Of a DNA stretch of 64,000 nt, positions 1-64,000 are shown piece by piece. The DNA comes from Crambe crambe (taxonomy: Eukaryota > Porifera > Demospongiae > Poecilosclerida > Crambeidae), in NCBI GenBank assembly GCA_963924555.1, contig OZ004596.1, forward strand, positions 1,240,001 through 1,304,000, read 5' to 3'. A model generated the notes under the pieces. It saw nothing but the letters and a program-made list of their open reading frames with translations. It did no database searches and had not been told where the DNA came from. The position numbers and the translations under genes are program-made. Position 1 is the first letter of the stretch, and the number at the start of each line of letters is the position of its first letter.

Positions 1-155
1 CGTTCCCTCGTGCCTGGGAACGAGTCATTAGTTTGACAATTTCAAATGATTTATATATTGGTAGATACTATTTATGCTACACACAATCACAAAAATATTG
101 AAGCACATAAATGGTAACTACGTAGACTTCTGAGACTTCTGTTCGTATTGTTATG

Positions 156-1036
156 TTAGTTGCATGTGGTTTTCACGGTGCATCTCTTTGGACGTATCTT
201 CATTTGGACTTTAGTGTAAGGGACATAAGTTGATCCATCGTACCAGACGAGCCTACTAGCACTATTTCCTGGTTCACTGATCATATATGGTCCATTAAGA
301 TTTGTATAATAGCAACGATTATGCCACCATGCTCCTCCATGCACTGCAGCACAGTTACGATTCCACCTATCATTATCACGATCTGGAGTGGTGAAAGATC
401 TTCCATTTTGTTCAGCCATTGAATCATGTGTACCTCCCACTCCTTTGGCCTGTCCAATGGTCAGTTGGTACTTAGTTTCAGCCCCTCCCACTCTGAAGAG
501 CTGATAGGTCCAGACTTGAGTAGGTACTGACCCATTCCCAAGTTCAATGCGTAGTTCCACGTCATCTCGTGTGGTGAGGCAGTGGATCTTTTCCAGTCCA
601 TACCAAAATTCTCCCTCCAGATCTCCAAAGCCGTACACATAGTCAGTCCAATTGCGATTGAAGTCAACAGAGCCATTGATCCTACGCTGGATGACCAACC
701 ACTTTCCTCCATCTGTCTCCATATCACAGCGAGCATGCACTTTACTGGAACCAAAACTCTCAGAAGAACCACACACACCAGCCATTTCATAGCTACCAGT
801 AGCAGCCAAAGGCATCAACTTCTTAATCTGAACATAAAAAGACATTATAAACCTGATTCTTGCTGAAAAGGACACACACTCACCTGACAGCAGTCATGGT
901 AACCTGCTGCATCACAGCTTTGACTTGAAGATATCAAATCCTTCAACAATTGTTGGTAGTGCCTTCCACAGTCAGAGGAAATGACTTCCACATGAGCAAG
1001 GAGAAAGGTTGCAATGATAATATTTAGGACACCCAT
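156..1036 (-). CDS. FReD copy A: secreted fibrinogen-related-domain protein, intact
   Basis: Two exons on the minus strand: 1036-884 (51 codons) and 827-156 (223 codons plus stop), joined in phase 0 across a 56-bp GT-AG intron; predicted 274 aa. Residues 1-20 form a signal peptide with the hydrophobic core IIIATFLLAHVEVIS, followed by a short Cys-containing linker ending DCCQ. The rest is a fibrinogen C-terminal domain: paired cysteines in VCGSS and ARCDME, the WTDYVYGFGDLEGEFWYG core, and the calcium-loop pattern DRDND before RNCA. The pocket segment reads GGAWWHNRCYYTNLNGPY and the tail ends CTVKTTCN. FReD proteins (ficolins, tachylectins, FREPs) are secreted lectin-like recognition molecules; a recognition role here is inferred. 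Its TATA box is degenerate (TATTAAAG at 1113-1120). Confidence 0.9.
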
Positions 1037-1635
1037 GGCAATGTCGCAGGATTATGATGACAATGATGGCTCAGTGATGGTTCTTTTCTGTTCTAGGGGT
1101 TTTGACTCTGTCCTTTAATAGCTAGCTGCTCCCTCTTGGTATCCCAGGTCGACCATATCCACTGGATTTTATTTATCCATCAAGGTGATTGAAGCAGACC
1201 TAGGTGATGCCCATCGAACACTTAGAGCTAAAGATTGTTATTTAAGAATTTCATAGTAAGTCTTCAGAATGCATGGAACTATTTGCTTAGATGTTGTTGT
1301 CCTTCAGCTTCAATTGATGAATCCTGCCATTTTGGTCATAGTTTATGACACTTGAGAATGTCATCTCAAGTAGATCTTCATGAAAATAAGGAGGAAACAT
1401 CACATGAAAGAGGAAGAATCTTGATGCTGTGAATTCACAGAGACATTCCTCTATAGATAACCCCAAGAGAAGGGAATGTCCCTCTAATCAAGATAATAGA
1501 GAAAGTCATTTAGTTCTACTATAAAGTCTAGAAAACATGACCTTTGTGAGGAGTTATAGCTAGTAAAGTACACACAGTCATAAAAATATAAATAAGAGAA
1601 CATAAAGAGAGTCTAGTTTATTAACTATGGACAGT
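1037..1635. other. array spacer between FReD copies
   Basis: No gene seen. Contains the shared upstream promoter region of copy A and a spacer block at about 1310-1530 that recurs near 5880-6110, 9060-9290 and, inverted, 14,700-14,870. The site AATGTCCCT at 1475-1483 is the unoccupied counterpart of the transposon insertion at 10,165. Confidence 0.7.
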
Positions 1636-2425
1636 CCTCTTAGTTGCATATGGTTTTCACAGCGCATCTCTTTGGGCGTATCTTCATGTGAACTTTAGTG
1701 TACCATCATACCAGGTCAGCCTACTAGCAGCATCTCCTGGTATTTGAATTGTAAGATTAGTACCAGACAACACTTGAAATACCACCACACTATGACGATC
1801 GCAAGTGCTAAAAAATCTTCCATATGACGGGCTATTGAATCATGTGTCCTTTGGCCTGTCCAATGTTGATCTCTTAGTTGCATGTGGTCTTCACAGTGCA
1901 TCTCTTTGGACGTATCTTCATTTGAACTTTACTGTAATTGACCCTTTTTGATCCATCATGCCAGACGAGCCTATTAGCACTTGTACCAACCATGGGGTTC
2001 ATACTTCACTACCTCACCACACGAGATGACATGGAACTACGCATTGAACTTGGGAATGGGTCAGCAGTACCTACTCGTCTGGACCTATCCTACGCTGGAT
2101 AACCAACCACTTTCCTCCATCTACGCACTACTGGAAACAAAACTCTCAGAAGAACCACACACACCAGCCAATTCATAGCTATCAGTAGAAGGCGAAGGCA
2201 TCAACTTCTTGATCTGAAGATAACAAAGCATCATGAAAATCATGCACTCAATTGCCTACATGTAAGTGCACACTCACCTAACAGCAGTCATGGTAACCTG
2301 CTGTGCCACAGCTCTCACTGGAGGACATCAAATCCTTCAGTAATTGTTGGTGGTGCTTTCCACAGTCAGGGGATTCGACATTAGCAAGGAGAAAAGGTTG
2401 CAATAATAATGCTGATGACACCCAT
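1636..2425 (-). pseudogene. mosaic FReD pseudogene with an internal inversion
   Basis: Minus-strand remnants of the 3' part of FReD exon 2 lie at 1636-1868 and again, from a second copy, at 1869-2005. A piece at about 2010-2088 is on the opposite (+) strand and encodes the TTRDDMELRIELGNGS-type segment. Then 2088-2225 (5' part of exon 2) and 2277-2425 (exon 1) are minus again. Exon 1 starts with ATG but one extra base in the signal-peptide region brings a stop within 15 codons. Large parts of the domain are missing. It is a composite of at least two broken copies. Confidence 0.85.
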
Positions 2426-3213
2426 GGCAATGTCACAGGATTATGATGACAATGGCCATGAAAACAAGTAATCTTGTTCTGGGGAAGGCTTTGACTCTGT
2501 CTTTTTATAGCTATAGTTGCTCTGAGTCTCCCCTCTTGGAGTCCTGAATCACCAGGTGTGCATGCATGTGCGCAAGTATTTCAGTTTGTTTATTCATTCA
2601 AGGTGAGCTTAGAAGCAGGCTGTACCTAAAGAATGGTTGGCACTCAAATTCAAAAATGAGTCATGCACATGTTCTTGTTTGTTCAAGGTGAGTTTAGAAG
2701 CATATGCTATACTGTCTATAGCTTAATGCTTAAGATTGAAATGAATCACGTTTGCCTTGTTTATCCAAGGAAGAGATATTGCTATCATAGCCTGGAATGA
2801 ATCACATGTTTGCCTTTATTGTTGCTGCTTATATGATTTCTCAAGGTGAGCTTGGAAGCAGATCTTGGTGATGCCTACCTATAGCTAGTGCTAAATTTTG
2901 AGTTCAAGATTGGATGGTTCAGAAGTCTGAGCAGTTTCACAAATGCTCGGAAATAACCCTTACCAAGCAGGATTTCATCTAAGGAGTGGGGCACAGGAGA
3001 AGCCCCTACTTTGTCAAACAGGAAGTGTTGTCTCTGTATGCAATGGTTAACAGTGGAATGTCTCTATTAGTTAAGAATAAGACATGAACTTTGTGAAGAG
3101 CTATATCTAGTGACTAAATGTACACATTCACAAAAACCAAATAAGAGAACTGTGCGTTTCTAATAGAGAAAGACTGTTCAACATAATATATTTGACAAGT
3201 CCTTGCAGATCTC
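2426..3213. repeat. array spacer with reiterated TTCAAGGTGAG motif
   Basis: No gene. The motif TTATTCAAGGTGAGYTTAGAAG, or a variant, recurs at about 2590, 2675, 2756 and 2833. The second half (2880-3213) is nearly identical to 7560-7884 and marks a recent segmental duplication that includes FReD copies B and E. Confidence 0.75.
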
Positions 3214-4105
3214 TTAGTTGCATGTGGTTTTCACAGTGCATCTCTTTGGACGTATCTTCATTTGAACTTTAGTGTAATGGACACTTTCATTCCAGACGAG
3301 CCTAGTAGCTCCTGCAGTAGTATATCCACCATCTTCTGGAGTGTGGGGTTCATACTTCCCATTGAGATTAGAATAGTGGCAGGCACCATACCACCATGCT
3401 CCTCCATAGACTTTAGCACAATTACGATTCCATGCATCATTATCACGATCTCGAGTACTGAAAGATCTTCCATTGTGATAGGCCATTGAATCATGTGTAC
3501 CTCCCACTCCTTTGGCCTGTCCAATGGTCAGTTGGTACTTAGTTTCAGCCCCTCCCACTCTGAAGAGCTGGTAGGTCCAGACTTGAGTAGGTACTGACCC
3601 ATTCCCAAGTTCAATTCGTAGTTCCACATCATCTCGTGTGGTGAGGCAGTGGATCTTTTCCAGTCCATACCAAAATTCTCCCTCCAGATCTCCAAAGCCG
3701 TACACATAGTCAGTCCAATTGCGATAGAAGTCGACAGAGCCGTTGATCCTACGCTGGATGACCAACCACTTTCCTCCATCTGTCTCCATATCACAACGAG
3801 CATGCACTTTACTGGAACCAAAACTCTCAGAAGAACCACACACATCAGCCATTTCATAACTACCAGTAGCAGCTGAATGCATCAACTTCTTGATCTGAAC
3901 ATAACTAACATGAAAATCATGCATAATTGCCTACATGTAAGTGGACACTCACCTGGCAGCAGTCATGGTAACCTGCTGCACCACAGCTCTCGCTGGAGGA
4001 CATCAAATCCTTCAACAATTGTTGGTGGTGCTTTCCACAGTCAGAGGAAATGACTTCCACATTAGCAAGGAGAAAGGCTGTAATGATAATGCTGAGGACA
4101 CCCAT
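3214..4105 (-). CDS. FReD copy B: secreted fibrinogen-related-domain protein, intact
   Basis: Exons 4105-3953 (51 codons) and 3894-3214 (226 codons plus stop), phase-0 junction; predicted 277 aa. Signal peptide MGVLSIIITAFLLANVEVIS, then a complete fibrinogen C-terminal domain. The calcium-loop pattern DRDND is kept before RNCA, and the pocket reads GGAWWYGACHYSNLNGKY. The 5' half of exon 2, including the unusual MHSAATGSYEMADVCGSS stretch, is nearly identical to copy E, but the pocket half is not and instead resembles copy I. A TATA box (TATAAAAG on the minus strand, 4196-4189) lies about 85 bp upstream of the ATG. Secretion and ligand recognition are inferred from family membership. Confidence 0.92.
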
Positions 4106-4188
4106 GGCAATATTGTGATGACGATGATGGTTCAGTGAAACAAGTGATGAGATAGTCTTTGTTCTGCGAAAGTCGTTGACTCTTTGTC

Positions 4189-4196
4189 CTTTTATA
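4189..4196 (-). promoter_or_regulatory. TATA box of FReD copy B (array promoter module)
   Basis: Minus strand reads GAGCAGCTAGATATAAAAGG. The same GAGCAGCTAG-TATAAAAG arrangement sits about 65-90 bp upstream of the ATG of copies D (7159-7166), E (8887-8894), G (11861-11868, shorter), I (16401-16408, plus) and J (19867-19874). Copy A has a decayed version at 1113-1120. Confidence 0.7.
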
Positions 4197-4732
4197 TCTA
4201 GCTGCTCCCTAGCCCTTGGTATCCCTGACTACCCAGGAATATGGGTCTGAATATATTAGTTTATTTATCACATGTTTTTTTTATTATTGGCTGTTTATAT
4301 GCTATGGAATTATTTTTTTGCCACATTTCTCTGTTTATTATTGATTTTAGAGAATAAATGAAACTGATACACAAGGCCCAACTTCTGCATTGACTAAACT
4401 GTTATGAGATTTCTGAGTTCAAGATTGGATGCTTCTAGTAGAGTTCAGAAGTCTCAGCAGTTTCAAAAATGCTCGTTTTACCTTACCAAGCAGATTTCAT
4501 CATGTAAGGAGGGGGCACAGGGGAAGCTCCTCTCCCCCCAAGAAGCCTAATTTCCCCAACAAAATCCCCAATCCCCCCCAAGGGTTTCTGGTCTCTGGTC
4601 TCTGCATGCAATGGTTAACAGTGGACAACTTCCACCCCAAATTGATAAAACCCTGCCAAGTAACCCCCTTCAGAACCAGCACATTATGGTTACCTGCTGG
4701 TCACTGTAATCACCAAATGGAAATACATACAG
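4197..4732. other. array spacer
   Basis: No gene seen. A roughly 200-bp pyrimidine-rich part (4440-4620) reappears inverted at about 15,880-16,080, next to the mirror-image FReD copies H and I. Confidence 0.6.
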
Positions 4733-5173
4733 GGGCTGGTACACTTCCACCATCTTCTGGAGTGTTATATATATACTTCCATTGCGATTAGAGATTAGAC
4801 CCAAAACACACATTGAGCCATCACACTCCTCCATATACTACAGCACAATTACTATGCCATGCATCATTGTCACAATCTCGAGTGCTGAAAATAAGAAAGG
4901 TCTTCCATTGTGATGGGCCATTGAATCATGTGTACCTCCCACTCTTTTAGCCTGTCCAATGGTCAGTTGGTACTTAGTTTCAGCCCCTCCTACTCTGAAG
5001 AGCAGACTTGCCGGGAACACATCATGTAGTGCACACTTTCATCTGACAGCAGTCATGGCAACCTGCTGCGTCACTACTAGGTTAAATCCTTGGTGGTGCT
5101 TTCCACAGTCAGAGGAAATGACTTCCACATTAGCAAGGAGAAAGCTTGCAATGATAATGCTGGGGACACCCAT
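4733..5173 (-). pseudogene. FReD copy C: truncated pseudogene
   Basis: Minus-strand remnant: the 3' and middle part of exon 2 (about 4733-5005), then a deletion that joins it almost directly to exon 1 (about 5030-5173). Exon 1 keeps its ATG and signal peptide but has lost part of the linker, and its donor reads ATGAAA instead of GTGAGT. The central fibrinogen core is missing. It shares diagnostic features with plus-strand copy H, so both descend from one already damaged copy. Confidence 0.85.
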
Positions 5174-6208
5174 GGCAATGGCACAGGATTTTTATTTTGT
5201 TTTTTTGTTTTTATTTGTAAGGCTTTGACTCTGTCTTTTTATAGCTAGTTGCTCAGAGTCTCCCCTCTTGGAGTCCCGAATCACCAGGTGTGCATGCATG
5301 TGCACAAGTATTTCAGTTTGTTTATTCATTCAAGGTGAGCTTAGAAGCAGACTGTACCTAAAGAATGGTTGGCACTCAAATTCAAAAATGAGTCACATGT
5401 TCTTGTTTATTCAAGGAGAGTTTAGAAGCATTATGTTATACTGTCTATAGATTAGCACTTAAGATTGAAATGAATAACATTTTCCTCATTTATTCAAGGT
5501 AAGTTTAGAAGAGATATTGATAATATGTATCATAGCCTGGAATGAATCACGTTTGCCTTTATCATTGCTGCTTAAGTTATTATTATTTAGAGAACGAATG
5601 GAAGTCATACACAAGGCCTGTAGCTTATGCATATGTAAACATGTGATGAGATAGTTCTTGTTCTGGGAAAGGCAAGTGGCCATGAGCACATGAAATACAG
5701 TATGCATGATTCTGAAGTATTCCAGTTTAGTTGTTTATCTATCAAGGTGAGCTTAGAAGCAGATCTTGGTGATGCCCATAGAATACCTATAGTGCTAAAT
5801 TCACATAATTGCAGCATCATGCATTCAGCTTTAGCATAGTAAGTCCTCAGAATCACAAAGTTCAGCTTCGATGATTGGTTTACCCATTTTTGGTCATAGT
5901 CTATGACACTTGAGAATGTCATCTCAAGTAGTCTTCATGAAAACAAGGAGGAAATATCACACGAAAGAGGAAGAATCTTGATGCTGTGAATTCACAGAGA
6001 CATTCCTCTATTGTTTGCCGAACTATATAGATAACCCCAAAAGAAGGGAATGTCCCTCTAATCAAGATAATAGAGAAAGTCATTTAGTTCTACTATAAAG
6101 TCTAGAAAACATGACCTTTGTGAGGAGTTATAGTTAGTAAGGTGCACACAGTCATAGTTTTCTAACAGGGAGAGACTTGTTATCAACTATGGACAGTCCT
6201 GGCAGATC
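5174..6208. repeat. array spacer with reiterated motifs
   Basis: About 1 kb without a gene. The TTCAAGGTGAG-type motif recurs near 5325, 5408, 5490 and 5733. The part 5870-6130 is a copy of the 1310-1540 spacer and contains a second unoccupied AATGTCCCT site (6049-6057). Confidence 0.65.
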
Positions 6209-7077
6209 TTAGTTGCATGTGGTTTTCACGGTGCATCTCTTTGGACGTATCTTCATTTGAACTTTAGTGTAATGGCGGTAGATTGATCCATCGTACCAGC
6301 TAAGTCTGTTAGCACCACGTGTAACACCAGCACCATCTTCTGGTGTGTGAAGTACGTAGCCCCCATTGAGATTAGACGTAAAACACTGCTCATATCACCA
6401 TGCACCTCCGTATGCTCGGGCACAATTACGTCTGCCATCATTATTACGATCTTTAGTACTGAAAGGTCTTCCATTGTGATGGGCCATTGAATCATGTGTA
6501 CCTCCCACTCCTTTGGCCTGTCCAATGGTCAGTTGGTACTTAGTTTCAGCCCCTCCCACTTTAAAGACCTTGTAGGTCCAGACTTCAGTAGGTACTGACC
6601 CATTCCCAAGTTCAATGCGTAGTTCCACATCATCTGATGTGGTGAGGCAGTGAATCTTTTCCAGTCCGTACCAAAATTCTCCCTCCAGATCTCCAAAGCC
6701 GTACACATAGTCAGTCCAATTGCGATAGAAGTCAACAGACCCATTGATCCTGCGCTGGATGACCAACCACTTTCCTCCATCTGTCTCCATGTCACAGCGA
6801 GCATGCACTTTACTGGAACCAAAACTCTCAGAAGAACCACACACACCAGCCATTTCATAGCTACCAGTAGCAGCCGAAGGCATCAACTTCTTGATCTGAA
6901 CATAACGAACATGAAAATCATGCACTCAATTACCTACATGTAGTGCACACTCACCTGACAGCAGTCATGGTAACCTGCTGCATCACAGCTCTCGCTGGAG
7001 GACATCAAATCCTTCAACAATTGTTGGTGGTGCTTTCCACAGTCAGAGGAAATGACTTCCACATTAGCGACACCCAT
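6209..7077 (-). pseudogene. FReD copy D: recently inactivated copy
   Basis: Gene-shaped copy: exon 1 at 7077-6955 and exon 2 at 6895-6209, reading frame otherwise conserved to the usual TTCN-stop. Two lesions are visible. First, an in-frame 30-bp deletion in exon 1 removes the ten residues after MGV, which is the hydrophobic core of the signal peptide. Second, the second Trp codon of GGAWW is TGA (6397-6395), truncating the domain before its last cysteines. The downstream sequence still reads as a good FReD pocket close to copies E and J, so the stop is young. Stop-codon readthrough is conceivable but would not restore secretion. Confidence 0.88.
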
Positions 7078-7884
7078 GGCAATGTCGCAGGATTATGACA
7101 ATGGTGGGTATGAAAACAAGTAATTTTTGTTTGTTCTGGGGAAGTGCTTTGGCTCTGTCTTTTATAGCTAGTTGCTCATAGTCTCCCCTCTTGGAGTCCT
7201 GAATCACCAGGTGTGCATGCATGTGCGCATAATTATTATGATCAAGTATTTCAGTTTGTTTATTCATTCAAGGTGAGCTTAGAAGCAGACTGTACCTAAA
7301 GAATAGTTGGCACTCAAATTCAAAAATGAGTCACATGTTCTTGTTTATTCAAGGTGAGTTTAGAAGCATATGCTATACTGTCTATAACTTAGCACTTAAG
7401 ATTGAAATGAATCACGTTTGCCTTCTTTTATTCAAGGTGAGTTTAGAAGAGATATTGCAATCATAGCCTGGAATGAATCACATGCCTTTATTGTTGCTGC
7501 TTATACTCAAGGTGAGCTTAGAAGCAGATCTTGGTGATGCCTACCTATAGCTAGTGCTAAATTTTGAGTTCAAGATTGGATGGTTCAGATGTCTGAGCAG
7601 TTTCACAAATGCTCAGAATAACCCTGTTTCATCTTACCAAGCAGGATTTCATCTAAGGAGTGGGGCACAGGAGAAGCCCCTTTATCAAACAGAAAGTGTT
7701 GTCTCTGTATGCAATGGTTAACAGTGGAATGTCTCTATTAGTTAAGAATAAGACATGAACTTTGTGAAGAGCTATATCTAGTGACTAAATGTACGCATTC
7801 ACAAAAACCAAATAAGAGAACTGTGCGTTTCTAATAGAGAAAGACTGTTCAGCATAATATATTTGACAAGTCCTTGCAGATCTC
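7078..7884. repeat. array spacer, near-duplicate of 2450-3213
   Basis: No gene. Carries the promoter module of copy D, four TTCAAGGTGAG-type motifs (about 7258, 7345, 7430, 7503) and a 325-bp end (7560-7884) nearly identical to the spacer next to copy B. Confidence 0.7.
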
Positions 7885-8797
7885 TTAGTTGCATGTGGTT
7901 TTCACGGTGCATCTCTTTGGACGTATCTTCATTTGAACTTTAGTGTAATGGCGGTAGATTGATCCATCATACCAGCTAAGTCTATTAGCACCAGTCGAAA
8001 TACCAGCACCCGAAATACCAGCACCATCTTCTGGTGTGTGAAGTACGTAGCCCCCGTTGAGATTAGACGTAAAACACTGTCCATACCACCATGCACCTCC
8101 GTATGCTCGGGCACAATTATGTCTGCCAGCATTATTACGATCTTTAGTACTGAAAGGTCTTCCATTATGTAAACTCATTGCATCATGTGTACCTCCCACT
8201 CCTTTGGCCTGTCCAATGGTCAGTTGGTACTTAGTTTCAGCCCCTCCCACTCTGAAGAGCTGGTAGGTCCAGACTAGAGTAGGCACTGACCCATTCCCAA
8301 GTTCAATGCGTAGTTCAACGTCATCTCGTGTAGTGAGGCAGTGGATCTTTTCCAGTCCATACCAAAATTCTCCCTCCAGATCTCCAAAGCCGTACACATA
8401 GTCAGTCCAATTGCGATAGAAGTCAACAGAGCCATTGATCCTACGCTGGATGACCAACCACTTTCCTCCATCTGTCTCCATGTCACAGCGAGCATGCACT
8501 TTACTGGAACCAAAACTCTCAGAAGAACCACACACATCAGCCATTTCATAGCTACCAGTAGCAGCTGAATGCATCAACTTCTTGATCTGAACATGACGAA
8601 CATGAAAATCATGCACAATTGCCTACATGTAAGTGCACACTCACCTGACAGCAGTCATGGTAACCTGCTGCATCACAGCTTTCACTAGAAGTTATCAAAT
8701 CCTTCAACAATTGTTGGTGGTGCTTTCCACAGTCAGAGGAAATGACTTCCACATGAGCAAGGAGAAAGGTTACAATGATAATGCTAAGGACACCCAT
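7885..8797 (-). CDS. FReD copy E: secreted fibrinogen-related-domain protein, intact
   Basis: Exons 8797-8645 and 8586-7885, phase-0 junction; predicted 284 aa. Signal peptide MGVLSIIIVTFLLAHVEVIS, then a complete FReD. The 5' half of exon 2 and the downstream spacer are almost the same as in copy B, while the pocket (DRNNAGRHNCARAYGGAWW, CFTSNLNGGYVLHTPEDG) matches copies D and J. The DxDND calcium pattern is replaced by DRNNA, so calcium binding may be lost. A 15-bp in-frame duplication produces GAGISGAGIS in the pocket loop. TATA box at 8894-8887 on the minus strand. Confidence 0.92.
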
Positions 8798-9339
8798 GGC
8801 AATATTGCAGGATTATGATGACAATGATGGCTCAGTGATGATTAAGCAAGTGATAAGATATTGTTCTAGGGGTTTTGACTCTGTCCTTTTATAGCTAGCT
8901 GCTCCCTCTTGGTATTCCAGGTCCATATCCACTGGATTTTGTTTATCCATCAGGTGATCTAGCTTAGAAGCAGACCTTGGTGATGCCCATAGAACACTTA
9001 GAGCTAAAGATTGTTATTTAAGAATTTCATAGTAAGTCTTCAGAATGCATGGAACTATTTGCTTAGATGTTGTTGTCCTTCAGCTTCAATTAATGAATCA
9101 CGAGCATTTACCCATTTTTGGTCATAGCTTATGGCACTTGAAAATGTCATCTCAAGTAGATCTTCATGAAAACAAGGAGGAAACATTACATGAAAGAGGA
9201 AGAATCTTGATGCTGTGAATCCACAGAGACATTCCTCTATTGTTTGCATAACTATATAGATAACCCCAAGAGAAGAGAATGTCCCCTAATATTTGTTTCT
9301 ACTATAAAGTCTGACCTTTGTGAAGAGCTATAGCTCGTA
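8798..9339. other. array spacer
   Basis: No gene. Promoter module of copy E (TATA at 8887-8894), then a diverged copy of the 1310-1500 spacer block. Confidence 0.6.
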
Positions 9340-9767
9340 GGGTATCTTCATTTGAACTTCAGTGTAATGGACCCAGTCAGATCCATCATACCAGACGAGC
9401 CTACTAGCAGCATCTCCTGGTATTTGAATCATATTAAGATAGTACTGGTTTGATAACACTTGAAATACCACCATGCTCCTCCATATGTTGCAGCACAGTT
9501 ATGATTCCATGCATCATCATCACAATCTTGAGTGCTCCTTTGGCCTGTCTGATGGTCAGTCGGTACTTAGTTTCAGCCCCTCCCACTCTGAAGAGCTGAT
9601 AGGTCCAGACTTGAGTAGGTACTCAATTCATAGTTCCATGACATCTCATGTGGTGAGGCAGTGGATCTTTTCCAGTCCATACCAAAATTCTCCAAAACCA
9701 TACACATAGGAAGTCCAATTGCGATAGAAATCAACAGAGCCATTGATCCTACGCTGGATGACCAACA
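9340..9767 (-). pseudogene. FReD copy F: exon-2 pseudogene fragment
   Basis: Minus-strand remnant covering roughly the last two thirds of exon 2, from the tail (9340) to the RRINGSVDF region (9767). Several internal deletions and frameshifts; no exon 1 or 5' end of exon 2. Similarity ends abruptly at 9767. Confidence 0.82.
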
Positions 9768-10164
9768 AAGTTTTAAAATAACCAATTGAGTAAATCAGGT
9801 CAGTTTATGCAGATCAATCAGGCAAGTTTCACCATTAGTTCATGCACATGTAGTCTCTTAGTAGAAACTGGACATCTTGTATTCCTCCATGATTGCATTT
9901 AGTGCATCTCCCAATATAAATACTACATAATGTTTATATTACTTGGAACTTATCTGAATTTCAAGGACCAGCAGTTAACCATAATGTGCTGGTAGATATA
10001 ATGAGAGTTGTGCCCAATATCAGTTACTAAGGTAAACTGTAAGTAACCACTTCTGAATCAACACAGATGGATAGGAAGATGACTATGCCAGGAACCATCT
10101 CATATTCCTGCACACATTCATCACAGCATCAAATCTCTGCTCTGTTGAGCGCTCACTCTTTGAC
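9768..10164. other. unassigned spacer left of the transposon
   Basis: I see no gene. A short stretch around 9970-10050 resembles 15,730-15,820 (AAGGACCAG and GTTACTAAGGTAAACTG), consistent with shared spacer ancestry. Confidence 0.5.
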
Positions 10165-10173
10165 AATGTCCCT

Positions 10174-10761
10174 TAGTCTCGCGCGCCAGACCTTTCTGCA
10201 GACGGAAGGGGAGGGGGAAGGGAGGGAAAGGTCTGGTAACTATTGACAGGTTTTCGTGGACCCCAATCAGATTTCAGATTTTAAAAATTGGTGTTGCTGT
10301 CACGAGATTATCAGATGGACCATCTAAAGTTCACGTGGCAAACTATCGATCGCAGCTGTCATGTACAAGGAGAAAGAGATTTTAAAATGCTATACAAGAT
10401 GTGACAAAGAAATGGGTATTCTAGTCTTCGTGAAAAGCAAGAAGAGATCATGAAACATTTTCTCTCTGGTCGTGATACTTTCGTGAGCCTTCATACTGGC
10501 AGTGGTAAATCTCTTTCTGTGTTTGACAAACTGAGAAGGACATCCTCCAGTTCAATAGTTGTAGTAGTTAGTCCGCTCATGAAGGATCAAGTGATTGCTA
10601 TGCTATGAACCAATCTCTCTGAGCACGCGCTAGCTCTCGTGTAATCATCTGATTATGTGACTGCAACATTCCGGAGGTCCACGAAAACCTGTCAATAGTT
10701 ACCAGACCTTTCCCTCCCCCCCTCCCCTTCCGTCCGCAGAAAGGTCTGGCGCGTGAGACTA
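10174..10761. mobile_element. Pack-MULE-like element with ~90-bp terminal inverted repeats and 9-bp target duplication
   Basis: The ends are inverted repeats: left 10,174-10,262 begins TAGTCTCGCGCGCCAGACC, and right 10,674-10,761 ends with the complement GGTCTGGCGCGTGAGACTA. They match over about 88 bp, including a purine-rich block and ACTATTGACAGGTTTTCGTGGACC. A perfect 9-bp direct repeat, AATGTCCCT, flanks the element (10,165-10,173 and 10,762-10,770). The same site occurs unoccupied at 1475 and 6049 in paralogous spacers. Long inverted repeats with 9-bp duplications are typical of Mutator-like elements. There is no transposase; the 410-bp interior holds a helicase gene fragment, as in Pack-MULEs. 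The superfamily is inferred from structure only. Confidence 0.85.
10412..10608 (+). pseudogene. captured RecQ-like helicase fragment inside the transposon
   Basis: From about 10,412 the plus strand reads GYSSLREKQEEIMKHFLSGR, followed by TFVSLHTGSGKSLSVF and later VVVVSPLMKDQVIAML, then a stop at 10,606-10,608. HTGSGKS is helicase motif I (Walker A) and SPLMKDQV is the motif Ia region typical of RecQ-type superfamily 2 helicases. The Q-motif side (FSSLREKQEE) also fits. There is no start codon context and the upstream frame is closed, so this is a gene fragment, not a working helicase. Confidence 0.75.
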
Positions 10762-10913
10762 AATGTCCCTCTAATGAGTCCACTATAGTGTCATTAGTTT
10801 GACAATCTCATGACAGCTATTGGTAAATGCTATTTATGCTACACACAATCACAAATTAGCACATGAATGGTAACTACATATAGTTTTCTGAGACTTCTGT
10901 TTATATTGTTATG

Positions 10914-11801
10914 TTAGTTGCATGTGGTTTTCATGGTGCATCTCTTTGGACGTATCTTCATTTGAACTTTAGTGTAATGGCGGTAGATTGATCCATCATG
11001 CCAGGCGAGCCTACTACCACTATCTCCTGGTACTTGAATTATATATGGTCCATTAAGATTTGTACCTCTAACATAACAGCTATGAAACCACCATCCTCCT
11101 CCATACACTGCAGCACAATTACGACTCCATGTATCATTGTCACGATCTCGAGTACTGAAAGGTCTTCCATTATGTAAAGCCATTGCATCATGTGTATCTC
11201 CCACTCCTTTGGCCTGTCCAATGGTCAGTTGGTACTTAGTTTCAGCCCCTCCCACTCTGAAGAGCTGGTAGGTCCAGACTAGAGTAGGCACTGACCCATT
11301 CCCAAGTTCAATGCGTAGTTCCACGTCATCTCGTGTGGTGAGGCAGTGAATCTTTTCCAGTCCATACCAAAATTCTTCCTCCAGATCTCCAAAGCCGTAC
11401 ACATAGTCAGTCCAATTGCGATTGAAGTCGACAGAGCCATTGATCCTACGCTGGATGACCAACCACTTTCCTCCATCTGTCTCCATGTCACAGCGAGCAT
11501 GCACTTTACTGGAACCAAAACTCTCAGAAGAACCACACACACCAGCCATTTCATAGCTACCAGTAGCAGCCGAAGGCATCAACTTCTTGATCTAAACATA
11601 ACCAAGATTACTTACTTGCACACTCACCTGACAGCAGTGCACACTCACCTGACAGCAGTCATGGTAACCTGCTGCATCACAATTTTCACTGGAAGATATC
11701 AAATCCTTCAACAATTGTTGGTGGTGCTTTCCACAGTCAGAGGAAATGACTTCCACATTAGCAAGGAGAAAGGTTGCAATGATAATGTAGATAGTTCCCA
11801 T
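10914..11801 (-). CDS. FReD copy G: secreted fibrinogen-related-domain protein, intact
   Basis: Exon 1 at 11801-11649 (51 codons, signal peptide MGTIYIIIATFLLANVEVIS) and exon 2 at 11591-10914 (225 codons plus stop); predicted 276 aa. The acceptor is TTTAG instead of the array's usual TTCAG. A 21-bp tandem duplication repeats the exon-1 end and donor, so a second donor 21 bp downstream would add seven residues (VSVHCCQ) in frame. The FReD keeps the DRDND calcium pattern. The pocket GGGWWFHSCYVRGTNLNGPY resembles copy A, but the following SIYRHYTKV matches copies D and E, another mosaic sign. TATA box 11868-11861. Confidence 0.9.
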
Positions 11802-12111
11802 GGCGATGTAGTGGCTGTAGGATATGATTGTGGAGATAAAAACTGAAATGGTCAAATGTTCTTTTATAGCTGCTCCTATACTGTAGGCATTTTAGACCAC
11901 CCATGTGGGTGCATGTATGTCTGCAAGTAGATAGAGACTAAGTATGGCCATTATGACAGTATGCATCATAAGTCACTATAATTCAGCGCCTGTTTGGTTG
12001 TCTCCAACTAAGCATGTCAGGGGTCAAGTCCAAAGGTAATGACTCCTTAATCATAACATCGGGTCAGTTTATGTGCAGGTTCAAAGGTAACACATGCCTT
12101 ATCGATTTTAG

Positions 12112-13712
12112 GAAGCTTCCAATATCAGACGAAGTTTCACCATGAGGGATATCAATGTACTGAAGATAGTGCTGTGCAGGTATGGATATATATCATCTCA
12201 TCCCCCACTCACACTATATCACTCACACTATATCTATTCAACCACACTCCACCACAGTTCACCATAAATTACCTCTCACTCTCATTTTCCCACATATAAC
12301 TTCCTAGTGGTCTCTACCCTCAACTGGCCATTGCAGACGACTGTAACTCTTATCGCAGAGACTCCAGCCAAGTCTTCCACACTAAGGTCTCACCACATCC
12401 TACAAATATCCAGCTATACCATCATGCCTCTCTCTTTCTTTCTTTCTCTCTCTGTGTAGTCAAAGTCATTTGTTGTATTCCATCCAACTAGTGTATTTTC
12501 TACAAACCCTGAGCACCTCCAACCTAAGGTTGGTATACATCATCTGCTCATAATTGAATCATTCAATAGTCTTACTTTCTTCTAGGAAGGCAAAGTCGGA
12601 CATGAACTTCTTGCTTATGTGTGAGTATAGATAGCTAGCTATGTGATATGACACATTATAGAGAAAGAGCAGTGACCTACTGGAGACAAACAAACCTTAT
12701 TTGATGAATGTCATGAGAACACCTGCTCTCCAAACAGTCACCCTCTTCTCCCAGAACTTGGACACCAATGCTGACTGCACCAGGTGATGTGATCACATGA
12801 TCTCCCTCCTTACTTATAGGATATTTGTTTGCAGGATTGTGGTGGATGGGTGGCTGGAGTTGAAACTACACAGCAGTGAAATCGGCCAACAAGTGCTTGC
12901 TGCACTACAGACACTAAGAAACACATGGACACATCTCTTGGAGACAAAATTAGAAGAATCCAAAAGTTAGTTTTAAATTTAGAATGTAACCATTGCATCT
13001 CTTCTCTCTCTCAGGACATTATTCTAGAGGCGAAAGTTATTATGATGAATCTTCAGATGCTACGGCCAAAATCGCTATTCTCGAAGAACTTTTGGCTACT
13101 AAACTTGCCGAGTATCTTGAAAGCACTTTTTCTTACTCTCTCTCAAAGCTTTCCAGTGCTGCACTTACTAATCTCTACAAAGGACCCTCCAAAGGTACAC
13201 AGCTACAATTTACCACCTTCAATTTGGAGCATGATAGCTATATTTTTGATCCAGAACTAAAATCATCAGAGTCTAAACCATCTTCATCAGCTTCAGTATT
13301 TGAGAAAGATGAGAGGAAGCCACACCCTATCAAAGGTGGATGGTGCATTACTGATTATCTGACTTATGATTGGTGAGTTTTCATGCTGTAAATGAATTAG
13401 CTATAAAATTTATTATAATGCAGCTTGGTGGATGATTTTGGAGCAAGTTCTTCAGAAAGCTCCTGTATTCAGCGATTATGGACCTGTCCTCTTTGCCAAG
13501 TGAAGCTAGCTGTCAATGTGGCTGAACAGCTTCAGCACCAAGCAAGCTGCAAGAAAGAGATGGAAGATGCTCTGAACAAGCCTGTGGAACCAGCTGCTTC
13601 ACAAAACCCTTCCTTGTTGAAGGAATACCACTGTCCTCAGTGTGGGGAAACCCTGCAATTAACAGCAATAGATATCTTGAAGCATAAACGTGACCATGCT
13701 AGAAAAAAATAA
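12112..13712 (+). CDS. DHX34: 3' part of a DHX34-like RNA helicase gene, reading frame open
   Basis: Eight exons read through in phase: 12,112-12,179; 12,308-12,386; 12,460-12,528; 12,586-12,620; 12,662-12,783; 12,835-12,965; 13,015-13,372; 13,424-13,712. The product segments [50 protein letters not shown] and [20 protein letters not shown] match the region after the helicase core of DHX34-type DEAH proteins (OB-fold and beyond). The last two exons carry two CPxC-type zinc-finger-like motifs, CPLCQVKL and [13 protein letters not shown]34 acts in nonsense-mediated decay. No helicase motifs I-VI lie upstream; FReD copy G is only 310 bp away on the other strand. So this is a 5'-truncated duplicate or a gene displaced from its 5' half. 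Identification from memory of the family. Confidence 0.75.
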
Positions 13713-14016
13713 GCATTTAAAGCTCTTTTTCTCAGTTGTCATTATTAATCTCAAACCACTTATATTTTGACACCTGCCAACGTTTGGTCTTCTTCAAGTA
13801 AACCCGAGTTCATCCTCGAATGAATGTCATGAAGTGACAGGTAAAAGCCAGAATTCATTCTTGAAGAGGTAGCTATAATTAATGTCATCAAAAAAAAATG
13901 TTCTATTTAGTCAGAAGGATTTGTGACTTCTGAAGACTGAAGGTCAAAATAAGTTGTTTGAGATGAAAAAGTTAATATAATCGTAGGAAGTCATTTTAGC
14001 CCCACCCATTTTGAAA
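13713..14016. other. spacer downstream of the DHX34-like fragment
   Basis: No gene seen. Short imperfect inverted matches around GAATTCATTC and CATTCATTCGAGG are the only structure noted. Confidence 0.4.
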
Positions 14017-14190
14017 GGCCATTGAATCATGTGTACCTCCCACTCCCTTGGTCTGTCCAATAATCAGTAGTTTCAGCCCCTCCCACTCTGAAGACCTGGT
14101 AAGTATCAGTAGATACTTGACCCATTCCCAAGTTCAATGCATAGTTCCACATCATGTATGGTAAGTGGAGTGTACCAAAATTCTCCTTCC
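14017..14190 (-). pseudogene. short FReD exon-2 fragment
   Basis: Minus-strand remnant of the middle of exon 2 (region encoding the THDSMA to GEFWY part), with several small deletions. No exon 1. Confidence 0.75.
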
Positions 14191-15296
14191 ATATCTATAT
14201 GTTATGGAATTATTTTTGGCCACATTTCTCTGTTTATTATTTAAAGAACAATGAAAGTCACCAACTTCTGCATAGAGTAAATTGGACTTCTGAGTTCGAG
14301 ATTGGATGAGTTCAGAAGTCTCAGCAGTTTCAAGTCAAAGTTAAACAAGTGACGATAGAGTAGAACTCTAAACTTCTCTATTATCTTGATTAGAGGGATT
14401 GCTTCAATTGATGAATCCCCAGCATTTACCCATTTTAGGTCATGGTATTAGCTTTTATGACACTTGAGAATGTAAACAAGAAACATCACATGAAAGAGGA
14501 AGAATCTCAGTGCTGTGAATTCACAGAGACATTCCTCTTTTGTTTGCACAACTATAGATAAAATTATATAACCCCAAGAGAAGAGAATGTCCTCTGCTTA
14601 TGCAGAAGCTAAACTTTGTGATGAAACAAAAGACAAAGCATCTATAAGCAAACAGTTCCATTCATTCTAAGGACTTACTGTGCTAAAAGCTGTGATTTCT
14701 TTGAAATAACAATCTTCAGCATTATAGAGGAATGTCTCTGTGAATTCACAGCATCTAGATTCTTCCTCTTTCATGTGATGTTTCCTCCTTGTTTTCACGA
14801 AGATCTACTTGAGATGACATTCTCAAGTGTCACAAACTATGACCAAAAATGGGTGATTCATCAATTGAACCTATCATCGAAGCTGAACTTTGAACAAGTC
14901 TAAGCAAACAGTTCCATTGCATTCTGAAAACTTACTATGCTAAAGCTGTGAAATAGGAATGTTATGTGATTAAAATTCAGCACTAGCTATAGCTAGGTAT
15001 TTTATGGGTATCACCAAGATATGGCTCACCTTGATGGATAAACAACTATGCATACCATGCTCATGCCAACTATCTCATCACATGTTTACATATGCAGAAG
15101 CTATAGGCCTTGTGTATAACTTCCATTCGTTCTCTAAATGACAAACTTAGAAATCATGATAAGCAGCAACAATAAAGGCAAACATGTGATTCATTCCAGG
15201 CTATGATAGATATTTCTTCTAAACTCACCTTGAATAAACGAGGCAAATGTGCATGATCATAATAATTATACACACATGCATGCACTCCTGGTGATT
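14191..15296. repeat. array spacer with the orientation switch of the array
   Basis: No gene. The spacer block with TGTGAATTCACAGAGACATT occurs in minus-copy orientation at about 14,390-14,590 and as its reverse complement at about 14,720-14,870, forming a broken palindrome. Everything left of it reads as minus-strand units, and copies H and I to the right are plus-strand units. The breakpoint of the inversion therefore lies near 14,600-14,720. TTCAAGGTGAG-type motifs are present in reverse at about 15,035 and 15,220. Confidence 0.7.
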
Positions 15297-15692
15297 TGGG
15301 ACTGCAATTGGATTGACTATGTGTACAGCTTGGAGGGAGAATTTTGGTAAGGATTAGAAAAGATCCACTGCCTCACCACAAGAGATGACAGGGAATGGGT
15401 CAGTACCTACTCATGTCTGGACCTATCAGCTCTTCAGAGTGGGAGAGGCTGAAACTAAGTACCAACTGACCACCATTGAACAGGCCAAAGGAGTGGAAGG
15501 TACACATGATTCAATGGCCTATCACAATGAAAGACCTTTCAGTGGAAGACCTTTCAGCACCCAAGATCATGACAATGATGTGGCATAGTAATTGTGCTGC
15601 AGTATATGGAGGAGCTTAATGTGTGTTTTAGCTCAATGGAAGTACATATATAACACTCGAGAAGATGGTGGAAGTGTACCAGCCCCTGTACT
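15297..15692 (+). pseudogene. FReD copy H: plus-strand pseudogene, mirror partner of copy C
   Basis: Plus-strand exon-2 remnant starting at the WTDYV region. It has a stop in the GEFW stretch (TTTTGGTAAGG), a deletion before NGSVPT, a duplicated GRPFS block and a stop before NCAAVYGGA. Its end (CACTCGAGAAGATGGTGGAAGTGTACC) corresponds, inverted, to the start of copy C, and the flanking spacer matches too. Confidence 0.83.
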
Positions 15693-15947
15693 ATTTCCAT
15701 TTTGGTGATTACATTTAACTAGTGTTACTTCTTATAGACAAGGACCAGTAGATGCTGGTTCTGAAGGTGGTTTATTATGTGCACTAGGGTTACTTCTAAA
15801 TTACTAAGGTAAACTGGTTACTTGGCAGATTTAGGGTGGAAGTTGTCCACTGTTAACCATTGCATGCTCGTATTCTAAATATCCTTGGGGGGATGTGTTT
15901 GGGATTTTATTGGAAAAAATAGGCCTCTTGGGGGAGAGGAGTTTCCC

Positions 15948-15978
<31 letters not shown>

Positions 15979-16484
15979 TCTCCTTAGATGAAACCCTGTT
16001 TGGTAAGGTAAAATGAGCATTTTTGAGACTGCTGAGACTTTTGAACTCTACTAGCTAGAAGCATCCACTCTTGAACTCAGAAGTCTCATAAAGTCCAGTT
16101 TACTCTATGCAGAAGTTGGGCCTTGTGTGTGAGTTTCATTAATTCTCTAAAATTAATAATAAACAGAGAAATGTGGCCAAAAATAATTCCATAGCATATA
16201 AACAGCAAACAACATGTGATGCATTTCTTGTTTAATCTTAAAGGGCCAAGTACAGTACCTGGTTCAAAACACACCTTGAATAAACAATCAGAATAATTTT
16301 TTTGCTCTTTTGAACATAAGCTCAACTTGAATAAATGAACCATGCACATACTGTATCCACCTGGGTAGTCAGGGATACCAAGGGCTAGGGAGCAGCTAGT
16401 TATAAAAGGACAAAGAGTCAACGACTTTCGCAGAACAACATCACTTGTTTCACTGAACCATCATCATAATCCCACAACATTGCC
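15693..16484. other. array spacer with a long C homopolymer
   Basis: No gene. Contains a run of about 26 C (15,953-15,978). The stretch 15,880-16,400 is largely the reverse complement of the 4200-4620 spacer. The promoter module of copy I ends it (TATAAAAG at 16,401-16,408). Confidence 0.65.
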
Positions 16485-17368
16485 ATGGGTGTTCTCAGCA
16501 TTATCATTGCAACCTTTCTCCTTGCTAATATGAAAGTCATTTCCTCTGACTGTGGAAAGCACCACCAACAATTGTTGAAGGATTTGATGTCCTCCAGTGA
16601 GAGCTGTGGTGCAGCAGGTTACCATGACTGCTGTCAGGTGAGTGTGCACTTACATGTAGGCAATTGTGCATGATTTTCATGACGCTTTATTATGTTCAGA
16701 TCAAGAAGTTGATGCCTTCGGCTGCTACTGGTAGCTATGAAATGGCTGGTGTGTGTGGTTCTTCTGAGAGTTTTGGTTCCAGTAAAGTGCATGTTCGCTG
16801 TGACATGGAGACAGATGGAGGAAAGTGGTCGGTCATCCAGCGTAGGATCAATGGCTCTGTTGACTTTTATCGCAATTGGACTGACTATGTGTACGGTTTT
16901 GGAGATCTGGAGGGAGAATTTTGGTACGGATTGGAAAAGATCCACTGCCTAACCACACAAGACGACATGGAACTACGCATTGAAATTGGGAATGGGTCAG
17001 TACCTACTGAAGTCTGGACCTACCAGCTCTTCAGAGTGGGAGGGGCTGAAACTAAGTACCAACTGACCATAGGACAGCCCAAAGGAGTGGGAGGTACACA
17101 TGATTCAATGGCCTATCACAATGGAAGACCTTTCAGCACTCGAGATCATGATAATGATGCTAATTGTGCTAAAACCTATGGAGGAGCATGGTGGTATGGT
17201 ACCTGCCACCATTCTAATCTCAATGGGAAGTATGAACCCCACACTCAAGGTGGTACTGCAGGAGCTAATAGGCTCGTCTGGTATGATGGATCAAATCGGG
17301 TCCATTACACTAAAGTTCAAATGAAGATACGCCCAAAGAGATGCACTGTGAAAACCACATGCAACTAA
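16485..17368 (+). CDS. FReD copy I: secreted fibrinogen-related-domain protein, intact, inverted
   Basis: Exons 16,485-16,637 and 16,700-17,368, phase-0 junction; predicted 273 aa. Signal peptide MGVLSIIIATFLLANMKVIS, then a complete FReD with calcium pattern DHDND placed directly before NCAKTYGGAWW. The pocket reads CHHSNLNGKYEPHT, closest to copy B. It is the only intact plus-strand member, with a TATA box 84 bp upstream of the ATG. The block copy H-spacer-copy I is the inverted counterpart of copy C-spacer-copy B. Confidence 0.92.
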
Positions 17369-18285
17369 GAGATCGACCCTGTCCATTGTCGATAAAGTCT
17401 CTCTCTGTTAGAAAACTCTCTCTTAGCATATGTAGTTAATTTTTGTGAATGTGTAGAGCTCTTCACAAAGTTCATGCTTATTCTTAAATAATGACTTTCA
17501 ATAGCACTGTTAACCATTGCATGCAGAGACCAGAAACCTCGAAACTTCTGTTTAACAAAATCCTTGTGGGGGAGCTTCCCCTGTGCCCCCTCCTTAGATG
17601 AAACCTTGAACACCCAATTTTTGAACTTACATTAAGTCCAGTTTACTCTATCCAGAAGTTGGGCCTTGTGTATGAGTTTCATTAATTCTCTAAATAACGG
17701 AGAAATGTGGCCAAAAATATCCAAAGCATATAAACAGCAACAATGAAGGAAAACATGTGATGCATTTCTTAAATAACAATATTAAGGGCCAAGCATTGTA
17801 GCTATCACTAAGATCTGCTTCAAAAATACCTTGAATAAACAATCAGAATAAAGATTCTTGCTCTTTTGAATAGCAATCTTTTGAGTGCTAATCGTTCTTT
17901 AAGTTACAGTCAACTTGAATAAACAAACAAATACTAGAACCATAGATACTATAGACTGATTGGAAACGCGCTTCATAGAAACAATATATTTCGCTGTGAT
18001 ACAATCCTAGTTGCGCCCCATCTGCAGCAACTATTCAAAGCTCTCTTACTGTGAATAGCATTTGCCTCTTCATCTTTGCCTAGAGTTATTTCCTTTCTGT
18101 TGGAACTCACTGAACATATCATGCTATGTGCACTCATACTAAATTCATATTGCAAATTCCCTCAAATGATGATGTGGCTACTACAATTTTTGGTACCTTT
18201 TCCATGTAAATCAGGCTCCATCTCACAGTAACCATTTAGAATCTACTCTAACAACCCTTGCTTCATTCCTTGGTGCTGTGCTTTC
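17369..18285. other. array spacer
   Basis: About 900 bp without a recognisable gene. Diverged copies of the array spacer (17,520-17,720) and reverse TTCAAGGT motifs (about 17,830 and 17,910). Confidence 0.5.
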
Positions 18286-18576
18286 CAAGTGCAAGTTCAA
18301 TGCATAGTTCCACATCATCTCCATGTGGTAAGTGGATCTTTTCCAGTGTACCAAAAATTAATTATATAAGACACATAGTTGAATTTCGATAGAAGCTCAT
18401 TGATCCTATGCTGGATGACCAACTACTTTTCTCCATCTGTCTCCATGTCACAGTGAGCATGCACTTTACTGGTCTCAGAAGAACCACACACACCAGCCAT
18501 TTCATATTTACCAGTAGCAGCCAAAAGCATCAAATTCTTGATCTGAACATAAAAGACATTATAAACTTGCTGAGAA
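18286..18576 (-). pseudogene. FReD copy K: fragment of the 5' half of exon 2
   Basis: Minus-strand remnant from the intron acceptor (TTTATGTTCAG region, about 18,551) through the RRIN, WTDYV and DDVEL parts, with small deletions and frameshifts. The pocket half is missing, as is exon 1. Confidence 0.8.
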
Positions 18577-18880
18577 GGAGCTTTTGCATAGTAGGTCAGT
18601 TGGAACAGATGATTATTTCTCTGTGAGAATGTTCACAAGACACAAGGGTTTGTGTAGTCCCTCTAATCAAGAGAATTTAAAAGGTCTGCTATTGTATTGG
18701 AAGTCGTTAATAGTTCTCCTAAGACATGAACTTTCTTTATGAAGAGCTATAGCTAGTTAGTAACTAAATGTACACATTCACAAAAATCAAAATGGACTTC
18801 ACAAGAGAACTAGATGATTTTCTAATAGAGAGAGAGGCTAAAATAATGTTCTCAATGACAAACAGTCCTGGCAAAATCTC
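18577..18880. other. array spacer
   Basis: No gene seen; diverged spacer sequence like that at 3040-3200. Confidence 0.5.
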
Positions 18881-19784
18881 TTAGTTACATGTGGTTTTCA
18901 CAGTGCATGTCTTTGGACGTATCTTCATTTGAACTTTAGTGTAATGAATCCAGCCTGATCCATTATTCCAGCTAAGTCTGTTAGCACCACGTGTAACACC
19001 AGCACCATCTTCTGGTGTGTGAAGTACGTAGCCCCCATTGAGATTAGAGTCAAAACACTGCTCATACCACCATGCACCTCCGTATGCTCGGGCACAATTA
19101 CGTCTGCCAGCATTATTACGATCTTTAGTACTGAAAGGTCTTCCATTATGACGTGCCATTGAATCATGTGTACCTCCTACTCCTTTGGCCTGTCCAATGG
19201 TCAGTTGGTACTTAGTTTCAGCCCCTCCTACTCTGAAGAGCTGGTAGGTCCAGACTTCAGTAGGTACTGACCCATTCCCAAGTTCAATGCGTAGTTCCAC
19301 ATCATCTCGTGTGGTGAGGCAGTGAATCTTTTCCAGTCCGTACCAAAATTCTCCTTCCAAATCTCCAAAGCCACTCACATAGTCAGTCCAATTGCGATAG
19401 AAGTCGACAGAGCCATTGATCCTACGCTGGATGACCAACCACTTTCCTCCATCTGTCTCCATGTCACAGCGAGCATAGACTTTACTGGAACCAAAACTCT
19501 CAGAAGAACCACACACACCAGCCATTTCATAGCTACCAGTAGAAGCCAAAGGCATCAACTTCTTGATCTGAACATAATAAAGCATTATGAAAATCATGCA
19601 CTTGATTGCCTACATGTAAGTGCAGACTCACCTGACAGCAGTCATGGTAACCTGCTGTGCCACAGCTTTCCCTGGAGGACATCAAATCCTGCAGTAATTC
19701 TTGGTGGCGCTTTTCACAGTTGGAGGAAATAACTTCTACATTAGCAAGGAGAAAGGTTGCAATGATAATTTGGATAGTTCCCAT
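18881..19784 (-). CDS. FReD copy J: secreted fibrinogen-related-domain protein, intact
   Basis: Exons 19,784-19,632 and 19,567-18,881, phase-0 junction; predicted 279 aa. Signal peptide MGTIQIIIATFLLANVEVIS (same MGT type as copy G). The linker is the most diverged of the array (SSNCEKRHQELLQDLMSSRE). The FReD pocket has DRNNAGRRNCARAYGGAWW and CFDSNLNGGYVLHTPEDG, close to D and E, with the DxDND calcium pattern altered. TATA box 19,874-19,867. Confidence 0.92.
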
Positions 19785-20761
19785 AGTGATGTAGCAACTG
19801 TAGGATGTGATTGTTAAGTAGCAATGAAGATAAAGACAGATTGTACTCCAAGTGAATATTCCTGTTCTTTTATAGCTGCTCCTACTGTGGCTATGTCAGA
19901 CCACCCAGGCTCCCATTCAATATTCATCACTGTAATGGCACCAGTCACTAATTGAATAAACTAGTGCTAGACTATGCTCAAATTTTTCCCTATCAGAGAG
20001 TACGATAGTACTCTCTAAGTAGGGATGGCACGGATTGCCCCATTGCACTAATACAAAACATTTTTTTTTCATTATGCAGTCTCTTCTACCATCAACAACT
20101 CCTGTCTTGAAGACAGAACACCTTCAATGTGCTAGGACTCAAGTATGAAGAGCAGAAGATAATGCATTGTCATTTTACAGAAATTTCTAAAATCGTGATT
20201 CTATTTCTGGATGTATTCTCTTAGAATTCCAATTTTTTAACCCCATTATTCTTGATTATGCAATCTTCATTTCCTGGCAATGTTTGGTTCCAGCAGAGAA
20301 AAAAACTCTTTGCTGCTTCGAAAGAAGCAGTACTGCTCTGCAGCTGCTAGCTAGATGTCTACAAGTTGATGTGTCATGCATGGAAAATGTGGTTTGTTAA
20401 CATAATCAATAATCTCCAGCTCCTTCTCTAAAAAATGTGTGAGCTGTCTCATAATACTCCTGAGGAATAATCCTAATGTGTGGATTATTTCCATTATCTA
20501 AAAAGGAATGTGTGAGCTGTCTCATTATACTCCTGAGGAATAATCCTCCACATTTATAGCTAAGTGGAAAGAATGTGTGGGCTGTCTCAGATTAGCCCTA
20601 AACTTCTATTATCTAAAATAATAGTATAAATGCACTTAATCGGGACACTTATTACTTGTCCACGTTTAGAGGTTCCACTCTGATGGAGGCTGAAAAAGTG
20701 GTCAGGTAAATACCCCCATACCTGACCTAAAACTCCACCAGTATGTCACTCCAAAAGAGAA
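19785..20761. repeat. intergenic region with a short diverged tandem repeat
   Basis: No gene. At about 20,435-20,600 a unit beginning GAATGTGTGAGCTGTCTCA and including CTCCTGAGGAATAATCC occurs two to three times with divergence. Confidence 0.6.
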
Positions 20762-20826
20762 GTAAGAAGTTCATGTCCAACTTACACTTCAATTAGCTAT
20801 GAGTAGATGATGTAGCTACCAACCTT
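20762..20826 (-). pseudogene. inverted scrap of the DHX34-like gene
   Basis: This stretch is the reverse complement, with small gaps, of exon 12,586-12,617 (coding HELLA) and of the preceding intron around 12,526-12,560. It belongs to the rearranged second DHX34-like copy to its right. Confidence 0.65.
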
Positions 20827-20838
20827 ATTCAGACAACT

Positions 20839-20842
<4 letters not shown>

Positions 20843-20924
<82 letters not shown>
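20843..20924. repeat. (AG)n microsatellite
   Basis: About 41 uninterrupted AG dinucleotides. Confidence 0.98.
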
Positions 20925-20928
<4 letters not shown>

Positions 20929-21186
20929 GATGGCATAGCTGGATATTTGTATTTTTATTTTTCACCACCAAGTGACTGACAAGGAACCTGAACTAGCCAT
21001 AGGCTAATACTAACAGGCCCCACAGGACCAACGGCTTTAACTAGCAAAGCTAGCCCACAATCCACACCCCTGAAATATAAAGCCACACCGCCACACCTTC
21101 TGATAATTGAACTAGGCAGCTGAAAAATCATAGATGCAGCAGATGTATTGCTGCCTGGCATAAGCTCGACAACCCCCCTCATGCCT

Positions 21187-22009
21187 GTTACATGGGAGAC
21201 ATACAAACCTTATGCGATGAGAACACCAGTCACACGAATTTGGACACCAATGCTGACTGCACCAGGTGATGTGATCACATGATCTCCCTCCTTACTTATA
21301 TGACAGTTATTTGCAGGATTGTGGTGGATGAGTGGCTGGAGTTGAAACTACACAGCAGTGAAGTCGGCCAACAAGTGCTTGCTGCACTAAGAAACACATG
21401 GACACATCTCTTGCTGACAAAATTGTCAGTGAGGACATTGATGAGAGGAAGCCACACCCGATCAAAGGTGGATAGTGCATTACTGACTTGTGATTGGTGA
21501 GTTTTTCATACTGTAGATTGTGGCTAAATGAATTATAAATTTAATATAATGCAGCTTGGTGGACTATTTTGGAGCAAGAAAATTCCTGCATTCAGCGATT
21601 GTGGACCTGTTCTCTTTGTCTAGCTGTCAATATGCATGGCCAGAGTCTCCACTATGGCTGGTATGGCTATCACTTTTCAGGGTTTTGAAATAATAAAAAA
21701 AAATTAAAATGTTGTTTATGTTCAACTGTGTGTAGCTAAACATAATGTTGTAGCTATCACCATAGCTATGCTATCACACATATGAAATCCAACTAGTGAA
21801 CCTTAAGAAAATTTAGGGGCATGCCCCCCCCCCCCCCCCCCCCCCCCCATGGCGTGCCTTTGCATGCTGTGTGGTCACAACTATGGCTGAGCACCAAGCA
21901 AGGAGATAGACGCTCTGAACAAGCCTGTGGAACCAGCTGCTTCACAAAACCCTGCCTTATTGATTGTCCCCAGTGTGGGGAAACCCTGCAATTAGATATC
22001 TTGAAGTGA
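21187..22009 (+). pseudogene. DHX34: decayed second copy of the DHX34-like 3' end
   Basis: Corresponds to the last four exons of the 12.1-13.7 kb copy. Exon-like blocks lie at about 21,187-21,265 (with a large deletion), 21,317-21,420, 21,421-21,495 and 21,556-22,009. Lesions: most of the Ser-rich exon is deleted, GGWC became GG-stop, and the last exon is interrupted between about 21,635 and 21,882 by 248 bp that include 25 consecutive C. The zinc-finger-like [10 protein letters not shown] segment is still recognisable. The intron between the last two blocks is well kept, so this is a genomic duplicate, not a retrocopy. Confidence 0.85.
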
Positions 22010-22109
22010 ACCGATTAGCCCCACCCACTATACGAGCTCCACCCATTGTACTCTATTTGGAGCGCACCAATGCTATTTTTCTACATAGCAACAAGAACAG
22101 ATACTAGCT

Positions 22110-24903
22110 ATGGCTTCTTTAGGTGTTAATGACGGAGGAAGAGCCAATAGCTTTCGCATTTCTAAACTCGTGACTGAAGTGCACTCTGCACCAGATCGTC
22201 TTGGAACTCTCAGCAGTCAAAAACGAGGAAACAGCATGGAAAAAGAACGAGCAGTCGGAGCACTGAGTGAAGAAGAGGAAGAAATGGAAGGAAGCAGCGA
22301 AGACGAAGATGAACTGTGAGTTAGTCCTGCATTCTTTGGCGACAACACTATTATTAGTCCATTAACTAGCTAGAACTTCAGTATTGAAATACTTATTAAT
22401 TTAGTTTGAGGACTGCAACTCGGTTTACTCCATATGAAGAAGAGGAAGAAGAGAGTGTGCAAAGTCATAATGTGAGCTAGTAGCACTGAGTCTTACCACT
22501 GGCTGAATAATTAATAACTGTGTGTAGATTCTTTTTGAAGCCCAGGCTCTGTCTAATTTTGAGGGTGAAGAAGACGGAGACTTGGGCTTCAAGGAAAGAG
22601 AGATCCTCACCATCCTTGAATCCAGCAGGGATGATGGGTGGCTATTAGCTGAGAATGCTCTCGGACAGAGAGGGCTGGTGCCAAGCAATTATATCAAAGT
22701 GAGGTACCAATAAATTTAGGAGGAAATTGTACTCCTTTTTTTTTTCTTTTCTTCTTCTTCCTTCTCTTCTTAATAGCAACTTTCGAAGTTATCACGTGCT
22801 GTGTCACCAGCTGGTATGTGTGCATGCATATACATTATCGCATTACAAATTCCTTATTCTATTTCACAGATCAAGGAGGAGCCTCCATAACCCCTCGAAG
22901 AGGTCGTGACCTTTGGTCTAAGCTGCGGCAGAATGTGAAGCAGACTAGCCTGGCAGATGTTCTGAATGCCCTGGGGGCCATTCCCTCTGGTTTCAGGGAA
23001 TCTACAATGGCCAAACTCCTTGCAGACTCACGTAAGCATGTAATGAATTTGCCATGCTGGTACATTATAAATACTTCACCTATAGCAACCTATTTAATGT
23101 CCACATGGGTGATGCCACGCCCTTCCCTCACTGCCATGGCTTTTAGGGACCTCAAATGGAACCACTCTGGAGACTACTTGCAGCCCTCTCCTGCTAAAAC
23201 CAGTCGGGAGGTAGCCATTATCATGGCTAGGATGATTCCACTCCCTGGGAAAGGTTGGCTATATCATTTCCCTTGCCCCTAATAATAATGATAATAATAT
23301 GACCAATATCCAGGGATCACTGTTCTTTCGAGACATGTTCGAGTAGCAATTTTCAACAAGAATGATGTAAGTTATTTTTGATAAAGCCCTCACTTGCAAT
23401 ATTCCTATCTCTATCATGTGCAAAAAGATGTTGAGCAATATCCACACGGTGAAAGCTGTGTGGTCTTCTCAAGAAGAAAAGACTTGGAAATTTATCCCTA
23501 CATCTCGGACAGCAACAAGTAGCCTCTACCATCGAGTCTGCACTGTCCGTGTCAACTCCAGTGATACTAATTTAGGTGAGCAATATCAGTGAGTGACTCT
23601 CCTGTCAATTAAACACTGAATTGGTTTCAATTTCAAGACTGTCTCTCCTCTACAAATTGGTCTTTTTGTACCAGATTTTGCTGAAGCATTTGCACAAATG
23701 CATAAAGTACTTGAGCATGTATCTCAGATACACTAGTGGTTCCCCTGCTTGTGTCAAAGAATAATTGACTTCTTGCAGAATTGCTGTTCGAGCTTGGAAT
23801 CACCTTCAAGAGGCAGAGCACTGGGGAGAAAGGAGAAATCAGCTGTGGTTGGAGTTCACTGCCTCTCTTTGATCATACTGGCAACCCCACCCTCAGCAGG
23901 TCAGAAGATGTTCCCCCCAACCCCCTAATTTTGTGATAATTATTATGATTATCTACATAGAACATATGAACTAAAAGTACATGGTGGGACCCCATTTGAA
24001 AGTGGGACAAGTCTGGATGCATCGGCTATCAAAGGTGTGCTTCCTCATAGTGCAGTACACATTAAAATAATAACAAATTTCTCAAAATAAAAATGATTAT
24101 AGCATCTGGTACTGGTCTCTTGCCATCTATATTGCGAGCAAGACAAATGCCTCGCCTCTACGTTCGGCTAATGAACTCTTCACGCTCAAAAAAGGCTCTT
24201 CAAAGCCTTCTTCCATCCACTATAGTCACTGCATCCACTTATATCCAAACAATCGGTTGTTTCAGACACTTGGTAGGCGTTGCTTGTTTGAGAGGAAGAC
24301 TAGGGCTCCCATTACAAAGTGAGTTTGGGAGTTGTGTGTAAGTGCAATGCTCATTGATGTTTTGATATCCAGGCAGCATAGTCAAACCCTCCCTTAATGT
24401 CTTTCTGAATGCTATTGATCAGCCTGATGTGATGGACAACCTTTTGGTACAACTGTGCTGCTTTTTTGGCTATATTTATTCATATTAGCCTCATAGGTAT
24501 TGTTTCAAGAAAAATTGAAACTAGCAAAGAGAGGAAATAAGGTGGAAATCATGTAGTGTTGTTTTGTTATGTTTTTAGTGTAAGTGTACCGTTCTTTGAT
24601 CATAGCAAAACTTGGGATACTTGTCAGAACAGCTGGAATGTATCCTTCTACAGCAAATTTATCCTCTCCTTAATTCTCCTTCTTTCCCCCCACCCACTTG
24701 GGGTAGTGAAACAGTAGAGAAGGTATTGTTACATATAAACAGCTGACTGAGCACGTGTAAGTTTTATGTTAACTTGTTTGTAGGAAAGACTAAAATTTAT
24801 AGAGAAATCAAGAAGACGAACAGATTTGTCTGCACTTCTTGCCCCAGATGTCAGACAAACCATACTGAACATAAGTGAACAAATAGTCCTCATTTACCCA
24901 TAG
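22110..24903 (+). CDS. NPHP1: nephrocystin-1, apparently lacking the N-terminal coiled coil
   Basis: Fifteen exons in phase: 22,110-22,315; 22,411-22,471; 22,528-22,703; 22,777-22,817; 22,870-23,031; 23,086-23,253; 23,314-23,366; 23,428-23,575; 23,779-23,899; 23,961-24,034; 24,103-24,318; 24,373-24,446; 24,497-24,541; 24,606-24,722; 24,784-24,903; predicted 593 aa. An acidic stretch (SEEEEEMEGSSEDEDEL) precedes an SH3 domain (ILFEAQALSNFEGEEDGDLG ... GLVPSNYIKV). The nephrocystin homology region follows: GAIPSGFRESTMAKLLADS, ITVLSRHVRV, TYELKVHGGTPFESG. NPHP1 works at the ciliary transition zone and cell junctions. Human NPHP1 is about 140 aa longer at the N-terminus; the first ATG is my choice, and an upstream exon may be missing. 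The donor of the fourth exon (GTGTGC) is weak but keeps phase. Confidence 0.88.
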
Positions 24904-25216
24904 ATACAGTAACAACCTCATCAGTGCATAATGATATTCATGATCAGTGCACATTTCGCGCTTTCCGGATACCAATGTTAACCTTGGAAATATAATTTAC
25001 GGTATTTTACGGATTTACGATTTGGAAAATGGCGCTTTGCTGAAGGTGGCTCTGCTGATGTCTTTGTGAGCTTATTTGCAGCTTACAACGCATGAAAACT
25101 GCTCAAATACTTACCCAAATTTTGCCGCTAACCCGAGGGAAGATCGAGAAATCTACAAAAGCCTTTTGTATAGCTTTCCAGAAATACTCCTAGATATTGA
25201 GATTTGAATATCCCAC
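24904..25216. other. intergenic, probable promoter of the YEATS gene
   Basis: No gene seen. Upstream region and likely 5' UTR of the AF9/ENL-like gene; no TATA box noted. Confidence 0.4.
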
Positions 25217-26390
25217 ATGGCAGCTCAGGTAAGGTGGGGACAAATTCGAAGCCTAGTAAATGATAGATCTTTAGACAATACATAGTACAGATTATGATAC
25301 TTGGGAATATTGTGTGTGCTTATAAAATAATGCTAAAAAATATGCTAGCTAGTTAAATAAGTGATGACTTTTGACCACTCCACCACTGTTCACAGTCTGT
25401 TCAAATCAAGCTAGTCCTGGGACATTCTGCGTCATGGCGTAAGAGGCCAACGACCGAGGGGTACACTCATGATTGGACAGTTCTGGTGAGAGGAGAGGAA
25501 GGACAGGACATAAGACATTTTGTGGAAAAAGTCGTCTTTTATCTTCACGAAAGCTTCCCAAAACCACGAAGAGGTAAGTGTATTTAGTCATATCTGTGGT
25601 CTCATTGGAGGGCCATCCCCCTTAGCAATATGATTGAAAGTGATAATGATAATTTGTATGGTAATAATTATTTTAACTTGCGTATTATATTTCAGTGATA
25701 AAAGACCCACCATACCAAGTGGCTGAATCAGGCTATGGGAGCTTCATGCTTCCAGTAGAAGTATATTTTCGCAACAAAGATGAACCCAAAAAAGTTAGAT
25801 TTGAGTATGATCTCCTACTTCCAAATTTAAATGACCCTCCCATCAACCAAATACGAAGCGAGTGCCTGACATTTCAAAACCCAAGTGAGGAATTTCGGCA
25901 AAAATTATTGAAAGCAGGTGGAGTTATTAGTGGTGGACCTTTAGTATCAGCAGACAAGAAGCCTCAGCTAGCTCCTCCTGCCAGTTTGAAAGGACAGAAA
26001 AGACAAGGGGGTGGTTTGGAGAGCGAATTACCAAAAAAGAAGAAAAAGATTGAGAAAACAAAGGGAGAAAAGAGAAAGAAGAAGGGTTCCAGCAGCAGCG
26101 ATTCTAGTGATTCTGACTCAAGTAGTGACAGTGAGAGCGGGATAGATGAAGCTCCTGCAAAGAAAGGAAGTAAGAAAGTATCACCCAACAGCTGGGACAC
26201 AAGTGCCCTCAAACGGCTCCACAAGCAGCTTAACTCACTCCAAGACCCTCAACAGCTCCAGGAGATCGTAAATATCATCGAACAGACAGGACTATATAAC
26301 CTGACGGCATCTACCTTTGACTTTGACCTTTGTAAACTGGATGACACCACACTGACCAAGCTAGTTAAATTTGTCGAGCCAACTTGCTAG
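25217..26390 (+). CDS. MLLT3: AF9/ENL-like YEATS-domain protein
   Basis: Exons 25,217-25,228 (MAAQ), 25,396-25,573 and 25,696-26,390; predicted 294 aa. Residues about 5-125 form the YEATS domain: [61 protein letters not shown] Lys-rich and Ser/Asp-rich linker ([32 protein letters not shown]) follows. The C-terminal about 65 residues are the ANC1-homology domain ([36 protein letters not shown]). In animals AF9/ENL read acylated histone H3 through YEATS and recruit the super elongation complex and DOT1L through the C-terminus. This copy is about half the length of human AF9, mainly because the linker is short. It cannot be assigned to AF9 or ENL separately. Confidence 0.93.
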
Positions 26391-26775
26391 AAGCATATCA
26401 TCTCACATTGGGGGAAAAATTTTTTTAAATCCCTGCCATTAGGTATCTTGTAAATAGTGTTCTTTCATGCATGCACACATCACATGTACACCCTCTCATG
26501 CATTTGTGACCATTTCGTAGATTTCTTCTAACATGTTCTTTTATGTATAGCTCTATAATAATACATTTTAATCGTTGTGTATCATGCTCTGTATAAAATT
26601 AATATTTCATCTTTTTTTTTTTTTACATTTCTTCTAAAATGCTGATACAGCATGCTTTGAAAACAATTTTTTGTGTGCAAAAATTATTTTTAACACGAAG
26701 TGTTTCTGGAACATAAGCTGTTTGCCCCACTCTGTATTTTGCTGGAGGGTGAACTCCTTCACATACTGTGCATAC
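26391..26775. other. convergent 3' intergenic region
   Basis: No gene. Separates the 3' ends of the YEATS gene (+) and the leucine-rich-repeat gene (-); T-rich with a 12-T run near 26,613. Confidence 0.5.
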
Positions 26776-27522
26776 CTAATCTTCTGTAGTCCAGCTTGGT
26801 CTTATTTGAGTGTCCACGGGGTTACCTCTAAAATCCAGTTTCACAAGTCCACTGCTCACTTTAACAATATCCTTTGGAAGAGTTGATATTTTATTATCCC
26901 TCAGAATAAGATTTGAAAGCAGTAAACATGAAATCATTGGAAATTCTGTCAGAAGGTTCTCACTGAGATCAAGAGTGTGAAGAGATGTCAAACAAAACTC
27001 ATTTTCAATTGAACTGAGTTTATTTTTTGCCAAGGAAAGCCATTGAAGGCTCACCAGTTTGCTAATTGGAGTGGTGCTTGAAATACTTGAGATATGGTTC
27101 CCTTTTAACGATAAGTGTGTCAATCTTGATAAGGTACAGACTTCATCAGGAAAGCTCGTCAGTTCTATATGCCCCATCCAGAGTGATCGGAGATTTCCTA
27201 GTTGGCTTGTAGCTGGAGGGAAGTGCATGAAAGGATTGTGACTTATATTCAGGAAGAGAAGGCTGGAACTGAGGGAGGATATTTTAGAGGGGAGGAGGGT
27301 GAGTTGATTGTGCTCCAAAGAGAGGTACTCGAGCTCCCTCAAGTGAGAAACTTCTTCACCAGGAGGCATTAGAATATTGTTATCATTGAGAAACAACCTC
27401 TTGATGGAAGTCAGCTTTGAAATTTCTGCAGGGATGACTGTTATACCTCTATGGCTCAGATTCAGCAAGGCATCTTTCCTTTTCTTAGCTCCTTCAATCA
27501 CTTCATTTATTCCCTCCCCCAT
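26776..27522 (-). CDS. intronless leucine-rich-repeat protein
   Basis: Single open frame of 248 aa. After a charged start (MGEGINEVIEGAKKRKDALL) there are about nine LRR units of the LxxLxLxxNxLxxLP type, such as LEYLSLEHNQLTLLPSKISS, LTHLSLKGNHISSI and LHTLDLSENLLTEFP. The end is WTTED. There is no signal peptide, membrane segment or second domain, so an intracellular adaptor or scaffold is likely. The start and layout recall LRRC69-type small LRR proteins, but I am not sure of orthology. It starts 326 bp from ABHD17 on the opposite strand. Confidence 0.85.
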   Translation of the reverse strand: MGEGINEVIEGAKKRKDALLNLSHRGITVIPAEISKLTSIKRLFLNDNNILMPPGEEVSHLRELEYLSLEHNQLTLLPSKISSLSSSLLFLNISHNPFMHFPPATSQLGNLRSLWMGHIELTSFPDEVCTLSRLTHLSLKGNHISSISSTTPISKLVSLQWLSLAKNKLSSIENEFCLTSLHTLDLSENLLTEFPMISCLLLSNLILRDNKISTLPKDIVKVSSGLVKLDFRGNPVDTQIRPSWTTED

Positions 27523-27848
27523 ATTATGTGTACTTTATTTTATGAGATTGCTGACTCGACACATTCTTTAGGTAGGATACGCCCACGCAATGATGTCGTA
27601 ATAATAATCTCGCATTATGCCATGACATCACGAAATTGAGAGACGCTTGAATCTCTTCGACAAGGACAGCTTCCCACTCAATTTAACCCCGAGATGTTAG
27701 TACCGCTACGAACTTAGATGATAAAGAAATTCTACTAGTGATAATCTTGAGTTAAAAAGTCACAGCTGGACGGAAAGCTTACCCAGGCAAAGAACAACAC
27801 GGGTCAAAATATTGAATACCACCTGGCTCTGAGAAGACCTTCTTAATA
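27523..27848. promoter_or_regulatory. divergent intergenic region between LRR gene and ABHD17
   Basis: A 326-bp gap separates two start codons on opposite strands, so it probably carries both promoters. CACGCAATGATGTCGTAATAA and TGACATCACGAAATTG include CRE-like TGACATCA cores; no TATA box seen. Confidence 0.5.
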
Positions 27849-29521
27849 ATGAACGGTTTATCAGTACCGGAACTCTGCTATTTATTCTGCTGTCCACCTC
27901 TACCTTCAAGAATAGCAGCTAAGCTAGCCTTTCTCCCACCAGACCCCACTTACAGATATGATGATGAATCAGATGGATCTTGTTCCCTACACCTCACAGA
28001 AAGATCAGAGTGGCAGTACACTCTCCGTGAACTAGATGGCATAGATGTCTTCAAAATACGAACAAGCCGCAATAATACTATTGCCTGTATGTATGTGAAG
28101 AACACTGAAAACCCAAAGTTTACCATTTTATTCACACATGGTAATGCCGTGGACTTGGGGCAGATGTCTAGTTTTTTTGTTGGATTGGGATCAAGAATAG
28201 GTTGTAATGTTTTTGCCTTTGACTACTCTGGCTATGGAGAGAGCACAGGGAAGCCATCTGAGAAGAATGTATACGCAGACGCAGAAGCAGCGTGGAGTGC
28301 CCTCAGAGAGAGATATAGCCTGGCCCCACACCAGATTATCTTGTATGGCCAGAGTATTGGGACAGTAGCCGCCATTGATTTGGCTACCCGTTATGAAGTA
28401 GCAGGTGTGATCCTACATTCACCGCTGATGTCTGGCATGAGGGTGGCTTTTCCAGACACAAGAAGAACATGGTTTTTCGACCCTTTTCCAAAGTGAGTAA
28501 TACAGTAACTGTATTTTAACCAGTCCCCCCCCCCCCCCCCCCTCCAATGTATACTCCTTCAAGTCTGAATGAAATGCTTATGATAGACCCATAATGAGAC
28601 TTTTGGCAACGAAATTGCAACCAGATGGGGCATTGCAGGGTGGTACTAATACCAAGTGTCAATTGCTTACATCAAACAGTGAACTAGTCTCAATAACTAT
28701 GTACTGAGCATGCTGGTATCTGTACTGAAACATGTTGGTATTCTGTATGATATCTGTACTGAGCATGCTGGCATCTGTAATGTACAGTGAAGTTTAGATA
28801 AAAGACACTTTGGATCAGAGACACCTCAAATGTAAAACTTTAATTATTACATCCTTTGCACTGTACAGTGAAATTCTGATAGCTAAAGGGCTTTGGAAAA
28901 TATATGAATCCCATATCAAGTCTCCCCTTACTAGGTAATGATCCTTAGAGGAACTTCAATTTGAATAATGGCCTATTCATATATCTTTCAAACAGGGAAA
29001 CATACCTTCCTCAAATAGTGACCCCCAACGAATGTGCACAAATTGTAACTTCAATTTGAGTAATGGCCTATTCACATATCTTTCAAATAGGGGAAGCATA
29101 CCTTTAAACCCTCAAATAGTGACTCACATTGTGGGTACAGTTACTCTGCTGAGCTAATTCTGTCTGTGGGTTGTATTACATTCTTGTATAGATGAGCTAT
29201 TGCATTTAGTGTGGGAGTACTACCTGGTGTCACTAATGAAGTGTGGTCATCAAATATGGTAATTTTTTTTTTTTTTTTTTTTTTTTTAGCATTGAGAAGG
29301 TACAGCAAGTTCGATCTAAGGTCCTTGTGATTCATGGAACTGAAGATGAAGTGATAGACTTTTCCCATGGGTTAGCCATTTATGAGAGAGCACCAAACAC
29401 AGTGGACCCTTTGTGGGTGGAAGGGGCAGGACATAATGATGTTGAGCTGTATGGACAGTACTTGGATCGATTGAGACGGTTCATCAACCTGGAACTTGGG
29501 TCTTCTTCCTCTTCATCATAA
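27849..29521 (+). CDS. ABHD17: ABHD17-type alpha/beta hydrolase (depalmitoylase)
   Basis: Two exons, 27,849-28,492 and 29,290-29,521, joined as FPNIEKV across a 797-bp intron; predicted 291 aa. The N-terminus has a Cys cluster (CYLFCC) that is palmitoylated in family members. The hydrolase core shows [28 protein letters not shown], the nucleophile elbow GQSIGT (Ser about 169), the acid in [12 protein letters not shown] and the catalytic His in [14 protein letters not shown]17 proteins remove palmitate from Ras and other membrane proteins. The intron is long for this window and holds a C run (28,525-28,542), a tandem pair of about 85-bp repeats (about 28,953-29,125) and a T run before the acceptor. 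Confidence 0.95.
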
Positions 29522-29728
29522 GTTTTTTTCCTTCTTTTTATGTTTGAACACCTGCACTTGTTTTAGTCTTTGCATACATTATTATTATAATCACAGAGCC
29601 CTGATATATTATACTGTTACAGTGTATTATTTTTCTATACCATTCTTGTGCTAGAGAAAAAAAATTACTCAATAGTTGATACGGTGTGCATTATTTGGAA
29701 TAATAACGCCTCGAGGCCACAGGCCAAG

Positions 29729-31670
29729 ATGCCTACAGTGGTGCTACTAGATACTTCCCTGTCCATGAGAAGACCAGCCTTTAAGACCAACCAAGATGAA
29801 ACCAGACACAGCCTCGCCTGCAAAGGGCTGGAGTGGTTCTTCGACTTCATGAGCAAGTGTTTTAGCTATGAATACACATCATTCCATACATTCTCCTCCA
29901 ATTTCGAAACCATGGTCACATTCACCAGGGACTACACACAGCTTAAAGATAAGCTAGCTGATATTCCTTTCCAAGACCGTACAGATCTGCATTCTGCTCT
30001 AGTGACAGTAGTGGATGTTGTGGTGACTGAATGGGGGGCCTTTGCTCCCTGCCAGATAGTGATAGTGACAGACGGCTCACCAGGTGTCAAGCACCAAGAT
30101 GCAGTCCACCGCAAACAAATAATGAGCATTCCCTTCTCGTGCCAGCTCAGTGTGGTGTGTGTTGCCACACAGGAAGAACTTGTGACGCAATCGTCTCTCT
30201 CCAAGACAAGCCTACAGAGATTGTGTGAGAGTGTCTCCATTACACCTTCCGAAATATATATCCCCAGGGGACCTCTCAGTGGGGAGTCTGTTAAGGGAGC
30301 CTTCAAGCAGCTTACTAGACACTGCTTTGTTCCTTTTGAGAGCACACTTAAATGTGGTCACCTCCAATCTAGAGTCAGTCTCAGTCCTTCTCCCTCCATG
30401 TATAGAGCAAACTATGACTTCATCATCAATCCCGAACAGAAATTCCCAAAGTTAGATGAGAGTTTAGGAAATATGCAGTTTCCTGGGGAAATGCTTGTGT
30501 GTGGGTTTCTGGATCATAACTGTATTCCAGCACCACCTCACTATTCACGACATTTTGTATTGGATCCAGAAATAGATGAGAAAACGTTGAACCAAGAACT
30601 GAGCATCTTGTCTCCGACTAGAACTGAAGAAAAACCTTTCGCTGTTGGATCACTCTCTGAGGAGGCACAAAAGCCTTCGTTTAGGGTATTACTGCATGGA
30701 AGCCTCAAGTGTGAATCCAAAATGGCTCTTGTGAAGCTAGGGTGAGCTCTAAATGGAAAGCATATAAGTTGAAAGTCGTAATCGTGTTCTTTTAAAATTG
30801 TAGTGAAAAGTGGTATGCCCTCTTGTTCTCACAAACATCCTCCACCAAGAAGGCTAATTTAGTGATGTGTGTGCTTTACCCCAACACTGACCTCCCTTGG
30901 TTAGGGAAAATGGCTTACCTAGGTCCTAAGGTAGCCGATGTAAGTGATCCAAGGGTTCAGTCAGCCACCAACGAGGCAAATCCATTCCCTGTTGGTCCAG
31001 CTCATCTCCCGAGTTTCCACTCACCAAGCACCTTGTTATGGGCGAAGGAGTCTGTACTACAGGTAAACAGCTGTACAGTGGAACCTCCGAATTATGGACA
31101 CACTTGAGACCGTAGATTTTGTATAGAGTGTGTACTTCTATACATCCTTAGTTGGGTGTTACAATTATCTCATCTCCTTTATTTGCAGACTGATGTATCA
31201 AAGGTTGTACGATACAGCAGAAAACTGCCTGACAAGGAAGCATCTCTAATTAAAGTAAGTATTTGGAATGTAGTATTATGTCGAGAAATACACTGTAAGT
31301 TTAGGAAACCTCCAAATAATAGACACACTTGGGACCCACCCAGCCTTTTGTCCTTTGTAGAGAGAGGTCCTCTTTTGGAGGTTATTTTAGAATGTGTATA
31401 CATACTATCCTTTGAGAGGTTTTTTCGGAGTGTTCTTTATTTGGAGGTCCCACTGTGTCCACATCCCCTGTGTTCATTTTGCAGGAGTTGAACAAGTTGC
31501 GTCTTGTGGCCCTGACTTACTGCATGCCTGAACTACTGGAAGTGACGTGTATAGTCTTATCAAAGGAAGAAAGCACAAGCAACAACCCCAAAACGCAGAC
31601 GCTTTTAAAACAATGTATCTTCTTTCTCAACAATAACAAAAACCCTCAAGATAGATTAGTCATCAAGTAA
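29729..31670 (+). CDS. INTS14: Integrator complex subunit 14 (VWA9)
   Basis: Four exons: 29,729-30,741; 30,804-31,062; 31,189-31,254; 31,485-31,670; predicted 507 aa (human about 518). The start was set at MPTVVLLDTSLSMRRP, which matches the conserved INTS14 N-terminus; the frame is open 81 bp further upstream. The von Willebrand A domain has the metal-site motif DTSLS and ends with VIVTDGSPG. Later family blocks are LKCGHL, RVLLHGSLKCES, LPWLGKMAYLGP and TDVSKVVRYSRKLPDKEA. Integrator cleaves snRNA and other nascent transcripts; INTS14 forms the INTS10-13-14 arm. The third intron holds a small inverted-repeat element. It starts 207 bp after ABHD17 on the same strand. Confidence 0.95.
31306..31456. 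mobile_element. short inverted-repeat (MITE-like) element in INTS14 intron 3
   Basis: Starts AAACCTCCAAATAATAGACACAC and ends with the imperfect complement TTTGGAGGTCC. The core TGGGACCCA...CCTTTTGTCCTTTGT is shared with the element at 54,698-54,888. A related half element lies at 31,075-31,125 in intron 2. Confidence 0.7.
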
Positions 31671-31906
31671 CAAAACCATTTGGAACACTTATATAATATA
31701 TAATATAAAGGTTTATACAAAAGACTTGGAACACTTACATCGGTACCAGAAAACTCAATACAAAAGTGTATTCAAAGTGTTAGCCTCATACCCAGGCTCT
31801 TGCCAGGAGTATGAATGTATGCATAGAACGAAATCAACAAAAATATAATAGAGTATTATATCCTATTGGACCATGTATCTAACCTCGTCCTTGTCAACCA
31901 AATTCA

Positions 31907-33996
31907 TTATAAAGGTACAATGACTTCCACATAGTTCTTTGGGAAGAATCCTGTTGTACCTCTGACTTCCCCTTCCAACCAATTCTCATCAATCTCGCTA
32001 ACCAGGTTGATGATGTCTCCCTCGCTGAAGGCCAGTTCTCCCTCATTTTCTGGTTCAAAGTCGTAGACGGCCCTAGCAGAAGGTTTGGAGGATGCACTTG
32101 GCTGTGGAGGGCTGAAAGGAGGTGGCGGGTTGCTATCATCATCAGAATCTGAATACCTGGGGAGGGCAGGAAAAGGTGAGGGGTGAGGGTGGGCGGGAAA
32201 AGGTGAGGGAAGAGAGAGGACTAATGCTTGATTGGACCATGTAGTGTTTTGGACATTTCTCATTATATTGGGACATCTGCCATCGTGTTAGTCATATGTC
32301 AGTTGTTGCTATGACAGTTGTAGCATGTTATTATGGCAAGTAACATAATGTTAGAGCACTATCAATTTACATATTGAAGATGAAAATTCCCAAGGCTTTG
32401 AGGAGCAACGACCTTTGCTTCATTCACATCCAAGGCCTCATCTAAGGGCCTTGTTTGTATCCAAGGGCCAAGAGAAGCTATCTAGGACCAACCTTTGCTT
32501 TGCAACAGGAGTGACTCTCCTTTCCCTGGGTGGTTGGGAGGAAGCTTGTACGACACGATCCTGAAGAGTGGAGTGGAGGCTTTCCAGAACATCCGTACTC
32601 TGACGATGGTACTCCAACAAAGCTTCTACAAAGGCATCCAATTGAGTCACTTGTTCCACCTGCAACAAACAAAATTCTCACTGATGTCGCATTTATACTG
32701 ATAGAGTTGAGAAAATAACACACCTCACTGTCTAGAAGGTTAGCCATGCCATTCTCAGCTAGCTCCTTGGACTCTTCAAACTTTTCCAAAGCCAAGGTGA
32801 CCTCATCGTCAGTGATGCTGGATCCCTTGGCTTGCTTTCGCTTCTTGGCATCATAATCCAGCCTGCGTCCACTCATCTTCTTACGGTGGTGCATAATCTC
32901 CTTGATGTCCTTGGAAAGTAGTTGGTTCAGGGGATCAATAAAGTTGGCCTTCACATTGAGATCCTGAAGAATGAAGACAAAATACACACCAATCACTTCC
33001 AGGAATTCATGCCAATCACTTCAATATCCTGTCGTACACCACAGGACATCTAATGAAAAGTTGGTTGCCATGCTTATTGTCTTTATCTGTCACAGCCTCC
33101 ACTTACAAGTGAATCCTTGATTTCAGCCAGCTGCTTCATCCCTTCCCCAACATCTTGCAGGGCTATCCCTACAATCAGTACAATAATTATGTGACTTAAT
33201 TGCCCATAAGAGTCCCAGTGGTGACCCACCAAAGCTTGTGTCTTCAAGAACACCTGCTCCACCTTTAATCATGACCTCACCAAGAGCACCTTCAGGTTGC
33301 GGGTAGGAGGACCCCTTGCTCCTCATGGATAAACGAAGTCTAGCAGCTGGAAAGCCCCAATTGAAGTGAAAGGGTAATATAGAAGTTTTGGGAGTTACAG
33401 TACATACCTGGATTAGGCTGAAGAAACTCCTTGGTTTTTGTTGTGGTTACTTCAACGACTGCAGCAGTGGCATCTGTTTTCTGTGAAGGAGAGAAATGAT
33501 GTCATAGTACCTGTCATATGGCAAGGAAGGTGCATGCTTTGTCATGGTTCCCGACTAATAATGTTCACTAGATCATACACTATACTGTCCGATGATGACC
33601 TTATTTAGCACCCTTTGTCATTTGCCCCCCCCCCCCCCCCCCCCCCACAAGTACATACTTTTTCCATATTCCTGTACTCCTCATCCAGCCGAGTCCCCTC
33701 GTCCTTCCCCATCTTTTCAGTCATAAACTACAAAATTCATCAATCATCACCATAAAGCTTGAAAAAAAAAAAAACAACTTTTGATGACAGTATAAATGCA
33801 TAGTCTAAACACACCCTCTTTAAGTAAACTCAGAGGGGTGCAATGATACACCTCATGATTATTCTGGCTGTGGTACAGACAAAATATAGTAGGTTGCTTC
33901 ATGAGGCTTTTAATAGTCCTCAGAGGATAACTTCATCTCCAAGCCACTAACCTGAGTGATCTTGTTGTACTGTTTCTTCATGCCCCCTAACGACAT
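31907..33996 (-). CDS. SH3GL: endophilin A (N-BAR and SH3 protein)
   Basis: Eight exons in phase: 33,996-33,952; 33,727-33,659; 33,480-33,408; 33,346-33,230; 33,168-33,107; 32,963-32,724; 32,659-32,493; 32,156-31,907; predicted 340 aa. The N-terminal amphipathic start [15 protein letters not shown] and the BAR region ([70 protein letters not shown]) are complete. A short Ser/Pro linker leads to an SH3 domain ([20 protein letters not shown] ... [10 protein letters not shown]). Endophilin bends membranes and recruits dynamin and synaptojanin in endocytosis. The 3' end is 236 bp from the convergent INTS14 stop. Confidence 0.95.
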
Positions 33997-34392
33997 CTTG
34001 GCTAGTTTTGGCTTCTCAACTCTGGTTTATAAGAATAGGACTTTTTTTTTGCTGTGACAAAAGCAGAAATGACAACAAACAGTAAAAAGCTAGCTTCTCG
34101 TTGTAGCTTATGAGCATTTCAGCTGGCACTAGTTCAAGTTATTGAACAGTCCACATGATAGGTCAATGACTCATACGATTTAATAGATAGCTACACTCAC
34201 CTTTGATCAAGAAAAATTGTAGCTAATTCTTCTACCTATCTTGATAGCTCCGAGTCCCGCGGAGCCCAGTGAGTATAGTATTGTCGGTGACACAACTTTG
34301 CAGCAAAGTGATCTCATACGCACGCTCACAAGACATCTATATAATGACCGTGGACCCGCCCACAAAAAAATACTCCCCCGCACTAAGGAAGA
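33997..34392. promoter_or_regulatory. divergent intergenic region, endophilin A and ARL-like gene
   Basis: About 400 bp between two start codons on opposite strands; no other gene seen. Confidence 0.4.
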
Positions 34393-35306
34393 ATGTCCAG
34401 GGTTAGAGAGGGAGGAACCCGGGCACCCACAGAGAGATGCTTCTGTTGTTCTCTTGCTTGTGCTGCCTGCAAAATAATTTGTTACACTGTAAGCTTACAG
34501 ACATTGATAATTTATGATTGATAATTTATGATCGATATGATAGCTTCCTCCTCTTTGAAATGTTAGTATGTCTGTCCGGGCTGCTATCCTCAGCCTCCAC
34601 CACCCAGACAGGAACTCTCAGTGCTCTGTCTAGGGCTTGGTGGGGCAGGTAAGTCCACCATTCTGGCTGCACTGGCAGGAGAGGATACCAACTGTATAGT
34701 TCCCACTATGGGTTTCTGCATCAAAACCTTCTATGGGGAAACAGCATCTTTCACTGTCAAAGAACTAGGCGGGGATGAGAAGATACGACCATACTGGAGC
34801 AAGTACTTTGATGAGTACGAAGCAATAGTAAGGGTAACTCTAACACCCCCAGCTTTCTTTATCATTTTAATAATTGTGCCCAGATTTTTGTTGTGGACAG
34901 CTGCTCCAATGATCAACAGTTACAAGAAATAAAAGCATGCCTAGAGAACTGTCTGGGTGATTCTGCTCTTCAAGGTTTACCTCTGCTGTTGCTATGCAAC
35001 AAGCAAGATAGTTCAGGTGCCAAGACAACAGAAGAGGTGGGATTTACTTTTATCAGCTAATGATTGGTGTGGGTTGCCAACAATAAATGGCATTCCCTTC
35101 CCATAATAAGGATGGTGAAATTATGACACATTGACTTATCTTGACTACAGTTAACTGAGCAGCTCAAATTTGCAGCGCTCTGTGAAGGAAGGCTGCACAC
35201 AGTGAAAGGAGCCAGCTACAGAGATGTGGATGGTTTAAGGAGGGCAATGGACCTGCTGGTAGAAATGTGCAATAACAAGGAAGGAGAGAAGTTACCAGAA
35301 AGATGA
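34393..35306 (+). CDS. ARF-like small GTPase, ARL9/ARL10 type, atypical switch II
   Basis: Four exons: 34,393-34,488; 34,594-34,827; 34,884-35,036; 35,151-35,306; predicted 212 aa. The first exon is the least certain; it was chosen because its frame joins in phase 0 and gives a short Cys-rich N-terminus (RCFCCSLACAACKIIC). Walker A is GLGGAGKST (usual ARL: GLDNAGKTT), the NKxD motif is CNKQD, and the third exon begins IFVVDS. Switch II reads ELGGDEKIRPYW, so the catalytic Gln of the usual WDxGGQ is absent, as in ARL9/10. Slow or absent GTP hydrolysis is therefore likely; the partner is unknown. Its stop lies 78 bp from the convergent POLG stop. Confidence 0.82.
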
Positions 35307-35384
35307 CCAGAATCATACCAACACTATCTACTATTGCAAATTATCACTTATAGAAATGATAAATAACTGTCAAAACAACAAAAC

Positions 35385-37028
35385 TCAAATTCGTTTATGA
35401 TTTTTTTCTAAACTGTTTGTTTTTTCAAGTAACTGATGAATGCCTAATGCCTCACCTAAATGGAGAGATGATACTCCAACTCCATACACTGCCATTAAAA
35501 GGATTGGTTTCTTACCTGGTGGGATACCATGTCCCTTTTCCAGTCCATGAGGGTTTGACGGCGTTTTGCAATCCATAGTTGGTTCCTTGCGAAGGACCAG
35601 ATCTATATCCACAGCACTGAAGAAAGCCACAGACTACATGATAGCACGATAGGTACATATAAATATGAACCAAAACTGATCCGTAGAAGTCAAGATCCCC
35701 GTAAACCACTTATCAAACATGATTGGATGGTGTTCTGTAATGGTAAGCTCCACACCAGATTTCAGCTACCATAAAAAATTACCTTGTACAGTAAAAGCAA
35801 GAAGTGAAGTGATCCCTACCTGGGATGGGATTAACTCTTGCTCTGGTTTCCTATACTTACCAGAGGAAGGTCATACATCTTGAGCTGATGGGCAAACATT
35901 GCACGCGTGAAGAGGTTGGCAAACTGAAGAGCCAGTGCTGCTCGGTACCTATCCTCACTCTCCACTAGATACCTCACCTATCATGTGATTATCATGTGAT
36001 ATTGGTGATCCAACCAATGACCTTATTATACCTCATCGTGGATACTGATGCAAAACCGTCCATCAATGTTGTACTTTTTGAAAAGCCATTTGGTACACAC
36101 TAACATCAAATGAAGGTAATCCACAGCTGAAGACTGGACCACCCAATTCACCTTACTCGGTTGATACTGCAAAGCATAATTTTGTGCAAATATAAATTTC
36201 ACCCCATTTAGTGTACTTTCAATACCACAATATCCACAAAATATTTCCCCCCACAAAATTAAAGTGTTGATGTACAGTATAGTGAAGGACTTACATTTCC
36301 TCCTACATATTTACTGTTGAGAGCCTTCGATATGCAGCAGCCTAAGACTGGGGTACGTGGTTGCTCAGACAAGGCTATGCTTTCTATTTTGTTGAAGAGG
36401 TCAGACTCGCTGCCTCCACACCACACTTTGTTCATCAAGACATCCAAGGCTCTTCGACAAGAAGAACATTGTTAGCAGAGTGAGTGTGGGGAAGGTTCCT
36501 CCTACTTACTTGAAGTATCCCACACCAGAGCAGAGTAGCTTCCAGTCGTCATGTGTGATACACCCACCATCCACAGGAATATCCATTTCCTCTGCTAATT
36601 TCACACCCTTTCTGTTCAACTTATACCTTAAATAAACAACACACGTTACTGTAGGTCTCATGGATTGGCCATTTGGTTGGTATTGTATATTACTCGAAAA
36701 CAATGAAATAAAGATTTCTGGCCAGTGGACGAGCACAGTTATGTATTTCCAGCTCTGCTTCACTCTAAGTCTTACATTCTTCTTCCCTTGGTAGCAGAAT
36801 GGAGAGCCATTGCTTTGTCCTCTCTCTCTCTCTGGGAGAGTGAAGGATTGAACTTGTGAAGCAGAAGTTTGATGAAGGGCAATCCAGCGCCATATATGCG
36901 ACCATAGTTCAGGATCTTGGCATGGTCTCGACTGATTCCTATTGTCTTGGCTGTGTTGCTATGGACATCAGTGCCTTCAACCTTACTGCCTTGCAGTGTC
37001 ATCCACCCAACTCCAGTACAACCTGCAA

Positions 37029-37059
<31 letters not shown>

Positions 37060-39087
37060 ACAAACAAACAATTAAACAAACAAATAAACAAACAAATAAA
37101 TAAATAAATAAATAAATAAATGCGGTGGTTTATAGCTTTCATCTCACATGCTGTTTTGCTAAATTACATTTAAGGTTGTACCATGAATGCCAGCGAAATG
37201 CATGTCGCCCAAGACAGCTGCAATCCAGAGTTCCTGGCTGTCTACATCAGCACCAACAAGATGGTATCCTGGAGGTGCTCTCACCATCGCCTTTAACTCC
37301 GATCCCACACGATTCTCCTGAGACACAGACGGACAGATATAACAAGAATATTTCACATTTTTGTTCTCATGCAAGAACCTTTGCATTGCTGGCTGTCAGC
37401 CAAGTGGGTTCCACAGCTCTCCGTGTGACAGTGCCTGCCACTTGAAGCAACGGCAAGATAGCAGACAACTGTGCTGAATCAGCAGACGAACTCTGTTCCA
37501 AGTTCACCACAAACTGCTGCCTAGTGAAATGCCAGGGAGAGTGACCATATTAGCAATAAGGAGGGGAGAGAATAGGGTGCCCCTATTAATCATCCACAAA
37601 CTGGTGCCCCTATTATCACTGACTGCTGCATAAAGGAGGGGATAAAATGAGTGCCCCTATTAATCATCCATAGTTCAATTACAAGATCCTACTCCTGGCT
37701 CCCCTCCAATAAGAGATGATGGAGTTGAGCAAGAGGATGTGCTGGCCCAGTTGACCTGCAGCAGACGTCAGCGTCCCGTCCTCCATCTTGGGGAGGTAGT
37801 CCTTGGAGAGAGGATTGCCACAATTAGCCTCTGAGCCGTCCTAAAACCACAAAGTCACCATCAAAATTGTAAAAGAAGAGATAAACCTTCATTGTGACTC
37901 ACTTTATGAGGAAGCTTGAAGAAGAAATATCTCTTTCCATTTGCAAGGGTGATTATATCGTTGGTCAATCCCCACACAGTGTTCATCACTTCATGGTGGA
38001 CCTACAATATTATGTATTCCAGCTGCAAAATTGATGCAAAAATCACGCATCTTCACCTCAGATTTTTCCCCTTTCTTTGTAACAGGTTTCCTTTTTGATT
38101 TCCATATCTCAATCTTGCCTTCCTCTTTGGTTTCTTCCTCTGCCACACCTTCCTTATCGTCAATGGTACTCCTTTCATCCAAGTCTTTATCAATCAAGTC
38201 CTCTACTCGTTCCAGAGACACATCGTCATCCATCAAAGCCTTTTCCCTCTCTTTCCTGCATAATGCAACACACACAAACACCGTCAAGTGACAGCTTTCC
38301 AGTTAGAAAGACTATGATCCTAGCCTCATGGTGCTCTACAGTTAATGCCAGGCTCGTAAAAAAAAAAAAAAGGCATGGTCCCTCTCCCAACTACAGAAGT
38401 ATTTAACAAGAACACCATTAATTTTTGGCTAATTAGAAGATTTCTGACCTGGAAAGTTCAAAATCACAACTATCATCAAATTTAGGGGTTTCCCCTTTGG
38501 GGAGATCGGGTGAAATGACATAGCCCCAGCCCAGAGAAGTGTGGTGGTGCAGGGGGTGGCCGTTCCACTTCATCCTCAGCAGGTAAGGGGTCACTCTGGT
38601 TTGAGCAGTGATCTTTACAGGTCCTGGCTTCCAATCATCACTGCTTCTCTTCATGCACAAGTCTCGATACCACCTACAAGATTATCGCACAAGTAAAATA
38701 TGTGATACACAGGTGGAATACGACTCTGAACACTGCTGATTCTGAAACTGACTCAGGATGTACATAAATCAGGACATACACAGGTGGAATAGGAATCTGA
38801 TTTTGGAACTGACTCAGGATATCCTGGCATGTGGACTGGTCTAGATTGCTTCATGAACTCCAAAGAAATAATGGTGTAGTCTTCATCTTCATATTCATCT
38901 TCCTCCATATTTGTGACAAATTCCTCTTTTTTAATTTGGTAAAACTTCTCAAGGTCTTCAAGGAGCTTAGTCGCACCTTTCTTTGTCTTTATGGCCTTGC
39001 CACGAAACTTTTTTGAGCTCCAGTCCAAATTACACAACCATAGACTCTCAAGGTACCTTCAATTGCAATACAAAGTCCTCACACACA

Positions 39088-39118
<31 letters not shown>

Positions 39119-41221
39119 CAGTATAGTGGGATACAAGCACACACACATACACACCAGTATAGTGGAAGCACACACACACACACACACACCAGTATAGTGA
39201 GAACTTCCGTGGGATAGAATTTTTATGGTTTATGAAAATTGATATGTTGTAGGGAATCCATACGGTTAACACTTCTAGGACATGTTTTTCATTAGCTTAA
39301 ATCTCAAAAGTAAGAATTTCCAGTCCTGTGTTCTGTAATGGTTAGACTATCTCAACACCAAATTTCCAGACCAGTAATCATGAGTTATGGTGTGCCAAGT
39401 TTAAAATAAAAAGTGAACATGTCATTCCAATCTGAGTAATGTACACCAGACAGCTTCATTAGGTGTGCTGGGTGCCAAGAATGTGCACATGTACATGTGC
39501 AGATGCTCGCATGTACAAAAATGTATGACTGTATCGCAGACACACTATCGCATGTACATACATGCATACATACCTCTCATCGTGTGAGTAGAAACAGGCA
39601 TTGTCAGCCAGAATCCTCAATTTAGCCTTCACCTCTCCCTGCATCTCATCAAAAGTGCTCTCTGCATCATCTATAAAACAAGAAAACAATTCAAGGTACA
39701 AGTTTTCAGAGTTAAAACTGTTTCCTACCAATGTACTTCTTCCAGCTGAAGTTGAGAGGGAGGTAGGCAGAACCCATCTCTAGCATTCCGGCAAAGGTGA
39801 CAGGGTGGGGGCATTGAGTCAGAAACCGAGGAAAGACTTTCTTCAAGACTTCATGAGTACAAAAAACATCTTCGGCACAATAGCGCATCAAATTCTGAGA
39901 GAATAAAGTTTTATAAGAGAGAAATTTCATCAAACTTTTGATACTTAGAGAGGTTGTCTCCTATCAGGATAACTCTAGCACCATCTGAATTACCTGGAAG
40001 TCTTTTCTGATATCCTGGATTGTTCCTTTAACAAAAACATCACGTTTCGTTTTGTCCATTTTCCTCTTCCCTCTTCTCACATGCAACCAATGAACATCAG
40101 CCAAATTGCCAGGACTGCTCACTTCCATCCAAAGGTCAGTATGGCGAGTCCTCTGCTGGGGAATCTCCCCCTCCACCTTCTCTTCCCTTTGCAGCTTCTT
40201 CATCCTTGACGTCCACACACCCTTCTGACGAGACGTCTGTCCTGCCACACATGTGTGCAAGCTGAGAGTATCCAAGAACTTTGTCTTTGGACCCTATGAT
40301 AGAAAAATTCAGTATATTTATAAAATCTTCCAATAGTAGGGTTAGATAGAACAGTTGGAACTTGTTTTATTATTGACACTTATAAATTGTCTTTTGAGCG
40401 TCAGTTCTAAAAATTAAACTACTTACTCTGAGCAAGTACTGTTCCTTGATGCGTGCCCTGTCATAGCTCACATTATGTCCTACCACTATCCTCTGGCGCC
40501 AGGTAGCATCATCACCTCCTTTTTGATGACCACCTGCTGTACTTTCAACACTAACCACCTCCAAAGGAATAAGATCATCTATTTGAGTCTCACGCTCAAT
40601 ATAAAAGTCCTTGCTGGATTTCAGTCTGTCGCTGACCCAAGAATACCATGCCTGAGGGGACACGGCAACAGCAAGAGTGGGTCGTTGACCCTCTGAGACA
40701 CAACACTCCACATCCAGGACCAATGCATCATCAAGAGGGCATTCCACCTTCTCCCCCCGTCTGGTTTTGGGGTCATAACGGGTCCACCCTGGCTCTGAAC
40801 TCCACTCTCTAGGCATGGGGTAGAGTGTCGCTTGCACCAGCTGCTTTGCCAAGTCCAAATACGGCTGACTTTGAGCTCTGGCTATACACCGAAAGTGCTC
40901 GTCTAGGTTTTTCCCACAGATCGATGGCAGCTGAATGTCTAGTTCTGGTAACAAGGTAGTCTCACGTCCCCACAAGTTCTGCTGCTTCAAGTGCTGAATA
41001 CTTTGTTTTATAAGAGCTGACCTTTCAACTCCAGTAGTTTTGTTGTTTCCAAACACTTGCCGATGGAGAGGTGTGGAGAGCATCTGAATACCCAGTGGAT
41101 TGAGTCTTCTGCTTGATGCATCAGAAGATGAAGAACTGGTTTGCTCTGGAGCTGGTGAGCGGTGTCTTGGCACTTTTGACCAAGGAAGAGTCAAGAAACC
41201 ACACCTGGGACACCTAAACAT
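35385..41221 (-). CDS. POLG: mitochondrial DNA polymerase gamma, catalytic subunit
   Basis: Eighteen exons close in phase: 41,221-40,427; 40,293-39,994; 39,894-39,729; 39,670-39,574; 39,056-38,814; 38,673-38,449; 38,255-38,057; 38,001-37,903; 37,840-37,683; 37,520-37,379; 37,317-37,182; 37,022-36,776; 36,626-36,510; 36,451-36,295; 36,166-36,032; 35,977-35,861; 35,633-35,516; 35,455-35,385; predicted 1173 aa (human 1239). Exonuclease motifs: [19 protein letters not shown] and [12 protein letters not shown]. Polymerase motifs: [50 protein letters not shown]. It ends with the family's [15 protein letters not shown] and [12 protein letters not shown] blocks. All catalytic residues I can place are present. 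The spacer is shorter than in vertebrates. One donor (GA-GTCAGT at 38,813) is weak but gives the conserved PGYPEWYRDLC. Confidence 0.95.
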
Positions 41222-41383
41222 CTCTGTAGCTCGTTTGGTCCACGTGTTGGGGGGAGTGGCATGTCGGTTAATAAAAACGCTGGAATTTTGAAATATTGCG
41301 TGATGACCGTAGGGTTGTGTTAGATATAAGGTTGCTCCAACTGAACTGTGAAGTCCTAAGCCTTTAGTTTACAGTATTATGCG
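41222..41383. promoter_or_regulatory. 162-bp bidirectional promoter region, POLG and DMXL
   Basis: Only 162 bp separate the start codons of POLG (-) and DMXL (+). Both 5' UTRs and core promoters must fit here or overlap the neighbouring gene. No TATA box seen. Confidence 0.6.
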
Positions 41384-44300
41384 ATGAACTGTAGCCAGAT
41401 CCTACCTGGTGCGGTCAATTCGGGACCCTGCTCGCTTGCAACAGGCTATTTTTCAGGGAACCCTTTTGTGGTGAGATGTATATAAATTAAAACCAGTCAG
41501 CCAAGAACAGGCTGCAAGAAATCACCACTGGTGATTGATTCACCAGTCACCAGACTTTAACCACCTAACTAATATCTCTGACTAGGTGTATGCTTCAGGA
41601 AAGGATGTGATTCTGTTGGATGGTCACCTGCAACACCTCCAGACCATATTTGGGAGCACCCGAGGTTACGGGGACACCGATGTCTCCTGCTTACACTGTG
41701 CAGAAGCTGTGGGGAAGATTGCTGTAGCGTGGGGGACAGACATCGTCATTTTTGAACCCTCCTTCAGCGAAGAATTGGCCAGCTCCGATGGAAGAGGGGA
41801 AAGCGTTAATAAGGAGGTCAGAGTGCACTACAAGATCTCATATCTATTTTTAAATTCTGTCTTGAAATGAGTTCATATGTCCTGGTTTGAACTCTACCAG
41901 GAAGCTTATTAGTGGTCAATGCACGTTTGAATAGATTCTTCTGTTTCTCAGGCATCCCTCTAACAGACACAGTTACACTCTTGCATAGAGCACTAATAAC
42001 AGAGTTAGTCATTGGTAAACTGCTAGGGCTAGGACGTAGGGCTAGGGCGTAGGGCTAGGGCTAGAACTGACCCATTCCAATAACTTAAATACTGGGGAAG
42101 ACAAAATTGTGAGGAGCAACCATATTAGCTAGACCATCCATGACCAGCATGAATGTTGTATGTTACGTGCTGAAAAGATGCCAGCTGCTTTACTCAACTG
42201 CAACCACCTGCAGTTTCTTGCAGAATGGAATGGAGCCCACACTTTGTCCCTGGACCACAAAGTGACCAGTATCTGTTGGAACAGAAGTGGGACGTGCCTC
42301 TTGACAGGAGGAACCTCACTCATCCTTTGGGAGTACAACCCCCCGCTCTTGAATTTGGATGAGATATCGAGTGAGGTGGAGCTGAATAAAGGGGAGGGGC
42401 AGGAGGATGCTGGGGGGAGAGGGGAGGAGGAGGAAAGGGAGAAGAGAAGTCCCTTGAAGGAGTTGTGGAGGTGTGAAGTCTCCAATCCTCTTTTCCATCT
42501 CAAGTTTTCTCCCAGTGGCGACCTCTTTGCTTCTTGTGGAAAAGTAAGCCAACGACCTCAACAAGAACGAGGATCTCTCAGTTCTTTGTGGTATTGTAAG
42601 CATTATGTTTGACACTTTTCTTTCTGAATGCCATTGAATGAGGAATGCTGTGCATTTACACACTCTCCACGGTGTCTGTGTTCAATCAGACCACCCTGTA
42701 ATGAGACCACTTCTCTATTAAGGCCATATCCCAACAGCCTATTCCAAACATGTCTATATCCACTCTTTCTCTATAAGGTCTTGACAGCACCTATTCCAGC
42801 TATTTCAATCCCACCTCCCTATTGTTCCTAGCCCATAGGTGGTCGCACATAAGCAGGTTTCACAGGATTACTTATTGGTACTTATGCTTGTGCTATGCAG
42901 GATGATTGCCTAGTGAAGATATGGTATCCCTGTGCCATGGGGTCAGAACATGTGGGCATTGGACAACCTGCGACCTATTCCTTCTGCTATGTGGCACACC
43001 CCCAGTCTGTCAGAGGCTTCGTCTGGCGTCGCATCACTCCCAGTTTGCCAAGGTGTGCTGAGTCAGCTAATCTTTTTTGCAGTAACTAAGCAGCACCATA
43101 GAACTAATAGACAAAGGATATCAATAAGGTGGTATATATGATCGATTAAAATGTGTGTAGCCGATAAAGGTGGGTGTGGTTTCTCACATAATTTTACAAC
43201 AAAACTTCCATACTGATGTATCCATCTTGCAAGTCATTGTATTCAAACTTGCTTCCTTTTTGCAGAGGTTGTATTCCCAACGTGTTGCTCACCCATTGCA
43301 CAGACAATATCTGCCGTCTCTGGAGTCACTCTATCCCCTTCAATAAGGATGGACACCTCCGATTCTTCATTGCTGCCTCCATTGATCCAGTAGCTGACAT
43401 CCCTTTCCGAACAACGATGCCACTGGATGAGCAACCTTTCATTGTCCACTGGCTCAATAACAAGGAAACGACCCTCAATTCCAAAGTGGAGAAGTACCAA
43501 AAGGGGATCTTGTTGCCTATTTCCCACGTCTCATCGCTCCAGAGTTTCACTTCCAATATCAACGAAGAGATTCTGCAGAGTTGGGTCTGCATTGACGATG
43601 GGGAAGAAGCAGAGGATGTGAATGATTCCAAAACTGGGACAGTGTCCGATTCCAAGACTGGAATTGGATCTGGAAGTAAGAGTGAGCAGGAGTTATCGAA
43701 TGTTGTGAGTTCTCTTGCACGCAAAACCATTAGCATGTACACCTTTTCCAATTATCTGACGCCTCATTCTGGGGAACGTCCAAGTTCGGTTGGTGCAAAC
43801 TCCCCGAGTCCCCTGGGAGGTACACCTCGTCCCAAAATCCCTGTCAGTCATAAACGTGCCTTGGCGCACTTGTTGGACGAGTGGTGTAGCACACCTGATC
43901 TTCTCCTCTGCATTCACCCGACTGTCGGCTCCCTAATGGTGTGGACAGTGGAAGGACTTGACGCACCCCCTAACTTGGAACGTCTCGTCCATATCAGCTT
44001 CAGCTCTTGCCTCCCTCATGTTTTCCCACCTCATCTCTCACAGTCCTTACAGCAGGATCTTCTCCAGTTCCTCATCAAGGAGCCTGACGCCCTCCACACA
44101 CGAGAGGCCAATGCAGAAGGAGGAGGAGGGAAGAGTGTACCGACAAGAACCACGGCTGATATCAACATCCCCGTCCCACAGATTCGCCTCTCGGTTGGAG
44201 CAAGCATGTTGGCAATGTCAATGTCACACTTGGAAACGGCTGAAGACGTGGTGAAAGTGAAGGCTGATTCCACCTTGATCTTGGTCTCCAGTCACACCAA

Positions 44301-47300
44301 TGGGTCTCTCAACACCTGGTCGGTTGAATTGACTGTCCAGTCCAACTTCTGCACATCCATAGCGGGCTTGATTCACTGTGCAGGTACTGGAGGTCATAGG
44401 TCAAGGGTCATGGCCATACACCGGCACCCCTGGCTCCCGATTTTGATGACCGTTTCCTCCAAGTGCAGACCCCTCCCCCTTACTGGCAGTCTAGGAGAAG
44501 AGGAAGACAAAGATGGCGTCAAAGTGAGTGAACTCATCATTTGGAATGCCGATCTTCCTGGACCTCTACAACACAAGAGCAAGTTAAATGAGCTCTCCCG
44601 AATTGTAGCCCCAGATACAGAGTCCTTTAATCATGTGACCTGGATGCCACCCATCTCGATAGGAGGTCCAAACGAGGGAGCTTTGGCACGCTGTCCTTTA
44701 TCAGGACTCTTTGTGGCTAATGTCGGTAAGGAGTTGATTCTCTTTCAAGCTTCTCTCTACTCCATCACGAAGCCTCAGCCAAGTTCTTTCATGCAGAGTG
44801 ATAAAGCCAAGGACAAACTCAACAAGGAATTGTCGCATACCTCCGTTGGTCACATGATTCAAGGCATCAAGGTCACGTCCCAGTTGGGTATGAAGGGGAT
44901 CACTCTGATTGACACCATTGAGAGCAACCTCTCGTGTTTTGAGGAGATCATAGGTCTCCATGCCTTCAGGATGTGCTCCCTCGTCACAACCCTTGACCTC
45001 AGAAATTGCTTTGATGCTAAGTTCAGTAAGGATGTGATTTTGGTTCTCATAGAGAACAAGAGACCTCAAAATAGTAGTCGTTTGTCTTCTGGGTCCCCTC
45101 TCAACAGCCCGGGGTCAAAGGGCACCCGATCTTTCATCCACCTCTGGAGATTGACTCTCAAGAGAAAGCCAACCAGACCAGGCACACCCCCATTCTCGGC
45201 CTCCCCTGAGCACGACGACCATCTACAAGCCGATACATACTCCGCTTCCATCACCAAAGTGTTTACAGGACCCATCCCTCTCTCGACAGGAACCCACGTC
45301 CTAGACATCTCCCCTGCTTGTGACATCTCTAGTTCTCTTCAGCTCCAAACACCGACCTTCTCCGCTCCCTTCCTTTTCTCCACCTCATGCTCAGACGGCA
45401 GTGTCCAGTGTTGGCAAATTAGCATCGAATGCAGGGACATCCCCATATCACCCGACGACCCTACTTACTCATCGGAAAGCGAGGAACCAACTGACAATAT
45501 GGTCTTCAACATCTATGAAGTGTTCGATTCCAGTACCAGAATCTCAGATCAGAAATTGAAACCGAGTTTTCTCGACTGCTATGAGGAAGAAGTGATCAAA
45601 TCCCTCCCCACTCAGTCGTTTATCCCCAGTGGAATCAAAGTGGCCTACCCAGGTTGCCTAGCGATGGCCCACGTGCTCTCCAAGCCAATCAAGTCCTCCA
45701 TCCACCGGAACTCTGTGACCACAAAGAGACCCTCCCGTTCCTCCCTTGTCAAGGGGGATAACCCCCTCAATCGTTACTCCATGGTGACGGTGTGGGAATG
45801 CGAGTCATCGGGCGGACTGAAGTGGTCCTGTGAGGCCACACTCATGCTTATGGGTCTGGCGCAGGTTTCAGGCTCCAAGTCGAAAGATTTGGAGATGAAT
45901 GTCCTCATGGAATGGATACCTATGGAAAATGGAGCTTATCTCCTTGCCACTTGCTTTGCTTCGACACTTTCCATATTTGGTATGTCGTTGCCTCAGGACG
46001 AGGAACAGTTCACTGTCCTTTCAAAGAGGGTGGGATTTCTCCCCAAGGAGAAGACCTCCGTCCTCAACAAAGTCAAATCACAAGCTTCATGGGTGTGTCT
46101 CCTCCAGTTCCCCTGTTTCAGGCCTTCGTTGGACCTCTCTATCACCTGCCTCTCCTATACAGGAAGCAATAGTATCATGGTAACCATGGGATCTGAGATA
46201 CACCTCTACTCCTGTTGGGTAAAGGGTAACCAGTTAATTGCCTTCACACCCTCGAAGAGTGAAAGGAAGAAGATTTCAAAAGGTCCTTTCAGTCGTGGGT
46301 TTGCTGCTACAGGCAGTCCTGATCAATCGAACCTTGCTGAAACAGATGTGAATTTACTGGACTATGCTCACGCTCGAAATACACCTCTTCCTCAGTATCA
46401 CCCAAAGATTCTCATGGAGTTGATGAACTCTGGGAAGCTGCATGCCGTTAAGGCCATTCTGATCAATCTTACCAAGTTCTTACTCCTCTACAGGGAAAAG
46501 AAGTCATCCTCAAAAGATGAGGGAACAGAAAACTACTTCGACAATGATGATTTGAATAGAATGTATGAGGACGAACCACCAGAGAAGAAAAACACTTTGA
46601 TTCTTTCGGCGGATGGTTACTTAGAGCGGAGCAAGTCAGCCAAGGCCAAAGTTGTGGTAGAAACCATCCCTCATCTTCCTCTCTCAAAGATGGACATCAC
46701 TCAGTCCAAAGGAGTCACGAGACCCTCGGACCAGCCAGATGGAGGGGAAGTTCCTGATGCCACTAAAGATGATTACGATGAATTATTCTCCATGGCAACA
46801 GTCACTAATATGGATGATCCTTTGAAGTTCGGTATTGACGAGGAAGCTGAAGTGGAGGTGGTCTTTACTGACCTGGATGCAGAAAAGGGAGAGTTTACTC
46901 CAAAGTTAGCCAAACTTCTTGTGACCATCTTGAATGATCACCAACTTGCTGACCTCAGCGATTTGGAGCAGGTGCAGTTACAATCCATAACTGAGACAAT
47001 GGCAAGTACTAAATTGAGCATTGGTGACCTCTCTCCCTCAGAGGGTGTGTCCCTTGACACGCCTTCCATTGGTCTCTCCATGTCCTCCCTCTCTGGAGCG
47101 GGCTACGCCTCCTCTGGAGGGTCCAAGGGAAGAGAAGCCATGGATGACTGTGGACTCCGATATTTGATAGCTTTGGAGAGTCACATAACCCTCTCCAAAT
47201 CCCTTCCCAGTGATGTGTCCCCAGGACCACTCCCCCCTTCTGTCCTCGTGTGGGCATTCCATTCGGATGCAGAGACCGACCTACTGTCTGCCATCCCATC

Positions 47301-50300
47301 TGTGCAGAAAGACGAGCTCAAGTGGGAGGAGCTGAGGAAAGCAGGTGTTGGTTGGTGGTTAAGGAGTCTGGACACTCTCAGAAGACTCATGGAAAAGGTA
47401 CATATAATTTAGGCCTCCACAATTGAGGATGGCTAGCTGGTTCCTGAGCACAAACTGGCATAGAATGATTTTTGTGTTCCCTTGAACAAACTCTTCAAAT
47501 TTCAAAAACCAGCTCGTGGAGTGGTTGATCAGCTCTCTGCTGGTGTTTTAGAAATGTGAAAATTTTGGTCAAGAATTAAATTAGAGCAGATAATATATAC
47601 CAACTATTTCAGACTCCAGACAATCCCTTTAGACTGATATCATCATATATATTTTTTACTGTGCTTCTTTCTAGCTTGCCAAGGCTCAGTTCATGAGGAA
47701 CCAACAACCTCTGGATGCCAGCTTATTGTATCTGGCCATGAAGAAGCAGTCACTATTAAAAGGATTATTCAAGTATGCTAATTAGTAGGCACATCCCCAT
47801 AATACACTAAAATAGAGCTAGAAGAAATTACTGGACCAAATTTACTATCTCTTGTTCTCTCTAGGAGTGTTTCAGACTCAAGAATGACTTCCTTCTTTGC
47901 TAATAACTTCTCCAACGACCGATGGAAGAAAGCAGCTCTAAAGAATGCCTTTGCTCTCTTGGGAAAGCAGCGATTTGAAGAAGCTGCAGCCTTTTTCCTC
48001 TTAGCCGACAAGCTCTGGGATGCTGTTGAGGTGTGTGTGAGTCGTCTCTCTGACTTTCAGCTGGCCTTTGTTATCGTCCGTCTCTACGAAGGAGATCATG
48101 GTCCTATCTATGAACGTTTCTTAAAGGAATACATCCTCGGTGTTCCCAGTTCGCAGTATGTGGACTCTAAAAGACAGAAAACTATGAGATTGGAACCAAA
48201 TCCTGACCCATTTCTACGCAGCATGGTTTTCTGGTTACTGCAAGACTTCTCTGGTGCTTTGGAGACTTTGCTAGTCGATCCAGAGGCAAATAAGGACGGG
48301 AGCAAGGAGCTGCAAATCTTTCTCACAAATCCCGCCATTTTCAATTTCTATTTCTACTTGAGGGCACACCCTTTCTTGATCCGACGTGATCACCGTGCTA
48401 ATACCTCGATCCTGATGGCCCAATCTTCTGCCATCGCCTTGTCACAGAAATCATCCGGTAAGCAGTCGCTGAGTAGTGTAGGTGACGAACCCCTCACTGC
48501 ATTGGAGAGGAGTCTTCTGTTCGGTACGGCATACTACCATCTCTGTCATGGTTGCCCCCTCCTGGTGCTCAACGTTTTATCTCGACTTCCCAAGTCTAGC
48601 AACCTCGGCGCTGACGTGTGTGAGGCCACTCCCAGCAGCAGTGAGGAGGGGGATGGGGGGAGTGGCCAGGACATTCCTGGAGGGAAATCTCATCTCTTGA
48701 AAGGAGGAGGATCAAAAATGGATTCTATGACTGGAATGATTGAAAGTGGGACTTTGGAAGGTGCTTTTGGGAAATCTGGTGCTAAAAGAGAGAGTAAAAA
48801 TGATGATGATGATTTTGATTGGGGGGCTCCTGCGTCCAGTCAAGGTGGTGGTGGTGGTCGCTATGGTGACATGGACGACGAAATCGATTGGTCAAAACCC
48901 ATGAGTCGCTATGACAACCTCCAGAATGGGAATGACGATATTGATTGGAGCCAACCAATTTCCTCGCGTATGTTTTCCCAAGATGCTCCTACTCTAAGTC
49001 CACCTCATTTCAATACTTCATCCGACAGTGAAGAACCCACCCGGCATCGAACCTCTTCCCCTAGCCCTCAAGCACCGCCAGACACACCCACCAAGTCCTC
49101 ATCCATGCTCACCACCAGAGGACTCTTTGTACTGACTTTGGCAGAGCAGCTGCAATACAATGCCTGCCTCAGCATATTCACGGAGGAACTTCATTCCATA
49201 TACCTTCCAGCTTGCTGCCTCTTTCTTTGGCAGTCAAAGGGAACGAAGGGTCCCCCCATCCTGCCCCTCTCTAAGCAACAAGCTTCGGAGGTGAGTCTGA
49301 CTCTCCACTACAGTTCAAATGCCTTCGATAAAACTGTTCAGAATTTGCGTGGAATGCTTATGGATTGGCTGAGAGGGGAGACTCAGACCGTGAAGGAGGT
49401 GTGTCTATTGGACCTACCCGAACCTGACAAAGAGGATGTGGCTTCCACCGATAAAGAGGGAGTAGCGTCCACCAATGAGGTGTCTTTATCACTGAGTTCC
49501 AGTTCTGTCCCTGCCGGCTATGACCTGCTTACCACTCTCATGAATTACGCATCGTTGCATGCTGCTACCAGCCCCAGTCTTCTCACTGTCAAGTTCGAGC
49601 TGATGCATCTGATGAACACTCTCCTCCCTTGGGGAACTGGCTCCCTCTCCCATCTCCAAGTCCAAGGAAGAGACACCTCCTCTTACAAACCTAATATTTC
49701 GCTTGAGTTTGTTCCCACGTGTGCTGTTGATCCATCTCAGCTTCCCATACTCACTTCCTGTTCACTTCCTGTTCGTCATCTCACCAACTTGGCTACTCAC
49801 CTCCGCATGCTGTCCAAGTGTATCATCAACGTCCTTTCCCGCCACACTTACCCGCCTATTTCATCCCAGCCCCTCCCACAAATTAATAAAATCTTTGAGC
49901 TGTGTTCAGCCATCTCGCATTGCCTGACTGTCAGTCTTAACCCTTTCCTCTCTGAAGTACTCCCTCAGGCGGAGGTCCCAGACACCCCAAATAGCCACTT
50001 TACCAGTTCAGTTGGTTCTCTTGGCCGAACCCCAACTCCTTCTTTCCCGATATTGAGCGAAATGCAGCAGCAACGGGATTCCAAATTGAGCCAATCTCCT
50101 TTGCTTCGTCCGAGAATTGACTCTTTCAGTAATCTTGATTACAATGTTGGCTCCCCCAACACCAAGCCTGCCAAATGGCCAGGGATACTTAACTGGCCTT
50201 GCACTTTGACCTCTGACGAAGGTCGAGACCCCACCCCATTGAGCGTAGTACTAGTGGAGTGTGTGGTGACTGTGTACCTTGGTCTCTTAGCAACAGCATG

Positions 50301-53300
50301 GTCGCAGCACTCTGTGGAAGACCTTCTTGTCCTCTTGAAGAACTTGCCCTCAATGGATATTTGGTACAGCACTGTGGGTGGGGGTGTGGAGGGAAGGAGT
50401 TCAAGTCGCAGAGAGGTCAAGAGTTTTGTTACTCAGACCATTGAAAATGTCAGCAAACGTTTTGGTTGGCATAAGCCCACGAGTCCTAAAGAGGAGGAAG
50501 ATGTGCAGGGAGTGTTTATTGCTCCAAGGCGGACACTTCTGGATCACTTTTTATCAGTTCCCATAGACGAGGAGGAAAGGAAGAAGGAGGTGAAGAGTGA
50601 GCCGGGGTTCTTTATGGTGGGCAGGGAGGAGAAGGATGAGTCGGAAGACGAGGGTGAGTTAGTGGGTAAAGTTAATTTTTTTAGTGAAAGTTGGTAAAGG
50701 GTCATCAGACAAGCAGTATGTTAGTTGATGGGTGGAAGAATGCAGGAGTTGATGCAGAGCTAATACAAACCCTGTGGGTGCTGCATGTCAAACTCATGAA
50801 AAATATCTTATCAAAAAGCTTTGTTAGTGCAATTATGAGAGATGTATCTTTGGGGTTTGGAATGTACAATTTAAGTATTGAGAATGGGAATTGCCCTTAC
50901 AGATTTCCTTTGCTTGTGTGCAGATGATGAAGACGATGTGGATGACATGTATGGAGACTCTAAAGGCATCATTTTCAGTGTTGGTGGAGAGAAGGAAGAA
51001 AGCCTGAGTGAGACCACTCCACGAAACCCTGACTGCTTTGCATGGTGTCTCATCAACCTCTGCATCTCTAAACTGACACAGCAGATGGTCAGGAAAATGG
51101 TGTCTGGTGTTGGACTAGAAGTGCTTGGTGAGATGACATCAATCTTGCAGAGCCTGATCCTTTACCAACCCAAAAGGTCAGGCTCTGCAAGACTGACCAC
51201 ACCCACTGCTCCTTCATCATTTCATTGCACTTCCTCTCCACTTTTCACTATTGACCACACCCATTTCTCCTCCCATTCCTTTCACTCTTTCCATTAACCA
51301 CACCCATTGCCCCTTCCCACTTGTCACATCACTCATTACTCCTATCCACTTTTCATCACTGACCACACCCATTACTCCTCCCATTTCCTCCAGAGTTGGT
51401 GACTGTCTCACCTCTCCTCTACTCCACACTCAAGATCCTGGATGAATGGGAATCCATCCTTACTCGTCGTTTGGAAGCCCTTGGAGAGCCCCCAGATGAT
51501 CTCTTTGGCTCTGATGAATTGTCAGAGTCATCTAAATTCAAGATTGGACTGGCTCTTATGAGACACAAATTCATTCTTGAGCCGGAGAATTCTCCTTTCC
51601 AGTCCAAAGACAAGATCTCCCGCCACTGCAAGAGGTTATGGCAATTCCTTGTGCATCAAGACGAGCCCAGGGAGACCATCATCCAGTATATCTTCATGAA
51701 CAAGGTGAGACATCATGTGAGAGTCATGTGATCTGATTGTGATCTGATTATATCATGTATTATGTCATGTGACTGTGTAGCACAATGACATTACTCCTGC
51801 GGGTAGCTTGGATGAAGACGAGCCTGATGTACCTCAAGAACCAACTTGTAAAATCATCCACAAAGAACACGATAATACAGTCTCGGCTTTCTGCTTGAAC
51901 TCTGTAAGGGTTATGATTTTAAGCACCATGCACATAATTATCATGTGACCAATAACTTACAGTGTAGCCGTGCTCATGTGACAGTGCTGGCTCTAGCTCT
52001 GCCGAGAGAGGTGCTGGAGATTGAAGTGCCCGATAACTCCCTCTTGGATACCATGTCCACAACAGAAGAGTCCTCACCTCGAACCACCTCACCAAAGAGA
52101 AAGTGAGACAATGAAACATGGAGATTTTTGAGCACATTGGTGGGGGAAGCATAGCTATAATGGCAGCCTACAACCACTTTCCTTTGGTGTGGGGACAAAC
52201 AACTGCACAGTGGTCCTTTTTTGAGTGAGGGCAACAAATGTGGTTGATGAAAAGGGACAAGCACCTGTAGAGGTCCTTGTGGGGATTTTAGAGAACATGA
52301 CACCTCCTTACAAATATTTTATCTTTTGAAGTGGACAGTCCCTCCCACTACTTCCCTCATCTGTTACTTAATCTCCATTCGCTTTCCTTGTTTCAGTATG
52401 AGTCGAAATGATGACTACATCATGGTCCAGTCCACTTCACACATCCAGCGTCCAAAGAGCTCCATATTTCCAGCAGCCAGGCACTCCATTGCCAATCTTC
52501 CTCGTCTCCCTACCTTCAGCACCCCTAGCTCCTCCTCCCAGCTGGCACATGGACAAACTGGAAGCAATAACAGTTTGGTAAGAGTCATGTGACTTTCCTT
52601 AGTCAGTCATGTGATGGTTATGTGTCCACCCTTGGTAGGTCATGTGATCGTCTTATGATTGCAAATGCAATGATCATGTGATGATCATGTGATTATCTTT
52701 TGCAGCTAATAAAACGGCCAACAGCTGGAGTCAAGCGGATGGCACCTCACCCAAGCTTGGCTTACTGTGAGTGGCTAATTGTAGGGGAAATCATCAATCA
52801 CCATTTTAACCCCTCTTCAGATCTGACAGGTTCACTGGACGGATCAGTGACCATGTGGGAGTTTGGTATCCCACGGCCAGTGGCTATGCAACGACAGCCG
52901 GGCATGGGAGGTAGTGTGACCAAGATCCGTTTCACCTCTGAGGGAAATAAGGTATATTATACATGCATGGCTCCTGTTGTGCAGCTTTTGGTTTCATTCC
53001 TCTTTCCTCTATCTAGTTTGGTGTTACAGATGGTTCTGGAAAACTGAGTCTGTGGCAAGGGATTCAAACCTCAACCAGATCTGCCTACCACATCCTCCAT
53101 TCTTGCATGAGATACTTGAGTGATTTCCTCTTTCTTGGCTCGTCTAGTTTCATTGCTACTTGTGGAGACGGAGACGGCAGGTAACCTTAGTCATGTGATT
53201 AATTTATTCCTTCCCAAACTACATTCTGTAGGAATTTGTATTTGTGGGACACACTGATGCCCACCAATAGGAGTATTGTGAAGGGTAAGTCACACGATTC

Positions 53301-53946
53301 CTCTTTGTGTCATGTGATATGTCATGATGTGACTTGGACGACTTTTAGAGTTTGTTTGCCACGATGGAGGTGCCACTTCTCTTGGATACTCTCTCTCGAA
53401 ACAGAAACTCTTTTGTGGTGGGAAGAAAGGAGAAGTCTGCATCTTTGACATTCGTCAGTTCTCTCTCTTACATTGCATCTCTGTCCACACCTCCACCATC
53501 AACTGCATTGCCGTCAACGATATAGATGGCTACTTTGTCACAGGTGCTTCAGATGGTGATATTAAGGTAGGTGAGGACTGGTGGAGGTTCACTGCTGTGG
53601 AACTTCTGATAGAGGACACTCCGAAAGAGCTCAACAATATACCTCTATAAGAGAGGACAACTTCTCTCACAAAGTTAAAGGCATCCCAAGAGTGTCCCTT
53701 ATTCACCATAGCTAGTGTTGGAAAATTCAATGACTACTGCACTTGCTTCTTCCTTTCTTTTCTTTCCCCCAGGTGATTGACTCTTCCACTCTGAGAGAAC
53801 TAGCATACTTTCCAGGACAACATGCCAAGTCGCGCCTCTTCAGGCACAGTGAAGGTGGTGTGACTGATTTGGACATACTGCCCGGGGGCAAGCTTTACTC
53901 ATGTGGTGCTGATGGTAGCATCAAGTGTCAGACGCTCAACCTGTAG
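41384..53946 (+). CDS. DMXL: DmX-like protein / rabconnectin-3 alpha (WD-repeat, V-ATPase assembly)
   Basis: Eighteen exons: 41,384-41,470; 41,586-41,816; 42,148-42,543; 42,901-43,052; 43,266-47,397; 47,675-47,772; 47,865-50,653; 50,924-51,176; about 51,396-51,704; 51,781-51,903; 51,963-52,102; 52,397-52,577; 52,706-52,766; 52,821-52,951; 53,017-53,180; 53,232-53,284; 53,349-53,566; 53,773-53,946. About 3230 aa (human about 3030). N-terminal WD repeats include ILPGAVNSG and FSPSGDLFASCGK; the Rav1p-like block reads MTSFFANNFSNDRWKKAALK, AFALLGKQRFEEAAAFFLLA. C-terminal WD repeats end YSCGADGSIK. Rabconnectin-3/Rav1 promotes V-ATPase assembly on endosomes and synaptic vesicles. The 50,653-51,704 stretch has one junction I could not close in phase: exon eight ends in phase 2, while the next needs phase 0 or 1. 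A GC donor at 51,194 is one solution. AATAAA at 53,994-53,999. Confidence 0.93.
42023..42064. repeat. short GGGCTA-type tandem repeat in DMXL intron 2
   Basis: About six imperfect units of CTAGGG / GTAGGG. It looks like a small satellite run, not a telomere (TTAGGG is not the unit). Confidence 0.7.
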
Positions 53947-54041
53947 CTAAATACACAAGCAAAATATATTTTTTTCCCTTTTTTTTTTTGTGTAATAAAA
54001 AGCATGTCATACATTAAATAATAAGCACTTTAACAAAAACT

Positions 54042-56525
<2,484 letters not shown>

Positions 56526-56745
56526 TCTACCATAGATATCTAGCAAAGACGTACACCCACGCCGCACACGTGTTCAGGTTAGATCTACAGTGCGCATTAT
56601 TTGGAGTGTATACTTAATGCGCAGCTGATCAACGCATCATTCTCCCACATCCTGTTTCCCTTCGCTATAATAATCCTTATTTACTCCTCCTTGCATAAAT
56701 GATAGTGAGAGCTACGGTGCAAAAACAGATTCGAGCTAAGCAAAG
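56526..56745. promoter_or_regulatory. 220-bp divergent region, RIOK2 and Ras-like gene
   Basis: Head-to-head start codons. Contains CACACGTG-like and TGCGCA sequences (about 56,565-56,625); no TATA box seen. Confidence 0.5.
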
Positions 56746-57495
56746 ATGCCTATTAAACCCGAGTACAAAGTGACCTTACTGGGAGCAGGAGGTGTGGGGA
56801 AGAGTGCCCTAACGCTGAGAATAATCTCTGGTGTCTTCACACCAACGTACAATCCGACAGTGGAAGACTACTATCGCCACGACACGATGGTGGAAGGCGT
56901 AGGTCCTTGCATAGTAGAGATCCTGGACACTGCGGGCACCGAGCAGTTTGCAAGTATGAGACAACTGTACATCTCCAACTGTAAGGCTTTTGCGCTGGTT
57001 TATTCCATCGACGACAGAGCGAGTTTCGACGAGACATTAGATCTCTATCAACAGATCATGTCAGCTGTTAGCAATCCGTCGGATGTCACCGTGATCCTGG
57101 TAGGGAATAAGTGTGATTTGGAGCATAACAGAGAAGTTGATGCTGCAGAAGGCAAGCATGCTGCAAGAGACGTCATGGATAACTGTCCCTTCATGGAGAC
57201 TTCAGCCATGGATGGGACAAACGTGCAGGATTTCTTTGTGAAGCTGGTAGGAGTGATGAGTGGACGAATGAAGAATTCTGCCGTGCAGAGAAGACCGCGT
57301 TCCACTAGCATGAGTTCAAAAGCAGCCCTAATCAGAGGGTCTCTCAGACTAGGGGGAAGAAGAGTCCGGAGCAGTTCGCAGCCTGATCTCAGTGTCTGCT
57401 CCACAGACTCTGGTGCATACAACTACCCATTGCCTGTAGAATTCCCCTCAGCCGAAGCTGGTGACAGTGCAAAGAAAAGATGTTCCATCATGTAG
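56746..57495 (+). CDS. Rap/Ras-like small GTPase with extended C-terminus and CAAX box
   Basis: Single exon, 249 aa. G1 is GAGGVGKSALT; switch I has YNPTVEDYYR (Ras/Rap: YDPTIEDSYR); G3 is DTAGTEQFASMRQLY, with Thr where Ras has Gln61, as in Rap proteins. G4 is VGNKCDL and G5 is METSAMDG. After the G domain (to about residue 172) comes a 75-residue Arg/Ser-rich extension (RRPRSTSMSS, RRVRSSSQPDL) ending in the CAAX box CSIM, predicted to be farnesylated. Closest to Rap or RAS-like tumour-suppressor families; orthology is not settled. It has no intron, unlike most of its neighbours. AATAAA at 57,672-57,677. Confidence 0.9.
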   Translation: MPIKPEYKVTLLGAGGVGKSALTLRIISGVFTPTYNPTVEDYYRHDTMVEGVGPCIVEILDTAGTEQFASMRQLYISNCKAFALVYSIDDRASFDETLDLYQQIMSAVSNPSDVTVILVGNKCDLEHNREVDAAEGKHAARDVMDNCPFMETSAMDGTNVQDFFVKLVGVMSGRMKNSAVQRRPRSTSMSSKAALIRGSLRLGGRRVRSSSQPDLSVCSTDSGAYNYPLPVEFPSAEAGDSAKKRCSIM

Positions 57496-58923
57496 TTAGC
57501 GAAGTTGTTTTTGTTGTCTTTCGTTTTGCTTTTGTTTTGTTTTTTCATCACTAAGTGGTTTTAATTTTTTTGCACAGTCATGTCATATTATCAACTCATT
57601 TCACTGCACTCTGCATCTAGTCTTCCAATCTATTCCTTACTTTTCTGTGTCTCATCAGAAAACTACGAGACAATAAATATTTTCCTCTATTTTTATTTGA
57701 TCACTTCTCCAGTTATCAAAATCACATCTTTGCAATAACCCATAATAATAATTCATGAAATTTCTGAAATTTGATCACCCACAGTGTGCAATACAGTGGC
57801 ATTAAGAGAGTGCCAAGTAACTCAGTAATACCACTTCCCCACGGAGAGCCATAGAAAATTAGCATGCTCAAAGTCCAATGCTGTAGCCATAGCACCACCA
57901 CTTATTTGTACACCATCACAGCATCAGAGTAGGCATAAGCCTTAAATAGATTGAACTGTATAACTTATTGCCGTTTGAAGAACTGGTTAAGTGTAGTGAT
58001 GGCTTATGTGCTTATACAAACATCCACTTGAGGGAAATGAAGCATCCAAATGCATGCATACGGCTGCAAGCTATTGATGGTATTATTTATAAAACTTCTG
58101 TGGCTTTTTTGAACTCAAAAGTATGCAATCTAGGAAGTGGTATATTCCTATCTGTAGATATGATAAAATGCCCCCCAGAACCCTTTGATGGTCCTACCCA
58201 CCTCAAGGGAAAACACAGTGGGGGGGAATAGGTTCGGTGGTCAGCCTGAGGTGGAAAATTGAAAAACTCAGAGAGAGCTAATTGGTTTCACAAATAGTCC
58301 CAAATGATAATACACCCACATCACTTGACACCAGGCAATAACTTGTAGCTGTGATGGTTCTCTTGACAAGACTGTCTCCTTGGTTTCAATTTCTTTGAGA
58401 GCTGATCTTTTTTGATACCTGACTGTGTGTGTTAGTAACTCGGCAGTCTTGTCTGCGAGCATCCACAGAAAGAGAGAGCTTTGACTGCTGCTAAATAAAG
58501 GAAATGCATTTGCAAAGGAATTCAGCCAAAATAGTCGAGCTAGTGGGTGAGGCTTAATCGGTACATGCCACAGCTAAGAGCCTCCCCTAAAGTCTAAATA
58601 ATAGTGCTCACCCCGAATCCTCCCATATAGAAACTGTTAACAAATGAATGGCAACTTCACACTAGGATGGGTTCCATAATCAGATAAATATTATTAGATG
58701 AAGAAAATAATTAAAGTGGTGATTATGATAAAACTTTATTCCAGTAAAACATAAAATACATCACCATGGCCCTGCCAAGAGATAAAAGTCTGTCATATAT
58801 TATAATAAACCTGATTCTGATTAAAATAAGTGAGAAAGAAAGAGAAAAAAATTACATACCAAGAAGAAAAAAAAAGAAAATGAAAAAAGTCTGTCCAAAG
58901 TGAAGACAGATTGGAGTGGAAAG
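57496..58923. other. convergent intergenic region, Ras-like gene and USP3-like gene
   Basis: About 1.4 kb without a gene I can support. An 87-codon plus-strand open frame at 57,968-58,231 has no recognisable domain, no ATG at its start and no splice-site context. Confidence 0.5.
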
Positions 58924-61900
58924 TCATCCCAGACCTGACCCTGATGGGCGTGATCTTGAAGTAGAGCCTACAATACTGGAAGTGGTGAAGGAACTCTTCT
59001 TACTAGATGAGTCACAGTACATGGTGTTAGACTCTCTACGCACATTAGACTCTCTACGCACATAGAACAAGATGTAGGCATGCTGAGAAAGAACGTGATG
59101 GAAGTCAATCTCTGTGACTGTGCTGTCATTGAAGTGATACCAAGATCCTGCAAATAGAAAATGGGAATGTAAGCATGAGGAAACTCCAATCCCATGTGTG
59201 GATATAGAGAATAGGAATGGAAATAAAAAATGAAATCCTGATCCTGTACATGGATAGAAAAGGCCCCTGAAAGGAATTGAACAGATAAAAAATAAAAAAT
59301 GGTCACAGAATTACAAAGGGAACCATGATTCTGTGAATAGAAAATGTAAACATGAAGGAAGAATGATAGCATCTATGCAGACAGCCATTTCACAAACATG
59401 TGAACCAGATACATACCGCATTGGTTAAAGGAGAGTTACATATAAAGTTCCTTTTATAGAGAATGCAAGTCGTATCCTGACAACAGCAGAATCCATGGAA
59501 GGGTTGACCACCAGTGGAGGTGTACCACCTATGGATGCTGGAGGTATACCACCTATGGATGCTACACCAGAAGCTAACTAAGCTGAAGGGGGTGTTGGAC
59601 ATCTGTCCAAGGAATACATTGCGATGACTTAGGTCTTCAAGCATAAACAATAACACTGAATAACAAGTCAATAGTTCAATAGAAACAGGGACATGTAAAA
59701 TGATGATTTGCAGTTCATTCTACCTGATCAACACTACAATACTGTTGAGTATATATTATTATGATTTAAAGGAATACATTAAAGGATTGTTGATACAGCC
59801 ACCACTGCACTACCAATTAGCCCTGAATTTGTTGAACATAACAGCAGCAGGGAGTGTCCGATGCAAACACGAGGAAAGAGCTAAGTACAAAATGCTCTCC
59901 CATGCAGGCACTCTGGTAAGTTCCCCCTTCTGAACATTCCAAACATGTTCCAGCAGTCAGTCCAGCATGATACATGTACGTACATGTCAAACTCCAGCAG
60001 GTCGGTTACATTCCAGCCATGTTTTACTGCTGAGATGAGCAGGTCAGTTCATTACAGAGCTAACCAGCCATGTTTCATCACTACAACAAGTTATGTTTAG
60101 CAAGAAAAAAGTCCCATTATGCTAGACTTAGTCCTAGTAGGCCAGTTATTTCAGACATGGGGTACAACTTGATGTTACATTGAATCCAAGACATATACAG
60201 AAAAGTACTAAACTCCAGCCAGTTATTTCAGCTGCATGGGGCTGATCTCCAACAGTTACTACTACATAGATGAATGGCAATCTCGAGAAATAATAGGTAG
60301 CTGCCAGCAAAGATGAATGCAATTAATTAATCTCATCTTGAGAGATAAAAGCCGCCAGTTGAGCATTATTATTGAAGACTTCCAAAAAAAGATTAGATTA
60401 CTGTAAATAAAACTCCCACTGGAGCCATGTTTAGGTTGGCTACTCCACTTGCATAATCCATCAGGGAAGATTTCATTAGGTACGCATTATGTCCCCTTAC
60501 AAATGCACACTGCATTATAAATACTACAATGGGATGTGGTTTTCAGTTGCAGAAGGCTCATAACTTTGACCTCAATACGGTGAGCAGTTTTTTTAAAAGG
60601 GTTACTGCCTGTTATGAACTACAAAGAAAACACACAACATAGAGCAGTTCTGTTTCAGCAAATTGTTGTGCTGCTGTCGTGAACAAACAAAAAAAAAAAG
60701 AAAGACTCTTTTGTAATTAGAGCGTTTGACATAGTGTCAGCTACTTATTAGCCAACCACCAACACTCAACAACAGATCAGCACAATCACAAACACAATCC
60801 ATCCTTATAGTAATGTAACTAACAACCACTAGAATCAATCAAAAAAAAAAAAAAAGAAGGAGAGATATCATTCTTGGTGACCCCCTATTAAGGTCACAAA
60901 TCAGAATGGAGGGGTGGGAAGATATTTAGTAATCTTCGTTCCTAAACCAATGATGATTTTGCTTAAGGCCAAAAAGACTGCAAGTCTGAGCAAAAACATT
61001 CCAAGATTCCAATCTAATTGGCAATAGATCGGCTCTCAGAGTTTGGTATTCCAATAGCCTAAAATGAATCACAGTCCACCTAGACAGAACCCAGATGATG
61101 CAGTCACAAAGGTGTGAGAATTAAACCAGCTATGCCATGTCCACATGCATCAGTAGTAAGTTACTAACACTATCATAAATGCTAGTACCAACTCTTAGGA
61201 GTTTAAAAAGCATGCTGCTGTACGACGAGTTCAGGATTATCCCTTCTGAGACTACAAGGTCAAAACAGTTGATCTCAATATTAAGAAATTAGTCCCTTCA
61301 CAGCTCAAAGTATAACACAACAGATGCATTCAATTACCTGATAATTCCAGAGGCAGCTCCACCCTTGGACTACAAAGAAGACTCATGTACATAAAGAGAG
61401 GGATGGTAAGCAAAGGTGGGGAGGTCAAGGTGCCCCCTACGTGATGATTTGTGCTCTGGTCTGGCACCGTCCTCAGATAGGCAGAAGATTCCCAAAAGGT
61501 ACTGACCACATGGGGGCACACCCCATTCACACTCTACACCATATCCCAGAGTGTCTCTAGGAAGTGGTGACTGCAAGCCCCCCACGGAGAGCCCGCGTAG
61601 CTAGAAGCCAGGGACAAACAAAACAATACACTCATTGCCATAGCCACCTCACTCCATTGCCATAGCCACCTCTAAGTTTTCCAGAACAAAGTGGTTCTGT
61701 CACTACCTACTTGACCTTAGCAACTGCAACTGCCACCAAGTAGTACTTAAATTCTGGGAATGAATCCCAAATCTGACTTCTCCCCCCCCCCCCCCCCCCC
61801 CCCCCCCCTCACTTAAATCCATAGCAACAACCTATAAGTTCTAAAAATATGTACCTGATTTTGGACTGAAGGCATATGCTGTGTAGTGTCCACAGGTGAC

Positions 61901-64000
61901 CCTACATATATTATAAAGACATATTCATTAAGAAGCAAGAACATCAAAAGATGATCATAATTCCCAGCACCATGCAATGCTAAGATATTCACTAAAGGCA
62001 AGATGTATACAAGGGCTTTTAGCTGTAATTAATCACCTCTTATTTCACTATTCAGTATTCACACAAGACCCAGTAAACGTACACTATTTTTGGCCAAGCA
62101 TAAATGTTCACTCGTGCCACACCTAAGTGCTAGGTAAGAATGACCCAATGCTGGACTCATTAGACAATTGGCAGCTTTCAAGCCAATTGAGATGTCTCTT
62201 AAATGCAACCTTAAAAGGTTCAAAGAAAAGTTAATTTCTTGCTAGAATACATAAACATTAAAAGAAGAATTGGTCCAAGGATTATACATGAGAAGACCCA
62301 CCCTGATCCGTGGTGCACAACAATGGCTGCAAGGTCATAAATCTCTCCCTCTCCTGTGGAACCCTTGTTCCTCGCTATGTATGAGGACATGTCAAGTCCA
62401 CGGAAGGGGAAGTGGACCATCGTGTCTATTTTCGTCCGAGAGAAAGCCGTGAAATGGAATCGCTTGAGATGAATGGTGAGAACCTAATAAGGGAATCAAT
62501 AAAGAACATGCATTGCTGATCAGTATAGCCACCAGGCCAAAGGATTATCTTTTGATTAAACAGTACTTAATATAATCAACAAACACGGGGGGGGGGGGGG
62601 GGGGGGGGGGGGGGCCAACTCAGCAAACTTAGCAGTATGTCTCCTTTTGAAGACTATCCCACACTCTATTATAAATACTAACTTTAAGCTTCTCCAATGA
62701 GCCTAGACCAACAGCAGATCGGCCCACAGCTATTTCATCATGCATCAAGCTCATAAAAATGCAAGGAATTTTCATGCTCAATTTCCAAGCTCTAAATATA
62801 AACCCAATGGTCAGAGAAAAGGAGTATTGTGTCCCTTACATTGGATAGTGTTTGGATGGACAGCTGTTTGGTGGAGGGTCGACGGCTTTTACAGCGGGGA
62901 CAGTAATACCACTCTGACTCTTGTAGCGTCTCCAGGTCTGTGAAACTGTCGAGACAGTCTAGAATGATATACAACAATAAGAGGTTCTAAAAACCCTACA
63001 TCCTCTCAGAACCAGATTCTGTTTGGTAAATAAAGAACCATACAGTCACAGATTCATATTCTAGGTACCTGAAAGATGGCAGTCAGGACTGGTTTTTTTC
63101 TTATCTTTCTTGGGAATATCCAAAGAAATATCTAACAATAGAAATAAACACAACATCACTAAACCCCACCTTTAAGGGTGGATCAATGATTTTTTTGTGG
63201 TTTTTTTGTCCATAACTTCCTTATACTTTACTTAAGATAGCCCTGCTATAGTTATAATGGAAGATTGCTCACCTAAAATCGGATCCAATTTCCGTGACTC
63301 GTTTCTACAGGTCAGACATGATACCTACATATGCATGATATATATATATAATTATATGTAAGGTAAATAGAAGTCCTAGCATGTATAAACTGACAGAATA
63401 AGATCACGTACATACTTCTCAGATGTGCAATACAAGTACCTACACAACCGCCCAAGCTATCAGGTATTTTTATAGTTCAAAAAGGTCACCATCCCAAACA
63501 TGAATGATTAATTTATGACAATCACTCAGATATGTAAAGGTTATTTCTTGGAATGATGGCTTATTTATTGCCATCCCTTGATGATGTAAGAACAATCCAC
63601 GATCAGCACTCCCTCACATATACATAGCCTATAAAACAAGCCCTCACGCACAAAATATTCAACCAAGAAAGTTAACCTACACATGTCACTACAGCCGATG
63701 CCATATATTACATTGTACTACTAAAAATGCTTCACATAACTAAACCTACAAAGTGAGACCCTATGAATATCTAAACATGACAGCTATGCCACAAATACAA
63801 ACATTAGTAGTCAATTTTCCAAATGGGATTATGTACTATGACCTCACTTCCAAACCATGCTCGGAATATAGCAAAACCCCCTTGGAGATAAGACATGGCT
63901 ATGGCATTATCAAAGTGGGGCCTGGGTACAAGGCTACATCTATGTGTATGTAACATAGATGTCATGTAACCATCACTCACGTCACTCTGAAGGATGCCTT
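58924..64000 (-). CDS. USP3: USP3-like ubiquitin-specific protease, C-terminal part (5' end outside window)
   Basis: Seven exons on the minus strand, in phase: >64,000-63,981; 63,324-63,273; 63,131-63,069; 62,958-62,840; 62,483-62,302; 61,901-61,855; 59,147-58,924. They encode the second half of a USP domain: GILQSDVSCLTC and YYCPRCKSRRPSTKQL (the zinc-binding CxxC pairs), VLTIHLKRFHFTAFS, VHFPFRGLDMSSYI, IYDLAAIVVHHGSG, the catalytic-His block VTCGHYTAYAFSPKSG, and WYHFNDSTVTEID ... HAYILFYVRR. RGLDM and YDLAAVVVHHGSG-type blocks point to USP3, a histone H2A/H2B deubiquitinase. The catalytic Cys box is beyond the window. The C-terminal tail has an 18-bp tandem duplication (VRRESNVRRESN) and a Ser-rich end. 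Confidence 0.9.
59148..61854. other. 2.7-kb last intron of the USP3-like gene
   Basis: By far the longest intron in the window. I see no exon or element with support in it. It holds A-rich runs (60,688; 60,840) and a run of about 27 C just before the next exon side (61,782-61,808). Confidence 0.6.
62587..62614. repeat. G homopolymer in a USP3-like intron
   Basis: About 28 consecutive G. Comparable C runs occur at 15,953-15,978, 21,824-21,848, 28,525-28,542, 33,625-33,646 and 61,782-61,808. Confidence 0.95.

Follow-up and report, generated by a model that had tools for sequence, protein, structure and literature searches.

Fibrinogen-domain proteins of several animal groups can be compared with the locus described here, on the basis of the accessible portions of the published accounts. 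The FREPs of the snail Biomphalaria glabrata are fibrinogen-domain recognition proteins whose variants have been ascribed to gene conversion and point mutation (PMC7588048, PMC12074976). The FREPs of Drosophila constitute an expanded fibrinogen-domain family, with tandem duplication and shuffling given as its sources; the core of their pocket is said to be conserved, and the term gene conversion is absent from the accessible text (PMC2429915). The secreted FReD/intelectins of placozoans are single-FReD proteins of about 250 residues, with a signal peptide and mostly clustered (PMC6321704), while the residues of the acetyl pocket (S1) of FIBCD1 include Tyr405 and His415 (PMC3908420).

The window, that is, the whole 64-kb stretch of Crambe crambe DNA analysed, comes from one assembly of one individual. 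Although seven gene-shaped copies had been counted in a preliminary description, the chromosome carries nine full copies once X and Y, located just upstream of the window, are included; one of the nine, D, bears an in-frame TGA. The gene model comprises two exons: exon 1 of 51 codons, a GT-AG intron and exon 2, which encodes the FReD. Copy B, on the minus strand, consists of exon 1 with a signal-peptide-like start (3953..4105, 51 codons), the GT-AG intron (3895-3952) and exon 2 (3214..3894), and copy E, on the same strand, of exon 1 (8645..8797), intron (8587-8644) and exon 2 (7885..8586), the introns being read from the sequence and the first exons from sequence and translation. Both second exons are open frames belonging to the FReD family, with matches to the PF00147 (Fibrinogen_C) profile of 190 bits (E=5.5e-56) for B and 173 bits (E=8.1e-51) for E, against a cut-off of 22. 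The remaining second exons of the window are those of A (156..827), D (6209..6895), G (10914..11591) and J (18881..19567), all on the minus strand, and that of the inverted copy I (16700..17368, plus strand). Seven degenerate pieces also lie in the cluster, with best intact matches of 72-86% each. They include a copy collinear with D and partly inverted (1640..2450), copy C (4700..5160, minus, 82% to B), copies at 9342..9766 (minus, best match 72%) and 15304..15723 (plus, 75-78% to its five best intact matches), and two minus-strand fragments (14006..14196 and 18292..18579) of the N-block, as the first part of exon 2 is called here.

When B and E are compared segment by segment, divergence is limited to an internal pocket block between near-identical flanks, as the preliminary description had stated. 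The pocket blocks (3283..3490 in B, 7954..8180 in E) differ at 60/203 sites (30%), plus 29 gap columns, against 11/404 (2.7%) in the rest of exon 2, 3/69 in the last 22 codons and stop, 22/687 (3.2%) in the 3' spacers (2508..3213 and 7165..7884), 4/61 in the intron and 12/154 in exon 1; relative to the pooled flank rate of 52/1375, the binomial tail is 4e-36. The nearest pockets to that of E are those of D and J, and the nearest to that of B is that of I, which agrees with the types (D/J and I) first assigned to them. The downstream spacers were indeed near-identical, although the extent originally given (2880-3213 and 7560-7884) was too short, since high identity continues for about 700 bases past the gene. 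This noncoding similarity is a sign of the recent duplication that had been proposed; the other sign put forward, near-identity at the start of exon 2, is not, because all nine copies have it and it thus cannot date any duplication of B and E. According to the translations, ADVCG and the upstream MHSAATG are found, among the nine copies, in B and E only.

The silent sites tell how old the different segments are. Across the 36 pairs of the nine copies, N-block dS ranges from 0.06 to 0.19, the B-E value (0.117) being average. The pockets fall into four types (B/I, D/E/J, A/Y and G/X), with the TGA of D lying within its pocket, and pocket dS is 0.04-0.15 inside types and 0.20-0.82 across them. 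For B and E, dS rises from 0.12 in the N-block to 0.65 in the pocket. Codons encoding the same amino acid provide a check independent of how changed residues align: B and E show silent differences in 12/46 such codons of the pocket vs 10/129 of the N-block, and across types the counts are 267/1318 in the pocket and 292/3702 in the N-block. Since silent sites also jump at the pocket, selection on amino acids alone is insufficient. Moreover, inside types the pocket has fewer silent differences (14/389) than the N-block (64/741), so that the pocket is not faster-mutating but older: only the pocket, and only in pairs of unlike type, shows raised silent divergence, and old pockets sit on young scaffolds. 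Counting against this picture, pocket dS exceeds N-block dS in only 4% of C19-C8 pairs and 12% of C5-C8 pairs.

Segmental recombination among the copies is strongly supported. In the nine-copy cluster, PHI gave p<=0.0002 and MaxChi p=0.002 for B/E, 0.002 for E/D and 0.004 for E/J, whereas PHI was not significant in the four-copy C18 cluster (p=0.27 and 0.47). All 20 foreign segment trees were rejected by AU tests (20/20, largest p 0.018), the N-block tree being 149 lnL units worse on the pocket data and the pocket tree 28 worse on the N-block data; by the SH test, the exon 1/intron and N-block data fail to reject each other's tree (0.28, 0.22). Gene conversion or recombination, as first proposed for B and E, is thus what PHI, MaxChi, the AU-discordant trees, silent divergence and an interchromosomal hybrid agree on, and the smooth divergence with one tree for all segments that had been named as refuting it was not seen. 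GENECONV had been suggested for this locus; a GENECONV-like run test found four significant tracts (D-G, Y-B, D-J and X-D), but no B-E or E-D tract significant at 0.05.

The comparison was extended genome-wide, where a search gave at least 81 places, of which 48 were taken: the 49 best-scoring minus one C21 place (1278845). The latter has one stop, resembles none of the fetched copies by more than 74% and is nearest to C9; among the 32 lower-scoring places, the analysis covered those on C19. For pairwise dS, entropy, pN/pS and nearest-relative counts, the set was reduced to 46 genes by removing the two other C21 copies, which belong to another subfamily. In 18/46 of these, the two nearest relatives by N-block and by pocket have no member in common, while 300 permutations of codon columns gave a mean of 5.4 and a maximum of 10. 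The copies show both features of a multigene family diversified by gene conversion: segment genealogies that disagree with one another, and bounded tracts between paralogues. Two genes on chromosome 3, C5_999k and C5_1037k, combine a local 5' half with a 3' half of the chromosome-15 type (C18). Between -300 and +239 of exon 2, C5_999k matches C5_990 at 90-100%, C18_4788 reaching 35-48% upstream of the exon; from +300 to +659 it is C18_4788 that matches at 72-95%, vs 26-82% for five C5 relatives, and a 45-base stretch past the last codon remains 87% like C18_4788, after which similarity stops. For the two genes together, the 5' half rejects a grouping with C18 (dlnL 182) and the 3' half rejects one with C5_989/990 (dlnL 230, AU 0.002); C5 monophyly in the 3' half is also rejected (dlnL 32, AU 8e-6), although not by SH (0.09). 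These sequence comparisons suggest that one pocket-bearing segment was transferred from one chromosome to another. C5_990 and C5_1027 are further hybrids; in the C5_990k profile, the C5_989k column looks like self-overlap of neighbouring genes and that of C8_6436k is largely empty, so neither was used.

Taken together, B and E very probably belong to a dispersed demosponge family of lectin genes for small secreted proteins with a single FReD (ficolin/tachylectin-5-like), diversified by ectopic homologous recombination. Paralogues would recombine through short gene conversion and unequal crossing-over, with the conserved stretches (the start of exon 2, the 3' tail and the flanks) serving as homology arms. 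Recombination would thereby keep the scaffold alike in every copy, while pocket segments that are old and divergent would persist and land on varied backgrounds within the cluster and, once, between chromosomes.

For B and E themselves, the direction of exchange admits a reading compatible with this general explanation and given slightly less than even chances, namely that both pockets are old and native, and that the flanks (scaffold half, tail and 3' spacer) were homogenised or transferred up to the pocket edge. The N-block is alike in all nine copies, and the pocket of E predates the similarity of the B and E spacers: silent changes in the E-D and E-J pockets amount to 7.8 and 7.2, vs 1.8 expected from the B/E spacer clock (P=0.0005 and 0.002, exact site counts). 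This contradicts the suggestion that E recently received its pocket from D or J. The B-I pockets have no such excess (3.0 vs 1.5 expected, P=0.2, same clock and site counts). B and I are also alike in exon 1, intron and distal 5' flank (92-100% per window), so the pocket of B may be native as well. What speaks against native pockets is the collinearity of about 2.9 kb between 1310-4160 and 5868-8866 (most windows 82-100%, a few 65-77%, the pocket and the scrambled degenerate copy being set aside), which resembles a single segmental duplication. The moved segment may be a pocket, received by B or by E, or else the B-like 3' side, received by E. In any case, E is a three-way mosaic, with an A-like 5' flank (8798..9086, 81-100% per 60-column window, the distal windows 96-100%), a D/J-type pocket and a B-like 3' side; its collinearity with the A side (7885-9344 with 156-1570) extends past the 5' flank at 83%.

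Unequal crossing-over in tandem arrays alone, without conversion, would be expected to combine 5' and 3' sides of different origin, A-like and B-like in the case of E, and to carry along the partner's 3' flank, as in C5_1027, which has that of C5_1007 for at least 500 bases. It is nevertheless improbable as the whole account, since the pocket of E matches neither A nor B, and the C18-type 3' half of C5_999k/1037k lies on another chromosome and has non-C18 sequence at either end. Less likely still is a dedicated cassette system, site-specific or somatic, inserting pockets with degenerate copies as donors. Confinement of divergence to the pocket and the seven degenerate pieces would suit it, but these pieces are too distant from any intact copy (72-86%) to be recent donors, and there is no single fixed boundary: in 60-100-base windows, the left breakpoint falls near +200-300 in exon 2 for C5_999k and C5_990k and near +400 for B/E and C5_1027k, and right ends range from the exon tail to more than 500 bases past the stop.

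Point mutation without recombination, under diversifying selection or relaxed constraint on the pocket and purifying selection elsewhere, accounts for pocket pN/pS of 0.92 (0.72-1.16) vs 0.23 in the N-block (18 disjoint pairs) and for mean entropy of 1.53 bits vs 0.45, but is scarcely credible given the B-E silent differences, the lack of extra silent change in the pockets of within-type pairs, the conflicting trees and the interchromosomal hybrid. In those 18 pairs pocket pN/pS is not significantly above 1, so that positive selection is not proven. Collapse of near-identical copies during assembly, conceivable where copies are 90-100% alike across hundreds of N-block bases, is equally hard to credit, as the assembly is HiFi, 459-fold and QV 58.1 in the accessible text of its report (PMC12166358), and the mosaics occur on more than one chromosome with segments several per cent off their closest relative rather than exact joins.

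At the protein level, B is predicted to adopt the FReD fold: its AlphaFold model has a pLDDT of 79.2 (five models, 57.5-79.2), and Foldseek returned E values of about 1e-20 to 1e-22 to tenascin, ficolins, FIBCD1 and TL5A, the top PDB matches including tenascin-R, L- and M-ficolin, FIBCD1 and tachylectin 5A. The structure alignment comprised 42 sequences, two of them from C21, one of 43 references being left out. Both cysteines are kept in 44/44 copies, and positions equivalent to those of FIBCD1 were set by counting from the invariant cysteines. The equivalents of the acetyl-pocket residues are among the variable positions: at those of Tyr405/His415, as so counted, B has Tyr and His and E has Tyr and Phe, with Tyr in 16 and His in 3 of 44 copies. 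The two C1 copies left out of that count are both Tyr and His, which brings His at the second position to 5/46.

The exchange would have occurred in the germline, and pocket diversity is probably maintained by selection. The germline diversification system envisaged in the preliminary description fits as far as germline exchange with retained pocket diversity is concerned, whereas a dedicated or somatic system finds no support. A bolder and unlikely reading is a genome-wide pool of lectin pockets, moved by ectopic gene conversion across chromosomes onto a homogenised scaffold, which would form a combinatorial repertoire in the germline, perhaps strongly polymorphic from one individual to another and perhaps also at work in somatic tissue. 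Sponges branch near the animal root, host dense microbial communities and are not known to have vertebrate-type adaptive immunity. A lectin family with pockets recombined across loci would place recombination-based diversification of recognition proteins outside bilaterians, at the fibrinogen-domain pocket itself, and the signature of old pockets on young scaffolds, read from the silent divergence of each segment, provides a simple test that can be applied to any FReD family. A role in microbe recognition may be suggested. In the accessible parts of two reports, fibrinogen-domain genes of Dysidea avara respond to microbial molecules (PMC6208332) and those of Halichondria panicea to LPS (PMC8242945), so that the functional question is open to testing.

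Compared with known systems, the sponge copies share their fold and cysteine framework with ficolins, FIBCD1 and tachylectin 5A, which are among the best solved-structure matches. They differ from ficolins in that the exon 1 translations of A, B, E and G, a signal-peptide-like start and about 30 residues, contain no Gly-X-Y of a collagen-like stem, and from FIBCD1 in the rarity of His at the His415 equivalent. The sea urchin Sp185/333 (SpTransformer) genes are likewise small, clustered, two-exon immune genes discussed in connection with gene conversion, but their protein family is unrelated to FReD and its diversity repeat-based. With the Drosophila FREPs, as far as their accessible description goes, the sponge copies have in common an expanded fibrinogen-domain family, the pocket core being conserved in the fly. 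The placozoan clusters also contain secreted single FReDs in an early-branching animal, although they are classed as intelectins and pocket exchange is unmentioned in the accessible part of that report (PMC6321704). Finally, the snail FREPs resemble the sponge proteins, in the portions of the literature available, as fibrinogen-domain recognition proteins with gene conversion as a source of diversity; the snail proteins, however, have IgSF domains, for which the 51-codon exon 1 upstream of the single sponge FReD has no room, judging from its translation, and their variants were recovered from cells of one snail, while those of the sponge are paralogues in one assembly, in which the exchanged part is the FReD pocket itself.

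The preliminary description had presented two FReD gene copies of the window, B (exon 2 at 3214-3894, minus strand) and E (exon 2 at 7885-8586, minus strand), as hybrid genes produced by segmental gene conversion, with a divergent internal block between near-identical flanks. This profile is confirmed: the difference between both copies reaches 30% in a block of 200 bases, and they are nearly alike on either side. The block, or pocket, extends from the conserved 3' exon tail to near a GGTHDSM motif and encodes the part of the FReD with the equivalents, counted from two invariant cysteines, of Cys401, Tyr405, Cys414 and His415, which form the S1 acetyl site of FIBCD1 (PMC3908420).

The contig carrying the window (C19) has seven gene-shaped copies within the window (A, B, D, E, G, I and J) and two more, Y and X, shortly upstream of it, nine in all; D has one TGA and I lies on the plus strand. 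The copies examined have two exons, with the whole FReD on the second. In B and E alike, exon 1 has 153 bases and the GT-AG intron 58; exon 1 of B comprises a start, MGVLSIIITAFLLANVEVISS, followed by a short piece with Cys, and no collagen or Ig part was found in the exon-1 translations of four copies. At least seven degenerate pieces are also present on C19, including one that precedes the window; the degenerate copy at 1640-2450 contains an opposite-orientation FReD piece (2004-2081). Moreover, an element with terminal inverted repeats of about 90 bases (94-96% complementarity over two stretches, 50 and 45 bases long) lies at 10173-10762, with the 8-base repeat ATGTCCCT on both flanks and an interior coding fragment that we take to be RecQ-like helicase. 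The element resembles a non-autonomous transposon of hAT-like type that captured helicase sequence. The Pfam neighbours at 25677-57495 are ordinary (YEATS/AHD protein, alpha/beta hydrolase, IntS14-like, mitochondrial DNA polymerase exonuclease, RIO kinase and Ras family).

Four pocket types exist on C19 (A/Y, G/X, B/I and D/E/J). Among the nine copies, the dS of the N-block, the conserved first part of exon 2, is 0.06-0.19 (36 pairs), and that of the pocket 0.04-0.15 within types and 0.20-0.82 between them. At codons for the same amino acid, silent differences between types amount to 267/1318 in the pocket versus 292/3702 in the N-block, and within types to 14/389 versus 64/741; thus, a faster-mutating pocket is ruled out, and the age of the pocket lineages is several times that of the scaffold carrying them. 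Trees were compared over five segments (5' flank, exon 1 plus intron, N-block, pocket, and 3' tail plus flank). The AU test rejected 20 of 20 foreign trees (largest p 0.018), so that one tree for all segments, the result proposed as speaking against conversion, is not seen; the more conservative SH test failed to reject two of the 20, both between exon 1/intron and N-block. Together with the silent-site jump, and with PHI and MaxChi, which also agree with recombination on C19, this strongly supports segmental recombination. Furthermore, N-block and pocket distances on C19 are hardly correlated (Spearman 0.15; mean 0.63 and minimum 0.32 in 100 column-permuted sets).

The history of B and E is less simple. 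In 60-column windows, the distal 5' flank of E is nearest to A (100% of 14, 100% of 49 and 96% of 54 sites), and the region around its intron is close to D and I. Its N-block resembles that of the remaining copies, and its pocket comes nearest to D/J, with 60 sites at the pocket's end that match D and G exactly. The 3' spacer, the noncoding downstream stretch, is nearest to B throughout (about 98%). No single parent pair explains this mosaic. A collinear segment of 2.9 kb relates B and a degenerate copy (1310-4160) to E and D (5868-8866); when the pocket and the scrambled degenerate copy are set aside, its windows mostly reach 82-100% identity, with a few at 65-77%. The B and E spacers differ by 3.2% and, assuming equal spacer and silent rates, 1.5-1.8 silent changes are expected per pocket. 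With 7.8 silent changes between E and D (P=0.0005) and 7.2 between E and J (P=0.002), donation of the E pocket by D or J after the spacer-equalising event is rejected; the B-I and D-J values are 3.0 (P=0.2) and 4.5 (P=0.1). The proposed D/J-type pocket of E and I-type pocket of B stand, but such a late donation does not. The alternatives are that B acquired an I-type pocket, that the donor of E's pocket is absent from the assembly, or that the young event brought a B-like 3' side beside an older E pocket.

PF00147 matches occur in at least 81 places in the genome (143.1 Mb, 119 contigs), the majority clustered on C5, C8, C9, C18 and C19, which we take as chromosomes 3, 5, 6, 15 and 16. An excerpt of the Crambe crambe assembly note gives 143.20 Mb, 124 scaffolds and a 19.53-kb mitochondrion (PMC12166358). 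On a 19,532-base contig, mitochondrial COX1 reads open with TGA as Trp, and an ATP synthase subunit c (atp9-type) match is found. A separate subfamily is represented by two FReD genes on C21 (5578541-5580369); one is the top PF00147 match of the genome, and both were excluded from the analyses. The largest cluster (C5, 989188-1054476; 20 copies analysed) contains several recombinants and very different pocket motifs of its own.

The copy C5_999k has the local C5 kind of 5' flank, exon 1, intron and exon start, and C18-kind sequence from about +250-300 of exon 2; a 45-base piece past the last codon is 87% like C18_4788, and BLAST similarity stops after that piece. As C5_1037k is 91% like C5_999k over 3.6 kb, the C18-type transfer predates their duplication. 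In constrained trees with these two copies, the 5' half rejects grouping with C18 and the 3' half grouping with C5_989/990; the AU test rejects monophyly of C5 in the 3' half (8e-6), the SH test does not (0.09). Two other C5 copies also change partner within exon 2: C5_990 at about +200-300, and C5_1027, which carries its partner's 3' flank too, at about +400. Left breakpoints fall within conserved exon 2 sequence, and the right ends are variable (resolution 60-100 bases), as expected of homologous recombination; a cassette enzyme is disfavoured by this pattern. The nearest-two sets of N-block and pocket are disjoint in 18/46 genes (null maximum 10/46). PHI, run on C5, C8, C9, C18 and C19 (C1 and C14 have two copies each), is significant on all of them but C18. 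Two C9 copies (3448783 and 3451529), with pockets 99% and 250-base 3' flanks 100% identical, yet 10 silent N-block differences, are a candidate recent conversion or crossover.

Among 44 copies (the 46 minus two on C1), mean entropy is 1.53 bits in the pocket versus 0.45 in the N-block; the two pocket cysteines are invariant (44/44), and 11, 10 and 8 different residues occur at the equivalents of FIBCD1 Tyr405, Asn413 and His415. B, I and a single C5 copy have His at the last, as do both C1 copies, outside the 44. The pN/pS is 0.92 in the pocket (bootstrap 0.72-1.16) and 0.23 in the N-block; the pocket value fits diversifying selection at some sites, or relaxation, and is not decisive. The FReD fold and the signal-peptide-like start point to soluble lectin-like proteins as the probable products. 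According to excerpts, fibrinogen-domain genes of the sponges Dysidea avara (PMC6208332) and Halichondria panicea (PMC8242945) respond to microbial molecules. A role in microbe or symbiont recognition is inferred as likely.

The case for recombination is real and clear, and reaches wider than the preliminary description had proposed. Pocket exchange between sponge FReD paralogues was not found reported in the part of the open-access literature covered, which is weak evidence of novelty. Recombination that shuffles recognition segments is a kind of evolution already known, and gene conversion in fibrinogen-domain immune proteins has been described in snails, as excerpts of two papers indicate (PMC12074976, PMC7588048); the sponge host, the FReD pocket as the focus and the chromosome-to-chromosome case set the present system apart and make it worth following.
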